Source: Leisingera methylohalidivorans DSM 14336 (GTDB lineage: Bacteria; Pseudomonadota; Alphaproteobacteria; Rhodobacterales; Rhodobacteraceae). Taken from it: a DNA stretch of 64,000 bases. The DNA lies in NCBI RefSeq assembly GCF_000511355.1, contig NC_023135.1, positions 2,258,371 through 2,322,370 on the forward strand, read 5' to 3'. This document shows, piece after piece, positions 1 through 64,000 of the stretch; the first letter of the stretch is position 1; each line of letters starts with the position of its first letter. The notes beneath the pieces were generated by a model. The model was not told the DNA's origin, did no database searches, and worked only from the letters and a program-made list of their open reading frames with translations. Both the position numbers and the translations under genes were made by a program.

Positions 1-972
1 GTAGAAGCGGATATTGGCAGCATGGGCACCCCCACCGGCGCCTTTGCGCCCGGTGCCGACATTGCCTGGGCTGACATCCCCGGCGTGTCCTCCACCGAAG
101 AGGATGAATTCTGGGGCACGCCCAGACGCGACACCTATAACGGCGGTGCGGGCGATGACTTTTTCGTCAGCTCCGACGGCCGCGACACCTATAACGGCGG
201 CAGCGGCGGCTTTGACCAGGTTGCCTTTACCTGGGACCCCAGCGGTGTGACCGCACATCTGGGCAAAGGAACCGCGACCGATGGCTGGGGCAAGACCGAC
301 ACGCTGAAAAGCATCGAAACGCTGCGCGGCTCGGCCTACGACGACAAGCTCACCGGCAATGGTAAAGCCAATTACTTCCGCGGCATCGAAGGCGACGACA
401 CCATCAACGGCGGCAAGGGCACGGACGAGGTCCGCTATGACCGCGATGAACGCTATGGCGGTACGGACGGCGTGACCGTGAATCTGGCGAAAGGGTTTGC
501 CATTGACGGCTTCGGCGACCGCGACACGCTGACCAGCATCGAACGCGCGCGCGGCTCCGAGAGCGCCGACAATCTGCTTGGCAACGGAGGCGCCAACCGC
601 CTGATGGGACTTGGCGGCAACGACACGCTGTCCGGCAAAGGCGGAAACGACACGATCTACGGCGGCAGCGGCCGGGACAGGATCAATGGCGACGGCGGCA
701 ACGACCTGTTGTTCGGCGAAGGCGGAGCAGACCGGTTCATTTTCAAGGGCAGCTTTGGAGACGATACGGTATCTGATTTCTCGACAGGCGGCCGCCAGGA
801 AAAGATCGACCTCTCAGACGTCGGCACAATCAAGCATTTCCGCGACCTGAAGAACAATCACCTGTCCGAAAACGCTGACGGCGATGCGGTGATCAGCGAC
901 AACAGGGGCAATACCATTACCTTGGAAGATGTCGCGATTGCCGATCTGTCGGGCAATGATTTCATCTTCTGA
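1..972 (+). CDS. RTX-type calcium-binding protein, 5' end outside window
   Basis: The reading frame is open from base 1, so this is the C-terminal 323 residues of a longer secreted protein. It holds glycine/aspartate-rich nonapeptide repeats of the hemolysin-type calcium-binding family (YNGGAGDDFF, YNGGSGGFDQ, INGGKGTDEV, then a denser run around residues 200-240 with LGGNDTLSG, GGNDTIYGG and GGNDLLFGE). These repeats fold into a Ca2+-binding parallel beta-roll. A hydrophobic and acidic tail ending NDFIF follows, as is usual for substrates exported by type I secretion. No catalytic domain is visible in this part, so the function (toxin, protease, adhesin or S-layer-like) cannot be told. No type I exporter is encoded in the window. 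Confidence 0.88.
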   Translation, partial: VEADIGSMGTPTGAFAPGADIAWADIPGVSSTEEDEFWGTPRRDTYNGGAGDDFFVSSDGRDTYNGGSGGFDQVAFTWDPSGVTAHLGKGTATDGWGKTDTLKSIETLRGSAYDDKLTGNGKANYFRGIEGDDTINGGKGTDEVRYDRDERYGGTDGVTVNLAKGFAIDGFGDRDTLTSIERARGSESADNLLGNGGANRLMGLGGNDTLSGKGGNDTIYGGSGRDRINGDGGNDLLFGEGGADRFIFKGSFGDDTVSDFSTGGRQEKIDLSDVGTIKHFRDLKNNHLSENADGDAVISDNRGNTITLEDVAIADLSGNDFIF

Positions 973-983
973 TTGACCCAATC

Positions 984-1014
984 ACTGCGCGGGCCGGATT
1001 GCGGCCCGCGCAGT
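984..1014 (+). terminator. Strong hairpin after the RTX gene
   Basis: A perfect 12-bp stem (ACTGCGCGGGCC at 984-995, GGCCCGCGCAGT at 1003-1014) with a 7-nt loop lies 12 bases after the RTX stop codon. No T-run follows, so it may act as a weak terminator or as an mRNA 3' stabiliser. Confidence 0.5.
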
Positions 1015-1099
1015 GCCGCAGGCAACCGCCGGGGCTTCAAACCGGCGGCGTTCCGGTTTAAGCACAGCAAAACCGCTGCCGCAAAGGATGCTTGCCGCC

Positions 1100-1780
1100 A
1101 TGATCCCCTCGTCCTACCCGTCCCAACAAGAAATCGCCCGCCTGTCGGCCCGGATGCTGCTGGAAATCGGCGCGGTGAACTTTAATACCGAAACGCCCTA
1201 TACGCTGGCCTCGGGCCTGCCCTCGCCGAGCTATATCGACTGCCGCAAGCTGATCTCCTTTCCGCGGATCCGCTCGACGCTGATGGATTTCATGACCGTC
1301 ACCGTGATGCGCAATGCCGGGTTCGAGGCGTTCGACAATATCGCCGGCGGCGAGACCGCGGGCATTCCCTTTGCCGCGCTGGTGGCCGAACGTCTGGCGC
1401 TGCCGATGACCTATGTGCGCAAGAAGCCCAAGGGCTATGGCAGGAACGCCCGCATCGAAGGCGCGATGAGCGAAGGCGAGCGGGTGCTGCTGGTCGAGGA
1501 CCTGACCACCGATGGCGGATCCAAGCTGTCGTTTGTCGATGCGATCCGCGAGACCGGTGCCAGCTGCGGCCACACGGCGGTGATCTTCTATTACGACATC
1601 TTCCCGGAAACCACCAAGACGCTGGGCGACCACGGGGTCGAGCTGCATTATCTCTGCACCTGGTGGGATGTGCTGGCCGAAGCCCGCGCGCAGGGTGCCT
1701 TCAGCACCGAGACGCTGGATGAGGTGGAGACCTTCCTGAAGGATCCCCGCGCCTGGCAGGACGCGCATAAATCCGCCTGA
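1100..1780 (+). CDS. pyrE: Orotate phosphoribosyltransferase
   Basis: Transfers phosphoribose from PRPP to orotate to make orotidine monophosphate, the fifth step of de novo pyrimidine synthesis, in the cytoplasm. The protein is 226 residues. The PRPP-binding loop [12 protein letters not shown] lies in the second half, and the N-terminal half carries the orotate-contacting stretch [16 protein letters not shown]. The start at 1100 is preferred because AAAGGA at 1083-1088 is spaced 11 bases before it; an in-frame ATG at 1088 overlaps that site. It is transcribed alone between two hairpin or regulatory stretches, with dnaB 255 bases downstream. Confidence 0.93.
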
Positions 1781-1807
1781 CCCTGCGGCAAGCGTTACGG
1801 GGCAGCC

Positions 1808-1971
1808 TGTGGACAAGGCTGCTCCGAATCGCATTTCCGCCTTGGCTGGCGTGCAGATATAGGGGTCTATCCAAGGCACCCCGCATCATGTAGCCTGCAT
1901 AGGACAGGCTTGCTGGCCCTTTCCGATAAAAAGCCCACAGGCCCCGTGCGGATATCCACAAGGGATCCACA
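1808..1971. promoter_or_regulatory. Three DnaA-box-like 9-mers upstream of dnaB
   Basis: The 255-bp gap between pyrE and dnaB contains TGTGGACAA at 1808-1816 (reverse complement TTGTCCACA), ATATCCACA at 1952-1960 and GGATCCACA at 1963-1971. The first two differ from the consensus DnaA box TTATCCACA at one position, the third at two. The rest of the gap shows nothing else recognisable. That DnaA acts here is inference. Confidence 0.35.
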
Positions 1972-2035
1972 GAGATTCCCAGATAGGAGAACCGCCCCCG
2001 GCGCCCTATAAAGCGGTCAAACGACGAGAGCAGTG

Positions 2036-3556
2036 ATGAACGAGATTACTCCCTTTGACGGCGATATGCCCCCTCTGGCGCCGATGCCGGAACCCGCCGC
2101 GCCGCAGAACGCAATGCCGGACAATGAGCTGCCGCATTCGGTCGAGGCGGAACAGCAGCTGCTGGGGGCGATCCTGACCAACAACGAGGTCTACGACAAG
2201 ATCGCGCTGATCATCGACTCGTCGCATTTCTATGATCCGGTGCATGCCCGGATCTATGAGGTGGCCGCAGCGCGGATTTCCAAGAACGCGCTGGCCTCGC
2301 CGGTGACGCTGAAGGCGTTTCTGGAAGACCACGAGGGGCTGAAAGAGCTGGGCGGGCCGGCCTATCTGGCCAAGCTTGCCGGCGCGTCGATCTCGGCCTT
2401 TGCGGTGCGGGACTATGCGCAGATGATCTACGACCTGGCGATCCGGCGCGAGCTGATCGCCCTGGGCCAGAGCATTGCAGAAAAGGCGCGCCGCGTTGAC
2501 GTGGCATCAGAACCTAAAGAGCAGATCGTCGAGGCGGAGCAGTCGCTGTATCAGCTGGCCGAACAGGGCCAGACGGAAAGCGGTTTCAAGTCGTTCCTGA
2601 AAGCCGTCACAGAAGCGGTTAATGTGACCAACGAGGCATATCAGCGGGGTGGCGGCATGGCCGGCATCTCGACGGGCCTGATGGACCTCGACAAGCAACT
2701 TGGCGGCCTGCATCCCTCGGACCTTCTGATCCTCGCGGGCCGCCCCTCTATGGGGAAGACGTCGCTGGCGACCAACATCGCCTTCAACGTCGCCAAGGCC
2801 TATAAACGCGGGGTGAAACCCGACGGCAGCGAAGGCGCGCTGGACGGCGGCGTGGTCGGGTTCTTCAGCCTTGAGATGAGCGCCGAACAGCTGGCCGGGC
2901 GTATTCTGGCGGAAGCGTCGGAAATCTCCTCGCACAAGATCCGCCAGGGCGACATGACCGAGGGCGAATTCCGCCGCTTTGTGCAGGCGGCCAAGGATCT
3001 GGAAAGCTGCCCGCTGTTCATTGACGATACGCCTGCAATCCCGATTTCGCAGCTGGCCGCACGGGCGCGGCGCCTGAAGCGGACCCACGGGCTGGATCTG
3101 CTGGTGATCGACTATCTGCAGCTGTGCCGCGGCATGGCCGACAACCGGGTCAACGAGATCGCCGAAATCTCGATGGGGATGAAGGCGATTGCCAAGGAGC
3201 TGAACATCCCTGTCATCGCGCTGTCGCAGCTGTCGCGGCAGGTGGAAAACCGCGACGACAAACGGCCGCAGCTGTCGGACCTGCGGGAATCGGGCTCGAT
3301 CGAGCAGGACGCCGACGTGGTGATGTTCGTGTTCCGCGAGGAATACTACAAGGAGCGGGAAAAGCCCGGCGACCACGAACTGGACAAGATGGAAGAGTGG
3401 AAGCAGGCGATGGAGCGGCTGCACGCCAAGGCCGAAGTGATCGTCGGCAAGCAGCGCCACGGCCCCATCGGCACGGTGGAGCTGTCGTTCGAGGCGCAGT
3501 TCACCCGCTTTGGCAACCTGGCGAAATCCTGGCAGCAGGGGCAGGAAGACTATTGA
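2036..3556 (+). CDS. dnaB: Replicative DNA helicase DnaB
   Basis: Hexameric 5'-3' helicase that unwinds the replication fork and recruits primase. The 506-residue protein has the N-terminal DnaB domain (LPHSVEAEQQLLGAIL near residue 35), a linker, then the RecA-like ATPase with Walker A GRPSMGKTS near residue 235. Walker B is DLLVIDYLQL near residue 360, followed by ALSQLSRQVENRDDKRPQLSD. No intein interrupts it, unlike some DnaB proteins. The ATG at 2036 follows a GAGAG ribosome-binding site; a GTG immediately before it is in frame but closer to that site. DnaA-box-like sequences lie upstream. After the stop there is a 194-base gap before alr in which I see nothing specific. Confidence 0.96.
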   Translation: MNEITPFDGDMPPLAPMPEPAAPQNAMPDNELPHSVEAEQQLLGAILTNNEVYDKIALIIDSSHFYDPVHARIYEVAAARISKNALASPVTLKAFLEDHEGLKELGGPAYLAKLAGASISAFAVRDYAQMIYDLAIRRELIALGQSIAEKARRVDVASEPKEQIVEAEQSLYQLAEQGQTESGFKSFLKAVTEAVNVTNEAYQRGGGMAGISTGLMDLDKQLGGLHPSDLLILAGRPSMGKTSLATNIAFNVAKAYKRGVKPDGSEGALDGGVVGFFSLEMSAEQLAGRILAEASEISSHKIRQGDMTEGEFRRFVQAAKDLESCPLFIDDTPAIPISQLAARARRLKRTHGLDLLVIDYLQLCRGMADNRVNEIAEISMGMKAIAKELNIPVIALSQLSRQVENRDDKRPQLSDLRESGSIEQDADVVMFVFREEYYKEREKPGDHELDKMEEWKQAMERLHAKAEVIVGKQRHGPIGTVELSFEAQFTRFGNLAKSWQQGQEDY

Positions 3557-3750
3557 TCCCGGCCGGTTGCGGCCGCAATCAGGATGACCGTGCCAGGGCC
3601 TGGCAGTCCGCGTGACCGTCAGCGCCCCGGCACCGGCCCGGTTCAGCCCCCCCCGCTGGACCGGGCTTATTTGTTCCCCGGCGGCGGAGCTCTGCCGCCA
3701 TTCCGGTATTTCCCACTTGACCTGCGCGTGCCCCGTGTCATGAACACCGC

Positions 3751-4788
3751 ATGAGCACGGCAAGATTGACAATCAACCTGGATGCGCTGGTCACCAACTG
3801 GCGGAATCTGGATGCGCTGACCGGCTGCGAAACCGCAGCCGTGGTCAAAGCGAATGGATACGGCCTGGATGCGGGCCGCGTCGGCAAGGCGCTGGCCAGG
3901 GCCGGTGCGCGCAACTTCTTTGTGGCGGCGGCGGAAGAAGGCGGCGCGCTGCGGCGTGCGCTGGGGCCGGGCCCCGGCATCTCGGTGTTCTCCGGCCATA
4001 TGGAAGGCGACACCAAACTGCTGAAGGATTTCCAGCTGACGCCGATGCTGAACTCGCTGGACCAGATGCTGCGCCATTTCGAGGCTTTGCCGGGGCACCC
4101 GTTCGGGGTGCAGCTGGACAGCGGCATGAACCGGCTGGGGATGGAGCACGGCGAATGGGCGGCCGTGGCTGAAATCGCCCTGGGCCAGAACCCGGTGCTG
4201 CTGATGTCGCATCTGGCCTGCGCCGATGAGCCGTCGCACGCGATGAACGCCCGTCAATTGCAGAGTTTCCGCGATATGACCGACGGGCTGGAGATTCCGC
4301 GCTCGCTGGCGGCGACCGGGGGCATGCTGCTGGGGCCGGATTATCATTTTGATCTCTGCCGGCCCGGTATCGGGATTTACGGCGGATTGCCGTTCCAGGA
4401 CGCGCTGCCGGTGGTGCAGCTGGACCTGCCGGTGATTCAGCTGCGCGATCTGGAACCGGGCGAGACTGCCGGTTACGGCAACACCTGGACCGCCAAACGC
4501 CCCAGCCGCATTGCCACGGTGGCCGCGGGCTATGCCGACGGCCTGCACCGGGCGATGGGCAACGGCGGCATCCAGGTCTTTGCAGGCCGCACCCCCTGCC
4601 CCGTCGTGGGCCGGGTCTCGATGGATCTGATCACCGTGGATGTGACGGATCTGGCTGAGGTGCCGGAGACGCTGGCGATTCTCAATGAACAGCAGACCGT
4701 CGATGCGCTGGCCGATGCGGCCGGCACCATCGGCTATGAGATCCTGACCTCAACCGGCCACCGCTACGCCCGGACCTACCAGGGATGA
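3751..4788 (+). CDS. alr: Alanine racemase
   Basis: PLP enzyme interconverting L- and D-alanine for peptidoglycan. The 345-residue protein has the PLP-lysine motif AVVKANGYG (Lys33), the catalytic tyrosine in AGYGNTW (Tyr242), and the C-terminal signature [14 protein letters not shown]. Its length fits the family (about 340-370). Its stop codon overlaps the start of the MlaE-like permease gene by four bases (ATGA), so it is translationally coupled to a lipid-transport pair. This links two cell-envelope functions in one transcript. Confidence 0.93.
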
Positions 4789-5567
4789 ACCCGGTTGCCG
4801 TCCTGGCCCGGCTGGGCCGCACCGCTTTGGCCGGGCTGGCGGCTGTCGGCCGCGCGGCGCTGTTTGCGCTGCGGGCCTTCAGCCATATGGTCCGCCCGCC
4901 CTATTACCCGCGTGAATTCCTGCATGCGCTGCTGAACATCGGCTGGCTGTCGCTGCCGGTTGTGGGGCTGACCGCGATCTTCACCGGCGGCGCGCTGGCG
5001 CTGCAGATTTATGCCGGCGGCGCCCGTTTCAACGCCGAGGCCGTGGTGCCGCAGATCGTTGCCATCGGCATGGTGCGCGAATTGGGCCCGGTGCTGGTCG
5101 GGCTGATGATTGCGGCGCGGGTGACGTCGTCGATTGCGGCGGAAATCGCCACCATGAAAGTGACCGAGCAGATCGACGCGCTGGTCACGCTGTCGACCCA
5201 TCCGATGAAATACCTGGTCGCACCCCGCGTGCTGGCGGCGCTGATCACCGTGCCGGTGCTGGTCGGTGTCGGCGACATCATCGGCATCATGGGCGGTTAT
5301 ACCGTGGCGGTGCAGAACCTTGGCTTCAATGCTGCGGCCTACCTGAAGAACACAGTCGACTTCCTGGAACCGCTGGACATCGTCTCGTCGCTGACCAAAG
5401 GCGCCGCCTTTGGCACCATCGCGGCGATGATGGGCTGCTATTACGGCATGCAATCGGGCCGCGGCGCGCAGGGTGTTGGCCGCGCCACCAAAGGCTCGGT
5501 GGAATCCGCCGCGGTGCTGATCCTGGCCGCCAATTTCGTTCTGACGGGGGTGTTTTTCTCGCTATGA
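4785..5567 (+). CDS. MlaE/YrbE-type ABC transporter permease
   Basis: Integral inner-membrane permease of the MlaE family, which with an MlaF ATPase and an MCE (MlaD) protein moves phospholipids between inner and outer membranes. The 260-residue protein has about five membrane segments and the family signatures [19 protein letters not shown] and [16 protein letters not shown]. It starts with an ATGA overlap to alr and ends with an ATGA overlap to the ATPase gene. No MCE-domain gene follows, so the periplasmic partner must be encoded elsewhere. Confidence 0.88.
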
Positions 5568-6310
5568 TCCGCATGGAAAACGTCCACAAGGCCTTTGGCG
5601 ACAACGCTGTGCTGAACGGCCTGAACCTGGAAATCCCCAAGGGCACCTCGATGGTGATCATCGGCGGCTCCGGCACCGGCAAATCGGTGGCGCTGAAAAG
5701 CGTGCTGGGCCTGATCACCCCGGACAGCGGCGAGATCTATGTCGATGGTAGGCCGTCCGGGTCGGGCGACCGCGACAAGTTCCTGGCGCGGTTCGGCATG
5801 CTGTTTCAGGGCGGCGCGCTGTTTGACAGCCTGCCGGTCTGGCAGAATGTGGCCTTCCGCCTGCTGCGCGGCGCCTTGAAGCGCCCGGCTGAGGAAGCGC
5901 GCGGGATCGCCATTGAAAAACTGCGCCGGGTGGGCCTGAAGGCGAATGTCGCCGACCTCCTGCCTGCGGAGCTGTCCGGCGGCATGCAGAAACGGGTGGG
6001 GCTGGCCCGGGCGATTGCAGCGGAGCCCGAGATCATCTTTTTCGACGAGCCGACGACGGGTCTGGACCCGATCATGTCCGGCGTGATCAACGACCTGATC
6101 CGCGAGATCGTGGTGGAAATGGGCGCCACCGCGATGACCATCACCCACGACATGACCTCGGTCCGCGCGATTGCCGACAATGTGGCGATGCTGCACGGCG
6201 GGGTGATCCAATGGACCGGCCCGGTGGCCGACATGGATGCTTCGGGCGATCCCTATCTGGACCAGTTCATCCACGGCCGCGCGGAGGGGCCGATCGAGGC
6301 GGTGCGGTAG
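5564..6310 (+). CDS. MlaF-type ABC transporter ATPase
   Basis: ATPase partner of the preceding permease. The 248-residue protein shows Walker A GGSGTGKS (residues 34-41), a Q-loop in FGMLFQGGALFDSLPVWQNV, the signature LSGGMQKRV and Walker B IIFFDEPTTGLDP, followed by the switch histidine in ITHDM. The FQGGALFDS stretch is characteristic of MlaF-like ATPases. The start overlaps the permease stop by four bases. No mlaD, mlaC or mlaB follows; the next gene encodes a PqiA-like membrane protein after 193 bases. Confidence 0.9.
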   Translation: MIRMENVHKAFGDNAVLNGLNLEIPKGTSMVIIGGSGTGKSVALKSVLGLITPDSGEIYVDGRPSGSGDRDKFLARFGMLFQGGALFDSLPVWQNVAFRLLRGALKRPAEEARGIAIEKLRRVGLKANVADLLPAELSGGMQKRVGLARAIAAEPEIIFFDEPTTGLDPIMSGVINDLIREIVVEMGATAMTITHDMTSVRAIADNVAMLHGGVIQWTGPVADMDASGDPYLDQFIHGRAEGPIEAVR

Positions 6311-6503
6311 GCCGCTGATTCCCTCACCTTTGCCGAAATACTCCCGCCGGAGGCATCCGGCATGAGGCCATCGCCCGCCTATGCGGGCGGGGTGGAGCTG
6401 GCCGGGCCGCAGGCGTCCCGGCTGATGAAGTTTGCAACGTTTTCCCCTTCCCTATTGGCGGAGAAACGCACAAGCCTTGACTGACCCGTAAACACGAGCT
6501 GCC
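6311..6503. repeat. Intergenic hairpin-prone motif resembling a roseobacter intergenic repeat
   Basis: The gap between the ATPase gene and the PqiA-like gene contains the stretch 6332-6365 (core TACTCCCGCCGGAGGC), which can form a small GC stem. From memory, similar strings (CCTCCGGCGGGAGTATTT on the other strand) occur many times in roseobacter intergenic DNA. This cannot be tested here, because only one copy was noticed in the window. Confidence 0.3.
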
Positions 6504-6956
6504 ATGATCCTCCGCCTCCTCACCCTGTCGCTGCTGATCCTTTACCCCGTCGCCTGGTTTGCGCCCTTGATGCGGGCGGGGCTGCTGCCGGTTTTCGGCC
6601 TCAGCGAAATCTCGGTCTTGACCGGGCTGCAATCCTTATGGGGCAGCGACGCGGTGCTGGCGCTGATCGTGACGTTTTTTGCGATCTTCGCCCCCTACCT
6701 TAAAACCATCGGGCTGGCGCTGGTGCAGTGGGATCTGCTCGATGCCAAGGTCCAGCCGGTGCTGCATGTGCTGGGCAAGCTGGCGATGGCCGATGTTTTC
6801 CTCATCGCGCTCTACATCACGCTGGCCAAGGGGATCGGCCTTGCGACCATCGAAACGGCCTGGGGCCTGTACCTGTTCACGGCCTGTATCGCGGCTTCGC
6901 TGGTGCTGGGATTGCTGACTGAACGCACTGCAAAGATTGGGAAAACACCGGAGTGA
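6504..6956 (+). CDS. PqiA-like (paraquat-inducible protein A family) membrane protein
   Basis: A 150-residue protein with about four membrane segments. The stretch KTIGLALVQWDLLDAKVQPV and the motif LGKLAMADVFLIAL match the core of the PqiA family (usually K-L-KW-M-DVF). PqiA proteins act with MCE proteins in envelope lipid transport, which fits its place after an Mla-type ABC pair, though it lies 193 bases downstream and may have its own promoter. E. coli PqiA is a tandem of two such units with zinc ribbons; this protein is a single unit without the ribbon cysteines. Confidence 0.7.
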   Translation: MILRLLTLSLLILYPVAWFAPLMRAGLLPVFGLSEISVLTGLQSLWGSDAVLALIVTFFAIFAPYLKTIGLALVQWDLLDAKVQPVLHVLGKLAMADVFLIALYITLAKGIGLATIETAWGLYLFTACIAASLVLGLLTERTAKIGKTPE

Positions 6957-7099
6957 AAGCTTGATCCGGCGCTGAACCGCTCCATTTTGTAAGGCCGAAC
7001 ACCTGTATCGCAGGGGTCCGGCACGCTGCGCCCGGCTGACGGGCGTCCCCCGCAGCCCGCCTGCCCTGCATCTGTTGCATTGCTGCTGGAGGGGGACCT

Positions 7100-7882
7100 A
7101 TGTCCGGCGTTCAATCGATCCTGTTCACTGCCCAGACCGCATTCATGCGGCTGACGTTCCTGCTGATCTGCGGCGGCGCGCTGGCGGCGCTGGCGGCCAC
7201 CGGGCTGTCGGCCGCGGGCATCTGGCCCTGGCTGAGCCTGCAGGCCGGGCTCGGCGCCGATATCTATCCGCAGGCGGGGATGGCGGCGCAGATCACCCTG
7301 ACGGCGCTGGCGGTGATGCTGGCCTTTTTCCTGCCTGCCAGCGGCCGCATCCTGGCGCTGGAAACCTCGCACCGGCGGTTTTCCCTGCAGATGGACGATG
7401 TGCTGCAGGCCTATCAGCTGGCCCATGCCGCCGACCGTGCCGGGATCTTTACCCTGGCCTCCGAATTCGACGCGGTGAAGGAGCGGCTGGCCTTTTTGCG
7501 GTCGCACCCGGATCTGGCCGGGCTGGAGCCGCAGGTGCTGGAAGTGGCGTCGCAGATGAGCCAGGTCAGCCATGAGCTGGCAGAGACCTATTCCGACGCC
7601 AAAGTATCCCGCGCCCGGCAGTTTCTGCAGCAGCGGCAGGAGGAGCTGGAGACCTTCAAGGCGCGGCTGGAGGATGCCCAGATCATCATGCATGAGCTGC
7701 GCCAATGGACCCGCGATGTGGAGATCGAAGAAAGCATCGCCAAATCGCATCTGGGGCGGCTGCGCGGCGAGCTGTTCGAATTGCTGCCGGAACTGTCGGC
7801 GCAGTTGCAGAACCCGCCGGACGGGACTGATCCGCAACCCGGCAGCGTGGTGCCGATTCAGCCGCCCCGCCGCGCGGATTGA
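7100..7882 (+). CDS. Conserved membrane-anchored coiled-coil protein
   Basis: Not recognised as a named family. The 260-residue protein has two hydrophobic segments (about residues 15-50 and 65-85), then a long soluble helical region (about 90-245) rich in Glu, Gln, Arg and Leu that looks like a coiled coil, for example around RQFLQQRQEELETFKARLED. The topology suggests an inner-membrane anchor with a cytoplasmic rod. A ribosome-binding site GGAGGGGGA precedes the ATG at 7100. It lies 110 bases upstream of radA, and relatives in related genomes are, to my memory, annotated loosely as DNA repair proteins because of that neighbour. That name is not supported by any domain here. Confidence 0.75.
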   Translation: MSGVQSILFTAQTAFMRLTFLLICGGALAALAATGLSAAGIWPWLSLQAGLGADIYPQAGMAAQITLTALAVMLAFFLPASGRILALETSHRRFSLQMDDVLQAYQLAHAADRAGIFTLASEFDAVKERLAFLRSHPDLAGLEPQVLEVASQMSQVSHELAETYSDAKVSRARQFLQQRQEELETFKARLEDAQIIMHELRQWTRDVEIEESIAKSHLGRLRGELFELLPELSAQLQNPPDGTDPQPGSVVPIQPPRRAD

Positions 7883-7992
7883 TACCCGGAGCGCGCGGCA
7901 GAGTCTCGCGTCCGCCGCGGCAACCTGCCCCAGGGGCGTGTCCCGGTTCGCAGCCCCTTGAACAAAACGGAAACGTCTGCCACTGATCTGGC

Positions 7993-9354
7993 ATGGCTAA
8001 AACATCTTTCTCCTGCTCGGCCTGCGGTGCGAGCTTCTCCAAATGGTCGGGCCGCTGCGAGGGCTGCGGCGAATGGAACACGATTTCCGAGGACAAGGGG
8101 CTGAGCTCCGGCCCCTCGAAAAAGTCGCTGGGCATCAAACGCGGGCGCACCATCCCGCTGACCGATCTGGCAACACGGGAAACCCCGCCGCCGCGCAGCT
8201 GCTGCGGCGTGGGGGAGCTGGACCGGGTGCTGGGCGGCGGGCTGGTTGCGGCCTCGGCCATTCTGGTGGGCGGTGATCCCGGCATCGGCAAATCCACCCT
8301 TTTGCTGCAGGCGGCAGCGCGGTTTGCCCAGTCCGGGGTCAAGACCATCTATGTCAGCGGCGAAGAGGCGTCAGCCCAGGTCAGGATGCGGGCGCAGCGG
8401 CTGGGGCTGGCGGATGCGCCGGTGCAGCTGGCGGCGGAAACCAACCTGCGCGATATCCTGACCACGCTGGAAGCAGAGAGGCCGCAGCTGGCGATTATCG
8501 ATTCCATCCAGACCATGTGGGCCGATCACGTGGACAGCGCGCCGGGATCGGTCAGCCAGGTGCGCGCGGCGGCGCATGAGCTGACAACCTTTGCCAAGCG
8601 CAACGGGGTGTCGATCATCATGGTCGGCCATGTCACCAAGGACGGCCAGATTGCCGGCCCCCGGGTGGTCGAGCATATGGTCGACACAGTGCTCTATTTC
8701 GAGGGTGAGCGCGGCCATCAGTTCCGCATCCTGCGGGCGGTCAAGAACCGATTTGGCCCGGCGGATGAGATCGGCGTGTTCGAGATGACCGGCGGCGGGC
8801 TGGCCGAAGTCATCAACCCCTCGGCCCTGTTCCTGTCCGAACGCGGCGAACCTTCGCCCGGGTCGGTGGTGTTTGCCGGCATCGAGGGCACCCGCCCGGT
8901 GCTGGTCGAAATGCAGGCGCTGATCGCGCCCTCGCCGCATTCGCAGCCGCGCCGGGCTGTGGTCGGCTGGGATTCATCCCGGCTGGCGATGATCCTGGCG
9001 GTTTTGGAGGCGCGCTGCGGCATTCCGTTTGCCGGATTGGATGTCTATCTGAACGTGGCCGGCGGCATGAAGATTTCGGAACCTGCGGCAGATCTTGCGG
9101 TGGCTGCGGCGCTGCTGAGTGCGCGCGAAGACGTGGCTTTGCCCGCCGATACGGTGGTTTTCGGAGAAATTTCACTATCCGGGGCGCTCCGGCCTGCGCC
9201 GCAGACCGAAAACCGGTTGAAAGAGGCGCAAAAACTTGGTTTCACGGCGGCAATTGCCCCTGGCGGCAGCAAAACCGTGCCGGTGACCGGCCTGAACTTG
9301 AGAAAGTCCAGCGATCTGGCGGGTTTTGTTGGCGAATTCTTCGGGGCCGGCTAA
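7993..9354 (+). CDS. radA: DNA repair protein RadA
   Basis: RecA-like branch-migration helicase (RadA/Sms) that helps process recombination intermediates. The 453-residue protein starts with a four-cysteine zinc finger (Cys8, Cys11, Cys22, Cys25). It then has Walker A GGDPGIGKST (residues 93-102), the RadA-specific KNRFG motif near residue 251, and a C-terminal Lon-protease-like domain beginning near residue 290 (LNVAGGMKISEPAADLAVA). All landmarks are intact. It is followed 42 bases later by cvpA, the usual order in this bacterial family. Confidence 0.95.
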   Translation: MAKTSFSCSACGASFSKWSGRCEGCGEWNTISEDKGLSSGPSKKSLGIKRGRTIPLTDLATRETPPPRSCCGVGELDRVLGGGLVAASAILVGGDPGIGKSTLLLQAAARFAQSGVKTIYVSGEEASAQVRMRAQRLGLADAPVQLAAETNLRDILTTLEAERPQLAIIDSIQTMWADHVDSAPGSVSQVRAAAHELTTFAKRNGVSIIMVGHVTKDGQIAGPRVVEHMVDTVLYFEGERGHQFRILRAVKNRFGPADEIGVFEMTGGGLAEVINPSALFLSERGEPSPGSVVFAGIEGTRPVLVEMQALIAPSPHSQPRRAVVGWDSSRLAMILAVLEARCGIPFAGLDVYLNVAGGMKISEPAADLAVAAALLSAREDVALPADTVVFGEISLSGALRPAPQTENRLKEAQKLGFTAAIAPGGSKTVPVTGLNLRKSSDLAGFVGEFFGAG

Positions 9355-9396
9355 GGTCGCAAAAAATTTGATATCGCAGGCAAACGGGCGAGGGAC

Positions 9397-9951
9397 ATGG
9401 AAGGTTTCACAATCATCGACGGGGTCGTGGCCCTGGTCATTGTCGTATCGGCGCTGCTGGCCTATTCACGCGGCTTCGTGCGCGAGGCGATGGCCATCGC
9501 AGGCTGGATCGCCGCGGGCGTGCTCGCCTTTATCTTTGCACCGCAGGTCGAACCCCTGATGGCAGAAATCCCGGTGATCGGCGAATTCATCGCCGACAGC
9601 TGCGAATTGTCGATCATCGCGGCCTTTGCCGCAGTGTTCGCACTGGCGCTGATCGTGGTCTCGTTTTTCACGCCGCTGTTTTCCACCCTGGTGCAGCGTT
9701 CCGCGCTTGGCGGGCTGGACCAGGGCACGGGTTTCTTCTTTGGCGTCTTGCGCGGCATTCTTTTGGTGGCAATCGCCTTCTTCCTCTACAATGTCGTGAT
9801 GACCGGGCAGAGCTTTACAATCGTTGACGAAAGCCGCTCGGCCGCAGTGTTTGAGCGCCTGATCGGCAAGATTGAGGAGCGCAACCCGGAGCAGGCATTG
9901 GGCTGGGTCACCACGCAATATGAAGCGCTGATCGGCTCCTGCGGCCAGTAA
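9397..9951 (+). CDS. cvpA: CvpA family membrane protein
   Basis: Inner-membrane protein of the colicin V production family, whose precise role is unsettled; it is widely linked to envelope homeostasis and purF. The 184-residue protein has four hydrophobic segments and the family opening DGVVALVIVVSALLAYSRGF with REAMAIAGWIAAGV. In most relatives cvpA is directly followed by purF. Here a terminator and about 3.7 kb of other genes separate the two (see the methanethiol oxidase gene). Confidence 0.88.
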   Translation: MEGFTIIDGVVALVIVVSALLAYSRGFVREAMAIAGWIAAGVLAFIFAPQVEPLMAEIPVIGEFIADSCELSIIAAFAAVFALALIVVSFFTPLFSTLVQRSALGGLDQGTGFFFGVLRGILLVAIAFFLYNVVMTGQSFTIVDESRSAAVFERLIGKIEERNPEQALGWVTTQYEALIGSCGQ

Positions 9952-9982
9952 TACCTAAGGATTACCACCTTAAGCCGGACAC

Positions 9983-10008
9983 ACGGGCGCCCGCTGGGCG
10001 CCCGTTTT
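9983..10008 (+). terminator. Rho-independent terminator after cvpA
   Basis: A perfect 10-bp stem (ACGGGCGCCC at 9983-9992, GGGCGCCCGT at 9996-10005) with a 3-base loop runs into TTTT. It closes the radA-cvpA transcript. Confidence 0.85.
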
Positions 10009-10034
10009 GCTTTGAATTCAAAGCGTTCACACAG

Positions 10035-10096
10035 TTATCCACAGGCAGCAGCGCCCGATGGTTAACGAGGTAAATATTAGTTAACACTTTGTTAAC
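10035..10096. promoter_or_regulatory. Consensus DnaA box plus full CtrA box
   Basis: In the 386-bp gap before the Hint gene, TTATCCACA (10035-10043) is a perfect DnaA box. TTAA-CACTTTG-TTAAC (10081-10096) is a perfect match to the alphaproteobacterial CtrA consensus TTAA-N7-TTAAC. The DNA around it is AT-rich, with further GTTAAC half-sites near 10063 and 10184. This suggests cell-cycle or CtrA-dependent expression of the gene that starts at 10338. Binding itself is inferred from the consensus only. Confidence 0.55.
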
Positions 10097-10337
10097 CATA
10101 TAGAATCACGTGAAGAGCGGCGCATATCCGGATCGTCAAACTTGCGGTAAATCTTAACAAATCCTCAGCCTGCGCCGTCAAAGGGTTAACAATCCCCCTG
10201 AAAACGCGGTTTTTGTCCCGGAAAAATCGCACCATCCCGAAATGGGACGCAAGCCCGCCCCAATTTGGTCCCAATTCGGGGGCCTGATGGCTTCAACGGC
10301 AAAACGCCGGGCTAAGACGCTCAGAAGGGACATGAAC

Positions 10338-11024
10338 ATGCAGCTGGATCACACCACAGATTTCGCCGACTGCCAGCCGGTTGATGTGCTGCTGCTGACC
10401 GATCCCCTGCCGCAGAGCCTGAAGGCCGCCCCGGCTGCAAAACGCGCCCGTGTCCGCAGCGGCGGCTTTCTGCCCGCGACCCTGGTGGAGACCGAAGAAG
10501 GCTTTAAGCAGGCCCGCGACGTGAAACCCGGCGACATGGTGTTCACCTTTGACGGCGGCGCCCAGGAAGTGAAGGCGGTGCGCCACGCGGTGCCGCGTCT
10601 GACCACATGCCTGCATGTCCCGGCCGGGGCTTTGGGCAACGACACCGACCTGATGCTGCCTTCGGACCAGAAAGTGGCACTGGAGATGGACACCGCCGAG
10701 CGCCTGTTCGGCCTGCCGGTTGTTGTCGCCAAGCTGATTGCGCTGACCGGCTACAAGGGCATTTCCGCCGCCGCGCCGGAACGCCTGGGCCGCATCCATT
10801 TCGAATTTGAAGAAGAAGAGCTGGTTTGGGCCGAAAGCGGCATGCTGATGCCCGCAGGCGATGTGGCTGAAGACTCGGCCTTTCATCAACTGTCGCTGAC
10901 CGAAACCCGCCAGGTTCTGGCCAGCGATGAAGGCCGTGCCCTGGCCGCAACCGGCATGGGCGACACCGACGCCCGCCTGCCCAGCCCGCTGGACAACCTG
11001 CTGGACCGCATTCTGGCGGCCTGA
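10338..11024 (+). CDS. Hint-domain protein (roseobacter type)
   Basis: A 228-residue cytoplasmic-looking protein with a Hedgehog/intein-type Hint fold. The stretch FLPATLVETEEG, then VKPGDMVFTFDGGAQEVKAVRH (about residues 45-90), matches the Hint_2 pattern of start block, GD turn and beta strand. The nucleophile position usually held by Cys or Ser at the start of the domain is not obvious here (GGFLPATLV), so autoprocessing activity is doubtful. The start at 10338 is preferred because AGAAGGGA (10323-10330) lies 7 bases before it; an in-frame ATG at 10332 is too close and one at 10287 has no site. A DnaA box and a CtrA box lie upstream and a terminator follows. Confidence 0.75.
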   Translation: MQLDHTTDFADCQPVDVLLLTDPLPQSLKAAPAAKRARVRSGGFLPATLVETEEGFKQARDVKPGDMVFTFDGGAQEVKAVRHAVPRLTTCLHVPAGALGNDTDLMLPSDQKVALEMDTAERLFGLPVVVAKLIALTGYKGISAAAPERLGRIHFEFEEEELVWAESGMLMPAGDVAEDSAFHQLSLTETRQVLASDEGRALAATGMGDTDARLPSPLDNLLDRILAA

Positions 11025-11061
11025 TCCCCGGCCCCGTAAACCAAACCATCCCTCCCCCCCT

Positions 11062-11089
11062 GGCCCGCCACTGTGCGGGCCTTTTCTTT
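11062..11089 (+). terminator. Rho-independent terminator after the Hint gene
   Basis: The stem GGCCCGC (11062-11068) pairs with GCGGGCC (11075-11081) and is followed by TTTTCTTT. It separates the Hint gene from the methanethiol oxidase gene. Confidence 0.8.
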
Positions 11090-11301
11090 GCCAGACCGCC
11101 CGTTTGCAACGCGGGAGACCCGCTCCCTGACGTTTGCAACAGAACTGTCCGGAAATTTTCTAGCGATTTCAGAACGCATGTTCCGGATGCAGGCGTGTTC
11201 GGGGAAAAAGTTGCCCGGAAAACAGTTGTGTGCCAGCATCAGACACAGGCGCAGAACACACAACAGACCGCTTGGCGCCCGGTTCCAGGGAGGATTTAAC
11301 G

Positions 11302-12702
11302 ATGAACTTGCGGCCCGACCCCACATTTCATGCCACCCCCAAGCTCGCCATGGAAGCCCCGGCCGAGACGCTGGCTTTCACCCTGATGCTCAGCCCTGAT
11401 GGCTCGCAGCCCGACGGGCTGGCGGTTGTCGATGTGGATCCGAATTCGGACAGCTACGGCGATATCGTGCACCAGCTGATGATGCCCAACAAGGGCGACG
11501 AATTTCATCATTTCGGCTGGAACGCCTGTTCATCGGCCCTGTCGCCGCTGACGGGGCACGCGTTTCTGGAACGGCGTTATTTGATTATTCCCGGCATCCG
11601 CTCCAGCCGGATCTACGTGATAGACGTAAAAGAGCCGCTGCAGGCGAAGATCCACAAGATCATCGAACCGGAAGAGGTCTTTGCCAAGACCGGCTATTCC
11701 CGCCCGCATACCATTCACTGCGGGCCTGAGGGTATCTATGTCTCGACCCTGGGCGGCGGCGGCGAAGACGGCACCGACGGGCCGCCGGGCATCTTCATCA
11801 TGGATTGCGAGACCTTCGACATTCTGGGCCGCTATGAAATGGACCGGGGCGCGCAGGACAAGCATTATGATTTCTGGTGGAATCTGCCGCGCGATTACAT
11901 GGTCAGCTCGGAATGGGGCCTGCCGCCGCAGTTTGAAAACGGCATCGTGGCCGAGGATCTGCTGAGCAACAAATACGGCCATTCAATCCATTTCTGGAAC
12001 CTGCGCGAGCGCAAGAATGTGCAGACCATCGACCTGGGCGAAAACCACCAGATGGCGCTGGAGATCCGGCCCGCGCATGATCCCTCCAAAGACTACGGGT
12101 TTTGCGGCGTGGTGGTGGATACCACCAACCTGCAGGGCGCGATCTTTACCTGGTGGCAGAAGGATGACGGCACATTCGAGGCCAGGAAAACCCTCACCAT
12201 CGACCCGCGCCCGGAGAAGCCGGAAAACCTGCCGCCGCTGCTGCAGGGGTTCGAGGCGGTGCCGCCGTTGGTCACCGACATCGACCTGAGCCTGGACGAC
12301 AAATACCTGTATGTGGCCTGCTGGGGGCTGGGTGAAATGCATCAGTATGATGTTTCTGACCCTATGAACCCCAAGCTGGCGGGCAAGGTTGAACTGGGCG
12401 GGATTGCCCGCGGCGCCAAGCACCCCAACGGCAAGGATTTTGCCTATGGCCCGCAGATGGTCGAGATCAGCCGCGACGGCAAGCGGGTCTATTGGACCAA
12501 CTCGCTCTATTCCACTTGGGACGACCAGTTCTATCCGGGCGGCGAAGGCGGCCAGATGGTGATGGCCAAGGTGGGCGAAAACGGCGGGCTGGAACTGGAC
12601 AAGGATTTCTTTGTCGAATTCCCCAAAGGCTACCGCAGCCACCAGATCCGGCTGGAAGGGGGCGACTGCTCCACCGACAGTTTCTGCTATCCCTCCGTCT
12701 GA
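11302..12702 (+). CDS. mtoX: Methanethiol oxidase / selenium-binding protein SBP56 family
   Basis: Members of this family oxidise methanethiol to formaldehyde, hydrogen sulfide and hydrogen peroxide. In marine roseobacters methanethiol arises from DMSP demethylation. The 466-residue protein matches the SBP56 family over its length, including HHFGWNACSSAL near residue 75, RPHTIHCGPEG near 138, and the C-terminal GYRSHQIRLEGGDCSTDSF. Family lengths are about 450-480. The start at 11302 has AGGGAGGA 10 bases before it. Most SBP56 methanethiol oxidases are exported with SCO1/MauG partners encoded beside them. Here no signal peptide is evident from this start and the only close partner is a membrane protein 3 bases downstream, so the exact role is less certain than the family. 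Confidence 0.8.
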   Translation: MNLRPDPTFHATPKLAMEAPAETLAFTLMLSPDGSQPDGLAVVDVDPNSDSYGDIVHQLMMPNKGDEFHHFGWNACSSALSPLTGHAFLERRYLIIPGIRSSRIYVIDVKEPLQAKIHKIIEPEEVFAKTGYSRPHTIHCGPEGIYVSTLGGGGEDGTDGPPGIFIMDCETFDILGRYEMDRGAQDKHYDFWWNLPRDYMVSSEWGLPPQFENGIVAEDLLSNKYGHSIHFWNLRERKNVQTIDLGENHQMALEIRPAHDPSKDYGFCGVVVDTTNLQGAIFTWWQKDDGTFEARKTLTIDPRPEKPENLPPLLQGFEAVPPLVTDIDLSLDDKYLYVACWGLGEMHQYDVSDPMNPKLAGKVELGGIARGAKHPNGKDFAYGPQMVEISRDGKRVYWTNSLYSTWDDQFYPGGEGGQMVMAKVGENGGLELDKDFFVEFPKGYRSHQIRLEGGDCSTDSFCYPSV

Positions 12703-12705
12703 CGG

Positions 12706-13362
12706 GTGGCGGAACTCTCAACGGCGGCGGCCCTGTGGTGGGCCGTCGTTGCGTCGGGGATCTATCACGGGGTGAACCCGGGGATGGGCTGGCCGCTGGC
12801 GGTCTCCTCGGCGCTGATGGAGCGGCGCAGGACCAGCCTGTTCAAGGCGCTGCTGGCGCTGGCCTTTGGCCATCTGCTGGCAATGGCTGCGATCCTGCTG
12901 CCGTTTTCGGCACTGTTGTGGCTGACGGAATGGCATGCGGAAATCCGCATCGGCGCGGCTTGCCTGGTGATTGCGCTGGGGGTGTATCTGCTGATCAACC
13001 GCCGTCATCCGCGCTTTCTGGCGCGGGTGCCGCCGTCGCGGCTGGCGCTGTGGTCGTTCCTTGCCGCCATGGCGCATGGCGCGGGGCTGATGCTGGTGCC
13101 GGTCTATCTGGGCCTTTGCGGCCCGGACCAAGGCGCAGGCCACGCCGCCGCCTATACGCTGATGGGGCGCAATGCCGGCATCGCCGTAACTGTGGCGCTG
13201 GCCCATACCCTTGCCATGACCGCAGCCGGCGGGGTGCTGGCGCTTGGCGTTTATCATTGGCTGGGGCTGAGGTTCCTGTCCAAGAGCTGGTTCAATCTGG
13301 ATCTGGTCTGGGCGCTGAGCCTTGTTCTGGTGGGTGTTATTTCGCTGCTGACGCTGCATTGA
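12706..13362 (+). CDS. Polytopic membrane protein coupled to the methanethiol oxidase gene
   Basis: A 218-residue protein with about six hydrophobic segments. The first segments contain GIYHGVNPGMGWPLAV followed by a later LAFGHLLAMA. The spacing recalls the HA-x-DPDH and GH signatures of nickel/cobalt and HupE/UreH-type transporters, but the acidic and histidine metal ligands of the first motif are replaced, so I do not assign a substrate. The GTG start lies 3 bases after the mtoX stop, which indicates co-translation with it. No signal for other partners is seen downstream. The gene is probably functionally tied to the oxidase, for example moving its substrate, product or metal. That is inference. 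Confidence 0.7.
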   Translation: MAELSTAAALWWAVVASGIYHGVNPGMGWPLAVSSALMERRRTSLFKALLALAFGHLLAMAAILLPFSALLWLTEWHAEIRIGAACLVIALGVYLLINRRHPRFLARVPPSRLALWSFLAAMAHGAGLMLVPVYLGLCGPDQGAGHAAAYTLMGRNAGIAVTVALAHTLAMTAAGGVLALGVYHWLGLRFLSKSWFNLDLVWALSLVLVGVISLLTLH

Positions 13363-13728
13363 TGCCGCCGTGCGGACCATCCTTCCCCGCCCCGTTGCCG
13401 CAGTGCGGCATCGGATCTGTGATCCTGTGATGACAGCCGCGGCGAAAGGCACTATGTGAGGGCCGGAACAGGAATCGGATTCGGAGCCATACCGCCTTGC
13501 TGCTGCAGACGCTGCCCGCCTGCCCTTGCGGACCTGACCTGACGCGCTGCGCGCCGGGTGCCGGCGGCGCATTCGGCGCTCAGGCTCAGGCCGGCTTGCC
13601 GGTACGGTCCTTTGGCGCAGCCCGGGCAGCCGGATTGGCGCGCAGCAGGCATAATGCGCTAGACTGCCATCCGAACCGCTTCCATCAGCAACCGAACAGC
13701 AAAGCCTAAGTGGGATTGGAGCCAGCCA
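13363..13728. other. Gap upstream of purF without a recognisable gene
   Basis: These 366 bases are GC-rich and contain only weak open frames with no ribosome-binding sites and no conserved motif. They presumably include the purF promoter. I saw no purine-box or PurR-type palindrome that I could defend. Confidence 0.4.
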
Positions 13729-15249
13729 ATGTGCGGGATTTTGGGGATCGCAAGCCGGGACACGGATGTCTTTGCGGAGATTTATGACGGGCTCTTGATG
13801 CTGCAGCACCGCGGCCAGGACGCCTCGGGGATTGTGACCTACACCGGCGAGTTCTTCCGCGAGCGCAAGGAAAACGGTCTGGTCAAGGATGTGTTCGGCC
13901 CGCAGGATGCCGACACCCTGACCGGCAAGACCGGCATCGGCCATGTCCGCTATCCCACCGCGGGTTCGCTGAGTGCGGCCGAAGCGCAGCCGTTTTTTGT
14001 GAACGCGCCCTATGGCATCTATCTGGTGCACAACGGCAATATCACCAATACCGCCGAGCAGCGCGAAAAGGTGACCGGCAAATACAGCCGCCATCTGCGC
14101 ACCACCTCCGATTCCGAAATCATGCTGAACGTGCTGGCCGACAAGGTGGCTGACGCGATCAAGGTCAATGGCAATGCCGAGCCGGTCCGCAATATCTTTG
14201 CCGGTGTGAAGATGACGATGGAGCGGATCCAAGGCGCCTATTCGGTGCTGTGCATGATCGCCGGTGTCGGCATGCTGGCGTTCCGCGATCCCAACGGCAT
14301 CCGCCCGCTGTCCGTGGGCAAGCGCCCGGCAGAAAGCGGCGGCGAGGATTTCTGCTTTGCCTCCGAAGACGTGGCCTTTGGCATCAACGGCTTTGAAAAG
14401 CTCCGTGATGTGAAGCCCGGCGAGGCCATTCTGGTTGATCTGGACGGCAATATGCATACCTTCCAGGCGGTCGAGGGCAAGCTGACCCCCTGCATTTTTG
14501 AATATGTCTACCTGGCGCGGCCCGATTCCATGATGGACGGGGTGTCGGTCTACAAGACCCAGCTGCGCATGGGCCAGGCGCTGGCCAGGCAGATCCAGGA
14601 GGCAGGGCTGGAAATCGACAGCATCATCCCGGTGCCTGATTCGGCCCGTCCCGTGGCGCTGGAAGTCGCCAACTCCACCGGCATCCGTTACCGCGAAGGG
14701 CTGGTGAAGAACCGCTATGTGGGCCGGACCTTTATCATGCCGGGCCAGGCGGAACGTCAGAAATCGGTGCGCCGCAAGCTGAACGCCATCCCGCTGGAAT
14801 TCAAGGGCCGCAACGTGCTGCTGATCGACGATTCGATCGTGCGCGGCAACACGATTAAAAAGATCGTGCAAATGTGCCGCGATGCAGGCGCCAAGAAGGT
14901 CTATATCGCCTCTGCCTCGCCGCCGGTGAAATACCCGAACGTCTATGGCATCGACATGCCGACCAAGCACGAGCTGATCGCAAACGGCCTCAGCATCGAG
15001 GAAATCCGCGAGGAGCTGGGGGCGGATGCGCTGTTCTATCAGAAGCTCGAAGACCTGATCTGGGCGGCGCAGGAAGGCAACCCGGACATTCAAGGCTTTG
15101 ATTGCTCCTGCTTTGACGGCAACTATGTCACCGGCGTCACCGCTGAATATCTGGACGCGCTTGAAGGCAGCAGCCGGGTCAGCGCCAAGATTCAGGACAT
15201 GCCGGCCCCCGGTGCCTCCTGGAACGCTTCGAAACTGGCCACCGGCTGA
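13729..15249 (+). CDS. purF: Amidophosphoribosyltransferase
   Basis: Glutamine-dependent first committed enzyme of purine synthesis: PRPP plus glutamine gives phosphoribosylamine. The 506-residue protein starts MCGILGIA, so Cys2 becomes the N-terminal nucleophile after Met removal. It carries the glutaminase features HRGQDASG and GHVRYPTAG and the PRPP-site motif VLLIDDSIVRGNT near residue 365. Related B. subtilis-type PurF proteins have a propeptide and an iron-sulfur cluster; here there is no propeptide before the cysteine. Its usual neighbour cvpA is 3.7 kb upstream, separated by the Hint and mtoX genes. Confidence 0.95.
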   Translation: MCGILGIASRDTDVFAEIYDGLLMLQHRGQDASGIVTYTGEFFRERKENGLVKDVFGPQDADTLTGKTGIGHVRYPTAGSLSAAEAQPFFVNAPYGIYLVHNGNITNTAEQREKVTGKYSRHLRTTSDSEIMLNVLADKVADAIKVNGNAEPVRNIFAGVKMTMERIQGAYSVLCMIAGVGMLAFRDPNGIRPLSVGKRPAESGGEDFCFASEDVAFGINGFEKLRDVKPGEAILVDLDGNMHTFQAVEGKLTPCIFEYVYLARPDSMMDGVSVYKTQLRMGQALARQIQEAGLEIDSIIPVPDSARPVALEVANSTGIRYREGLVKNRYVGRTFIMPGQAERQKSVRRKLNAIPLEFKGRNVLLIDDSIVRGNTIKKIVQMCRDAGAKKVYIASASPPVKYPNVYGIDMPTKHELIANGLSIEEIREELGADALFYQKLEDLIWAAQEGNPDIQGFDCSCFDGNYVTGVTAEYLDALEGSSRVSAKIQDMPAPGASWNASKLATG

Positions 15250-15370
15250 GGCAGCCGCCCCCGCGATCCATGGGGGTTTGATATTCCGGCTGCATCCGCG
15301 TATGAGAGCTGCCAACAGTGCATGGGGAGGCGCTGGCCGTGACGGCCCGCGCCTTTTCCTATGCTTTCAG

Positions 15371-15949
15371 ATGAAAGGCCGCCTTTTGGACGCGCATCTT
15401 GCCCGCATGCTGATCTCCCCGCGCCAGTGCCGCTGCTGCGGCGCCACATTTGCGCAATTGCTGAGCCTCAGCTGCGACCGGCCCGATATCTGCTCCGAGG
15501 ACATGGAGGTGGAGGACAACTCTGCCGTCCTGGCCACCCGCGGCGACATCCTGACGGATGATTTCTGCCGCTTGGGCGAGCTGCGCTTTATCCGCGCGGT
15601 GCTGGCGGTGCCTTTGGCAAACAGCCGCGGCGAGGAGTTCATCCTGGGCACCTGGGCCAGCCTCAGCCGCGATGATTTCGACGCCTATCTCGACCTCTTC
15701 GAAATGCGCGAGACGGAAAAGCTGGGCGACCGCCCGGCCTGGCTGGCCAATGCGATCCCGCCGGATATGGCGGTGCCTGCGGGCTGCATGCTGGAGATGC
15801 GCCCCGGCGGTGAGTATCCTGAGCTGAGGGTCACCGAGCAGAACCATCCGCTTTATCCGCTGCAAAAGGACGGAGCCGAGCTGGAGGAGCTGCTGGAGCT
15901 GCTCTATGCCTATGGCCACGACCTGCCGTCGCTGGTTTATGACGCCTGA
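15371..15949 (+). CDS. DUF2199 domain protein
   Basis: A 192-residue protein of unknown function. Residues about 18-165 match DUF2199: the opening CRCCGATF, SCDRPDIC, then LGTWASLSRDDFDAYLDLFE and a C-terminal hydrophilic part. The paired cysteines near the start (CRCCG) could bind a metal. The start is uncertain: ATG at 15371 has no clear ribosome-binding site, and ATGs at 15302 and 15407 are possible. The open frame continues upstream antisense-free into purF, but coding character begins only near 15371. No link to neighbours is evident. Confidence 0.7.
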   Translation: MKGRLLDAHLARMLISPRQCRCCGATFAQLLSLSCDRPDICSEDMEVEDNSAVLATRGDILTDDFCRLGELRFIRAVLAVPLANSRGEEFILGTWASLSRDDFDAYLDLFEMRETEKLGDRPAWLANAIPPDMAVPAGCMLEMRPGGEYPELRVTEQNHPLYPLQKDGAELEELLELLYAYGHDLPSLVYDA

Positions 15950-16092
15950 GCGGGTACTGCGGCAGCCGGTCTCGCGGTCCCGTTGCGGCCGTCCGCGGCT
16001 TCCCGCCGATCCAGGTGCCGCCGCACCGGATGCGGCTTGATACGCAGCCTGCGGCAGCCCAGATACGTCCGGATTAATGAGGAACGGACGGT

Positions 16093-16365
16093 ATGTCGAA
16101 CACAGAGATTGAGACCGGCACCCCTGCCAAGGTGGCCGGGCTTGCGACCCAGACCAATGCAATGAACCGCGGCAACCTGAGCCTGCTGGGCCTGTACGGT
16201 CCCGAGGACAGCATGACTGCGCTGATCCGGCTGCCGTCGGGCCGCACCCGCAAAGTATCGCGCGGCAGCCGCCTGTCATCGGGCCAGGTGGTGGCAATTG
16301 ACGCCAAGGGGCTGATCCTGAATTCCAGAGGCGAAAGCAAGCGTCTGATGATGCCGGGCAGCTGA
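16093..16365 (+). CDS. Small PilP/GspC-like protein
   Basis: A 90-residue soluble protein. After a short polar head, residues about 28-88 read LSLLGLYGPEDSMTALIRLP, GRTRKVSRGSRL, then GQVVAIDAKGLILNSRGESKRLMMP. This matches the small beta domain seen in PilP and in the homology region of GspC, which dock onto secretins or inner-membrane platforms. It is much shorter than either and has no membrane anchor, so it is at most a stand-alone copy of that domain. No secretion or pilus genes surround it. A strong terminator follows immediately. Confidence 0.65.
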   Translation: MSNTEIETGTPAKVAGLATQTNAMNRGNLSLLGLYGPEDSMTALIRLPSGRTRKVSRGSRLSSGQVVAIDAKGLILNSRGESKRLMMPGS

Positions 16366-16376
16366 ACCGTCCGGAC

Positions 16377-16400
16377 CCGCGCGGCCGTGCGGTTTTTTTT
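16377..16400 (+). terminator. Rho-independent terminator
   Basis: A six-base-pair stem, CCGCGC with GTGCGG around GGCC, is followed by eight T residues 12 bases after the PilP-like gene. Confidence 0.8.
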
Positions 16401-16500
16401 CGTGAAAAGCTGCGGGAGTTTCCATCAAAACCCCTGCGCGTCCCAGGGCTGAATTCAGCACCTCTTGACCTGCCCGCGCCCGCGGCCCATGAAGGCGGCC

Positions 16501-17148
16501 ATGACAGACAAAATCGCTCTCATCACCGGCGCATCGCGCGGCCTTGGCAACGCCCTGGCCGAAGCGCTTGCGCCCACCCATCACATTGTCGCCGTTGCCC
16601 GCACCACCGGCGCGCTGGAAGAGCTGGATGACCGCATCAAGGCCGCGGGCGGCTCTGCCACCCTGGCGCCGATGGACATCACCGTTCCGGAGGCGATGGC
16701 GACGCTCTGCCGCGGCATCCACGACCGCTGGGGCAAGCTGGACCTGTGGCTGCATACTGCAATCCACGCCACCGCCCTGTGCCCGGCGCCGTCGGTTGCC
16801 CCCAAGGACTGGACCAAGGCCGTGGCCATCAACGCCACTGCGACCTCGGTGCTGATCCCCTATGTGGCGCCCTTGCTGGGCCAGTCGGGCCGCGCGGTGT
16901 TCTTTGACGACGCCAAGGCAGGCGAGAAGTTCTATGGCACCTATGGCGCCACCAAGGCGGCGCAGATGGCGCTGGCCCGCAGCTGGCAGGCCGAGGCCGA
17001 ACGCACCGGCCCGCAGGTGCGGATCCTGGACCCGCAGCCGATGGCCACCGCCCTGCGCGCCCGCTTCCACCCGGGCGAGGACCGCAGCGCCCTCGCCGCC
17101 ATTCAGGACGAAGCCGCCCGCCTGCTGCCGCAGATCCTCGCGGACTGA
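16501..17148 (+). CDS. SDR family oxidoreductase
   Basis: A 215-residue short-chain dehydrogenase/reductase. The nucleotide-binding motif TGASRGLGNAL is at residues 9-19 and the catalytic YGATK motif (Tyr-x3-Lys) lies in YGTYGATKAAQMALA near residue 152. The substrate is not predictable. The start at 16501 is preferred because GAAGGCGG precedes it; a longer in-frame start at 16465 has no site. Genes of this kind often sit downstream of purF in this family, so it may be part of the conserved radA-cvpA-purF-SDR neighbourhood. Confidence 0.8.
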   Translation: MTDKIALITGASRGLGNALAEALAPTHHIVAVARTTGALEELDDRIKAAGGSATLAPMDITVPEAMATLCRGIHDRWGKLDLWLHTAIHATALCPAPSVAPKDWTKAVAINATATSVLIPYVAPLLGQSGRAVFFDDAKAGEKFYGTYGATKAAQMALARSWQAEAERTGPQVRILDPQPMATALRARFHPGEDRSALAAIQDEAARLLPQILAD

Positions 17149-17369
17149 CGCCTGCCGCCGTCCCGCGCCGTGCGCGGCGCCCGGCCCAACGCCTGGAACG
17201 GCATCTGTGATGCCGGCCCGGGGGGCGGGAGCGCACCCCTCCGCCCGGCCTGTTGCCTCCCTGCCCCGCTTTGCGGCTGATCCTGCTTCGATCCGCGAAA
17301 ACCTTGCCCCCTAACGGTGCAGGTCCTATTCAATCGAAAACCCGGTTGAACACGGCAGGCAGACACCCC

Positions 17370-18164
17370 ATGCGCATACTGATCACCAATGACGACGGCA
17401 TCAGCGCCGAAGGACTGACCATTCTCGGCGCCATCGCCCATGAGGTCGCAGGCCCCGGCGGCGAGGTCTGGACCGTGGCCCCGGCGTTTGAACAATCCGG
17501 CGTCGGCCATTGCATCAGCTACACCCGCCCCACCATGCTGAGCCAGCTGGGCGAACGCCGCTTTGCCGCCGAAGGCTCGCCCGCAGACTGCGTGCTGGCG
17601 GGGCTGCATGTGGTGATGCAGGGCGCCAAGCCCGATCTGGTGCTGTCGGGCGTGAACCGCGGCAACAACTCAGCCGAAAACGCGCTCTATTCCGGCACTC
17701 TTGGCGGCGCCATGGAGGCCGCGCTGCAGGGAATCCCGGCGATGGCGCTGTCGCAGTATTACGGGCCTGCCAACCGCGGGACCGCCAACCCGTTCGAGGC
17801 CGCCGCCGTGCATGGCGCGGCGCTGGTCAACAAGATCCTGGCCGCCCAGCCGCAGGACCAGCAGGACTACCGGCTGTTTTACAATATCAACTTCCCGCCG
17901 GTCCCTGCGGCGGACGTCAAGGGCACCCGCGTCGCCACCCAAGGGTACCGCCGCGGCAGCCATTTTTCGGCCGAGGAACAGCTGTCGCCGACCGGGCGGC
18001 GCTACCTGTGGATCCGCGGCGGCAATCAGCAGGTGGAGACCGCTGCAGGATCAGACGCCGCGGTGAACCTGGACGGCTATATCTCTGTCACCCCGATGCG
18101 CGCCGACCTGACCGCGCGCGATGCACTGGATGCGCTGAAGGCGATTGAAAGAACCTGCGCATGA
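17370..18164 (+). CDS. surE: 5'/3'-nucleotidase SurE
   Basis: Metal-dependent nucleoside monophosphate phosphatase. The 264-residue protein begins [15 protein letters not shown], whose Asp8-Asp9 bind the divalent metal, and holds the family motifs [20 protein letters not shown] and [16 protein letters not shown]. The start at 17370 fits the fold, which begins right at the first strand. The gene overlaps pcm by four bases and is followed by an nlpD-like gene, the same order (surE-pcm-nlpD) as in E. coli, where the set is linked to stationary-phase survival. Confidence 0.94.
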
Positions 18165-18808
18165 GCGGACCCGATCCGGAAACCAAGATGCAGTTCCTGT
18201 ACTCCGTGCGCTCGCGCGGGGTGACGGACCAGAAGGTGCTGGAGGCGATCGAAGCCATCGACCGCGGCATGTTCGTGCGCGGCATCTTCACCGACCGCGC
18301 CTATGAGGACGTGCCGCTGCCGATTGCCTGCGGCCAGACCATCTCGCAGCCCTCCGTTGTCGGGATGATGACCCAGGCGCTGGAAATCAGCCCGCGCGAC
18401 ACGGTTCTGGAGGTCGGCACCGGCTCCGGCTACCAGGCGGCGGTGCTGTCGAAACTGGCGCGCCGGGTCTATACCATCGACCGCCACGCAAGGCTGGTGC
18501 GCGAGGCGCGGGCGGTGTTCGAGCAGCTGCAGCTGGCCAATGTGACCTCGCTGGTCGGCGACGGCAGCCACGGCCTGAACGAACAGGCGCCGTTTGACCG
18601 GATCATCGTGACCGCCGCCGCCGAAGATCCGCCAAGCCCCCTGCTTGCGCAGCTCAAGACCGGCGGCATCATGGTGCTGCCGGTGGGGCAGTCCGACCAT
18701 GTGCAGACGCTGATCCGGGTGCGGAAAACCGAAGACGGGCTGGACTATGACGAGCTGCGCCCGGTGCGGTTTGTGCCGCTGCTTGAGGGATTGGGCAAGG
18801 ACACGTAA
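18161..18808 (+). CDS. pcm: Protein-L-isoaspartate O-methyltransferase
   Basis: Repairs age-damaged proteins by methylating isoaspartyl residues with S-adenosylmethionine. The 215-residue protein carries the SAM-binding motif [13 protein letters not shown] near residue 83 and the PCMT signatures [13 protein letters not shown] and [14 protein letters not shown]. Length is typical (about 210-220). The start codon overlaps the surE stop (ATGA), so the two are coupled. Confidence 0.94.
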
Positions 18809-18910
18809 ACTGCCGGCGGATTTCAGCCGCCGCCCGGACGGCATGAGCTATAATGATTGACGCGAGAGAATCCCCGCGAAAAAGGGGAAGCGTGTTTTGA
18901 GGAGAGCAAA

Positions 18911-20146
18911 ATGACCCGGACCCCCCCCAACCGGACCGAATCCCGCGGCCTGCCCCGTGCAAGGCTGCTGGCCGTATTGCCGCTGGCCGGGATGCTGACC
19001 GGGGTGCTGGCCGCCTGCCAGGGCCCGCTGGACTATGACCTGCGCGGCCAGCTGGGCGCCTTTAACACCGCCGGCGCGGCCCAGACCGCAACAGCGCACC
19101 GGCCCTCGCCGGATGCCCGCGGGCTGATCTCCTACCCCTCTTATCAGGTGGCGGTGGCGCAGCGCGGCGATACGGTTTCGGACGTCGCTGCCCGCATCGG
19201 CCTGCCGCCCGCAGAAGTTGCCCGGTTCAACGGTATGGAAACCGGCGACAAGATGCGCCAGGGCGAGGTGCTGGCGCTGCCGCGCCGCGCGCCGGACAGC
19301 CTGCCTGGCAGCGCCGCCGCGGGGGCCGTCGATATTGCAACGCTGGCGGGCCAGGCTATCGAGACCGCGCCGCTGACCTCGCCCAACCCCGGTTCCGTCA
19401 CCCCTACCGCGATTCAGCCGGTGCCGAAGCCGCAGCCGCCCAAGGTGCAGGCCGGCCCCGAGCCGGTGCGCCACAAGGTGAAGCGCGGCGAGACCGCCTA
19501 TACCATCTCGCGGCTTTACCAGGTGCCGGTGAAATCGCTGGCGGAATGGAACGGCCTGGGCAGCGATTTTGCGGTGCGCGAAGGCCAGTTCCTGCTGATC
19601 CCCCTGAAAGAGAAAGCCGCGCCCCGGCCGGCCCCGGCCGCCGCGGCAGTCACCGAACCGGGGGCCGGCTCGGTGACGCCGGTGCCGCCAAGCGCCAGCC
19701 AGCCGCTGCCGGAAGAAAAGGTCGAGCCTGCCGCCGTTGCCCCCGCGGCGGAAACCCTGCCCAAGCCGGAACTGCCCGAACCCACCCGCGCCAGCAGCGC
19801 TGCCATGGCCTATCCGGTGCAGGGCAAGATCGTCAAAACCTACGCCAAGGGACGCAATGACGGCATCGACATCGCCGCCGCCGCCGGTGCGCCGGTCAAT
19901 GCAGCCGAGGCCGGCACCGTGGCGGCGATCACCAAGGATTCCAACAACGTGCCGATCGTGGTGATCCGCCACAGCCAGAAGCTGCTGACCGTCTATCAGA
20001 ACGTCGGCAATATCACCGTGAAGAAGGGCGAAAGCGTGGTGCGCGGCCAGCGTATTGCCTCGCTGCGCGGCGGCGACGACGCCTATGTCCATTTCGAAGT
20101 GCGCGACGGGTTCGAAAGCATCGACCCGCTGAGCTACCTGAACTGA
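18911..20146 (+). CDS. LysM/M23 divisome lipoprotein, NlpD-like with degenerate active site
   Basis: A 411-residue envelope protein. Residues 1-40 form a lipoprotein signal ending in the lipobox GVLAAC. Two LysM peptidoglycan-binding domains lie near residues 77-125 and 185-235, then a Pro/Ala-rich linker, then an M23 (LytM) domain from about 297. In that domain the first zinc-ligand histidine is replaced (NDGIDI where H-x-GxDI is usual) and the HxH motif reads YVHFEV, so the catalytic histidine is lost. As with E. coli NlpD and EnvC, it should activate an amidase rather than cut peptidoglycan itself. GAGGAGAGC precedes the start. It follows pcm as in E. coli and a strong terminator follows it. 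Confidence 0.88.
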   Translation: MTRTPPNRTESRGLPRARLLAVLPLAGMLTGVLAACQGPLDYDLRGQLGAFNTAGAAQTATAHRPSPDARGLISYPSYQVAVAQRGDTVSDVAARIGLPPAEVARFNGMETGDKMRQGEVLALPRRAPDSLPGSAAAGAVDIATLAGQAIETAPLTSPNPGSVTPTAIQPVPKPQPPKVQAGPEPVRHKVKRGETAYTISRLYQVPVKSLAEWNGLGSDFAVREGQFLLIPLKEKAAPRPAPAAAAVTEPGAGSVTPVPPSASQPLPEEKVEPAAVAPAAETLPKPELPEPTRASSAAMAYPVQGKIVKTYAKGRNDGIDIAAAAGAPVNAAEAGTVAAITKDSNNVPIVVIRHSQKLLTVYQNVGNITVKKGESVVRGQRIASLRGGDDAYVHFEVRDGFESIDPLSYLN

Positions 20147-20170
20147 CGGCAGTAAGGCCTGTTATTTATG

Positions 20171-20202
20171 AAAAGCCCGGCCTTATGGCCGGGCTTTTCT
20201 TA
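20171..20202. terminator. Bidirectional terminator between nlpD-like and DUF815 genes
   Basis: A perfect 12-bp stem, AAAAGCCCGGCC (20171-20182) and GGCCGGGCTTTT (20187-20198), has a TTAT loop. Because the arms themselves end in A and T runs it can serve both converging genes. Confidence 0.88.
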
Positions 20203-20219
20203 TTCCGGGGCGTTGCGGC

Positions 20220-21062
20220 CTATCGCAAGGCCACCCCGTGCCGCCCGGCGAGGTCAGTGAAGAACTGCCAGGCCACCCGGCCCGAGCGGGCGCCGCGGGT
20301 GGCCTGCCATTCGATCGCCTCGGCCCGCAGCGTCTCCGCATCCGGTTTGACCCCATAGGCCGCGCAATAGCCCGCGATCATCGCCAGGTATTCGTCCTGA
20401 TCACAGGGGTGGAACCCCAGCCACAGGCCGAACCGGTCCGACAGCGAGACCTTCTCCTCCACCGCTTCCGACGGGTTGATGGCGCTGGAGCGCTCATTCT
20501 CGATCATGTCGCGCGGCATCAGATGGCGCCGGTTCGAGGTGGCGTAGAACACCACATTTTCGGGCCGCCCCTCGATCCCGCCGTCCAGCACCGCCTTGAG
20601 GCTTTTGTAATGCTGGTCGTCATGGCTGAACGACAGATCATCGCAGAACAGGATGAACCGGTGCCCGGAGCCGCGCAGGTGGTTCAGCAGCCGCGCCACC
20701 GAGGGCAGATCCTCGCGCTGGAGTTCCACCAGCTTCAGCTCCGGGTGATCCGCCGCCAGCGCGCCATGCACGGCTTTGACAAGGCTGGATTTCCCCATCC
20801 CCCGCGCGCCCCACAGAAGCGCGTTGTTGGCGGCGAAGCCCTGGGCAAACCGGCGGGTGTTCTCCAGCAGCGTATCGCGGGAACGGTTGATGCCGACCAG
20901 CAGGTCCAGATCGACCCGGTTGACCGCCCCGACCGGCTCCAGCCGCTCCGGCCCCACATGCCAGACAAAGGCGCTGGCCGCGTTGAAATCAGGGGTTTCC
21001 AGCGGGGCCGGAGACATCCGCTCCAGCGCCTCGGCAATGCGGGTCAATGCGATCTGGTCCAT
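20220..21062 (-). CDS. DUF815 family AAA ATPase
   Basis: A 280-residue P-loop ATPase of the DUF815 family, function unknown. Walker A GARGMGKSS is at residues 85-93. Walker B is FILFCDDLSF near residue 135, and the arginine-containing YATSNRRHLMPRDM with the ERSSAINPSEAVEEKVSLSDRFGLWLGF region after it is the family hallmark. A predicted C-terminal helical lid follows. It is transcribed toward the nlpD-like gene with a shared terminator between them, and has about 300 bases without a gene upstream. Confidence 0.88.
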   Translation of the reverse strand: MDQIALTRIAEALERMSPAPLETPDFNAASAFVWHVGPERLEPVGAVNRVDLDLLVGINRSRDTLLENTRRFAQGFAANNALLWGARGMGKSSLVKAVHGALAADHPELKLVELQREDLPSVARLLNHLRGSGHRFILFCDDLSFSHDDQHYKSLKAVLDGGIEGRPENVVFYATSNRRHLMPRDMIENERSSAINPSEAVEEKVSLSDRFGLWLGFHPCDQDEYLAMIAGYCAAYGVKPDAETLRAEAIEWQATRGARSGRVAWQFFTDLAGRHGVALR

Positions 21063-21362
21063 GAGGTGCCTCCGTCCGTCAGTTACCGGATTTCAAAGCA
21101 TGTTCCGGCAGGGGCGGCAAGAGGGGCCAAGAAATAGCCGAGCTTGAAACCACTCTGCTCCGGCAAGTTATGAATGTCTCATCAGCGGACAGAGCCGCCA
21201 CTGACTGCCCAGTCTTGAAGGTCTGCATTGTGGGCTTTGCTCGGCACCCGGATGCCCTGATGACGGGACTGAATACCTAAGGGCAGGACGACGGCCTCTG
21301 GGGAAAGCAAATAGACACGGTGTACATTTTATTGTTTGCAATATCCCAGTATTTTTTTGGAC
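21063..21362. other. Gap at the left edge of the accessory cluster
   Basis: These 300 bases contain no open frame with coding character. They become AT-rich after about 21310 and contain the DUF815 promoter region and the 3' flank of the Crp/Fnr gene. No tRNA, att-like repeat or terminator hairpin was identified. Confidence 0.4.
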
Positions 21363-22010
21363 CTATCCAAACTGACACTCAAGCTTCGAAGGCGCGCGCA
21401 ACAAAACGTGGCCGCGGCCGAGCTCTGCTATGCCTTGGCGCTCAAATTGCTTCAAGAGCCGGTTGACCCATTGGCGGGACAGGCCGGTTTCGGTCGCGAG
21501 CTGTGCCTGAGTTACGTAGACTTTCTGGCCAGCGGGCTGCCCGTCTTCCAATCTTGCCAGGAGCGAAGCGGCAAGCCGTTTTGAGCCGCAATCGGAATGA
21601 CTTGGCGAACACATCACTTCCGCAGTTTGGCACTGCAATATTTGCATGAAATTTGCTGCAAACTGGGCCGAGATGGAAAAGGCACTCATAAGCCGGAGCG
21701 GCGTGAAGAAATAGATACTCGATGCTTCGATAATCCAATGTGCTTCAGAACTTGTGTATGTCTCTGACAAATTGATAATAGCCGGCGCAACCTTTGCAAT
21801 AATATCGTGACCGTCGTCCACGTCGTCAGAAATCGGGCGGAGACCCACGCGACCACTCAGGAAAACCGCCGTTTGTTCATCTTGTTGGCTGTAGGCCTCG
21901 AGCCACGCATTGGATGTTGTGTTTACGTGGCGGCCAAGCTCCAGAATTTCGGTCCAGTTTTGCCAAGGCAAATTCTGACACAGGACCCCTTCCTGATTTA
22001 CACGGGTCAT
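21363..22010 (-). CDS. Crp/Fnr-type transcriptional regulator
   Basis: A 215-residue regulator. The C-terminal winged helix is clear: TQAQLATETGLSRQWVNRLL (about residues 164-183) followed by LKQFERQGIAELGRGHVLL. The N-terminal region (about 20-140) should be the cyclic-nucleotide-binding-like sensory barrel but is divergent, with no cAMP-binding arginine signature and no Fnr-type cysteine cluster; its ligand is unknown. The start at 22010 overlaps the stop of the MTHFR-like gene in an ATGA, with GGAAAG before it, so the two are translated together. Base composition is lower in GC than the flanking housekeeping genes. Confidence 0.8.
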   Translation of the reverse strand: MTRVNQEGVLCQNLPWQNWTEILELGRHVNTTSNAWLEAYSQQDEQTAVFLSGRVGLRPISDDVDDGHDIIAKVAPAIINLSETYTSSEAHWIIEASSIYFFTPLRLMSAFSISAQFAANFMQILQCQTAEVMCSPSHSDCGSKRLAASLLARLEDGQPAGQKVYVTQAQLATETGLSRQWVNRLLKQFERQGIAELGRGHVLLRAPSKLECQFG

Positions 22011-22882
22011 GTGGGCTTTCCCAACTGCGCGGCGACCCAATCAAAGGTCTTTTTGGCACCGCCAAAAGGAAAAAAGTGCAATTTCACCGGTACCCGGTCG
22101 TTCAGGACAAGCGCCTGCGAAAGCTCGTCGATCAGTTCTGCCGGTTGAAAGCCTTTTAACAAACCGACCATTGCACCGGATCTTTTACGAAGCGCCGAAA
22201 GGGATGGCCCCACGCCGCATAGCACCGAGTATTTGATCCGCGCAGGGATCGAGGTCACCCCCGTGATCCCGATGTTTATTGGCGTAACAATTCCCCTCGC
22301 GCGCAGCATATTTATCCAACTGGCATAAGAACCTGCATCAAAGCCGAACTGGGTGGTGATGAAAGCTTGTATGCCCCGGGCTGCCAAGAATTCCAGCTTG
22401 TTTTCCAAAGCTTCTACAAGTTGCGCGCCGCCAATCCGGGGGTGCCCTTCGGGGGGGCCGCTGATTGGAATGTGACTAGACCCCAGGTCAGAAATCGAGG
22501 GGACTGCCAGCACAGGCATCGCGTCATTGTAGGGGCCCAGACTGCCATCGCGATCCCCTGCCAGAACCAACAACCGGCAGGCTCCACCAGAGCGCGCGGC
22601 AGTCAGATGCTCGCGCAGTTGGCTCTCGTTTTGCAAGTGGCGTGCGCCCACATACGGCACTGGCTGATACCCCAAATCAACGAGTGTCTTACAGGCGCCC
22701 TCCAGGCCCGCCATGTCCTTGTTCGACAAATGGGGAAGATAAACCTCTGACCCGGGAACAAAACCATCGGCAGGCGGGCAAAAAGATTGTGCCTTGGATG
22801 CCGGTATTTCGAGAGAGTACCCCGACAGCAATTGGTCCCTGACAAAGTGGAAATTGATTGGTTCGCGGGATGTCTGGGGCAA
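22007..22882 (-). CDS. Methylenetetrahydrofolate reductase-like protein
   Basis: A 291-residue protein of the MetF/MTHFR TIM-barrel family, which reduces 5,10-methylene-THF to 5-methyl-THF using FAD. Seen: the N-terminal glutamate strand SLEIPA, LVLAGDRDG (position of the flavin-site aspartate), ISGPPEGHPRI, the folate-site glutamine in ITTQFGFDAGS, and INIGITGVTSI near the end. It is diverged from housekeeping MetF. The start is TTG at 22882 with GGAGG 8 bases before it. A 21-bp inverted repeat lies 20 bases upstream and is shared with the nrtS-merR promoter region. The gene is coupled to a Crp/Fnr regulator and divergent from the PanB-like gene. Confidence 0.8.
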   Translation of the reverse strand: MPQTSREPINFHFVRDQLLSGYSLEIPASKAQSFCPPADGFVPGSEVYLPHLSNKDMAGLEGACKTLVDLGYQPVPYVGARHLQNESQLREHLTAARSGGACRLLVLAGDRDGSLGPYNDAMPVLAVPSISDLGSSHIPISGPPEGHPRIGGAQLVEALENKLEFLAARGIQAFITTQFGFDAGSYASWINMLRARGIVTPINIGITGVTSIPARIKYSVLCGVGPSLSALRKRSGAMVGLLKGFQPAELIDELSQALVLNDRVPVKLHFFPFGGAKKTFDWVAAQLGKPT

Positions 22883-22902
22883 CGGCTTCCCTCCGGCCTA
22901 AC

Positions 22903-22924
22903 AATCTAACAATGATGTTAGATT
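22903..22924. promoter_or_regulatory. Predicted MerR-type operator, copy 1
   Basis: Inverted repeat AATCTAAC (22903-22910) and GTTAGATT (22917-22924), 20 bases before the TTG start of the MTHFR-like gene. Over 21 bases (22903-22923) it matches the site at 25325-25345 in 17 positions, with both arms nearly unchanged. A TTGACT on the - strand about 20 bases upstream could be the -35 element. The nearby MerR regulator is the likely binder; this is inference. Confidence 0.6.
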
Positions 22925-22970
22925 AAGCCTTTCTCGGCTTCAGTCAAGAAATTTGACCTTGCCCCGATCA

Positions 22971-22996
22971 TGCTGTGTCAACGCGTTGACACAGCA
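22971..22996. promoter_or_regulatory. 26-bp perfect palindrome overlapping a -35 box
   Basis: Arms TGCTGTGTCAACG (22971-22983) and CGTTGACACAGCA (22984-22996) are perfect reverse complements with no spacer. The right arm contains TTGACA (22986-22991), a consensus -35 hexamer for the rightward PanB-like gene, which starts 61 bases downstream. A protein bound here would block that promoter. The central AACGCGTT resembles LacI-family operators, but no LacI protein is encoded nearby. Confidence 0.55.
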
Positions 22997-23051
22997 ACCA
23001 AGGAAACTCGGTTAGCGTGAAGCGTTAACTTTCATCAAGGGAGGAAATCTG

Positions 23052-23900
23052 ATGACAAAGCGCCGTAAAACAAGGCTCAAGCACTTGGCCGAGAAGGTCG
23101 CAAAAGGAGAGCGCATTGTCGGCATGGAATGTCACGACACCCCCAGTGCGATCATAGCCGAAGAGCTTGGAATGGATTTACTGTGTTGTGGAAGTCCCGG
23201 TCCGATGGGGCTGATGGGCCATAAATCTATGGCGACCGTAGATTTTGAAGAGCAGCTCTATATGCTGGAGGGCGTTCTGCGTGGAGCGTCCTCGCCCTTT
23301 ATCATCTGCAACATGCCCAACACCACAGCGAGTATTTCCATCGAGGAATCGGTGCGTAACGCGGCGCGGGTGGTCAAGCTGGGTGCGGATGGTGTGCATA
23401 TTGAACCCTCAATGGGCACGATCGAACATATGCGTGCCATCGTTGCGGCAGGGGTTCCGATTGTGGGCCATTTCGGCGTTCAAGGCGAACGCGCGGTGAT
23501 GAACTCCGGCCATGCGCCAGCGGGGCGCACAGCAGAAGACGCCGCGAAGATTGTTGAACTGGTGCGCGCTTCAATTGACGCGGGGATTTTCGCAGCTTTG
23601 TTCGAGCATACTTCGGTCGAACTGACGAAATGGTGCTACGAGAACCTGCCGGTTGCTGTCGCAAGCCTTGGGTCTGGTCCGCACGCGCACGGCATCTTTC
23701 ATGTATCGAGCGATATCATCGGCTGTTCGGTCTTCCCAATCCCGCCCAAGCGCGAAGTCTTTGGTGACGTCATGGGTGAGATGCGCAAGGCCTATACAGA
23801 ATATTTCAACCGCGCCACGGGCGGCCAGTTCCCAAACCCGGAATTATCTCACAATATGCATGACGGCGAGATGGAGAAATTTACCAAACTCATGAACTGA
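23052..23900 (+). CDS. PanB-like (ketopantoate hydroxymethyltransferase family) protein, divergent
   Basis: A 282-residue protein of the PEP mutase/PanB barrel superfamily. Family landmarks: NAARVVKLGADGVHIE, AGVPIVGHFGVQ (with the conserved GH), and FAALFEHTSVELTKW (conserved Glu). PanB moves a one-carbon unit from methylene-THF to ketoisovalerate. But the two aspartates that bind Mg2+ in PanB appear replaced: the GDS motif reads CGS and the strand ending D-x-P reads CNMP. A different reaction is therefore likely. The start has GGGAGGAAAT before it. The stop overlaps the start of the methyltransferase gene (TGATG). It is divergent from the MTHFR-like gene, suggesting shared one-carbon chemistry. 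Confidence 0.7.
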   Translation: MTKRRKTRLKHLAEKVAKGERIVGMECHDTPSAIIAEELGMDLLCCGSPGPMGLMGHKSMATVDFEEQLYMLEGVLRGASSPFIICNMPNTTASISIEESVRNAARVVKLGADGVHIEPSMGTIEHMRAIVAAGVPIVGHFGVQGERAVMNSGHAPAGRTAEDAAKIVELVRASIDAGIFAALFEHTSVELTKWCYENLPVAVASLGSGPHAHGIFHVSSDIIGCSVFPIPPKREVFGDVMGEMRKAYTEYFNRATGGQFPNPELSHNMHDGEMEKFTKLMN

Positions 23901-24586
23901 TGCCGAGGGCAGAGCCGATGAAACCAGACCAGTTCTTGTCTTGGCTATCGGCTCTGCCTTTATGCAAGGGCACGAGCGTTGAGTGTGGGGCCGGTAACGC
24001 TGAGATCGCCCAATTTCTGGCAAACCGATACGCGACATCCTGCGCCGTCGATATCAATCCAATTCCGCTTCCTCCAGATACATTGGTCAAAGCGATATGT
24101 GCGGATGCAGGAGTTTTGCCGTTTGAGGACTCGTCAGTAGATTTGGTCCTGTCGATGCAGGCGCTGCATCATTTCGACGTCGCCAAACATCTGGCCGAGG
24201 CGCGTCGCATACTTCGTCCAGACGGTGTCTTTGCCGCCCTGTGCTGGGGTGAGATTTCGTTGCCCGGTGATGTCCGACACGCCTACACCCCAATCTTTGA
24301 CGCAATCGCCCCGTTCTGGGAGCCGCAGCGCGCCTTTGTGCTGTCCGGGTACAAAGGCCTCGAATTTGCGGGGGTTTCAGTCACGCGCCCCCGGGCGGAA
24401 ATGCGGAGAAAATGCAATCTGGACGGACTGGAAGAGGTCATGGCCACCTGGTCCGCGGTACAAGGTGCGATCACTGCGGGAATTGATTTGCCTGACCCTG
24501 ATCTGTCCGTGCTGCGCAAGGACGAAAACGCAAAGTTTGATATCAGGTGGCCACTGCTCGGCCCGGTATTCCGGGTACCAACCTAA
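23900..24586 (+). CDS. Class I SAM-dependent methyltransferase
   Basis: A 228-residue methyltransferase. Motif I reads SVECGAGNAEIAQFLA near residue 26, followed by the acidic CAVDINP, then VDLVLSMQALHHF and the post-motif GVFAALCWGE. The glycine-rich loop is compact (ECGAGNAE). The order matches Methyltransf_11-type small-molecule enzymes. The ATG shares its A with the stop of the PanB-like gene, so the two are coupled. The 3' end overlaps the convergent MerR gene by a few bases. The substrate is unknown. Confidence 0.8.
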   Translation: MPRAEPMKPDQFLSWLSALPLCKGTSVECGAGNAEIAQFLANRYATSCAVDINPIPLPPDTLVKAICADAGVLPFEDSSVDLVLSMQALHHFDVAKHLAEARRILRPDGVFAALCWGEISLPGDVRHAYTPIFDAIAPFWEPQRAFVLSGYKGLEFAGVSVTRPRAEMRRKCNLDGLEEVMATWSAVQGAITAGIDLPDPDLSVLRKDENAKFDIRWPLLGPVFRVPT

Positions 24587-25065
24587 GTCGACTGCCAGAT
24601 CATCTGCGCCATGTCCGTGCGGTCCGGGCTGGTCTGCATCGGACACTCGGGACAGGTCTGCGGCGTTGGCTTGTTCTTGCAGCCTTGGCACCCTTTTAGC
24701 AGCCGAACGGTGCGCCGAATTTCATTCTGCATCGCCAAAATGCCAGCCGCCTGATCACGCAAATCATCGGTCAGATGCTCCAATAACTCCATCATCGCGG
24801 CGCTGGATTGATCCCCGGTTTCATAATCGCGCCGTCGCGTCGCAATCGTCTTGATCATCTCGACAGAGATATTCAGCTCTCTCATCTTCATGGCAAGCCG
24901 CGCAATGGACAGCTCTGTTTCGCCATAATACCGCGTCCCGCCTTCTGAGCGACTGGGGGAAATAATACCCAGCTCTTCATAGCCACGCAGGGTACGCACG
25001 CTCAGCCCTGATGCCTTTGACAGGTCGCCGATCTTGTGCATTCTGTTGTCGTAGCCATGCGCCAT
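24583..25065 (-). CDS. MerR family transcriptional regulator with C-terminal cysteines
   Basis: A 160-residue regulator. The N-terminal MerR winged helix is clear (KIGDLSKASGLSVRTLRGYE, residues 11-30, then GGTRYYGETEL), followed by a dimerisation helix. The C-terminus has CQGCKNKPTPQTCPECP, a CxxC...CxxC arrangement that could bind a metal or an iron-sulfur cluster, as effector domains of MerR proteins often do. GGAG precedes the ATG at 25065; an internal ATG at 25041 is an alternative. It lies 30 bases after nrtS on the same strand, so they share a transcript. It is the best candidate to bind the two 21-bp repeats in this cluster. Confidence 0.85.
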   Translation of the reverse strand: MAHGYDNRMHKIGDLSKASGLSVRTLRGYEELGIISPSRSEGGTRYYGETELSIARLAMKMRELNISVEMIKTIATRRRDYETGDQSSAAMMELLEHLTDDLRDQAAGILAMQNEIRRTVRLLKGCQGCKNKPTPQTCPECPMQTSPDRTDMAQMIWQST

Positions 25066-25095
25066 GTTATCTACTCCAACACTTATTGTGCAAAT

Positions 25096-25314
25096 TCATC
25101 GCACCCGCGCCAAAGCACTGACCGCACCATAGGTCGCAACGCAGTAGGGCACTGTATACGTCAGAAGGCATTTCAGCAGATTCACTGATCCCGAATGCAC
25201 CCACTGGTCGCCCTGATTTATCAGGTTAAGCACGGTGCCAACCACAAGTGCCACAATCAAAGATCGTTTGACGATATCCGGACGAAAGGCGGTCCTATAC
25301 ATAGTATTCTGCAT
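25096..25314 (-). CDS. nrtS: NrtS-type nitrate/nitrite transporter
   Basis: A 72-residue inner-membrane protein with two hydrophobic segments. The stretch VKRSLIVALVVGTVLNLINQGD and the later LTYTVPYCVATYGA match the small NrtS family, described as a nitrate/nitrite transporter in cyanobacteria. Its ATG follows AAGG closely and a predicted MerR-type operator ends 10 bases upstream. It heads a two-gene unit with merR. The substrate here is assumed from the family; no nitrate or nitrite reductase gene is in the window. Confidence 0.75.
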   Translation of the reverse strand: MQNTMYRTAFRPDIVKRSLIVALVVGTVLNLINQGDQWVHSGSVNLLKCLLTYTVPYCVATYGAVSALARVR

Positions 25315-25324
25315 TCACCTTATC

Positions 25325-25345
25325 AATCTAACACCAATGTCAGAT
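25325..25345. promoter_or_regulatory. Predicted MerR-type operator, copy 2
   Basis: AATCTAACA, three bases, then ATGTCAGAT. It is the counterpart of the site at 22903-22923 (17 of 21 bases equal), located 10 bases upstream of the nrtS start. The two differ only in the three central bases and one arm base. Confidence 0.6.
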
Positions 25346-25521
25346 ATCATGTTTGGTGCTAAGTTGCCAGCCTCCGTCCTGAGAAACTTTCGTAGTAGTT
25401 CGGCAGAGCCGATCAACCCTATTTGCATCAAGCAATACTGAGGAAAGCAGATCTTCGAAAAAGTTGCAGCATCGGTCAAAATGGGCTCAAAGCTGACTGG
25501 CAGCTCGTAACAGAAATCGTC

Positions 25522-25656
25522 AAAAAAAGCGCCATTCCAGACGCGCCTTTCTGTTTCAAACCGTCTCCGGCTGACTGGCCCTTGCCGGCCTCGGCCGCGA
25601 ACCCGGCCATCATCGGGTCGCCGGGACGGGCGTCCATCTCGTCCTTGTCGTCATTA
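25522..25656 (-). pseudogene. Remnant copy of the tatC 3' end with its terminator
   Basis: Read on the - strand, this stretch encodes DDKDEMDARPGDPMMAGFAAEAGKG, a close match to the TatC C-terminus ([25 protein letters not shown]). It continues with the same GCCGG..GA..GG...GAAACAGA flank and a decayed hairpin running into seven T residues. The stop codon of tatC is lost in this copy. The lectin-like gene therefore lies between two copies of the tatC tail. The remaining bases of the 25346-25713 gap hold nothing recognisable. Confidence 0.65.
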
Positions 25657-25713
25657 TGGCGCCCACGCACAGCTGTTCGCTTGGCGGCCCCGCCTTGTTT
25701 CCGGGCAGGACGC

Positions 25714-26355
25714 TCAATCCGCAGCGAAGCAGTAGAAATAGCCGTTGCCGCCGGTGGCGCGCAGGTTGTCCGCGCTGCAGCCGCGGGAATTATGCGCCGC
25801 ATTCCAGGAGGTGTTGCCGCCGCCGTGGCGGTCGTGGTGGCCGACCGTGGCCGCGCCCTCGCCGCTGGAGGTCCAGTTCGAACAGGTCTTGTCGCCCTCC
25901 TGCCAGGGGAAATAGGCGGTGCCGTCGGCCTGGGTGCCGGTCAGGATGTCATGCTCGTTCGGGCTGTCGCCGCGGCCCTTGATCCGGTTGCCGTTCTCAT
26001 CAACCGCGGTGCGGGCATAGAGGTTGGGCATGATGTGCAGCTGGTCCAGATCCACCGCGATCAGCTCGCCATTGGCATTGTACCAGGGACCGGTGCCGAT
26101 GCGCGCGCGGGCCGAGATGCCGCGCTTGCCCTCTTCCTGGGTGCTGAGATAGGCGCGCCAGGTCCGCCCGGTGGAGCCCGCCGCCTCTGCCAGGCTGGCG
26201 CAATGGGCATCGGCCCCTTCGAGACCGCCGAGGTTGCCGCCGTCGCCAAGCCCGGCGGAGGTGACAAAGAACCCCATCGGCGGGTCTTCGGCGGAAGATG
26301 CGGATGCAAGCGCGCAAACCGCCGCGCAGGACAATGCAGTCAGAACCTTTTTCAT
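25714..26355 (-). CDS. Secreted lectin/endostatin-like domain protein
   Basis: A 213-residue exported protein. Residues 1-24 form a Sec signal peptide ([22 protein letters not shown]). The mature part opens FFVTSAGLGDGGNLGGLEGADAHCASLAEAAG and ends GHHDRHGGG, SWNAAHNSRGCSADNL, GGNGYFYCFAAD, with paired cysteines consistent with a disulfide-bonded C-type-lectin or endostatin-like fold; relatives are often labelled lectin. The ligand is unknown. The start at 26355 has GGGAGG before it. It lies downstream of tatC, between that gene's terminator and the tatC-tail remnant, so it is probably an insertion relative to the ancestral order. Confidence 0.75.
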   Translation of the reverse strand: MKKVLTALSCAAVCALASASSAEDPPMGFFVTSAGLGDGGNLGGLEGADAHCASLAEAAGSTGRTWRAYLSTQEEGKRGISARARIGTGPWYNANGELIAVDLDQLHIMPNLYARTAVDENGNRIKGRGDSPNEHDILTGTQADGTAYFPWQEGDKTCSNWTSSGEGAATVGHHDRHGGGNTSWNAAHNSRGCSADNLRATGGNGYFYCFAAD

Positions 26356-26472
26356 GGAAACCTCCCAACACTTAAATACTGGCGACAGCATGCTGCACGG
26401 CCTGGGACAAAGATACTTGGATGCCGGGATCTTCACGGAAGCGTGTTCGCTGGCCGGGGCGGGATCAGAAAA

Positions 26473-26501
26473 CGAAAAAGGCGCGCCGTTGCCGGCGCGC
26501 C
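26473..26501 (-). terminator. Rho-independent terminator of the tat operon
   Basis: On the - strand, a GGCGCGCC stem (26494-26501 with 26480-26487, 6-base loop) runs into TTTTTCG. It lies 25 bases after the tatC stop. Confidence 0.85.
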
Positions 26502-26525
26502 CCTCTGTTTCATGCCATCACCGGC

Positions 26526-27428
26526 CTACTTGTCCTTGCGGTCTTCAGCTTCGAATTCAGCCATCACCGGATCGTCGGGATGGGCATCCATCTCATCCTC
26601 ATCATCATAGTAGCCATCGGCGCGCAGCTGCGCTTCGCGCTTTTTCTCGACGCGGCCGACCAGGAAAATCGAGATCTCGTAAAGGCCGTAAACCACCACA
26701 AACAGGATCACTTGCGTGATCACATCCGGCGGTGTCACCAGCGCTGCCAGCACCAGGATCGCCACCACCGCGTATTTGCGGACGGCACCCAGGCCCTCGG
26801 CGCTGACCAGCCCGGCCTTGCCCATCAGCGTCAGCAGCACCGGCAGCTGAAAGCACAGGCCGAAGGCGACAATGAACTTGATGGTCAGGTTGAGATATTC
26901 CTGCGCCGAACCCTGAAACACCACGCTGAGCCCCTGGTTCACTTCCTCGCCGGTGACAGCCTCGCCGCCGGCCCCGAACTGCTGGAAGCCCAGGAAAAAG
27001 TCATAGGCCAGCGGTGTCACCACATAAAAGGCAAAGCTGGCGCCCAGGATGAACATGAAAGGCGAGGCGACCATGAAGGGCAGAAATGCGCCCTTTTCAT
27101 TCTTGTACAGCCCCGGCGCCACGAAGCGCCACATCTGGAACCCGATATAGGGGAACGCCAGCATAAAGCCGCCCAGGAAGGAGATCTTGATCGCGACAAA
27201 GAAGCCCTCCTGCGGGCTGATGAAGATCAGCGCGCAGTCCTGGCCGCTCTCGGCCAGGACCTGGCACAAAGGCGCGGTGAGGAAGTTGAACACCGGCGTC
27301 GCCACGGTGAAACAGATCACCATGCCGACGATAAAGGCCACGACCGAATGGATCAGCCGGCTGCGCAGCTCGGCCAGATGCTCGATCAGCGGCGCCGCCG
27401 AGTCGTCGATCTCATCCGGGTTGCTCAT
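26526..27428 (-). CDS. tatC: Sec-independent protein translocase TatC
   Basis: Multi-spanning receptor of the twin-arginine translocase, which binds signal peptides of folded substrates. The 300-residue protein has six membrane segments, the conserved N-terminal [12 protein letters not shown] (about residues 18-29) and the [15 protein letters not shown] loop (near 95). Its acidic C-terminal tail (about 270-300) is cytoplasmic and species-specific, and a diverged copy of that tail recurs at 25522-25656. The start overlaps the tatB stop by four bases. Confidence 0.95.
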
Positions 27429-27904
27429 GATTTGGCCTCTTCTTCCGGTTTCGGCGCAGCAGGCTTCAGCGCCGCTTCGGCTTCTTCGGCCTTGGCCAGC
27501 GCCTCCTCGGCCTCGCGGGCCTTGCGCTCGGCGGCGGCACGGGCGGTGGAGGCCTGGATTTTCTTGGCATCCTCGGCCCGCTCCGCGGCCAGCTTGCCGG
27601 TCTCGCTGCTGGGGTCGAATTTGGCCGGGTCGATCGACTTGGCCATATCCTGCGCGGCCTGTTTCACCCCGTCCATGGCAGTGCCCATCGGGTTGCTGGC
27701 AGCCTTCAGGCCCTTGGCCATATCATTGACCCCGGCCTCATCCGCCGCATCATGCATTGCCCGGCTGAATTCGCGCGCCATCCCCCTGGCCTTGCCCACG
27801 AACCGTCCCACATTGCGGAACAGCACCGGCAGGTCCTTGGGGCCGACGACGATCAGCGCGACCACGCCGATGACCAGCAGTTCGGTCCACCCAAGATCGA
27901 ACAT
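27425..27904 (-). CDS. tatB: Sec-independent protein translocase TatB
   Basis: Single-spanning partner of TatC in the Tat translocase. The 159-residue protein starts [26 protein letters not shown], the membrane helix and hinge typical of TatB (Glu at position 8). An amphipathic helix follows, then a long Ala/Glu/Lys-rich tail likely to be helical. It lies 6 bases after tatA and overlaps tatC. Confidence 0.93.
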
Positions 27905-27910
27905 CCGCGC

Positions 27911-28138
27911 TTAGACCTTGTCTTTTTCAGCCGCGGCTTCGGCTTCGGGCGTGACGTCCTTGGCGTCGGCCGCCGCGTCGTCTTCCAGCTCCTTGGTGCC
28001 TTCGCTGATGCCCTTCTTGAACGAGGTGATGCCTTTGCCGACTTCGCCCATCAGCGAGGAAATCTTGCCGCGGCCAAACAGGACCAGGACCACAACAGCA
28101 ATAAGCAGAATGCCGGGAAGGCCGATATTGTTGAGCAT
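27911..28138 (-). CDS. tatA: Sec-independent protein translocase TatA
   Basis: Pore-forming subunit of the Tat translocase. The 75-residue protein has one N-terminal membrane helix ([22 protein letters not shown]), the FGRGK hinge, an amphipathic helix ([16 protein letters not shown]) and an acidic tail. The start at 28138 is chosen because GAAGGAGA lies 8 bases before it; an upstream in-frame ATG at 28165 adds nine residues before the helix and lacks a site. First gene of tatABC. Confidence 0.93.
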
Positions 28139-28293
28139 GAGAATGTCTCCTTCTGGTTCCGGCACGGATCAGCGCTGCCGGTGGAATGGTTCGCTACGGG
28201 TTTAGCGCGGGCAGCGCTTTGAGCGAAAGCAGCACCCGCAGCACAAATGCCCGTGAAGCGCAGATTTTGCAGTTTTTGCAGCTGCCGCACATT

Positions 28294-28317
28294 CAACTGA
28301 CAGGTTTATGTCAGTTG
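28294..28317. promoter_or_regulatory. Inverted-repeat operator upstream of the ABM/WYL genes
   Basis: CAACTGACA (28294-28302) and TGTCAGTTG (28309-28317) are perfect 9-bp arms with a 6-bp spacer. The site lies 44 bases before the ABM gene start, where a repressor or activator would act. The WYL regulator two genes along is the likely binder; this is inference. Confidence 0.55.
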
Positions 28318-28361
28318 TGAGGCGGTAAATCCAGCCCATCACAGCACAAAGGAGAAACGTG

Positions 28362-28670
28362 ATGCGCAGACATGCGGCCGAAATTGTGACCTTCAAACTT
28401 GAAAAAGAGGTGAGTCCCGCGGATTTTGTCACTCTGATGCAACGCACCGAAGGCTTTGTGCGCGCCCAGGCGGGCTTTGTGCACCGGCAGCTGAGCCAGG
28501 GGGAGGATGGCAGCTGGACCGACTATGTGGTGTGGCAGGACATGGCCACGGCACAGAAGGCTGCCCAGGCATTCATGCAGCAGGATTACGCACCTGAAGT
28601 GATTGCGGCAATTGCCCCTGGCACAGCCCATATGCGGCATGAAGAGGTGCTCTGGGACATGACGCCCTGA
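28362..28670 (+). CDS. ABM-like (antibiotic biosynthesis monooxygenase fold) protein
   Basis: A 102-residue protein with the ferredoxin-like dimeric barrel pattern of the ABM superfamily: an opening strand AAEIVTFKLEK, a helix SPADFVTLMQRTEGFVRAQAGF, the strand VHRQLSQGEDGSWTDYVVWQDMATA and a second helix. Members range from heme- or quinone-handling monooxygenases to proteins of unknown function; no catalytic residue can be assigned. AAAGGAGAAACG precedes the start, and a GTG just upstream is in frame. It is followed by a WYL regulator gene on the same strand. Confidence 0.7.
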   Translation: MRRHAAEIVTFKLEKEVSPADFVTLMQRTEGFVRAQAGFVHRQLSQGEDGSWTDYVVWQDMATAQKAAQAFMQQDYAPEVIAAIAPGTAHMRHEEVLWDMTP

Positions 28671-28750
28671 ACTGAACCCGGCCGCGCCCGGCACCTGTGC
28701 CGGGCGCGGCCCTTGACCTCGGACCCTGTCCCGCGCCAAGGGTTGGTCCC

Positions 28751-29431
28751 ATGCGCCGCACCGACCGTCTTTTCGAAATCATCCAGATCCTGCGCGACGG
28801 GAAGCTGCACCGTGCCCGGGACATTGCCGAACGGCTGGAGGTCTCGACCCGCACCATCTACCGCGATATGGACACGCTTGCGGCCTCCGGCGTGCCGGTC
28901 GAGGGCGAACGCGGCGTCGGCTACATGGTGCGCGAGCAGATCAGCCTGCCGCCGCTCACCCTGACGCCGGAGGAACTGGAGGCGCTGAACCTTGGCATGG
29001 CCATCGTCGCCGAAGCCGCCGACCCGGATCTGAAATCCGCCGCGCAATCCCTGGCGGCCAAGATTGACGCGGTGCTGCCGGAACAGACCATAGCCGAAGC
29101 CGACGCCTGGAAATTCGCGGTCTACCCGTTTTCGGACGCTGCACGCGCCCTGGCCCATATGCCAACCTTGCGCGCAGCGATCAAAGCGCGGCAGAAACTG
29201 CAGCTGGCCTACCGCCGCATCGACGGCACCCTGACGCAGCGCCGGATCCGCCCCCTGCACATGGAATACTGGGGCCGGGTCTGGACGCTGACCGCCTGGT
29301 GCGAAACCCGCGAAGCCTTTCGCGTGTTCCGCGCCGATCTGATCGAAGAGGCCGCCGCCCTGCCCGAACTGTTCGTCGACGAGCCCGGCAAGCGCTTGCA
29401 GGACTATCAGCCCGGCAAGGACCAGGCCTGA
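28751..29431 (+). CDS. YafY-type HTH_11/WYL transcriptional regulator
   Basis: A 226-residue DeoR-like regulator. The N-terminal HTH_11 winged helix is clear (HRARDIAERLEVSTRTIYRDMDTL, about residues 20-43, then GVPVEGERGVGYMV). The C-terminal WYL domain begins near residue 140 (LQLAYRRIDGTLTQRRIRPL, then YWGRVWTLTAWCETREAFRVFRADLI). WYL domains sense small molecules or nucleic acid. The ATG at 28751 fits the domain start; an upstream in-frame TTG/GTG is unnecessary. It probably regulates the preceding ABM gene through the inverted repeat at 28294-28317. Confidence 0.88.
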   Translation: MRRTDRLFEIIQILRDGKLHRARDIAERLEVSTRTIYRDMDTLAASGVPVEGERGVGYMVREQISLPPLTLTPEELEALNLGMAIVAEAADPDLKSAAQSLAAKIDAVLPEQTIAEADAWKFAVYPFSDAARALAHMPTLRAAIKARQKLQLAYRRIDGTLTQRRIRPLHMEYWGRVWTLTAWCETREAFRVFRADLIEEAAALPELFVDEPGKRLQDYQPGKDQA

Positions 29432-29521
29432 CTGCCAGCCTCTTGTCCGGCGGCGCAGGTTTGCGGAACGCGATGCCCCTGCCCGGCGTTGGTTGTCTGA
29501 CCATCCAAGGAGACCGCCCCC

Positions 29522-30157
29522 ATGTCAGACCTCCCCCTGCCGCCCGCCCTGCACAGCGCGCCGACACTGGTGCGCCTGCTGGCCGCCTGTGCCATACTCG
29601 GCTGCCTGCTGGCGGCCGGCTCCGTGGTGATTGCCGACATCGTGGTGCCGGATCATGACTGGGTGTCGGACACGATCAGCGACCTCGGCGCGGGGCGGTA
29701 TGAATTCATCGTCGATTCCGGGCTTTACGCCTTTTCGGCCGCGCTGGTCTGTATCGCCATCCTGGCCGCCCATATTCATCTCGGCGGGCGCGGCTGGAGC
29801 TTTGGCATCGTGGCCTTCGCCCTGATGGGGCTGATCGTGTTTCTGGTGGGGGCCCGCAACGAGTATGGCGACAGCGACAGTGAGGGCGTGGTGATCCACG
29901 TCTATCTTGTCTACGCGCTGGGAGTCCTGATGGCGGCTGCTCCCTTTGCCATGGCGGGGGCTGCGGGGCAGATGGGCCGGAGGTACGCCTGGGCGCTGCG
30001 GGGCATCGCGGTGCTGTGGACCCTGACGGCACCGGTGTTCTTTTTCCTGCCTACGGGGATCGACGGTGTTTATGAGCGCGGGCTCGGGCTGCTCGCCATC
30101 GCTTGCGTCTGTGTCCTGGCGCATCTCTTCCGGCGCTATGGCCGCGCACTGAGCTAG
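29522..30157 (+). CDS. DUF998 family membrane protein
   Basis: A 211-residue integral membrane protein with six hydrophobic segments. The PDHDWVSDTISDLGAGRYEFIVDSGLY stretch after the first segment and the glycine/arginine loop GARNEYG are typical of DUF998, whose function is unknown. CCAAGGAGA precedes the start. It is separated from the WYL gene by 90 bases and could share its transcript. A gene on the opposite strand converges from the right. Confidence 0.8.
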   Translation: MSDLPLPPALHSAPTLVRLLAACAILGCLLAAGSVVIADIVVPDHDWVSDTISDLGAGRYEFIVDSGLYAFSAALVCIAILAAHIHLGGRGWSFGIVAFALMGLIVFLVGARNEYGDSDSEGVVIHVYLVYALGVLMAAAPFAMAGAAGQMGRRYAWALRGIAVLWTLTAPVFFFLPTGIDGVYERGLGLLAIACVCVLAHLFRRYGRALS

Positions 30158-30208
30158 CCACTGCCCCGCCCGGGAGGACCGGTCTTCGCAAGACCCGCAG
30201 GCGCGGCG

Positions 30209-31333
30209 TCAGCCCGGCTGCTGGCCCGCCGCAGCGGCGGCTCCGGCCGGGAACACAAAGCAGCGGTTGCGGCGCACTGTCAGCCACATCACCCGGCCCT
30301 TTTCCGGCAAAAACACATTGGGCACCGTGGCTTTCAGGATCGAGCCATCAAACTCCATCCGGAACTCGATCAGGCTCTCGCTGCCGAGGAACCGCGCGCG
30401 TTCGACCACCGCGCGGGCCGGCACGCCGTCGCTGGGGGTCGGCAGCGGCCCCTTGCCCGCCCGGTCGAAATCAATACGCAGATGCTGCGGGCGGAAGACG
30501 ATCTCGACCTCGGTTCCATCCGGCACGCCGGGGGCCAGAAACTGTCCGAATGCGGTTTCGGCCAGGGCTCCGCGCACCTCGGCGCCCAGCACGTTCACAT
30601 CGCTGAAGAACGCCACGGCTGCCTTGTCCACCGGGTGGGTATAGACGTTGTAGGGCGCACCCTGCTGCACGATCCGGCCGCCGCGCATCAGGGCGATCTC
30701 GTCGGCCATGCGCATCGCCTCTTCCGGCTCATGGGTGACCAGCAGAACGGCGGTGTCCTCTTCTTTCAGCAGGCTCAGCGTTTCGTCCCGGATGCCGTCG
30801 CGCAGACGGTTGTCCAGCCCCGAGAACGGTTCATCCATCAGCATGATCCGCGGCCTGGGCGCAATCGCGCGGGCCAGCGCCACCCGCTGCTGTTCGCCGC
30901 CCGACAGCTGGTGCGGGTAGCCGTCAATGAACCGCTTCAGCGAAACCCGGTTCAGCAGTTCCTCGACCCGGGCGCGTTTCTCGTCCTTGCCGCCCTTCAG
31001 GCCGAACCCGACGTTATCGGCGACGCTCAGGTGCGGAAACAGGGCGAAATCCTGGAACATCAGCCCGATTTCGCGGCGCTCCGGCGGCACCCGGAACACG
31101 GTGTCGCAGATCAGCTTGCCGTCGACATAGATCTCGCCGCTGTCCTGCATCTCCACCCCGGCGATCATCCGCAGCGTGGTGGATTTACCGCAGCCTGACG
31201 GCCCCAGCAGGCAGGTCACCTGCCCCGCCTGGATCTGCAGCGAGACGTCATCCACCACCGCGCGGCCTTCGATGCGACGCATGATATTGCGGATATCAAG
31301 ACGGGGGACTGGAGTTTGGATCTGCAATTGCAC
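30209..31333 (-). CDS. ABC transporter ATP-binding protein, FbpC/PotA-like, orphan
   Basis: A 374-residue importer ATPase. Walker A GPSGCGKST is at residues 44-52, Q-loop FQDFALFPHLSVADNV, signature LSGGEQQRVALARA, Walker B IMLMDEPFSGLD, and a C-terminal TOBE domain (about 270-350). The FxxFALFPH and GYPHQLSGGEQQR pattern resembles ferric-iron and polyamine/putrescine importers. No permease or binding protein lies beside it; the neighbours are a DUF998 gene and an SSS symporter. It must serve permeases encoded elsewhere, or is a leftover of a larger cluster. Confidence 0.85.
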   Translation of the reverse strand: MQLQIQTPVPRLDIRNIMRRIEGRAVVDDVSLQIQAGQVTCLLGPSGCGKSTTLRMIAGVEMQDSGEIYVDGKLICDTVFRVPPERREIGLMFQDFALFPHLSVADNVGFGLKGGKDEKRARVEELLNRVSLKRFIDGYPHQLSGGEQQRVALARAIAPRPRIMLMDEPFSGLDNRLRDGIRDETLSLLKEEDTAVLLVTHEPEEAMRMADEIALMRGGRIVQQGAPYNVYTHPVDKAAVAFFSDVNVLGAEVRGALAETAFGQFLAPGVPDGTEVEIVFRPQHLRIDFDRAGKGPLPTPSDGVPARAVVERARFLGSESLIEFRMEFDGSILKATVPNVFLPEKGRVMWLTVRRNRCFVFPAGAAAAAGQQPG

Positions 31334-31386
31334 CTGTCGCCTCTTGCGGTCCCCGACGCTTTTCGTCGGATTTTGCCGCAGCTGTA

Positions 31387-32769
31387 TCAGCCCGCCTGCC
31401 CTGCTTCAACCCTGCGGCTGCCGCAGGCCACGGCGGCAAAGCCCGCCAGCAGCACCACGAGACAGATTTGCAGCAGCTGTTCGTATTTGTGCCCGTCATA
31501 AAGCAACGCCGCCACCGCAGGCAGGTCGCGCAGCATGTAGGCCGCCGCCCCCGCCATCGCCGTCACAAAGCTGGCCAGATAGGCCCAGACTGCCACCCGG
31601 CGGCCCGTCAGCGCCGCCGCCAGCACCGGGGTCAGGAACATCGATGCAGTGCCAGAGACCGCAACCGCATCGAACAGCGCCTGATTGCCCCAGAGGGTCA
31701 GTGCCCCGCCCGCCACCGCAAAGCCCAGCATCGCTAGCCGCCCGCCCCATAGCGTGCGCGGCGCCAGCCGCAGCTCTTCGACCACCAGCCGCGCGGCGCT
31801 GCTCAGCGCCGAATCCAGCGTCGACAGGGCTGACACCAGCAGCGACAGGATCAACAGCACAAACACCCAGCCCGGCAGCATCACGGCCCAGGTGCCCAGA
31901 AGCTGGCCTTCGTAGGCGGCGCCTTCCAAAGACGCCTGGATGCCGAAGAAGCCAAAGCCCAGTATGCACAACGCCGAAATCCAGAAGGCATGCAGGAAGC
32001 TTTTGCGGGTGGTGGCCGGATCGGCAAGAAAGCCTCGGTCCATCATCACCGGATCATGCACCGGATAGGAAAACACCTGCAGCGCGGCGACCGCCAGCAA
32101 CACCCAGCCATTGTGCGCCCCCGAAGCCCCAGGCGCGGTCAGCACCGCGGCGATGTCAAAGCCCGGCCGCAGCAGCAACGCCACCAGCGCTGCGCCGAAC
32201 ACCAGCAGAAAGAACAGCATCTGGATCACATCGGTGCGCAATGCCGCCGACAGCCCGCCCCAGGCGGAATAGGCCAGCGCCAGCAGCCCCACCGCGACGA
32301 TGGCCAGCGTTTCGATCCCCGCCACTCCTGGAAACGCGGCGCCAAAGATCAGCCCGACCACCAGCAGATTGGCAAAGACCTCGGACAAAAGCCGCAGCGC
32401 GATCACCAGGTTATAGGCCATGGTCCCTGCGGCGCCGAACCGCTGCAACAGCCAGTCCTGCACCGAGCCGGCGCCCTGTGCGCGCATCCGTCCGACGATA
32501 TAGCCGCCGGTCAGAAAGGAGCCGTAATAGGCCGCATAGGCCAGCGTTCCCGCGATGCCGTAATAGAAACCGAGAATCGCGGCATTCATCAAAGAGCGTG
32601 CGAAGATCCATGTGGTCACCTGCGACAGCACCAGCGTCCAAAGCCCCGGCGCCTGCCCGCTGGCGGCCCGACCGCCAAAGAAACCGCCCACCGTCACCTT
32701 GCGCGGCGCGTAAAAGAGGCTGAGGGCAATGACGGCGGAAAACAGGGCGGTGATGGCGATGGCTTGCAT
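31387..32769 (-). CDS. Sodium:solute symporter family protein
   Basis: A 460-residue inner-membrane transporter of the SSS family with about thirteen hydrophobic segments. Seen: the early unwound-helix region LWTLVLSQVTTWIFARSLM, AYSAWGGLSAALRTDVIQMLFF, and the later VSALSTLDSALSSAARLVVEE that in SSS proteins contributes the sodium site. The subgroup and substrate are not clear, though the arrangement is closest to proline/pantothenate-type carriers. It lies 53 bases upstream of the ABC ATPase gene on the same strand. Confidence 0.8.
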   Translation of the reverse strand: MQAIAITALFSAVIALSLFYAPRKVTVGGFFGGRAASGQAPGLWTLVLSQVTTWIFARSLMNAAILGFYYGIAGTLAYAAYYGSFLTGGYIVGRMRAQGAGSVQDWLLQRFGAAGTMAYNLVIALRLLSEVFANLLVVGLIFGAAFPGVAGIETLAIVAVGLLALAYSAWGGLSAALRTDVIQMLFFLLVFGAALVALLLRPGFDIAAVLTAPGASGAHNGWVLLAVAALQVFSYPVHDPVMMDRGFLADPATTRKSFLHAFWISALCILGFGFFGIQASLEGAAYEGQLLGTWAVMLPGWVFVLLILSLLVSALSTLDSALSSAARLVVEELRLAPRTLWGGRLAMLGFAVAGGALTLWGNQALFDAVAVSGTASMFLTPVLAAALTGRRVAVWAYLASFVTAMAGAAAYMLRDLPAVAALLYDGHKYEQLLQICLVVLLAGFAAVACGSRRVEAGQAG

Positions 32770-32869
32770 GGCAGGTTCCCGTGATGTGACCGGCCCGGAC
32801 TAGCAGCGGCGCCGGGGCGCTGCCAGATCGCCCACAGGAACGTGAAGCCGCGTCAGCAGCCGCGTTGCG

Positions 32870-33991
32870 CTATGCCGGCGGCAGCAGCTCAAACGCCGCC
32901 CCGGCCCGCACCTTGCCATTCACCATCAGCTCGATCCGGTGCGGCCCGGGCACCAGCTTGAAGGTGGTGGCGTCGCCTTTCAGCCTGTGCCTCTTGCCCA
33001 GCTCCAGCATGCCGCCGGTGATCCTGGCCTGCTTCAGCTTGAACACCTTGGCCGAGGTCTTGCCGCCCGGGCGCTGGAAATGCAGGATATAATCCACCAG
33101 AACCGGCGCGCCAGCCGCCCCTTCCAGCCGGCAGGAAAAGTCCAAGACCTCGCCGATGCGCACCGTATCCGGGGCAGCAATTAGCGCCTTCAATGTCAGC
33201 TCCGGATCGTATCCCAGCATCGCCACCGCCCGCGGATGCCCCGCCTTCACCAGCCCGCGCAGGGCATGGGCGGTCATCCAGTCCAGCTCCTTGCGGTGCT
33301 GCACCGCAGCTTCGCGCCAACTCTGCAACCGGTCCATCGCCAGTTCCGGGTCCTTTTTGGCGATATCGTTCAGATGGTTGGCAACCGAGCGGGTGACATA
33401 GCGGGCGGGATCGCTGTGCAAACGGTCCAACAGAGGCAGCGGATCCGCCAGCGGCAGGCCGACCGCGGCGCCCCAAGGCAGCCGCGGCCGCGTGCCCTCG
33501 CTCACCAGCCGCCGCACGTGATAGCTGGAGTGCCCGGCCCAGCCCTGCATCCGCAACAATACCTCAGCAGGCCAGCGGTTCAGAAAGGGGCGGATCGCCC
33601 ATTCCATGGAAAACCGCTGTGTCAGCTCCTCGAGCAGGTCAAGCGACAGATCCGGGTGCGCCTCCACCCCCTGTGCGGCAACATATTCCCCCAGAGGGGC
33701 AAAGATGAAATCGCCAAAATCATCATCCGTTTTGCGCGGATCCAGCGGCGGCGGCAGCGCCCTCAGCAGTACCGGCGCGGCCTCCGGCAGCGCCTTGGGC
33801 AGATGGCCTGCCAGCACCTGCGCAATCAGCGTCATCCGCTGCTTCAGCTCCAGCGCCGGCAGTTCCGCCATCACTTGGCTTTCGAAAGCACTGGCATCAA
33901 ACCCAGGCTCAGCCGCGGAAAAAAGGCCCGCCAGATAGCGGACCTTATCGCGGTTGAACAGCTGGTCCTTCAGGGAATACCCGCTGGCCAT
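32870..33991 (-). CDS. DNA alkylation repair-like HEAT-repeat protein
   Basis: A 373-residue helical protein resembling the AlkC/AlkD-like family of DNA alkylation repair glycosylases. Helical repeats carry the family run RRLVSEGTRPRLPW, RYVTRSVANHLNDIAKKDPELAMDRLQSW near residues 170-230. The C-terminal part (about 265-370) is beta-rich (LDFSCRLEG, VLVDYILHFQRPGGKTSAKVFKLK) and resembles an immunoglobulin-like extension found in AlkC-type proteins, which use it to grip damaged DNA. The start at 33991 is where coding character begins; the frame continues far upstream antisense to the SDR gene. It lies 10 bases after that gene and probably shares its transcript. Confidence 0.82.
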   Translation of the reverse strand: MASGYSLKDQLFNRDKVRYLAGLFSAAEPGFDASAFESQVMAELPALELKQRMTLIAQVLAGHLPKALPEAAPVLLRALPPPLDPRKTDDDFGDFIFAPLGEYVAAQGVEAHPDLSLDLLEELTQRFSMEWAIRPFLNRWPAEVLLRMQGWAGHSSYHVRRLVSEGTRPRLPWGAAVGLPLADPLPLLDRLHSDPARYVTRSVANHLNDIAKKDPELAMDRLQSWREAAVQHRKELDWMTAHALRGLVKAGHPRAVAMLGYDPELTLKALIAAPDTVRIGEVLDFSCRLEGAAGAPVLVDYILHFQRPGGKTSAKVFKLKQARITGGMLELGKRHRLKGDATTFKLVPGPHRIELMVNGKVRAGAAFELLPPA

Positions 33992-34001
33992 GCGGTGCGC
34001 C

Positions 34002-34781
34002 TCACATCGTGGTGTTGGTGGCACCGCCGTCCAGCAGGATGTTCTGCCCGACCATGAAGCCTGCGTGCTGCGAGCACATGAAGGCGCAGGTGGCGCCGAA
34101 CTCAGCCCGGGTGCCGTAGCGGCCCGCCGGGATGGTTGCACAGCGCTGCGCCTTGGCTTCATCGGGCGTGATCCCCTGCGCCTTGGCGGCGCCATCGTCC
34201 AGCGATACGGCCCGGTCGGTGGCATGGATGCCGGGCTGCAGGTTGTTGATGATGACGCCCTTGCCTGCCACCTGCCGCGCGGTGCCCGCGACATAGCCTG
34301 TGAGGCCCGCCCGCGCCGCATTCGACAGGCCCAGCACCGGGATCGGCGACTTGACCGACACAGAGGTGATATTGACCACCCGGCCCCAGCCGCGGTCCAT
34401 CATGCCGGGCACCAGTGCCTTGATCAGCGCAATCGGCGACAGCATGTTGGCATCCAGCGCCTTGATAAAGTCCTCGCGATCCCAGTCGGTCCACATGCCC
34501 GGCGGCGGACCGCCCGCATTGGTGACCAGGATATCGACGCCTTCGGCAGCCTCCAGCACCTTCTGCTGGCCATCTTCGGTGGTCACATCGGCCGCGACAG
34601 TCACCACATCCACGCCGTACTGGTCGCGGATCGCCTGCGCCGAGGCCTCCAGCGCATCGGCGCCGCGGGCGTTCATCACCAGGTTCACACCGGCCTCCGC
34701 CAGCGCCTCGGCGCAGCCCAGTCCCAGCCCCTTGCTGCTGGCGCAAACCAGCGCGCGCTTGCCCGAAATACCCAGATCCAT
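34002..34781 (-). CDS. SDR family oxidoreductase, BKR-like atypical
   Basis: A 259-residue short-chain dehydrogenase/reductase resembling 3-ketoacyl-ACP reductase. The nucleotide motif ASSKGLGLG is at residues 14-22, with NARG and NAGGPPPG later. The active-site Ser is in NITSVSV, but the position of the catalytic YxxxK reads SNAAR (in LGLSNAARAGLTGY), so the Tyr-Lys pair is absent. Such atypical members exist and their activity is unsettled. GAGGGAGAA precedes the ATG at 34781. The DNA alkylation repair-like gene follows within 10 bases. Confidence 0.85.
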   Translation of the reverse strand: MDLGISGKRALVCASSKGLGLGCAEALAEAGVNLVMNARGADALEASAQAIRDQYGVDVVTVAADVTTEDGQQKVLEAAEGVDILVTNAGGPPPGMWTDWDREDFIKALDANMLSPIALIKALVPGMMDRGWGRVVNITSVSVKSPIPVLGLSNAARAGLTGYVAGTARQVAGKGVIINNLQPGIHATDRAVSLDDGAAKAQGITPDEAKAQRCATIPAGRYGTRAEFGATCAFMCSQHAGFMVGQNILLDGGATNTTM

Positions 34782-34997
34782 CGTCGTTCTCCCTCGGGAT
34801 TCTTGTCCGTTTCGCGGAGCTTGCACCGCCTGCGTCCGGATGGCCAGCCCCGCGGCCGGCCCCGCCGCACACAGCCGGCAGCGTGATACTGCCGGGAAAT
34901 CCGCCTCTTCCCACCGCCTTTTTGCCACATTCTCACGGCAAATCTATTTGACGGCCCGGTCTGCGGGCCCGCATATGAAAGCGAATACCGGCCGCAT

Positions 34998-36023
34998 ATG
35001 GGACAGAATTTGACCGCCAGCCTTTCCTCCGTCCAGGCCTACCCGGCCGAGCGTTTCCGCGTCGAATACGGTGCCAACATGGGCGACCCTATGGGGCTGC
35101 TCGAGGACCTGGTGCTGGACGACATCTACCTGCTGAACAGCCCGGTGCCGCCGCAGCGGCTGGGCATCGCCGCCCACCACGATGGCAGTTTCCGCATCGC
35201 CGGCGACACCGCCCTGGGCACCCCGGGCGCGGTGCTGCATCTGGACTGCCTGCTGACGCTGATGCCCGACAGCGGCCCCAATACCGAGATCCTGGTGATG
35301 GTCGAAGTGGACGGTGACGGGCTGATTGCCGGAATCTTTCTGGTGCCGCTGGCCCCCTTGCAGGCGCATATGCCCTATACGCTGGTCAAGGCCGGGCGCA
35401 AGTCGGCCCGGCGCAAGCTGGCACAGTCCGCCTGCGTCTCGTTCACCCGCGGCACCCGCATCACGCTGGCCACCGGCGCGCAGCGCCTGATCGAGGACAT
35501 GCGCGCAGGCGACCGTGTGCTGACCCGGGACGACGGTATTCAGGAGGTGCGCTGGATTGGCCAGTCCACCCTGCGCGCGGTTGGGGATCTGGCCCCGATC
35601 CTGATCCGCCAGGGCGCCTTGAACAACGCCAATGACCTGATCGTCAGCCCCGCCCACCGGCTGATGGTCTATCAGCGCAGCGACGAAATCGGCGCCGGCG
35701 CGCCAGAGATCCTGGTCCGCGCCCGCGATCTGGTGAACGGCGACACCGTTGTGGTGCTGGACGGCGGCTTTGCCGACTATTTCCAGATTCTGTTCGACCG
35801 CCACCACATCATCTATGCCGAGGGCATCGCGGCGGAGAGCACCTTCCTCGACCCTGTGACAAGCCCGGCGCTGCCGGACGATTTCTGGACCCTGCGGCCC
35901 GGACACCAGCATGGCACCCTGCCCGCGCAGCACATGCGCGGCGCCCACGGCCTGGACGTCAGCCGGTCGCTGCTGGACCGGCCGGATGCGGTGGGGCTGC
36001 TGAAGCGGGCGTCGCTGCGGTAG
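34998..36023 (+). CDS. Hint-domain protein (second, full length)
   Basis: A 341-residue protein. Residues about 15-130 are an uncharacterised beta-rich N-terminal part. The Hint_2 domain starts near residue 148 with VSFTRGTRITLATGAQRLIEDM, then AGDRVLTRDDGIQEVRWIGQ. The Cys usually opening this domain is replaced by Ser in SFTRGT, which could still act as a nucleophile. The C-terminal third contains the conserved DHHII-like segment FDRHHIIYAEGIAAES, which is common to roseobacter Hint proteins. Its last 326 bp recur at 39606-39931. It may be excluded from the adjoining foreign block, since its composition matches the GC-rich chromosome. Confidence 0.82.
   Translation: MGQNLTASLSSVQAYPAERFRVEYGANMGDPMGLLEDLVLDDIYLLNSPVPPQRLGIAAHHDGSFRIAGDTALGTPGAVLHLDCLLTLMPDSGPNTEILVMVEVDGDGLIAGIFLVPLAPLQAHMPYTLVKAGRKSARRKLAQSACVSFTRGTRITLATGAQRLIEDMRAGDRVLTRDDGIQEVRWIGQSTLRAVGDLAPILIRQGALNNANDLIVSPAHRLMVYQRSDEIGAGAPEILVRARDLVNGDTVVVLDGGFADYFQILFDRHHIIYAEGIAAESTFLDPVTSPALPDDFWTLRPGHQHGTLPAQHMRGAHGLDVSRSLLDRPDAVGLLKRASLR
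35698..36023 (+). repeat. Direct repeat, copy 1 (3' end of the Hint gene)
   Basis: Matches 39606-39931 base for base with a constant offset of 3908 and only a handful of substitutions (for example near 35752, 35879 and 35900). Homology starts at GCGCGCCAGAGATCC and ends exactly at the stop codon TAG, with unrelated sequence on both outer sides. Confidence 0.9.
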
Positions 36024-36498
36024 TCTGTTTACCGTAAAGCGTGATGGGGGTTCCAGCGCAAAGCAGCCGTTGGGCCTAAGCGCTGAGAAAGCCCGATCTG
36101 AGCCCAAATCAGACCGTGATGCCACCGGACAGCGTATGTCTGCTCATGGCGCCAGCACGGCTATCCTCGTCAATACGCCCGGCTCACGCCGACGCAACCA
36201 ACTATTCCCCGGATTCCAAAGCTCTCGGTTTTCTCGTTCTTGGCATGACGAACACTCTAATTTATCGAACAAGAAGTGATCTTAATTTGGCAATCGCCAC
36301 CGCGAAACGCCCTATTTGGATTTGAGCGCGATTAAACAAGCCTTTTTCAGGGGCAAATAACATGCTGACGTATAGCTGCCCGCTCATTCACATCAGTGTC
36401 CTAATCCACTGGAGAAATTTGCGACCACTATAATCCTAAGGTGTTCAGGAACTGCCTTAAAACCGCTGTGTTCTTCGTTAAGTCAAACCGGAAGTACT
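36024..36498. other. Gap after the Hint gene, start of the foreign block
   Basis: These 475 bases shift to lower GC content and carry no open frame with a start site or a recognisable product. I found no terminal inverted repeats or tRNA here. Confidence 0.4.
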
Positions 36499-38187
36499 TT
36501 AGTTCTGTCGCATCTGCTGACCGGTCTGGTTAAACGCCTGCATTGGATTGAAGTTGGCGTTATTGGTCAGGACGATCGACCCGTTTTGCAGCTGCCAAGC
36601 GTGATTGTAGTTCTGGTTAAGCATCACGGTATTGCCGGATGGCGTTTTCCACGGCTGCACCTCCCAGATGCCGCTAACGGACTTGGCATGGCCTGCATCC
36701 TTCATTCCTTCCCGTTTCTTCCAGCTTTCAAACATCATGTCGCCGATTGAGGTATCAGCCTTGGCAACGCTGCTGACATTGGGGCGCGGCTGGCGCAATT
36801 TAATTTCCCACCATTTCTGTTCCAAGTGCTTCCACTGCGGATTAACCCGTAGATTGTTGATGATCGGGGCAAAGCCAGGATGCCCCTCGTCCAATTTCCC
36901 TACGGGGGTGAAAATGCCCATGATTATTGCAGTACGCCCGTCGCGATAGACGGCCCCAGAGTAATTGGCCTCCGCATGTTTAGTGATCACGACGAAATAG
37001 GCGTCATTCTCGCGCTGCTGGGTGCGGACATGAGCGCGGATCACCACGCCATCCACCCAGACTTTGGCTGTGGCAGGCCAACTGGCGCGCCAGGCCTGTC
37101 CGATCAGCTGCGTCAGCGGTTCCAGTTCCGGTGCACGCTGAACGTCTTGGATCGTGACCTGCAAAGTGGTTGCGATGGCTTGAAAATAGGCGCGAGACAC
37201 CATCTCTGCGTCCGTCAGATCCTCACCGAGGCACATGTAGCCCGCTGGCCCATCGGTTGACATCCCCCAGCTGAGCGGATCCATAAAGGCGAGACCATAT
37301 GCTTCGTCCTGAGTGCCCGTACCCCATATCAGCCCCGCACCCGTGAAACAGCCCGCTTGCCCATCAGAGTTGCTCCACTTCACCCCCCCTTGGGTTTTCC
37401 AGCTCGCAGGCACCAAGGTCTCATAGGCCGCAAACGGTTGGCCCGCTGGTCCGTTTTGATCCACGATCTGCGCGCGCCGCATTTCGATCGCTTCGTTGGG
37501 CGGAGAAGCCGGTCCGTTTGAGGCCAGCGTAGTACTGTCATTTGCCTGCGCGGGAGCGCTGGATCGATCGCTAGCCGCCCCGTCAGAGAACGCTGTGAAA
37601 TAGGCGTGAACTTCGCCCACAGCCGCAATGCCGACACTACCGAAGCCGTAAAGGTTACCCCCGATAGAGCCGAGCGACGTGCCGTTGAGCAGATACGAAA
37701 TCTCATTCCCATTTTCCACGATGGTCAGCATATTGGCCCTGCCCAACTGAAACGCGCTGCTACTTTGTTCCAATAAAGGCCGGAACCCTTCATCGTCGCG
37801 GCGGAATATCCGCACCACGCCCTGCGCATCCAGCGTCAGCATGTGGTAGACATCACGGGATTTGTTCAGCCCATAGAGGATCCCAGCAGATCCGGTGCTG
37901 CCCGGGTGAATTTCGAGCACGACATCGATCCGCCGTCGGCCTTCGGTGCCGTTTTCTGGGCCGACATAGAAGTATCTGATCGCATGCGGATCACCAATGT
38001 TATTGATCTCAAAACTGTTGACGTTGTTGATGAATTGCCAGGTGTCGTCCTGTCCTGAAGCAGGCAGGTATTGTGCAAGACGCCCCAAGCCAGCGCTCCC
38101 GGATTGGGCGGAAGCCGGACTAGTATCAGCTAAGCACCAGACAAAAAGGGAACAAATTCCAGTAAGAAGAAAGCGAAACGCACTCAT
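36499..38187 (-). CDS. Secreted orphan protein with a DUF1080-like N-terminal region
   Basis: A 562-residue exported protein, not recognised. Residues 1-30 form a Sec signal (MSAFRFLLTGICSLFVWCLA...ASAQ). Residues about 45-195 are beta-rich (TWQFINNVNSFEINNIGD, RIDVVLEIHPG, GILYGLNKSRDVYHML, ENGNEISYLLNGTSLGSIGG) and resemble the concanavalin-like domain seen in 3-keto-disaccharide hydrolases, but without certainty. A Ser/Ala-rich linker (about 200-230) leads to a C-terminal half containing VWVDGVVIRAHVR and a Gln/Asn-rich end (NFNPMQAFNQTG). AAAGGAGC precedes the ATG at 38187. It lies inside the block bounded by the Hint repeats. Confidence 0.75.
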   Translation of the reverse strand: MSAFRFLLTGICSLFVWCLADTSPASAQSGSAGLGRLAQYLPASGQDDTWQFINNVNSFEINNIGDPHAIRYFYVGPENGTEGRRRIDVVLEIHPGSTGSAGILYGLNKSRDVYHMLTLDAQGVVRIFRRDDEGFRPLLEQSSSAFQLGRANMLTIVENGNEISYLLNGTSLGSIGGNLYGFGSVGIAAVGEVHAYFTAFSDGAASDRSSAPAQANDSTTLASNGPASPPNEAIEMRRAQIVDQNGPAGQPFAAYETLVPASWKTQGGVKWSNSDGQAGCFTGAGLIWGTGTQDEAYGLAFMDPLSWGMSTDGPAGYMCLGEDLTDAEMVSRAYFQAIATTLQVTIQDVQRAPELEPLTQLIGQAWRASWPATAKVWVDGVVIRAHVRTQQRENDAYFVVITKHAEANYSGAVYRDGRTAIIMGIFTPVGKLDEGHPGFAPIINNLRVNPQWKHLEQKWWEIKLRQPRPNVSSVAKADTSIGDMMFESWKKREGMKDAGHAKSVSGIWEVQPWKTPSGNTVMLNQNYNHAWQLQNGSIVLTNNANFNPMQAFNQTGQQMRQN

Positions 38188-38660
38188 AGCGGCTCCTTTC
38201 AAAATGTAGGTTGGAACTATTCGCAATAAGGTACCAGAAAATCGGGTTCCGACAAAGAAGTTTGGTAGAACGATGGCGAGAGGGGATGCTAGGCGTTAGT
38301 CCTAGCGGGGCTTTGTAATGGCTAAAGCGGACTAAGGTGCGGGCGCAGCAAAAGTCCGCAAAGTCTGAGGTTTGTGGCTGCTGTCATCGTGAGATGCAGC
38401 GGCGATAAATCTGACAAGGAGGAAAGCGCGGGCGGCTTTCGTTGCCAGGGGGATTGTGCGTTACGAGTTCAGCCTTCGTTGGCCGGATCGGTGGGGCTGA
38501 TCGCTTTGACGAGTGCAGGCGCGGCGGTTTTCACGGCCTGTTGTTGCCGGTTGGTTTGTCTTTTCGCATCCATTAGCCTGTTTTGGTGCCTGTTTCATGA
38601 GGCCGGGCGCAGTGATCGGTGCGGCGTCTGCGTATCGCCGGGCCGGGCATTTTCGCTGTG
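38188..38660. other. Region downstream of the IS91 transposase, likely ori end of the element
   Basis: These 473 bases hold no credible gene. Because IS91 family elements carry their replication origin (oriIS) just beyond the 3' end of the transposase gene, the left end of the element should lie here, probably between about 38330 and 38600. I could not identify the exact terminal sequence or the GAAC/CAAG target. Confidence 0.35.
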
Positions 38661-39605
38661 TCATGCGGCCTCCCCCAATGGCGGCGCGCGGGATTTCGGG
38701 GTTTGGCCGCGGGTGAATGCCTCAACGATGCGCATCGCCCCGCCGCATTTGGGGCCAGGCCGGCACACGATCCGGCCGTCGGGATCTTCGCTTGCCGCTT
38801 CACCGGTTGCCTGACCGGGTTCGGGCTCCGCGTTGAGCAAATGCCTGATCTTCTTGATCCTGCCGCGGCGGATGCCGTTGGCGAGGAAGCCGGTGTGGCG
38901 GATGCGGTGGAAGCCGGAGGGCAGGACATGGATCAGGAAGCGACGGATGAACTCGTCCGTGCGCAGGCGCATGATCTTCAATCGGTCACCGCGCCTGATG
39001 CGGTAGTCTTTCCAGCGGAAGGCCACCGTGCCGGCATTGGCGCTGACCAAGCGCTGGTTCGAGATCGCGACGCGGCGGGTATAGCGGCTGAGACAGGCCA
39101 ACACGGCTTCGGGCCCTCCGAAGGGTGGCTTGGCGCAAACAACCCAATCGGTCTTGCGTAGTGGCGCGGGATGGGCTGCAATGCTGCCGGAGCCGGTCAG
39201 TCCCGCCAATGCTCCGAAGAAACGCAGCTTGCTCGTCCGGTGCAACCGGATCAGCCCTTCAAGGAACAGGCGCCGGAACAGCCGGGACAGGACCTTCACG
39301 GATAGGAAGAACCTTGGGCGGCAGCCGATCCAGCGGGTGCCGTCCTGGGACAGCCCGCCACCTGGCACGATGACATGCACGTACGGATGGTGGGTCAGCG
39401 CCGGGCCCCATGTGTGCAGCACCGATGCCATGCCGATCTTTGCGCCAAGGTGTTTTTGGCCGGCAGCGATGGTCAGTGGCGTTTGTGACGAAGCCTTGAA
39501 CAAGAGGCCGTAGACCGCCGCCTTGTTCTGGCAGGCAAAGTCGGCAATCCGGGCAGGGAGCGTAAAGACCGCATGGAAGTCTTCGGCCGGCAACAGGTCT
39601 TCCAT
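38661..39605 (-). mobile_element. IS91-family (Y2/HUH) transposase, 5' truncated
   Basis: 314 residues of an IS91/IS801-type rolling-circle transposase. Seen: FHAVFTLPARIADFACQNKA at the present N-terminus, the HUH metal site in ALTHHPYVHVIVPGGGLS, RWKDYRIRRGDRLKIMRLRTDEFIRRFLIHVLP and a C-terminal CxGxxR region. The usual N-terminal zinc-binding part (about 60-90 residues) is missing: the open frame begins at the junction with the duplicated Hint fragment (39605/39606). The catalytic pair Tyr-x3-Tyr appears as CLSRY, so the first Tyr is Cys. Both points suggest that this copy is inactive. The lost 5' end is where terIS would lie. Confidence 0.85.
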
Positions 39606-39931
39606 GCGCGCCAGAGATCCTGGTCCGCGCCCGCGATCTGGTGAACGGCGACACCGTAGTGGTGCTGGACGGCGGCTTTGCCGACTATTTCCAGATTCTG
39701 TTCGACCGCCACCACATCATCTATGCCGAGGGCATCGCGGCGGAGAGCACCTTCCTCGACCCTGTGACAAGCCCGGCGCTGCCGGAAGATTTCTGGACCC
39801 TGCGCCCCAGACACCAGCATGGCACCCTGCCCGCGCAGCACATGCGCGGCGCCCACGGCCTGGACGTCAGCCGATCGCTGCTGGACCGGCCGGATGCGGT
39901 GGGGCTGCTGAAGCGGGCGTCGCTGCGGTAG
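39606..39931 (+). pseudogene. Duplicated 3' fragment of the Hint gene
   Basis: The last 108 codons of the Hint gene at 34998-36023, including its stop, recur here with a few substitutions. No start codon or upstream part of the gene is present; the fragment begins at the first base after the truncated transposase. An in-frame ATG inside could not give a functional domain, because the Hint start block is missing. It serves as direct repeat copy 2 of 35698-36023. Confidence 0.85.
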
Positions 39932-39972
39932 CGTTTCAAGCTCCGCAAGAGATGTACTAGACACTTGCCTAG

Positions 39973-40251
39973 GTGACCCAAGTGCCCACCTCCGCTTTAC
40001 CCCTATGTGAGAAGCTTAAGCATTCACTAACTGAATGCCCCAACGGCAACGAGTGTACGATTTTAGTACCGACAAAGCTTCGCCTTTACATGCCCTTCCA
40101 TTCAAATGATGGTAAGATTGCTCTCGTGGCCTCTTCAATTCTCTTCGGTTGCCTATGCTTAACGGACATGTCAGAAGAGGCCAACAGCGAACATCTCGGC
40201 GCCGTGCCCATACAGGCGCGTCCCCAAGCGCTCGAATCAGGCAGTAGATGA
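39973..40251 (+). CDS. Possible small gene upstream of the exonuclease gene
   Basis: A 92-codon open frame (GTG start, no ribosome-binding site) whose TGA overlaps the ATG of the exonuclease gene in an ATGA, the arrangement of coupled genes. It has one hydrophobic stretch (KIALVASSILFGCLCL) and no recognisable domain. An internal ATG near 40090 is an alternative start. The DNA is AT-rich like the two genes that follow. The overlap could be chance; I would not rely on it. Confidence 0.28.
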   Translation: MTQVPTSALPLCEKLKHSLTECPNGNECTILVPTKLRLYMPFHSNDGKIALVASSILFGCLCLTDMSEEANSEHLGAVPIQARPQALESGSR

Positions 40252-40832
40252 ATAGAGACATGGACATATACTTTTCCGCGGATATTGAAACCGATGGATC
40301 AATCCCCGGCCCGTATTCCATGCTGTCGTTTGCACTGGTTTATGCAGGGAATTTTGACGGTCACAAATTTGTGCGCCCGGCCCAATATACGAGAACTTTT
40401 TATCGCGAACTATCTCCAATTTCGGAAGACTTTGAACCTGAAGCACTGGAAGTTAATGGTTTAGACCGGGAAAGACTAATTTCCACTGGCTCAAATCCTG
40501 TCGATGCTATGCTTGAAGCGTATAACTGGGTGCGGTCTCAGTCTCAGGATGGCAACCCTGTTTTTGTTGCCTACCCGTTAAGTTTTGATTGGTCTTGGAT
40601 GTATTGGTACTTCTTAAAATTTTGCCCCAAAGGTTCACCTTTTGGACATTCCAGATGTTATGACATCAAAACTTCCCTTGCAGTAAAGTTGAATAATCCA
40701 GTTTCCCTTTCTGGAAAGTCAAGCTTGCCATCCGAAATGCAGTCAAACAAACCCCACACGCACAACGCGCTAGATGACGCCATTGAGCAAGCCGAAATTT
40801 TCGCAAACATTTTTGAATGGGAAAGAAATTGA
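40248..40832 (+). CDS. DEDD-family 3'-5' exonuclease-like protein
   Basis: A 194-residue protein with the three DEDDh exonuclease motifs: Exo I in YFSADIETDG (residues 8-17), Exo II around FVAYPLSFDWSW (about 106-117) and Exo III in HNALDDAIEQA (about 174-184), which supplies the general-base His and last Asp. These are two-metal-ion enzymes that trim RNA or DNA from the 3' end (oligoribonuclease, DnaQ and RNase T relatives). The protein is one compact domain. It overlaps the following nucleotidyltransferase gene by 16 bases, so they form one unit. GC content is far below the flanking chromosome, indicating transfer. Confidence 0.8.
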   Translation: MNRDMDIYFSADIETDGSIPGPYSMLSFALVYAGNFDGHKFVRPAQYTRTFYRELSPISEDFEPEALEVNGLDRERLISTGSNPVDAMLEAYNWVRSQSQDGNPVFVAYPLSFDWSWMYWYFLKFCPKGSPFGHSRCYDIKTSLAVKLNNPVSLSGKSSLPSEMQSNKPHTHNALDDAIEQAEIFANIFEWERN

Positions 40833-41812
40833 CTTACCTTGAGGAAAGAAGAAGTTCGACTCTGGAGAAATTTAAGGAACTGCAGATTAATGTTGCAGAC
40901 CTCAACAAGATACTCGGTGACAAGGCCTGCATATACGCTACTGGTTCTTTCGGCCGATTGGAGGCTGGTTCAAAGAGTGACCTAGATCTTTTCATAGTAT
41001 CGAAGGTCGCAAAGGATGGAGAGAAAACTGTAAACCTCCTGTCGAACCTCGATGTGATCCTCGCAAAAGCCGAACTTATCCGAGCAGTTCGAAACATGAA
41101 CCTTCCCGACTTCGATGGCGACGGGAAATACCTTACATGTCATGCTGTTTCCGACTTCTTGATACATCTCGGCAGCCCAGAGGATGATTATAGAAATACA
41201 TTGACCGGTCGCCTACTAATGTTTCTTGAAGGGCGAGCAGTTGTTGGCGAAGATGTTTTTAACGAAGTAATCGAAGAAGTTATTGCCGAATATTTTCGAG
41301 ACTACGCTGACCACTCGGATGCCTTTATCCCAGCTTTTCTCTGCAACGACATTCTCCGACTGTGGCGCACTTTTTGTGTTAACTACGAGTTTGCACGCAG
41401 AAAGAACATCTCCGCGCAGGAGAAGGCTCGGATAAAGAACTTAAAACTAAAACACAGCAGAATGCTTACTTGTTACTCCGCAATTTGCTTTCTCTTGTAC
41501 TGCTACAAGAAGAATCGAACGGTAACCCCCCAGGACGCGAAGGAAATGGTGAGCCTTACGCCCACGGATCGGCTCACGCACATCGCAAGGGAAGCCAATG
41601 ACCCCAAACTTGCTGAGGCAAATGACGATTTGATCTCTCGATACTCCGAGTTCTTGAAGACCACCGATATGCCAGATGAAGAACTGCAACACGAAGTCAG
41701 CGAGAATTGGAAAGCTTGGGAAGAAAAGTCATACGACTTTGGGGACAAACTGAATTTCTACCTAAAGACACTAGGGGAAGAAACTCGCTTCTTTAGGCTA
41801 CTAGTCATTTAG
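40817..41812 (+). CDS. Nucleotidyltransferase-fold protein
   Basis: A 331-residue protein. The polymerase-beta-type active site is clear: TGSFGRLEAGSKSDLDLFIV (about residues 42-61), with the helix-turn GS and the DxD metal pair, and a third acidic position expected near DLP-FD-DGKY. Residues about 100-320 are helical, with a conserved-looking FIPAFLCNDILRLWRTFCVNYEFARRK. The layout resembles GlnD/DUF294-type and CCA-adding-type transferases more than CBASS cyclases. It is coupled to an exonuclease gene, suggesting opposing additions and removals at a nucleic-acid 3' end. The strongly AT-rich composition indicates recent acquisition. Confidence 0.8.
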   Translation: MGKKLTYLEERRSSTLEKFKELQINVADLNKILGDKACIYATGSFGRLEAGSKSDLDLFIVSKVAKDGEKTVNLLSNLDVILAKAELIRAVRNMNLPDFDGDGKYLTCHAVSDFLIHLGSPEDDYRNTLTGRLLMFLEGRAVVGEDVFNEVIEEVIAEYFRDYADHSDAFIPAFLCNDILRLWRTFCVNYEFARRKNISAQEKARIKNLKLKHSRMLTCYSAICFLLYCYKKNRTVTPQDAKEMVSLTPTDRLTHIAREANDPKLAEANDDLISRYSEFLKTTDMPDEELQHEVSENWKAWEEKSYDFGDKLNFYLKTLGEETRFFRLLVI

Positions 41813-41845
41813 AAGATACTTTTAGAGCGAGTGGAAAAGGGCGCG

Positions 41846-41866
41846 GCCCGGCGGTGAACGCCGGGC
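41846..41866. other. Hairpin at the right edge of the foreign block
   Basis: GCCCGGCG (41846-41853) and CGCCGGGC (41859-41866) form a perfect 8-bp stem with a GTGAA loop. The composition switches back to GC-rich here. It may terminate the preceding unit weakly or regulate prfC, which starts about 100 bases on. Confidence 0.4.
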
Positions 41867-41969
41867 AGGCACGTGGCGCCAGCCGGTGCACAGGGGGGGC
41901 ACGCGGGGTGTACGCCTGCCGCCCCCTGTTTTTCTTGCCTCCTGCGGCATTCCTGCTATACGCGCGCAC

Positions 41970-43577
41970 ATGCTGGATTCCGCTTCAAACCACCCCGAAC
42001 TGCCGCCCGAAATTGCACGGCGCCGGACCTTTGCGATCATTTCGCACCCGGACGCCGGCAAGACCACGCTGACTGAAAAGTTCCTGCTGTACGGCGGTGC
42101 GATTCAGATGGCCGGCCAGGTGCGCGCCAAGGGGGAAGCGCGGCGCACGCGATCGGACTTCATGCAGATGGAAAAGGACCGCGGGATTTCGGTCTCGGCC
42201 TCGGCGATGTCGTTTGATTTCAGCGGCTTCCGCTTCAACCTGGTGGATACGCCCGGCCACTCGGACTTCTCCGAGGACACCTACCGCACGCTGACAGCAG
42301 TGGATGCGGCAGTGATGGTGATCGACGGCGCCAAGGGCGTGGAAAGCCAGACCCAGAAGCTGTTCGAGGTCTGCCGCCTGCGCGACCTGCCGATCCTGAC
42401 CTTCTGTAACAAGATGGACCGCGAAAGCCGGGACACCTTCGAGATCATCGACGAGATCCAGCAGAACCTGGCAATTGACGTGACACCTGCCAGCTGGCCG
42501 ATCGGCGTCGGCCGCGAATTCATCGGCTGTTACGACATGCTGCGCGACCGGCTGGAGCTGATGGACCGCGCCGACCGCAACAAGGTTGCGGAAAGCATTG
42601 AGATCAACGGCCTGGATGATCCCAAGCTGGCAGAACATGTGCCGGAACACTTGCTGGAACAGCTGCTGGAAGAGGTCGAAATGGCCCGTGAGCTGCTGCC
42701 GGCCCTGGATCCGCAATCGGTGCTCGAAGGCCATATGACCCCGATCTGGTTCGGTTCGGCGATCAACTCGTTCGGCGTGAAGGAGCTGATGGACGGCATC
42801 GGCGCCTATGGCCCCGAACCGCAGCCGCAATCCGCCCAGCCCCGCCAGGTGGCGCCGGAAGAAAAAAAGGTCGCGGGATTTGTCTTCAAGGTGCAGGCCA
42901 ACATGGACCCCAAGCACCGCGACCGGGTCGCCTTTGTCCGGATGGCGTCGGGGCATTTCAAACGCGGCATGAAACTGACCCATGTGCGCACCAAAAAGCC
43001 GATGGCGATTTCCAACCCGGTGCTGTTCCTGGCCTCTGACCGCGAACTGGCGGAAGAGGCCTGGGCGGGCGATATTATCGGCATTCCGAACCACGGCCAG
43101 CTGCGTATCGGCGATACGCTGACCGAGGGCGAGGAGATCCGGGTGACCGGCATCCCATCGTTTGCGCCGGAACTGCTGCAAGGCGTGCGGGCGGGCGATC
43201 CGATGAAAGCCAAGCATCTGGAAAAGGCGCTGATGCAATTTGCCGAGGAAGGCGCCGCCAAGGTGTTCAAGCCCTCGATCGGCTCCGGATTCATCGTTGG
43301 TGTTGTCGGCCAGTTGCAGTTCGAGGTTCTGGCCTCGCGAATCGAGATAGAATACGGCCTGCCGGTGCGGTTTGAGGCCAGCCAGTTCACCTCGGCCCGC
43401 TGGGTCAGCGGCGAGCGGGCAGCAGTGGACAAGTTCACCAATGCCAACAAGCAGCACATCGCGCATGATCACGACGGCGATGTGGTGTACCTGACGCGGC
43501 TGCAATGGGACATCGACCGGGTGGTGCGCGACTATCCGGACTTGAAACTGACCGCGACCAAGGAAATGATGGTGTAA
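41970..43577 (+). CDS. prfC: Peptide chain release factor 3
   Basis: GTPase that ejects RF1 and RF2 from the ribosome after termination. The 535-residue protein has the G1 loop SHPDAGKTT (residues 25-33), the switch II motif DTPGH near 93, G4 NKMD near 147, and domains II and III typical of RF3 to the end. The start at 41970 gives a length matching the family (about 530); coding character does not extend upstream, and the longer frame has no ribosome-binding site. It marks the return to chromosomal composition after the foreign block. Confidence 0.93.
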   Translation: MLDSASNHPELPPEIARRRTFAIISHPDAGKTTLTEKFLLYGGAIQMAGQVRAKGEARRTRSDFMQMEKDRGISVSASAMSFDFSGFRFNLVDTPGHSDFSEDTYRTLTAVDAAVMVIDGAKGVESQTQKLFEVCRLRDLPILTFCNKMDRESRDTFEIIDEIQQNLAIDVTPASWPIGVGREFIGCYDMLRDRLELMDRADRNKVAESIEINGLDDPKLAEHVPEHLLEQLLEEVEMARELLPALDPQSVLEGHMTPIWFGSAINSFGVKELMDGIGAYGPEPQPQSAQPRQVAPEEKKVAGFVFKVQANMDPKHRDRVAFVRMASGHFKRGMKLTHVRTKKPMAISNPVLFLASDRELAEEAWAGDIIGIPNHGQLRIGDTLTEGEEIRVTGIPSFAPELLQGVRAGDPMKAKHLEKALMQFAEEGAAKVFKPSIGSGFIVGVVGQLQFEVLASRIEIEYGLPVRFEASQFTSARWVSGERAAVDKFTNANKQHIAHDHDGDVVYLTRLQWDIDRVVRDYPDLKLTATKEMMV

Positions 43578-43605
43578 CCGACGGCCCTTTAGAGAAATCA
43601 GAGCA

Positions 43606-44373
43606 TTGAAGCCCGCCTTGGATCTGGAACACGAACACTATCCTGGCGGGTTTTACACGCTCATGCGGCGGCTCGAAAAGCGCGAGGCGCCGTTTGACGA
43701 TCCCCTGTCAGTGCTTCCGCCCCTGGACATCGATCTGAACGCTCTGAAGGCGCAGCGCGTGGACAGTGCGCCGGAAATGATAGACATGCCCGAAGACCGC
43801 AGGCATGCCCTGCGCAAGCGGGCGCTGATACGGACCGAGTTTCTCGGCCAGCCGGAACTTTGGGCTTTGCATGCTTTGTGTATCGCTATCCTGCGCAGGC
43901 GGTCGCCGCCGCCGGAGGCGCAGCAGCTGTTCCTGCGGATCTGGAGGGAGCACGGCAGCACTCTGGCCCTTGAACTGCCCGTCCGCTGGCTGATTTCGGC
44001 TGCGACCACCTTTGGCGACCACGGTGAAACCATCGATCAGCGTCTGGGCGGTCAGGGACTGATGATGCTGTTCGACCTGATCAAGCTGCACGACAGCGAG
44101 CGCCGCCAGAGCGGGCGCAAGAACAGCGACGGTTTTCCGCGCTCCCGCGGCGGTCCGCGGCCGGATGATCTGGGCTTTGGGCTGGAGCCTTATTCCCTGC
44201 CTCATGGCGATCTGGACATGAACCTGCTGGCGCGGCTGTGGCGTTATTCGGAGAATGACACGGTCTTGCAGCCGCTGGGCATGCGCATGCTGCGGATGGT
44301 GATGAGTGACCCGCGCAGCATTTTCGGGCGCATTCAGCGCTACAAGGACAGATCGGCCTCAGATGAGCCATAG
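43606..44373 (+). CDS. Conserved hypothetical protein
   Basis: A 255-residue soluble protein, not recognised. It starts with TTG at 43606, 28 bases after prfC; the N-terminal LEHEHYPGGFYTLMRRLEKREAPFDDP is coding in character. A hydrophilic middle with LRKRALIRTEFLGQPELWALHAL is followed by a helical segment and a basic stretch (SGRKNSDGFPRSRGGPRPDD). No signal peptide, membrane segment or catalytic motif is evident. Its end overlaps the glycosyltransferase start by 11 bases, so the two are cotranslated. Confidence 0.65.
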   Translation: MKPALDLEHEHYPGGFYTLMRRLEKREAPFDDPLSVLPPLDIDLNALKAQRVDSAPEMIDMPEDRRHALRKRALIRTEFLGQPELWALHALCIAILRRRSPPPEAQQLFLRIWREHGSTLALELPVRWLISAATTFGDHGETIDQRLGGQGLMMLFDLIKLHDSERRQSGRKNSDGFPRSRGGPRPDDLGFGLEPYSLPHGDLDMNLLARLWRYSENDTVLQPLGMRMLRMVMSDPRSIFGRIQRYKDRSASDEP

Positions 44374-45304
44374 TGCGGTCAAATGGGGCGTGGTCAGCAC
44401 GATCAAGGCTGAGGCCGCGGAGATCCTCACCTTTGCAGCGCATTATCTGGACGCCGGAGCGCACCGGCTGTTCCTCTATCTGGATGCCCCCTGCCCGGAC
44501 GCCTATCCGCTGTTGAAAGCGCATCCGAAAATCCGCGTGGTGGACTGCGATGATCGGTATTGGCAGCAGAAGGGCCGCCCGGCGCGGCATCAGGTACGGC
44601 AGGCCAGCAATGCCAATCGGGCTTACCGGCGCCAGGCCAAGGATGTCAGCTGGCTGCTGCATTGCGACGTGGATGAGTTCCTGTGGTCGGACAGCCTGCC
44701 CGCCAGCCGGCTTGCAGCGCTGCCGCCAGAGACCCTATGCGCCCGGGTAAGGCCGGTCGAGGCCCTTGCCGGCGGCGATGGAACGGCCTTTAAAGGATAT
44801 GTTGCCCCCGCACGGCGCGGCGGCCCCGCTGATCAGCTTTATCCCCGGTTCGGCCGGGTGCTGCGCGGCGGTTTTCTCAGCCACGTTCAGGGCAAGCTGT
44901 TTGTCCGGACCGGCATTGACGGGCTCGACCTGCGCATTCACAACGCCTTTCTGGGCGAGACGGAAAACCCCGGCGCCGCAGAACTGGGCGGCATGGAGCT
45001 GTGCCATTTCCACGCAGCCGATTGGCAGAGCTGGATCAGCCACTACCGCTACCGGCTGCAAAAAGGCTCCTACCGGGCCGAACTGGCCCCCGCCCGGCCA
45101 CATGAGCCCGGGAGAATCACGACGCATCAGCTGCTCAGTTCTATCGAGTCGGATCAGGGCGAAGCCGGCCTGCGGACCTTTTTCGACGAAGTTTGCGCCG
45201 ACAGCCCAGACCTGCGGGACCGCCTGCGCGCTGCGGGGCTGCTCAAGATTCGAAAACTGGATTTGGACAGGAAACGGCGGAAACACTTTCCAGAATCCGG
45301 CTGA
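44363..45304 (+). CDS. Glycosyltransferase family 2-like protein
   Basis: A 313-residue protein resembling the GT2/GT92-type glycosyltransferases that act on surface sugars (Glyco_tranf_2_4 type). The N-terminal strand-helix AEILTFAAHYLDAGAHRLFLYLD and the DxD metal motif in LLHCDVDEFLW (near residue 98) are clear. A conserved LCHFHAADWQSWISHYRYRLQKGSY region lies near residue 230. The start at 44363 lies within the previous gene; a longer upstream start would overlap it heavily. No signal peptide, so it is probably cytoplasmic or peripheral. Confidence 0.78.
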   Translation: MSHSAVKWGVVSTIKAEAAEILTFAAHYLDAGAHRLFLYLDAPCPDAYPLLKAHPKIRVVDCDDRYWQQKGRPARHQVRQASNANRAYRRQAKDVSWLLHCDVDEFLWSDSLPASRLAALPPETLCARVRPVEALAGGDGTAFKGYVAPARRGGPADQLYPRFGRVLRGGFLSHVQGKLFVRTGIDGLDLRIHNAFLGETENPGAAELGGMELCHFHAADWQSWISHYRYRLQKGSYRAELAPARPHEPGRITTHQLLSSIESDQGEAGLRTFFDEVCADSPDLRDRLRAAGLLKIRKLDLDRKRRKHFPESG

Positions 45305-45486
45305 ATTGTCGCTCTGCTGCAAAAGGCCCGGACAAAAACACTGCGAAATCCGGCATTAATTGACGATCGCACAGGATTTTGCTATGCCGCCTCACGAGCC
45401 GGCAGCTGCCATCCCGCATGACCTTTGCGGAGTCGGCTGCAACAAACACGCGCGGGCCAGGTCAGTGTCCGCAATGACGGATGCAT

Positions 45487-46923
45487 ATGACAAAATTCAC
45501 CGATCTCAACCTTAATCCCAAGGTCCTCAAAGCTGTTGAGGAAGCTGGATATGAAACCCCCACTCCCATCCAGGCCGGAGCGATTCCGCCTGCGCTGGAA
45601 GGGCGTGACGTTCTGGGAATCGCCCAGACCGGCACCGGCAAGACTGCGTCTTTCACGCTGCCGATGATCACGCTGCTGGCGCGCGGACGCGCCCGCGCCC
45701 GGATGCCGCGCAGCCTGGTGCTGTGCCCCACCCGCGAGCTGGCGGCCCAGGTGGCGGAAAACTTCGACACCTATGCCAAGCATGTAAAGCTCACCAAGGC
45801 GCTGCTGATCGGCGGGGTTTCCTTCAAGGAACAGGACGCGCTGATCGACAAGGGCGTCGATGTGCTGATCGCCACCCCCGGCCGTCTGCTGGACCATTTC
45901 GAACGCGGCAAACTGCTGCTGACCGGCGTGCAGGTGATGGTGGTGGACGAAGCCGACCGGATGCTGGACATGGGGTTCATCCCCGATATCGAGCGCATCT
46001 TCTCGCTGACGCCGTTCACCCGCCAGACGCTGTTCTTCTCGGCCACCATGGCACCGGAAATCGAGCGGATCACCAACACCTTCCTGTCCGGCCCCGAGCG
46101 CATTGAAGTCGCACGGCAAGCCACCGCATCGGAAACGATCGAACAGGCCGTGGTGCAGTTCAAGGCATCGCGCCGGGACCGCGAGGGCAGCGAAAAGCGT
46201 ACCGTTCTGCGGGCGCTGATCGACAATGAGGGTGACAAGCTCACCAATGCAATCATCTTCTGCAACCGCAAGTCGGACGTGGATATCGTTGCCAAATCGC
46301 TGAAGAAATACGGCTATGACGCGGCGCCTATCCATGGCGACCTGGATCAAAGCCAGCGGACCAGGACACTGGACGGCTTCCGCGAAGGCTCCCTGCGGAT
46401 CCTGGTCGCTTCGGATGTGGCCGCGCGGGGCCTTGATGTGCCCAGCGTCAGCCATGTGTTCAACTTCGACGTGCCCGGCCATGCCGAGGATTACGTTCAC
46501 AGGATCGGACGCACCGGACGCGCCGGCCGCGCGGGCAAGGCGATCACCATCTGCATTTCCCGCGATGACAAGGCGCTGGATGCAGTGGAGAAGCTGATCC
46601 AGAAAGAGATCCCGCGTCTGGACAACCCGGTGAAGCCGGAAGCCAAGGCCGAAAAACCGGCCCGCGCAGCCAAGCCGGAAACGGAAGCCCGCGCTCCCAA
46701 GCCGGAAGCGGAAGCCCGCGCTCCCAAGCCGGAAGCGGAAGCCCGCGACCCCCGCAAGGAGGCGGCCCGCAGCCCCCGCAAGGACGAAAAGCCTGCGCAG
46801 AAGCCCGAACGCTCTTCGGGCCGCGGCAAATACGGCAAACGCGACGACAAGACAGTGGTCGGAATGGGCGATCACCTGCCCAGCTTCATCGCCCTCAGCT
46901 TCGCGGAACGCCGGGCCAGCTGA
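45487..46923 (+). CDS. DEAD-box RNA helicase (RhlE-like)
   Basis: A 478-residue ATP-dependent RNA helicase. All core motifs are present: PTPIQ, AQTGTGKT, PTRELA, DEAD (in VVDEADRMLDMGF), SAT, and HRIGRTGRAG in the second RecA domain. A basic low-complexity tail (about residues 390-460) contains three near-identical nine-residue repeats (KPEAEARAP type, at about 46687-46750), encoded by near-perfect 27-bp tandem repeats. Such tails bind RNA. The ATG at 45487 is preferred over 45481 because GACGGA precedes it at usable spacing. A strong terminator follows. Confidence 0.92.
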   Translation: MTKFTDLNLNPKVLKAVEEAGYETPTPIQAGAIPPALEGRDVLGIAQTGTGKTASFTLPMITLLARGRARARMPRSLVLCPTRELAAQVAENFDTYAKHVKLTKALLIGGVSFKEQDALIDKGVDVLIATPGRLLDHFERGKLLLTGVQVMVVDEADRMLDMGFIPDIERIFSLTPFTRQTLFFSATMAPEIERITNTFLSGPERIEVARQATASETIEQAVVQFKASRRDREGSEKRTVLRALIDNEGDKLTNAIIFCNRKSDVDIVAKSLKKYGYDAAPIHGDLDQSQRTRTLDGFREGSLRILVASDVAARGLDVPSVSHVFNFDVPGHAEDYVHRIGRTGRAGRAGKAITICISRDDKALDAVEKLIQKEIPRLDNPVKPEAKAEKPARAAKPETEARAPKPEAEARAPKPEAEARDPRKEAARSPRKDEKPAQKPERSSGRGKYGKRDDKTVVGMGDHLPSFIALSFAERRAS

Positions 46924-46945
46924 CCGGCACCGCCTGACGCTTTGC

Positions 46946-46974
46946 AGGCCGCTCCTCTTCGGGGCGGCCTTTTT
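46946..46974 (+). terminator. Rho-independent terminator after the helicase gene
   Basis: A 10-bp stem with one G-T pair (AGGCCGCTCC with GGGGCGGCCT, loop TCTTC) runs into TTTT. Confidence 0.85.
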
Positions 46975-47130
46975 CTTGGCAGCTGCAGAAGGACACCCCG
47001 CTGTGCAGTTGCAGCATAGCGACCTTTGCACTTGCAGCATAACAGGTCTTCGATCTTGGGTGGCGTCAATCCGTGCAAACAGGCGTATTGCTTCCGCAAC
47101 ACTGTAACGCGATTGAAGATGGGCTTCGCC

Positions 47131-47310
47131 ATGAACACCACCGACACCAACACCCTGACCATTGCACAATTCCAAGCCATCGAAGCCCGCGCCCATGAGC
47201 TGCGTGCCGAGGCATTTGCCAACGTGATGCGCCGTCTGTTCCGCGCCGTGTTCAGCGCCCCGCGCAAGGTTATTTCCTGCCCCAGCTGCGCCCGCCCGCT
47301 GCACGGCTGA
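47131..47310 (+). CDS. Small basic protein, DUF1127-like
   Basis: A 59-residue protein: a Thr-rich head, a helix IEARAHELRAEAFANVMRRLFRAVF, and a CxxC tail (SCPSCARPLHG). Its shape resembles small roseobacter proteins with DUF1127-like arginine-rich helices. The CxxC pair could bind zinc. The ATG at 47131 is chosen for the family-like start; upstream in-frame ATGs lie in repetitive non-coding sequence. A hairpin follows the gene. Confidence 0.6.
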   Translation: MNTTDTNTLTIAQFQAIEARAHELRAEAFANVMRRLFRAVFSAPRKVISCPSCARPLHG

Positions 47311-47349
47311 ACCAGCCGCCGGTGCCGCCGGAGCAGCAACCGGATTAAA

Positions 47350-47380
47350 AACGCCGCGTGCCTGAGAAGGCCGCGGCGTT
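47350..47380. terminator. Hairpin after the small basic protein gene
   Basis: AACGCCGCG (47350-47358) and CGCGGCGTT (47372-47380) form a perfect 9-bp stem with a 13-base loop. Only a short AT run follows, so termination strength is uncertain. The rest of the gap to rnj (47381-47564) is GC-rich without a recognisable gene. Confidence 0.5.
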
Positions 47381-47564
47381 ATTGATTCTGCCGCTGCTGT
47401 TCTGCGGCAGCGCCGCGGCCCCCCCCAGGGGTCCGCGGCGCCTGGCCCAACGGGGCCTGCTGCATCGATGATGCGGCGTGGGCCGGGCGGGAGACCCGCC
47501 CGGCCCGGATTTTCCGAGCGCGCAATTTGCGCTGCAAACCGCGTCGCGCTATTTGGATTGCGCC

Positions 47565-49232
47565 TCAGCGCATGCGGCTGACCACCACCGTCACTTCGGG
47601 TTTTTTGCCGATCTCGCTATGGGCGCTTTGGCGGGCAATGCGGCGCAGTTCCTGTTCCAGCTTGTCGTCGTCGCGCAGCGTCTTGGCACCGGCACGCATC
47701 AGGAACTGGTTCAGATCCTCTTCCATCACCTCGACCAGAGCGGCGTTGGAACTGCCGGTCTCAGGCAGGCCCTTGACGTCGCACCAGGGCTCGCCCAGCG
47801 GCTCGTCTTCCTCATCCAGCAGCACCGTCACCACCACATGGCCGTTCAGCGCCATGCGGATACGGTCGCGGACAACACCGTCCATTGCGCCGTATTTGAC
47901 AGAACCGTCCAGATAGGTGCGGCCGGTATCAACATAGCCGGCGGGTTTGGGCGCGTCGCCGGTCAGGTCCATCATCATGCCGTTGACCACAACCGCACTG
48001 GCAATGCCCTTTGCCTCGCCCAGACGGGCGTGCTGGCGCAGGTGGCGGTGCTCGCCGTGCATCGGCACCAGCATTCTGGGCTTCAGCAGGGTATGCATGG
48101 CTTCCAGATCCGGCCCATTGGCATGCCCCGACACATGGTAAAGGCCGGAACTGTCGTCAACAACATCAACGCCCATTTCCGAGAACTGGTTGATAACGCG
48201 GATCACGCCCCTCTCGTTGCCCGGGATGGTCTTGGAGGAGAACAGGAAGGTGTCGCCCTGCTTCAGCTCCAGGCCGCGGTATTTGCCGCGCGCCAGCTGC
48301 GCGGAGGCGGCACGGCGTTCGCCCTGGCTGCCGGTTGTGATCAGCATCAGGTTGTCGCGCGGCACATTGTTTGCGTCCTCCGGGCTGATCACCTTGGGGA
48401 AGTCCTGCAGCACGCCGGTTTCCGTCGCAGCCTCGATCATCCGGCGCATCGCCCGGCCCAGCAGCACAATGGACCGCCCGGCCCGGACGCCGGCCTCGGC
48501 CAGGGTTTTCACCCGGGCCACGTTGGAGGCAAAGGTGGTCGCGGCCACCAGGCCCTTGGCCTCGGAGATCAGCCGGGTGATCTCATCCGGAAGCTCAGAT
48601 TCCGAACGGCCCGGATGGGTGGAGAACACATTGGTGGAATCGCAGACCAGCGCCTGGATGCCGTCTTTGGCGATCTCCGCCCACATCTCCGGGTCGAAGG
48701 GTTCACCGACCAGCGGGTTGGAGTCCAGCTTGAAATCGCCGGTATGCACCACCCGCCCTGCCGGGCTGTCGATCACCAGCGCGCCGCTTTCGGGGATCGA
48801 GTGGCTCATCGGTGCAACGCCAATGGTGAACGGGCCGAGTTTGGTGGTTTCCGGCCAGGCCTGCACGATCTGCACCGCTGCCGGATCGTGGCCCGCTTCC
48901 TCCATCTTGCGCCGCGCCAGATTGGCGGTGAAGGCGCGGGCGTAGACCGGCACGTTCAGGCTGGAATACATATGCGCGATGGCGCCGATGTGGTCCTCGT
49001 GCCCGTGGGTGACGAAAATCCCCTCCAGCCGGTCAACCCGCTCTTTCAGCCAGGTCATGTCCGGCATGATCAGATCAACGCCGGGGGTGGTGTCCATATC
49101 CGGGAATGTCACGCCCAGGTCGACCAGGATCAGACGTTCCTTATCCTTTGGCCCGTAGCCATAGACATAGGCATTCATGCCAATTTCACCCGCCCCGCCG
49201 AGGGGCAGATAGATCAATCTTTCACTGCTCAT
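47565..49232 (-). CDS. rnj: Ribonuclease J
   Basis: Metallo-beta-lactamase-fold RNase with 5' exonuclease and endonuclease activity that matures rRNA and degrades mRNA. The 555-residue protein carries the HxHxDH motif THGHEDHIGA (His76, His78, Asp80, His81), the beta-CASP domain (about 200-370, with STNVFSTHPGRSESE and FASNVARVK), and HANGPDL and HGEHRHL near the second metal site. The start overlaps the coaX stop by four bases (ATGA). Confidence 0.95.
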   Translation of the reverse strand: MSSERLIYLPLGGAGEIGMNAYVYGYGPKDKERLILVDLGVTFPDMDTTPGVDLIMPDMTWLKERVDRLEGIFVTHGHEDHIGAIAHMYSSLNVPVYARAFTANLARRKMEEAGHDPAAVQIVQAWPETTKLGPFTIGVAPMSHSIPESGALVIDSPAGRVVHTGDFKLDSNPLVGEPFDPEMWAEIAKDGIQALVCDSTNVFSTHPGRSESELPDEITRLISEAKGLVAATTFASNVARVKTLAEAGVRAGRSIVLLGRAMRRMIEAATETGVLQDFPKVISPEDANNVPRDNLMLITTGSQGERRAASAQLARGKYRGLELKQGDTFLFSSKTIPGNERGVIRVINQFSEMGVDVVDDSSGLYHVSGHANGPDLEAMHTLLKPRMLVPMHGEHRHLRQHARLGEAKGIASAVVVNGMMMDLTGDAPKPAGYVDTGRTYLDGSVKYGAMDGVVRDRIRMALNGHVVVTVLLDEEDEPLGEPWCDVKGLPETGSSNAALVEVMEEDLNQFLMRAGAKTLRDDDKLEQELRRIARQSAHSEIGKKPEVTVVVSRMR

Positions 49233-50011
49233 GCGTCAGTACCATTTTCCTTGTTGTATTTATGAATGATCTGCAGGCCATGCATGGTGAGGTCATCCTC
49301 GAATGCGTCGAACAGATCAGCAGATTGCTGGAACAAAGGCGCCAGCCCGCCTGTCGAGATTACTTTCATCGCCACGCCGCGTTCCGCCTTGATTTGGGTG
49401 CAGATCTCGCGGACGAGGCCGACATAGCCCCAGAACACGCCGGACTGCATACAGGCGACGGTATTGGTGCCGATGACATTTTCAGGTTTGGTGATGTCCA
49501 CATGCGGCAGGGCGGCGGCAGCCTGGTGCAGGGCCTCCAGGCTCAGGTTCACGCCAGGCGCAATCACCCCGCCGACATAGGCGCCATCCTCGGCCACCAC
49601 ATCGAATGTTGTTGCGGTGCCGAAATCCACCACGATCAGATTGCCGCCATAAAGGTCAAAGCCGGACACCGTATTGACCAGCCGGTCAGGCCCGACAGCG
49701 GTGCCTTCGTCCACCCGCACCGCGACAGGCAGCAGGCAGCCGGGCTTTCCCACCACCAAGGGACGTGTGTTGAAATAGCGGTCGGCGAGCACACGCAGAT
49801 TGAACACCACCCGCGGCACGGTGGAGGAGATGATCATGTCGGTGATATCCGCCTCGATCCCCTGCAGCCGCATCAGCGTGTTCAGCCAGACGTAATATTG
49901 ATCCGCCGTGCGTTTCCAATCGGTGGCCGTGCGCCACATGGCGATGAACTCTTCGCCGTCATAGATCGAAAACACCGTGTTGGTATTGCCGCAATCAACT
50001 GCCAGAAGCAT
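49229..50011 (-). CDS. coaX: Type III pantothenate kinase
   Basis: First enzyme of coenzyme A synthesis, phosphorylating pantothenate. The 260-residue protein begins MLLAVDCGNTNTVFSIYDG, whose Asp6 binds ATP/phosphate in the actin-like fold. The pantothenate-site segment DRLVNTVSGFDLYGGNLIVVDFGTATTFD and the conserved GGVIAPGVNLSLEAL are present. It lies 12 bases after birA and overlaps rnj; the birA-coaX-rnj order after nuoN is usual in this bacterial group. Confidence 0.93.
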   Translation of the reverse strand: MLLAVDCGNTNTVFSIYDGEEFIAMWRTATDWKRTADQYYVWLNTLMRLQGIEADITDMIISSTVPRVVFNLRVLADRYFNTRPLVVGKPGCLLPVAVRVDEGTAVGPDRLVNTVSGFDLYGGNLIVVDFGTATTFDVVAEDGAYVGGVIAPGVNLSLEALHQAAAALPHVDITKPENVIGTNTVACMQSGVFWGYVGLVREICTQIKAERGVAMKVISTGGLAPLFQQSADLFDAFEDDLTMHGLQIIHKYNKENGTDA

Positions 50012-50023
50012 CGCTGCCCCTTC

Positions 50024-50770
50024 CTAGAAATAGATGTCGGCCGCGGGAATGCTCACGCGGCCCTTGGCAGTGTTTAGGACAAGGTTGCCGCTGGCGTCCA
50101 CCGTTTCAAAGGTGCCGTCGGTCTCGGAACTGGCGGTGCGGGCGGTGATCACCTCGCCCAGTTTCGCCGCGCGCTCCAGCCAGGCGGTGCGGATCGGCTC
50201 GAACCCATAGGTGGTGAACTGCTGCTCATAGCGGGCAAAGGCCTCTGCCAGCGCCTCCAGAAACTCTTCCGGCGAGACCTGAACGCCGGTTTCCGACAGC
50301 AGCGACACTGGCCAGACGGCACCAGGTTCCAGCCATTCCTTCATCGGGGTTTCCACCAGGTTGACGCCAATGCCGACATACAGGTGGTTGACCCCCTGCC
50401 CGTTGCCGGCGCTTTCCAGCAGAATGCCTGCCAGCTTGCCGCCCTTCAGCAGCACGTCATTGGGCCATTTCAGCGACAGCCCTTCGCTGCGTCCGGTGAC
50501 CGCGACACAAGCGTCATAGACGGCCAGCGCCGCCACGAAGCTGCGCAGCGCTGCCTGATCCGGAGCGCCTTGGGGCCGCATTACCAGGGTGGCGGCGAAA
50601 TTACCCTTGGGGTCTTTCCAGTCACGGCCGCGGCGTCCCCGTCCTTGGGTTTGCCGCAGCGCCAGAATCCACTCGGGGCCTGCCAGTTGCCCGGCAATGC
50701 GGGCGGCCTCGTTCAGGGTGCTGTCAACCTCGGCAAGCACCCGTTTTCCATATCCTGCTGGCCAGCTCAT
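50024..50770 (-). CDS. birA: Biotin--[acetyl-CoA-carboxylase] ligase
   Basis: Attaches biotin to biotin-dependent carboxylases. The 248-residue protein contains the biotinyl-AMP loop GRGRRGRDW, the LKWPNDVLL motif and KLAGILLE, followed by the small C-terminal SH3-like domain. It lacks the N-terminal DNA-binding domain of bifunctional BirA, so it is a ligase only and does not repress biotin genes. A terminator separates it from nuoN. Confidence 0.92.
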   Translation of the reverse strand: MSWPAGYGKRVLAEVDSTLNEAARIAGQLAGPEWILALRQTQGRGRRGRDWKDPKGNFAATLVMRPQGAPDQAALRSFVAALAVYDACVAVTGRSEGLSLKWPNDVLLKGGKLAGILLESAGNGQGVNHLYVGIGVNLVETPMKEWLEPGAVWPVSLLSETGVQVSPEEFLEALAEAFARYEQQFTTYGFEPIRTAWLERAAKLGEVITARTASSETDGTFETVDASGNLVLNTAKGRVSIPAADIYF

Positions 50771-50790
50771 ACGCGCTCCTTAAATGCGGA

Positions 50791-50816
50791 AAGGCCCGGT
50801 CACAAGACCGGGCCTT
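50791..50816 (-). terminator. Terminator of the nuo operon
   Basis: A perfect 11-bp stem (AAGGCCCGGTC and GACCGGGCCTT, 4-base loop), followed on the - strand by TT, lies 23 bases after the nuoN stop and before birA. Confidence 0.82.
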
Positions 50817-50838
50817 GTCAGCCTGCCTGAAAAGCAGA

Positions 50839-52278
50839 TCAATTTACAAGGGTTGCTGCGGCAGCAGCTGCCGCGCCGTCGATGCCGAACTGGTAAACCA
50901 CGCCTACCAGCATCAGCGCGGCAGAGGCCATCAGCGCCACGCCCAGGATCGGTGATCCCTGCGCCTCGACGTCGTCCTCGCCCGTGCCGAAGTACATGTA
51001 GAAGACGATGCGGATGTAGTAGAACGCACCGATCACCGAAGCGACAGCGGAGGCAATGACCAGCCCCATCAGGCCGGCGTCGACACCCGCCTGCCAAACG
51101 CCCAGCTTGGCAAAGAAGCCCAGCATCGGCGGCACCCCGGCCAGCGAGAACATCAGCACAAGCACCGCCAGCGCCTTGCCCGGCTCGCGTGCGGCGAACT
51201 GATTCAGCGCCATGATATCGGTCACAGGCTTGCCGTCTTTTTCCAGCATCAGAATGAAGGAGAAAGTACCGATGTTCATGGTGACGTAGATCGCCAGATA
51301 CACCAGCATCGCAGTGACGCCCTGTTCGGTGCCCGCTGCCAGGCCAATCATCGCATAGCCCATATGGGCGATCGACGAGAAAGCCATCAGGCGCTTGATG
51401 TCGCGCTGGCCGATGGCGGCAATGGCGCCGAGGAACATCGACAGCACCGACAGCACCACGATGATCTGCTGCCAGTCGGAGATGGCACCGCCAAAGGCAT
51501 CATGCAGGACGCGGGCAAACAAGCCCATCGCCGCAACCTTGGGCGCGGTGGCAAAGAAGGCGGTGACCGGGGTCGGCGCGCCCTCATAGACGTCCGGGGT
51601 CCACATGTGGAAAGGCACCGCGGAGACCTTGAAGGCAAGCCCCGAGATCATGAAGACGAGCCCGAACAGCATGCCGAGCGACATATGGCCCTGCTCGGCG
51701 ACTTGGATGATACCCGCGAACTGAGTGGTGCCGGCAAAGCCGTAAACCAGCGAGGCACCGTACAGCAGCAGGCCCGAGGACAAGGCGCCCAGCACAAAGT
51801 ACTTGAGGCCCGCTTCGGTCGACTTGACGCTGTCGCGGCGCATGGCGGCCACGACATAGAGCGACAGAGACTGCAGCTCCAGCCCCATGTACAGAGACAT
51901 CAGGTCGCCGGCGGAGACCATCATCATCATACCCACGGCGCTGAGCGCAACCAGGATCGGGTATTCGAAGCGCAGCATGCCGCGGCGCGCCATATAGTCC
52001 TGGCCGATCAGCAGCACCGCAGCCGCACCCAGCAGCAGCGCCACTTTGGCAAAGCGGGCAAAGCCGTCGTTGATGAACATGCCGTTGAAAGCGGTCTGGG
52101 TGGTGGCCGGGCTGGCCGCGATCCAGAAGGCCACCGCCGCCAGCAGCGCCGCGGTGGTCCAAACCATCGGGGAGGCCAGCTTGTCCTTGCTGGTGTAGAC
52201 GGCGCCCAAAAGCGCCCCCATCGCGTAGAGTGCCAGAACGATCTCTGGCAGGATTACAGTAAGATCAGCTTGGATCAT
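50839..52278 (-). CDS. nuoN: NADH-quinone oxidoreductase subunit N
   Basis: Antiporter-like membrane subunit of complex I, one of the proton-pumping channels. The 479-residue protein has about fourteen hydrophobic segments and the Proton_antipo_M region ([44 protein letters not shown]). The start at 52278 (MIQADL) is preferred, since an upstream ATG at 52287 sits right against the AAGGGAG site. It is the last nuo gene, ending in the operon terminator. Confidence 0.94.
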
Positions 52279-52293
52279 CTGCCTCATGCTCCC

Positions 52294-53841
52294 TTAATGC
52301 GAAGCAATCTGGATGGCTGCCGAGGTGTCGGCCGCTGCCAGAGACTGGTTGAAGTTTGCAATCAGCGCCTCGGTCGAGGGCGCGATGATGTCGGTCACCA
52401 GGGACGGATAGACCCCCAGCAGCAGGGTCATGACAACCAGCGGCGCAAAGACAAAGCGTTCGCGGGCGGACATGTCGCGGATGCCGGCCAGGCTGCCCTT
52501 GATCAGATCGCCGAATACCACCCGGCGGTAGAGCCACAGCGCATAGCCGGCCGAGAAGATCACGCCGGTTGCTGCCACTGCCGTCACCCAGGTGTTTTTC
52601 TGGAAGGCGCCCATCAGGGTCAGGAATTCACCGACAAAACCTGAAGTGCCCGGCAGGCCGACGTTGCCCATGGTGAAGAACATGAACACCAGAGCGTATG
52701 CGGGCATCCGGATCACCAGACCGCCATAGGCGTCGATGTCGCGGGTGTGCATCCTGTCATAGATCACCCCGACGCAAAGGAAGAGCGCGGCGGAGATGAA
52801 GCCGTGGCTCAGCATCTGGAAGATGGCCCCGTCGACACCCTGCTGGTTGGCGGCAAAGATGCCCATGGTGACAAAGCCCATGTGCGCGACCGAGGAATAG
52901 GCGATCAGCTTTTTCATGTCTTCCTGAACCATCGCCACCAGCGAAGTGTAGACAACCGCAATGGCCGACATCCACAGGACCACATCGGTCATCACATCCG
53001 CGCCGACCGGGAACATCGGCAAGGAAAACCGCAAAAAGCCGTAGCCGCCCATTTTCAGCAGGATCGCCGCCAGCACCACAGAACCGGCAGTCGGCGCCTG
53101 CACATGCGCATCTGGAAGCCAGGTGTGCACCGGCCACATCGGCATCTTCACCGCGAAGGAGGCAAAGAAGGCCAGGAACATCAGCGTCTGGGCGCCGCCC
53201 ACAATGTGGATGCCCAGCACGTCAAAGGACGCCGCCGAGAAGCTGTGAGTCAGCAGGGATTCGATATCGGTGGTGCCGGCATCCACATACATGAAGACCA
53301 TCGCCACCAGCATCAGCACCGAGCCGAAAAAGGTGTAGAGGAAGAACTTGAAGGAGGCGTAGATCCGCTCCTTGCCGCCCCAGATCCCGATGATCAGGAA
53401 CATCGGAATGAGGCCCGCCTCGAAGAACAGGTAGAACAGCACCAGATCCAGCGCCATGAAGACGCCCAGCATCAGGGTCTCCAAGAGCAGGAAAGCGATC
53501 ATGTATTCCTTGACCCGGTCGGTGACGCTCCAGCTGGCCAGAATGGTCAGCGGCATGATGAAGGTGGTCAGCATCACAAACAGAACCGAGATGCCGTCGA
53601 CCCCCATCTTGTATTTGAACCCGAAAATCCACGCGGCTTCTTCCACAAACTGGAAGCCGGTGTTGGCGGGGTCGAACTCGAAATAGATGCCAAGGCTCAC
53701 CAGGAAGGTGATCGTTGTGGCAAACAGCGCAACATACTTGGCGTTGCGCTGCGCCGCCTTATCCTCGCCGCGCAGGAACAGGGCCAGGATGGCCGCCGCA
53801 AGCGCCGGGATGAAGGTGACAATAGAAAGGAGATTGTCCAT
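52294..53841 (-). CDS. nuoM: NADH-quinone oxidoreductase subunit M
   Basis: Antiporter-like proton-pumping subunit of complex I. The 515-residue protein has about fourteen membrane segments and the signatures [17 protein letters not shown] and [36 protein letters not shown], which contain the essential lysine and glutamate helices. The start at 53841 shares a base with the nuoL stop (TGATG), so translation is coupled. A longer frame upstream lies inside nuoL. Confidence 0.95.
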
Positions 53842-55988
53842 CAGTGCGTTCCTCCGCCGATCGACATCCAGGTGACCAGAGCCGCAATGCCCAGCACCAT
53901 CCAGAAGGCATAAGTGAAGATGTAACCGGACTGCGCGCGTCCAGCGAGACGGGTGAAGAAGGGAACAACCCCCATCGCCAGGCCGTTCAGGAAGCCGTCG
54001 ATGGTGCCCCCGTCGCCGCGTTTCCACAAGAATCGGCCAATGGCCAGCGCCGGCTTGACGAAGATCACATCGTAGATCTCGTCAAAGTACCACTTGTTCA
54101 GGAGAAACAGGTACATCGGGCGCTGCTGCGCGGCCAGACGGCTCGGCAGAGACGGGCTCCAGATGTAGAACCACAGCGCCAGCACCAGACCGCCCAGCAT
54201 CGCGATGAAGGGGGACAGTTTCACCCATTTCGGCGCCGCATGGGCATCTTCCAGGATGTGGTTGTCCTTGCCGATGTAGATCCCGCCCTCGCCCGGCTGG
54301 CCGGCGAACACATAGTGGTGCCCGCCGTCTGCCGCGGCTTCGCCGTGGGCTGCCTCATCACCGTGTGCCGCGGCTTCACCGTGTGCAGCGTCGTCACCCA
54401 GCGCAGCTTCCGCGCCGTGACCGGCGGCGTCGCCATGTGCCGCAGCAGAGGCTTCCGCCACCGGGATGCCATAGAACTTGCCGACCTGATCGGCGTGGCC
54501 GAAGAAACTGCCGTACCAGATCATGCCTGCGGTGATTGACCCCACGGCCAGCACGCCCAGCGGCACCAGCATGGTCCAGGGGCTTTCATGCGCATGGTCG
54601 TGGGTGTGCTTGTCGCCGCGTGCCTCGCCGTAGAACGTCATGAACATCAGGCGCCAGGAATAGAACGAGGTCATGAAGGCCGCGATCACCAGCGCCCAGA
54701 AGCCGAACATCGAGCCGCCGGCATAGGCGCTTTCGATGATGGCGTCCTTGGAGACAAAGCCGGCAAAGCCCACCCAGCCGCTCAGCGGAATGCCGACGCC
54801 GGTGATGGCCAGGGTGCCGATCATCATCGCCGCAAAGGTATAGGGGATCTTCTTGCGCAGGGCGCCATAGTTCCGCATGTCCTGTTCGTGGTGCATCGCG
54901 TGGATCACCGAGCCGGCACCCAGGAACAGCATCGCCTTGAAGAAGGCGTGGGTGAACAGGTGGAACATCGCCGCCGAATACATGCCGACGCCAGCCGCCA
55001 CGAACATGTAGCCCAGCTGCGAACAGGTCGAATAGGCGATCACCCGCTTGATGTCGTTTTGCACCAGGCCCACGGTTGCCGCAAAGAATGCAGTCGCGGC
55101 GCCGATCACGGTGATGAAGGCCGTGGCCTCGGGCGCAAACTCCATCAGCGGCGACATCCGGCAAACCAGGAACACACCCGCGGTCACCATGGTTGCGGCA
55201 TGGATCAGCGCCGACACCGGGGTCGGGCCTTCCATTGCGTCCGGCAGCCAGGTGTGCAGCAGCAGCTGCGCCGATTTGCCCATCGCACCGACAAACAGCA
55301 GGAAGGCAATCAGGTTGGCCGCATTCCATTCGCTCCACAGGAAGGAAACCTGGGTTTCCGCCAGTTCCGGTGCCTTATCAAAAATGTCCGCCAGGTTGAT
55401 GCTGTCGGTCAGGAAGAACAGCCCGAAGATCCCCAGCGCAAAGCCGAAGTCGCCGACCCGGTTGACGATAAAGGCCTTCATCGCCGCCGCATTGGCGCTT
55501 GGCTTGCGGTAGTAGAAGCCGATCAGCAGATAAGAAGCCACGCCGACGCCTTCCCAGCCAAAGAACATCTGCACCAGGTTGTCAGAGGTCACCAGCATCA
55601 GCATCGCGAAGGTGAAGAACGACAGATACGCAAAGAAGCGCGGCTTGTAGCTTTCGCCCTCTTTCCACTGCGGGTCATGGTCCATGTAGCCGAAGGAGTA
55701 GAGGTGCACGAGGCTGGACACCGTGGTGATCACGATCAGCATGATCGCGGTCAGCCGGTCCAGCCGGATTGCCCAGGAGGTCGACAGCGAACCGCTTTCG
55801 ATCCAGCGGAAGATCTCGATGTTCTGGGTCTCTCCGTTGAACGACAGGAAGATGATCCAGCTGAGCAGGGCCGCCAGGAACAGCAGCGCCGTGGCGGTCA
55901 CTGTGGCGGCTTTTTCGCCGATGAATTTCCAGCCGAAGCCGCAGATGATGGCCCCCGCCAGCGGGGCAAAGAGGAGGATGGTTTCCAT
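53841..55988 (-). CDS. nuoL: NADH-quinone oxidoreductase subunit L
   Basis: Largest antiporter-like subunit of complex I, whose long amphipathic helix spans the membrane arm. The 715-residue protein carries [48 protein letters not shown] and a C-terminal long helix and final segment. Unusually, around residues 512-560, between membrane segments, it has an Ala/His/Glu/Gly-rich stretch (repeats like [14 protein letters not shown]), likely a periplasmic or cytoplasmic flexible loop. The length is about 100 residues more than the E. coli protein (613). Confidence 0.95.
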
Positions 55989-55994
55989 GATTCT

Positions 55995-56300
55995 TCAGCC
56001 CTTCATCACGTTGACGTCTTCGACGGCGATACTGCCGCGGTTGCGGAAGAAGCAGACCAGGATCGCCAGGCCGATGGCGGCCTCGGCGGCGGCCACGGTC
56101 AGCACGAACAGGGTAAAGACCTGCCCCACCAGATCGCCCAGGAAGGACGAGAAGGCGACCAGGTTGATGTTCACCGCCAGCAGCATCAGTTCGATGCTCA
56201 TCAGGAGGATGATCACGTTCTTGCGGTTCAGGAAGAGCCCGAAGATGCCGATGACGAACAGCGTCGCCGCGACGGTCAGATAATGTTCAAGTCCGATCAT
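55995..56300 (-). CDS. nuoK: NADH-quinone oxidoreductase subunit K
   Basis: Small membrane subunit of complex I with three helices. The 101-residue protein has the conserved glutamates of the proton path in [12 protein letters not shown] and in the AAEAAIG region near residue 70. The start at 56300 (MIGLEHYL) matches the family; an in-frame ATG two codons earlier overlaps the nuoJ stop. It lies directly upstream of nuoL. Confidence 0.94.
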
Positions 56301-56302
56301 GC

Positions 56303-56905
56303 TCAAAGCCCCTGCCCCGGTTTCACGTCCTTCAGCTCCATCGCAACGGCCGGGTCGCGCATCATCTGGGCGACCACGTTCTGGCGCTTGACGTCGGTGC
56401 GGTGGCGCAGGGTCAGCACAATGGCACCGATCATCGCCACCAGCAGGATCAGGCCTGACAGCTGGAACAAAAGAAAATATTGGTCATAGATGATGAGGCC
56501 CAGGGCCTCGGTGTTGTGGCGGTCGGCAGGCACCGGATTGGCCAGCAGCTCAGGCGCCTTATGGGCGGTTTCCCAGACGCCGAAGGCCATCACGAACTGC
56601 ATCAGGATCACCAGGCCGATCAGCAGCGCCAGCGGCAGGTACCGCGCCATCTCGGCCTTGAGCGCGGCAAAGTCCACATCCAGCATCATCACCACAAACA
56701 GGAACAGCACCGCAACGGCCCCCACGTAGACGATGATCAGCAGCATGGCGACAAATTCCGCCCCCAAGAGCACAAACAGCCCGGCCGAGGAGATAAAGGC
56801 CAGGATCAGCCACAGCACCGAATGCACCGGCTGGCGGCTGATCACGGTGAACAGCCCGCCGGTGATAGCGCTGACGGCGAAGAGGTAGAAGGCAAAAACG
56901 CTCAT
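56303..56905 (-). CDS. nuoJ: NADH-quinone oxidoreductase subunit J
   Basis: Membrane subunit of complex I with five helices. The 200-residue protein contains the flexible pi-bulge helix region [29 protein letters not shown] typical of NuoJ. The start overlaps the stop of the preceding CMD-family gene by four bases (ATGA), so that accessory gene is translated together with complex I subunits. Confidence 0.94.
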
Positions 56906-57333
56906 GTCTCATCGTCCTTGTTGTCGTCCATGACTCCTTGCGCCAGATCCAGCGCCCGGTTCATGGCCGGAATGCCGGCAAAGACCGACATCTGTCCGAT
57001 CGTTTCCACGATCTCTTGTTTCTTTGCCCCCGCCGCCAGGGCGTGGCGCACGGTCTGGCGCACGGCTGAATCCGCCTGCGCGCCTTGCATCGTGAGCCCG
57101 GCCAGGGTCAGCAGCAGCCGGGTCTTGGCATCCAGCCCGTCCTTGTTGACGGTGTTGCCGAACATCATTTCCATGACTTCTTTGGGCATGGTGGGCCACA
57201 GCGCCTCGAACTCCTTGAACGCCTCGGAAGGCGAGAAATTCTCCAGCGCCGGATTGAAGGCCTTGGCCATCTCCTGCGCCTGGGTCTGCATCTGTTCCAT
57301 CATGGCTTCAAACGGGTTCTTGGGATCAGCCAT
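56902..57333 (-). CDS. Carboxymuconolactone decarboxylase family protein (nuo-embedded, 2nd)
   Basis: A 143-residue helical protein of the CMD/AhpD-like family. After a Met/Gln-rich head, residues 70-125 read [46 protein letters not shown], the CMD core. There is no CxxC pair, so it is not a peroxidase-type AhpD. It overlaps the preceding CMD-like gene by 8 bases and nuoJ by four. No known role in complex I; it may assist assembly or be a passenger. Confidence 0.8.
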
Positions 57334-57730
57334 CGGCGGCCTCCTCTGCTTCGAACACCTCAATCGCGGCGTTCAGCGCGTTGATCATCGACGGCAGGCC
57401 GCCATAGAGCGCCATTTGAAAGATGATCTCTGAAATTTCCTCGCGGGTGGCCCCGACGGCGCGGGCGCTGGCGACATTCACCTTGAGCTGCGGCCGGGTC
57501 TGGCCGCCAAGCGCTGCCAGTGCCGCGACAGTGGCCAGCAGACGGGTTTTCTCATCCACCGTGCCGCGGGTGTAGAACTGGCCGTAAGCCACGTCCACAA
57601 TGGTTCGCGACAGCCCCGGCACCAGCGCGTCGTAGCGGGCCTGCAATGCCTCTTCCATGCCGGGGTTGACCTGTTCGGACAGGGCCTTGCCGCGGGCATA
57701 GGTATCGGTATGAAGCGCTTCTGAGGTCAT
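57326..57730 (-). CDS. Carboxymuconolactone decarboxylase family protein (nuo-embedded, 1st)
   Basis: A 134-residue CMD-family protein, a paralogue-like neighbour of the next gene. Core: [65 protein letters not shown] (about residues 58-122). No CxxC motif. It overlaps nuoI by four bases and the second CMD gene by eight. The pair sits between nuoI and nuoJ, which are normally adjacent, so it is an insertion relative to the textbook order. Confidence 0.8.
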
Positions 57731-58221
57731 CGGTACGGCGCGTCGATTTCCAGGTTGCGGGCAATCTCGGCTTCCCAGCGGTCGCCGTTTGCCAGCAGCT
57801 TGTCCTTGTCATAGAACAGCTCTTCCCGGGTCTCGGTGGCAAACTCGAAATTCGGGCCTTCGACAATTGCATCCACCGGGCAGGCTTCCTGGCAGAAGCC
57901 GCAGTAGATGCATTTGGTCATGTCGATGTCATAGCGCGTGGTGCGGCGGCTGCCGTCCTCGCGCGGTTCGGCGTCGATGGTGATCGCCTGCGCCGGGCAG
58001 ACCGCCTCGCAGAGTTTACAGGCAATGCAGCGTTCCTCGCCGTTCGGGTAGCGGCGCAAGGCGTGTTCGCCGCGGAAGCGGGGCGACAGCGGGCCCTTTT
58101 CATGCGGGTAGTTCAGGGTGGCCTTGGGGGCGAAGAAATACTTCAGCCCCAGTTTGAAGCCGACCCAGAAATCCTGCAGCAGGAAGTATTTGGCGGCGCG
58201 GGTATAGTCGATTTGGGTCAT
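57727..58221 (-). CDS. nuoI: NADH-quinone oxidoreductase subunit I
   Basis: Peripheral subunit of complex I holding clusters N6a and N6b. The 164-residue protein shows two 4Fe-4S motifs, [12 protein letters not shown] (near residue 62) and [12 protein letters not shown] (near residue 102), each followed by a further cysteine. It overlaps the methyltransferase gene by four bases. Confidence 0.95.
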
Positions 58222-58991
58222 TTCGGAGCCATTTCGTCATCAAGCCGGGTTGCGCCGGCGTTTTTGTGGCTGTGCCACTTGGTTTCATAATCGCTTTGCA
58301 GAACCAGGTCTTTCATCGCTGAACCGCTGGTCTTTTCGATTTCGTAGTAGAGGTACATGCGCCCCTTCGGTATCTTGCCCTTGAGCCGCAGCCGCTTGCC
58401 GGTTTCGGCGGGATCCTTGAATTCAATATGGTAATCCCCGCCGCGCGGCCGTTTGTGGATGCCGCGGCAGTCATGCACGGTGCAGCCGCAGTTGCGTCCC
58501 CAAAACGTCCAGACCAGTTCCGGATTGAACTGGTAAATGCCATGAGCGGGCCAGCCATTAAAGCCGTTTGCGGAAATGAACCGCCCGCCGGGTTTCAGCA
58601 TCCGGAAAACGGTCTCCAGTGCCATCGGTACATTGAAAACATGCTCAATGGTGCCGCCGTCGAAGATCAGGTCGAACTGTTCTTCCAGTTCGGCTGCAAC
58701 GGGGCGGTTGAGGTCATGAAGGATTGTGGCGCCCTCATAATCCGAAAAATCCATCGTCTCCATGTCGCCGAACCCCAGCTTTTGCATGAGGGTCTCGCAG
58801 TAGCCATCCTCTTGAAGCAGCTCTGTGTGGGTCAGATCAAGCCCCTTCTTGCGCAGGATCTGGTCAAACTTGTGCTTGATCTGATCCTCCACCCTGAAGG
58901 AGTGACGCCCAAGCATGAGCGTCCGGCCTTCCGGCTGGAAGCGGGTCGACAAGTCGGCCAGCCGTTCGAAGAGCTCGATATCGACACCCAT
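58218..58991 (-). CDS. SAM-dependent methyltransferase-like protein inside the nuo operon
   Basis: A 257-residue class I methyltransferase-fold protein. The SAM region is divergent: [17 protein letters not shown] is followed by [46 protein letters not shown], where the acidic strand and the post-motif GGRF are visible. It overlaps nuoI by four bases and lies 6 bases from nuoH, so it is translated as part of complex I. A role in modifying a complex I subunit or a quinone is possible but untested; nothing in it points to a substrate. Confidence 0.75.
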
Positions 58992-58997
58992 CGCTGC

Positions 58998-60035
58998 TTA
59001 GCCCCCCACGGTCCAGCGGGCGAAGATGCCCCAGAACCAGTCAAATTTTGCAGCAAAGGACACGAAGACCACCCAGGCCAGCGAGAACGGCAGGAACACC
59101 TTCCATCCCAGCCGCATCAGCTGGTCATAGCGGTAGCGCGGGGTGATCGCCTTGACCATTGCGAAGAGGAAGAAGAAGAACGCCATCTTGCCGACCATCC
59201 ACAGGACGCCATCGGGCAGGCCCGGGATCGGGGACAGCCAGCCGCCGAAGAACAGCAGCGAGGTCAGCGCGCACATCAGGAAGATGGCAATGTATTCACC
59301 GGCCATGAACAGCAGGAACGGCGTGGCCGAATATTCCACCTGGTAGCCCGCGACCAGCTCCGATTCCGCTTCCGGCAGGTCGAACGGCGGGCGGTTGGTT
59401 TCCGCCAGCGCCGAGATGAAAAACAGGAACACCATCGGGAAATGCGGGATCCAGTACCAGTTCAGCAGCCCCAGGTCGCCGTCCTGCGCCCGTACGATGT
59501 CGCCAAAGTTCATGCTGCCGGTGGAGATGATAATGCCGATGATGATCAGGCCCAGCGATACTTCGTAAGAGATCATCTGCGCCGCCGAGCGAAGCGAGCC
59601 CAGGAACGGGTATTTCGAGTTCGACGCCCAGCCGCCCATGATGACGCCGTAGACCTCAAGCGAGGAGACCGCGAAGACGTAAAGGATGGCGACGTTGATG
59701 TCGCTGAGCACCCAGCCGTCGTTGAAGGGGATCACCGCCCAGGCGATCATCGCCAGCACAAAGGATGTCAGCGGTGCCAGGATGAACACGGCGCGGTCGG
59801 AACCGGCCGGGATCACCACTTCCTTGACCACGTATTTCAGCGCGTCAGCCACCGATTGCAGCAGGCCGAAGACGCCCACCACATTGGGCCCCCGGCGCAT
59901 CTGGACCGCGGCCCAGATCTTGCGGTCCCCGTAGACGAGGAACAGAAGCGAGATCATCACAAAGGCAACAACTGCAAGCACTTGCGCCAGGATCAGAACA
60001 GCGATGCCGCCCGTAGTTGTAAAGAATTCAGCCAT
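58998..60035 (-). CDS. nuoH: NADH-quinone oxidoreductase subunit H
   Basis: Membrane subunit forming the quinone-binding channel and the start of the proton path in complex I. The 345-residue protein has about eight helices and the conserved acidic loop ([23 protein letters not shown], about residues 215-237) with the family start [19 protein letters not shown]. It is separated from nuoG by a small lipoprotein gene. Confidence 0.95.
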
Positions 60036-60041
60036 AGGTCC

Positions 60042-60428
60042 TCACACCGTGGGTATTCCGTTCGCCGCGCAATCGGCCACCACGACTTCAGCGTCGATGG
60101 TGCGCAGCCCGCGCGGCAAAGCGGGGGAAATCAGATAGACCGCATCGGCGGTCCGGCTGCTCCCTGCCTGTTTCATTGTTGTGCGCACATGGCGCGCAAA
60201 TCCGTAACCCCGGATCAGCGCGTATTGCGCAGCGGCACATTCCGCATAGTTATCCAGGTCTTCCTGTGCGGCAGCTCCGCGTATGGAGACGTGAAATTGC
60301 ACCAGATTGCCCTCCAGCAGGCTGGTTTCCACCCCGTCGTACACCGGGGCAGGCCGCGCACCATCGCTGCCGGGCGCCATTGCGCAGGCGGCCAGCAGCA
60401 GCGGTGTTATGAGGGCAAGGCGGATCAT
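60042..60428 (-). CDS. Small lipoprotein between nuoG and nuoH
   Basis: A 128-residue predicted lipoprotein. The signal ends in the lipobox LLAAC (Cys15). The mature part has no recognisable domain; a pair of cysteines (AECAAAQ and ADCAANG) might form a disulfide. Its start overlaps the nuoG stop by four bases. Whether it belongs to complex I or is a passenger is unknown. Confidence 0.7.
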
Positions 60429-62449
60429 TCGGCGGCCATTGCCCCGGTATCGCGGGCTTTGACGCCTGCCGACAGTTCCGCCATCAGCTGCGAAGCGCGG
60501 GCAATCGGGTTGGTCAGATAGAAGTCCTTGATTGCCGGCAGGAAGTCAGCGCTGCCGAGCTTGTCCTGTTCCAGCGGCTCGCCTTCCTTCCCGCCCACTT
60601 CGTCGATTTTCGCCAGATGCGGGACTTCTTCGACCAAAGCCTGGCGCAGCTGGGCAAGCGAGTCATAAGGCAGCTTGGCGTCCGCCTCAGCGCTCAGCGC
60701 GCGCAGGATCGCCCAGTTTTCCTTGGCCTCGCCCGGTGCAAAGCTCGCACGCAAGGCCAGCTGCGGGCGGCCTTCTGTATTCACGAACAGACCGTTTTCT
60801 TCGGTATAGGCAGCACCCGGCAGGATCACGTCGGCGCGGTGCGCGCCGCGGTCGCCGTGGCTGCCCTGGTAGATCACAAAAGCACCTGCGCCGATCTCCA
60901 CCTCATCAGCCCCGAGGTTGTAGATCACCTCGGCCCCGTCGATCGCAGCATCGATGCCGCCTTCGGTCACGGCACCGACGTCCATTGCGCCCACACGGGA
61001 GGCGGCAGTGTGCAGCACCAACAGCTTGGAACCGGAAAGTTCCGCCATCTTCTGGGCCGCGGCCATGACTGCCAGGCCGTCCGCCTCGCGCAGGGCGCCC
61101 TGCCCCACGATAATGACGGTCTTCTTGTTGTCGCGGGTCTCCTCCGGGACACCCTTGCCGATCATGTCGCTGAGGGCCTCGCGGCCGGTACCGGCGTGGT
61201 AATATTCGTATGTCAGATCGGCCGCGGGGCCGATCAGGGCAACCTCGGCGCCATTGGCCCATGCCTTGCGGATGCGGGCGTTCAGCACCGGCGCTTCGTC
61301 ACGCGGGTTGGTGCCGATCAGCAGGATCATCTCAGCCTCATCGAGATCCGCGATGGTTGCGGTGCCGGCATAGCCTGCCCGGTTGCCGATCGCCAGGCGG
61401 GCATTGTCGGTGCGGCATTCCACCTTGCCGCCCAGTCCTTCGACCAGCTGCTTCAGCGCAAAGGCCGCCTCGACCGGAGCCAGATCGCCGATCAGGCCCG
61501 CAACCTTCCTGCCTTTCATTGCAGCGGCAGCGGCAGTCAGCGCCTCGGGCCAGGTGGCGGGCTTCAGCTTGCCGTCAACGCGCACATAGGGCCGGTCAAG
61601 CCGCTGGCGGCGCAGCCCGTCCCAGACAAAGCGGGTCTTGTCGCTGATCCATTCCTCGTTCACGCCGTCGTGGTTGCGCGGCAGAATGCGCATCACTTCA
61701 CGGCCCTTGGTATCCACCCGGATGTTCGATCCCAGCGCGTCCATCACGTCGATGGTTTCGGTCTTGGTCAGTTCCCAGGGACGGGCGGTGAAGGCGTAAG
61801 GCTTGGAGGTCAGAGCCCCAACCGGGCAGAGGTCGATGATATTGCCCTGCAGGTTCGATTGCAGCGTCTGGTTCAGGTAGGAGGTGATCTCCGCATCTTC
61901 GCCCCGCCCCGTTTGACCCATCTGGTGGATGCCGGCGACCTCAGTGGTGAAGCGCACGCAGCGGGTGCAGCTGATGCAGCGGGTCATGGTGGTGTCCACC
62001 AGCGGACCGAGGTCGAGATCGTCCACCGCGCGTTTGGCTTCCTTGAAGCGGCTGCCTGACAGGCCATAGGCCATCGCCTGGTCCTGCAGGTCGCATTCGC
62101 CGCCCTGGTCGCAGATCGGGCAATCCAGCGGGTGGTTGATCAGCATGAATTCCATCACGCCTTCGCGGGCCTTCTTGACCATCGGCGAGTTGGTTTTCAC
62201 TTGCGGCGCCTGGCCTTCGGGACCGGGGCGCAGATCGCGTACCTGCATGGCGCAGGACGCCGCGGGCTTGGGCGGGCCGCCGACAACCTCGACCAGGCAC
62301 ATACGGCAGTTGCCGGCGATCGACAGGCGCTCGTGATAGCAGAAGCGCGGGATCTCGACACCGGCCTCTTCACAGGCCTGGATCAGGGTCATCGCCCCTT
62401 CCACCTCGATCTCGGTTCCGTCAATGTTGATCTTGCGGAGGTCAGACAT
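60425..62449 (-). CDS. nuoG: NADH-quinone oxidoreductase subunit G
   Basis: Largest peripheral-arm subunit, holding several iron-sulfur clusters. The 674-residue protein carries the [2Fe-2S] motif [19 protein letters not shown] (residues 34-52), the second motif [18 protein letters not shown] near residue 106, and [12 protein letters not shown] near residue 156 for the 4Fe-4S clusters. The molybdopterin-oxidoreductase-like C-terminal domain follows but is shorter than in E. coli NuoG (about 908), as is typical of this bacterial group. Confidence 0.95.
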
Positions 62450-62452
62450 GGT

Positions 62453-62857
62453 CTATTTCGCCCTCAGTAACACGCCGATCGCGCTGTTCTTTTCGATTTC
62501 CGCGCGGCCATAGGCGCAGAAGGTTTCCGGTTGTTCGTAGGAGACGCCGTTTTGTGCCAGCAGCCGCTCGCCCTTGGCGCGCATGCGGGCCTTTTCTGCG
62601 TCCGAGCCGATGTAGGCGCGGATTTCCGTGTCCGAGTACCCCAGCTCATTCGCCCGCGCTTTGAGCCGGCGCAACTCGCCCAGCCCCTTGAAGTAACGCG
62701 GCGCAAGGCGGTCGCAGTGGTCCGAGACTTCCTTGGCCACGGCCACCGCAAACAGCGGGTTTTCGATTTCGGCAACATCGCGCAGCGACGGTTTGGCCAG
62801 TGCCGAGACCGGCAGGGCCGTAAAGACAGACAGGGCAGCAGCAATCAGGGCGCGCAT
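62453..62857 (-). CDS. DUF5333 family exported protein
   Basis: A 134-residue protein with an N-terminal signal peptide (MRALIAAALSVFTALPVSALA) and the DUF5333 core (ENPLFAVAVAKEVSDHCDRL, then FCAYGRAEIEKNSAIGVLLR) with two cysteines. Function unknown. GAAGGAG precedes the ATG at 62857; the frame continues far upstream without coding character. It lies 3 bases from nuoG. Confidence 0.75.
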   Translation of the reverse strand: MRALIAAALSVFTALPVSALAKPSLRDVAEIENPLFAVAVAKEVSDHCDRLAPRYFKGLGELRRLKARANELGYSDTEIRAYIGSDAEKARMRAKGERLLAQNGVSYEQPETFCAYGRAEIEKNSAIGVLLRAK

Positions 62858-62958
62858 GGTGGAGAACTCCTTCAGTTTGAAGCTCCCACTGCGCAGGCAG
62901 GCGGCGCTGCTATTCAATAGCAGCCGGGCCGGACAGCCCTGATATGCCGGAAATCCGC

Positions 62959-63324
62959 TCACGGGGTGCAGGTTCCCCGGAAAGCGGCCTGACCGTCGGT
63001 CAGTGTCAGCTGCACATCCTGGTCGGACGGGTCCACCGCCCAATCGATTTTGGAGGAGCCATAGTTCACAACGCAATAGGTGGTCCCGGCGTGGGCCGCA
63101 GCCTTGCGCGCCCCTGTGACCGAGCGGTCCGCGCCCTTGATTTCGATGGAGAAATCTGCGCGGTTCACCTTCTTGTCCACCGGCTTGGCCTTGGCCTTGA
63201 AGGGGACGCCGTCATACAGTTCACGGTTCTTGTTGGTGGTTGAGGACCCGCAGGCCGAAACCAGCGCCGCAACTGCCAAACAGGCCGCCGGCAGGGTCAG
63301 CCGGTATGTCGTTAGAATGCTCAA
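62959..63324 (-). CDS. Small lipoprotein
   Basis: A 121-residue predicted lipoprotein. The signal region (SILTTYRLTLPAACLAV) ends at VSAC (Cys25). The mature part has a GADRSVTGARKAAAHAG helix and a single later Cys (GTCTP). The start is TTG at 63324, which shares bases with the stop of the MAPEG-family gene (TTGA), so the genes are coupled. Domain family not recognised. Confidence 0.65.
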   Translation of the reverse strand: MSILTTYRLTLPAACLAVAALVSACGSSTTNKNRELYDGVPFKAKAKPVDKKVNRADFSIEIKGADRSVTGARKAAAHAGTTYCVVNYGSSKIDWAVDPSDQDVQLTLTDGQAAFRGTCTP

Positions 63325-63737
63325 AATACTGCCGCCAAAGTCAGAATTGCCAGGCCGCCCATACAGGACCAGCCGGTCACGTAGAAAATTGTGCGCAGGC
63401 CGCCGTGCGGCTTGCCGCTGCCGCTCAGGTGGATGAGGATCATGATCACCCGCGTGACCAGCACCAGAGAGGCAAGCAGGTTCACCCAGAACGGCGCCGC
63501 CCCCGCGAGGATCGCGGCGATGGTCACGGTCAGGAAGGCCGGCAGCGTTTCGCAACCGTTCAGATAGGCCCGGTTCAGACGGTAAGCCTTTTCGGCATAG
63601 TCCTCCCGCGGTGTCGCACCGGGTGCGAGGCCTGCCTTCTGCTTGGCCAGCGCCGAAAACGGCGACAGCGCCATGATGATCAGGGTAAAGATCACCAGCG
63701 CGGCCAAGGCGTGGGAATATGCTGAGAAGGTTTCCAT
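63321..63737 (-). CDS. MAPEG family membrane protein
   Basis: A 138-residue four-helix integral membrane protein of the MAPEG family (membrane-associated eicosanoid and glutathione metabolism, in bacteria of uncertain function). Seen: an N-terminal hydrophobic segment, NRAYLNGCETLPAFLTVTIAAILAG, and the RVIMILIHLSGSGKPHGGLRTIFYVTGW segment characteristic of the family. It lies 3 bases after nuoF. A complex I link is not known. Confidence 0.8.
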   Translation of the reverse strand: METFSAYSHALAALVIFTLIIMALSPFSALAKQKAGLAPGATPREDYAEKAYRLNRAYLNGCETLPAFLTVTIAAILAGAAPFWVNLLASLVLVTRVIMILIHLSGSGKPHGGLRTIFYVTGWSCMGGLAILTLAAVF

Positions 63738-63740
63738 TGG

Positions 63741-64000
63741 TTACTCCGCTGCCATCGCGCCCAGGCGGCCGGTCTGCTGGGCCTTGATGCGGTCTTCGAT
63801 TTCCTCGCGGAAATTCTTGATCAGGCCCTGGATCGGCCAGGCCGCCGCATCGCCGAGGGCGCAGATAGTGTGGCCCTCGACCTGCTTGGTCACATCCCAC
63901 AGCATGTCGATCTCTTCCAGCTCGGCCTCGCCCTTAACCAGCCGGTCCATGACGCGCATCATCCAGCCGGTGCCTTCGCGGCAGGGGGTGCACTGGCCGC
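63741..64000 (-). CDS. nuoF: NADH-quinone oxidoreductase subunit F, N-terminal part outside window
   Basis: C-terminal 86 residues of NuoF, which holds FMN and the N3 4Fe-4S cluster. Reading leftward from the window edge, [20 protein letters not shown] gives three residues of the cluster motif, followed by [36 protein letters not shown], where the last cluster cysteine lies, and the usual tail. The gene starts beyond base 64000. Its place before the MAPEG gene and nuoG fits the operon. Confidence 0.95.

What the first reader, a model, noticed from the sequence alone, without database searches (positions are those of the whole stretch)
40248..41812. AT-rich overlapping exonuclease and nucleotidyltransferase pair: candidate defence or RNA 3'-end system
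A DEDDh exonuclease (all three motifs) and a polymerase-beta-fold nucleotidyltransferase overlap by 16 bases in DNA much richer in A and T than the chromosome, beside an IS91 remnant and inside a foreign block. One enzyme adds and the other removes nucleotides at 3' ends, which suggests a toxin/antitoxin-like or anti-phage module acting on tRNA or another RNA. Exonucleases and nucleotidyltransferases also occur together in some CBASS loci, but here no effector is seen.
Basis: partly seen in the sequence, partly recalled or inferred. Interest (0 to 1): 0.75.

Follow-up and report, generated by a model that had tools for sequence, protein, structure and literature searches.

The report
Paired nucleotide-adding and nucleotide-removing enzymes
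A Leisingera-like bacterium carries, on a small piece of acquired DNA, two overlapping genes for an enzyme that probably adds nucleotides and one that probably trims them; in every related place examined the adding enzyme lies near some enzyme that could undo such a bond, which hints at a little-explored self-limiting defence or toxin-antidote module.

Summary
The pair is real: a DEDDh exonuclease (40248-40832) and a polymerase-beta-type nucleotidyltransferase (NTase; 40829-41812, or from 40817 with the ATG) in DNA of 44-46% GC against 62% for the window. Relatives favour a TTG start and a 4-base overlap. Catalytic motifs are intact. The pair is patchy (NTase in 1 of 21 genomes of the genus) and fills a variable slot between a Hint-domain gene and prfC; the IS91 piece looks like a separate insertion. 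The same pair occurs in a MAG and two viral/provirus contigs, in one of them next to RmrA/RmrT defence genes; the two proteins' distances correlate (Mantel r 0.77). The exonuclease is Cap18-like (CBASS); the NTase matched no CD-NTase, MntA or AbiEii model above threshold and is a distant relative of PADLOC's candidate PDC-M70A. Unexpectedly, all 17 NTase loci whose DNA I held carry a hydrolase-type gene nearby: DEDDh exonuclease (4), HD (8, three of them 0.5-8 kb away), 2H-like (2), TIM barrel (2), histidine phosphatase (1). One close exonuclease lacks the NTase. I read this as a writer-eraser module (NTase modifies an RNA 3' end, hydrolase undoes it) used as toxin-antidote or defence; chemistry and role are inferred, not shown.

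The parts
40248..40832 (+). DEDDh 3'-5' exonuclease, 194 aa, Cap18/Rv2179c-like
   Evidence: PADLOC PDLC00753 7e-38; PDB 7t2s 3.2e-26 and 2.6e-29
40829..41812 (+). Polymerase-beta-type nucleotidyltransferase, preferred TTG start (327 aa); the ATG at 40817 gives 331 aa
   Evidence: (PDC-M70A 3.2e-26)
40829..40832 (+). TTGA 4-base overlap of exonuclease stop and preferred NTase start
   Evidence: ATGA at the same junction in L001 and L032
39932..41837 (.). Segment carrying the pair, without counterpart in the four genus relatives compared, GC 0.46
39606..39931 (+). Second copy of the tail of the Hint-domain gene (98% over 300 nt to 35698-35997)
34998..36023 (+). Hint-domain gene, conserved left border of the variable slot
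38661..39605 (-). IS91-type Y2 transposase remnant, apparently a separate insertion
41970..43577 (+). prfC (release factor 3), conserved right border, found in 21 of 21 genus genomes

Best explanation
A horizontally acquired two-gene writer-eraser module. The NTase (writer) attaches nucleotides to the 3' end of an RNA, most likely tRNA, which stops or marks that RNA; the co-translated DEDDh exonuclease (eraser) trims the added nucleotides and keeps the writer harmless until infection or stress upsets the balance. Shown: two intact, apparently coupled and co-inherited enzyme genes; a hydrolase-type gene near this NTase family in all 17 loci whose DNA was held; mobile carriage. Inferred: that the NTase acts on RNA 3' ends, that the partner reverses the product, and that the outcome is toxin-antidote or anti-phage.
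For: Same pair in the same order, overlapping by 4 bases (L001, L032) or 3 bases apart (L008). 16 exact longest-contig lengths are shared between the 120 listed NTase hits and the 120 listed exonuclease hits (jittered controls mean 1.5, maximum 7 in 1000); 11 of the 16 are 5 kb or more. Congruent clades (support 0.96 each) and Mantel r 0.77, p 1e-4, 16 pairs. Partner swapping: HD, 2H-like with two HxT motifs, endonuclease-IV-like TIM barrel, histidine phosphatase: unrelated folds whose common property is phosphoester hydrolysis. Asymmetry: NTase not seen without a hydrolase nearby (17 of 17 loci held), while one of five close exonuclease loci lacks the NTase (L028/L063), as expected of toxin and antidote. 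Mobile and defence setting: directly after a tyrosine integrase (L008); next to RmrA (1.8e-159) and RmrT (2.7e-38), with integrase pieces nearby (L032); contig with Zot (L056); main cargo of a 4.5-kb plasmid (L009). MenT1 and MenT3 show that NTase toxins can extend tRNA 3' ends (PMC10435456, passages read).
Against: No biochemical or phage data. Histidine phosphatases and HD dNTPase-like enzymes do not obviously remove nucleotides from RNA. A catalytic-dead Cap18 did not change CBASS protection (PMC9122588, passages). Partner order differs (exonuclease and HD upstream; 2H, TIM barrel and phosphatase downstream). I computed no chance level for having a hydrolase-type neighbour. In the 385-genome class samples no genome but the window's own had both proteins: 5 others had distant NTases, 3 others had exonucleases. 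None of the four plasmid NTase loci, and none of the five of 96 exonuclease plasmid loci opened, carried the other partner. PADLOC matched none of seven scanned neighbours of the pairs in the window, L001 and L008.
Confidence: 0.42

Rival explanations
1. RNA 3'-end repair. The hydrolase cleans damaged or blocked RNA 3' ends (trimming, or removing cyclic or terminal phosphate) and the NTase then restores nucleotides, rescuing tRNA cut by toxins or phage-triggered nucleases.
For: The partner types (DEDDh exonuclease, 2H, HD, endonuclease-IV-like TIM barrel, histidine phosphatase) include, from recalled knowledge of these families, several 3'-end-cleaning activities. NTases that restore RNA ends, and 2H enzymes that clear cyclic ends, are described for jumbo phages (PMC7824862, passages). 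A NTase that needs cleaned ends would also not be found without a hydrolase.
Against: I recognised no RNA ligase or kinase ORF beside the pair in the window (ORF list by eye; only a few neighbours were scanned). Pfam did not recognise the NTase as a CCA-adding enzyme. Substrate unknown.
Confidence: 0.24
2. Type VII-like toxin-antitoxin: the hydrolase is the toxin and the NTase inactivates it by attaching nucleotides to the protein, as MntA does to HEPN.
For: Weak similarity to MntA (E 0.042, below cut-off) and to minimal NTases and DrrA in PDB (E 0.09-0.77). The HEPN-MNT precedent is discussed in PMC3710099 (passages).
Against: One NTase family would have to modify about five unrelated folds; a close exonuclease occurs alone; in a CBASS locus the related exonuclease's activity was dispensable.
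Confidence: 0.17
3. CBASS-like signalling: the NTase makes a nucleotide messenger and the exonuclease degrades it or responds to it.
For: The exonuclease family sits in CBASS loci (L025, PDLC00753).
Against: No CD-NTase model hit at E up to 1; hhalign probability 1.2% (E 0.042) with one CD-NTase sequence; no effector, HORMA or TRIP13 gene recognised beside the pair.
Confidence: 0.08
4. Ordinary accessory metabolism or chance neighbours.
For: Rare, patchy distribution; some flanks look metabolic (L001, L010).
Against: Co-inheritance, conserved close junction and intact motifs.
Confidence: 0.09

Closest known systems
PADLOC candidate PDC-M70 (NTase M70A + TIM-barrel M70B)
   Same: NTase matches M70A (3.2e-26); two-gene overlapping layout. 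The L012 NTase scores 1.1e-146 on M70A and the L011 and L012 partners about 1e-105 on M70B; L012 lies by SIR2, HerA, BilD and RTasSbcB matches
   Different: Partner is a DEDDh exonuclease upstream, not the TIM barrel downstream; no M70B match in this genome
CBASS Cap18 exonuclease (CBASS with CapW, CdnC, Cap6/7)
   Same: Exonuclease family: PDB 7t2s, PDLC00753, 37% identity to the exonuclease of the CBASS locus L025, whose gene order matches the published cap17-capW-cdnC-cap7-cap6-cap18-cap19
   Different: Separate clade in the tree; no CD-NTase, HORMA, TRIP13 or effector recognised here
MenAT/AbiE nucleotidyltransferase toxins
   Same: NTase of a two-gene module; MenT extends tRNA 3' ends (PMC10435456, passages)
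   Different: No AbiEii/DUF1814 hit; partner is a nuclease, not the AbiEi/COG5340-type antitoxin
HEPN-MNT (type VII) toxin-antitoxin
   Same: Polymerase-beta-type NTase in a two-gene module
   Different: NTase about three times longer than the MntA model; no HEPN hit in either protein; MntA model far below cut-off
RNase T / CCA-adding enzyme (tRNA 3'-end turnover)
   Same: Exonuclease aligns with RNase T structures (best 3.2e-4); same opposed chemistry
   Different: RNase T model 27 bits vs cut-off 246; no CCA-enzyme hit

Membership tests
CBASS | CD-NTase | tested here: not met
   No PADLOC CD-NTase model at E up to 1 (that the library holds CD-NTase models is recalled); hhalign probability 1.2% with one CD-NTase, a single sequence
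CBASS | Cap18-type exonuclease (accessory) | tested here: met
   PDLC00753 7e-38, 7t2s; that 7t2s is Cap18 is recalled
CBASS | Effector gene in the operon | tested here: not met
   Pair flanked by Hint-gene tail/IS91 piece and prfC
PDC-M70 | M70A-type NTase | tested here: met
   3.2e-26 over residues 3-283, but the L012 NTase gives 1.1e-146
PDC-M70 | M70B TIM-barrel partner | tested here: not met
   0 matches at E 0.01 in the whole genome
MenAT / AbiE | AbiEii/DUF1814 NTase | tested here: not met
   No hit at E up to 1 in Pfam or PADLOC
Type VII HEPN-MNT | MntA-family NTase | tested here: not met
   NF047752 13.7 bits vs cut-off 60
Type VII HEPN-MNT | HEPN partner | tested here: not met
   Partner is DEDDh
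RNase T | TIGR01298 equivalog score | tested here: not met
   27 vs 246.2 bits
DEDDh exonuclease superfamily | D-E, D, H, D catalytic residues | tested here: met
   Invariant in 22 of 22 aligned rows; pattern in 119 of 120 listed hits
Toxin-antitoxin / anti-phage module | Toxicity neutralised by partner, or phage protection | not testable with these tools
   Needs expression and plaque assays

The most novel reading that the evidence does not exclude
One NTase family has paired, in different lineages, with unrelated phosphoester hydrolases (DEDDh exonuclease, HD, 2H, endonuclease-IV-like TIM barrel, histidine phosphatase), each serving as the interchangeable eraser of the same NTase-made RNA 3'-end lesion: a general, chemistry-based class of enzymatic antidote systems spread by phages and plasmids.
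Probability: 0.28. Interest if true: 0.8.

Novelty: new variant of a known kind. Interest (0 to 1): 0.55.

Why it matters
If right, it links PADLOC's uncharacterised PDC-M70 candidate, CBASS-associated Cap18-family exonucleases and NTase toxins through one simple idea, a writer with a replaceable eraser, and gives a two-gene system that can be tested directly in E. coli. It would also suggest looking at the CBASS exonuclease Cap18, whose catalytic activity was dispensable in the assay read (PMC9122588, passages), as an end-trimming eraser rather than an effector.

Tried and rejected
IS91 as carrier of the pair: not supported, because the duplicated Hint tail separates the IS91 piece from the pair. 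CBASS membership: NTase did not match. AbiE/MenAT and HEPN-MNT membership: not met. An apparent orphan NTase in three genomes of one genus: rejected after wider DNA showed an HD gene of the same family on the same strand 0.5, 6.6 and 8.1 kb away. Rfam and tRNA scans found nothing (tRNA: whole window; Rfam gathering: 36000-42100); promoter and terminator patterns were at chance level. PDB profile search with the NTase gave nothing significant. tblastn in the phage collection: no NTase match; six exonuclease records at 33-39% identity, of which one was opened, with 2-kb flanks and no NTase annotated in them. Scans of viral contigs with single NTases of the HD, 2H and TIM-barrel types found nothing. 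Literature: searches gave no paper; searches gave lists, of which I read passages of PMC9122588, PMC10435456, PMC3710099, PMC7824862 and PMC11514479 and saw the other papers as listings only. None of what I saw describes this NTase-exonuclease pair or PDC-M70. The library holds only CC0/CC BY/CC BY-SA papers of PubMed Central, so this is no proof of absence. A 2016 RNA-repair survey that I recalled was not held.

The scan found RmrA and RmrT beside the pair in L032 and nothing for seven neighbours in the window, L001 and L008. I raised the best explanation from 0.40 to 0.42 and lowered two rivals by 0.01 each for that.

Full report
1. What is there. The window lies in a 4.65-Mb genome of 3 contigs; the closest named relatives of both proteins are from Leisingera caerulea (82% for the NTase, 86% for the exonuclease). 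The exonuclease hits Pfam Rv2179c-like and, below its cut-off, RNase_T, PADLOC PDLC00753 'Effector, Exonuclease' at 7e-38 and PDB 7t2s at 3.2e-26 (I recall that entry as Cap18). The NTase hits NTP_transf_2 weakly and PADLOC PDC-M70A at 3.2e-26; no solved structure is close.

2. Start codon. In L001 and L032 the genes overlap by ATGA, and in L008 they lie 3 bases apart with a NTase that would start at TTG. In the window the aligned position is a TTG at 40829 inside TTGA, so a 4-base overlap is more likely than the 16 bases counted from the ATG at 40817.

3. Acquisition. GC is 0.436 and 0.458 against 0.622. The NTase is in 1 of 21 genomes of the genus (own included), whereas prfC is in 21 of 21; the L. 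caerulea protein shows that it is patchy rather than unique. Four relatives, chosen from the 21, keep the Hint gene up to 36022-36024 and resume at 41838-41924; between these lie other genes, such as a sensor kinase in three of the four. The Hint tail recurs at 39606-39931, 98% identical over 300 nt, so the IS91-bearing stretch 36024-39605 and the pair's segment 39932-41837 look like separate layers.

4. Is the pair conserved? By DNA: window, L001 (MAG), L008 and L032 (IMG/VR contigs) carry both. A fifth close exonuclease locus, L028/L063, has no NTase in the 16 kb fetched. By trees: the clades window/P0002/P0003/P0004 (NTase) and window/P0122/P0126/P0130 (exonuclease) match with support 0.96 each. 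Against: in the class samples of 385 genomes only the window's own genome had both, and neither the four plasmid NTase loci nor the five opened of 96 plasmid exonuclease records had the other partner, so the pair is rare. NTase frequency was 2 of 196 in the order sample, 4 of 398 in the phylum sample and 6 of 385 in the class sample, own genome included.

5. Partner swapping. I examined the surroundings of all 17 distinct NTase loci whose DNA I held. DEDDh exonuclease: window, L001, L008, L032. 2H-like, with two HxT motifs and no Pfam hit: L017, L018. TIM barrel, PDC-M70B: L011, L012. Histidine phosphatase: L010, inside a glycosyltransferase cluster and so less certain. HD: L009, L016, L020, L021 and L056, the last followed by a histidine phosphatase gene as well. 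HD at 0.5, 8.1 and 6.6 kb on the same strand in G534, G530 and G429. None of the 17 lacked a hydrolase-type gene nearby. The 2H assignment rests on motifs alone. Several loci come from the same genus (L016, L020 and L021; G429, G530 and G534), so there are fewer than 17 independent events; I computed no chance level; and the loci are a small part of the roughly 2000-3900 homologues.

6. Mobility and defence. In L008 the pair follows a tyrosine integrase and the contig ends at the NTase's stop codon. In L032, which has integrase pieces, the NTase is followed on the other strand by genes matching PADLOC RmrA (1.8e-159) and RmrT (2.7e-38), about 160 bases away; I recall these as the RosmerTA anti-phage system. 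L056 carries a Zot gene and a cytosine DNA methylase. L009 is a 4.5-kb plasmid whose only other listed gene is Rop. L012 sits by SIR2, HerA, BilD and RTasSbcB matches and L011 by AbiEii. Three scanned neighbours of the window's pair, two of L001 and two of L008 matched no PADLOC family.

7. Reading. The constant element is the NTase; the variable element was, in every locus held, of a fold that can hydrolyse phosphoesters. The simplest common logic is that the partner acts on the bond the NTase makes or on the end it needs. The writer-eraser reading (toxin-antidote or defence) and the end-repair reading both explain this. I prefer the first because the hydrolase can occur alone while the NTase was not seen alone, because of the mobile and partly defence-island setting, and because MenT toxins show the required writer chemistry (PMC10435456, passages). 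The type VII-like reverse assignment remains possible. In CBASS the related Cap18 was catalytically dispensable (PMC9122588, passages), which argues against the exonuclease being a killer.

8. Novelty. By the PADLOC library the NTase is a distant PDC-M70A and the exonuclease a CBASS-type accessory. I found no description of the two together, nor of the set of alternative partners, in the listings and passages seen. I therefore call it a new variant of a known candidate kind.

Noticed in passing
window 35698-36023 and 39606-39931: 98% duplicate (300 nt) of the Hint-domain gene's 3' end, bracketing a 3.6-kb insertion with a 575-aa ORF and an IS91-type remnant.
   Followed up: partly
window 36499-38226 (-): 575-aa ORF with a signal-peptide-like start (by eye) and no Pfam or PADLOC match.
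   Followed up: partly
L032 7729-9674 (-): RmrA and RmrT matches directly behind the exonuclease-NTase pair in an IMG/VR contig with integrase pieces: a possible small defence cargo region.
   Followed up: partly
L056 3753-6341: Contig with Zot carrying HD + NTase + histidine phosphatase and a cytosine DNA methylase.
   Followed up: partly
L012 1443-15225: PDC-M70 pair in a Mesorhizobium plasmid with SIR2, HerA, BilD and RTasSbcB matches around it.
   Followed up: partly
L009 (NZ_CP092257.1): 4.5-kb E. coli plasmid whose main cargo is an HD + NTase pair; its NTase gene is in 1 of 5426 complete E. coli genomes.
   Followed up: partly
L023 6001-12546: Cap18-like exonuclease on a Klebsiella plasmid close to a microcin B17-type gene cluster rather than annotated CBASS genes.
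   Followed up: no
L022 5607-6480: Unannotated Streptomyces exonuclease (about 50% identity) whose profile hits fall in two overlapping frames, possibly frameshifted.
   Followed up: no
L028 1516-2130 / L063 6850-7410: Close exonuclease relative standing alone, without the NTase in 16 kb.
   Followed up: yes
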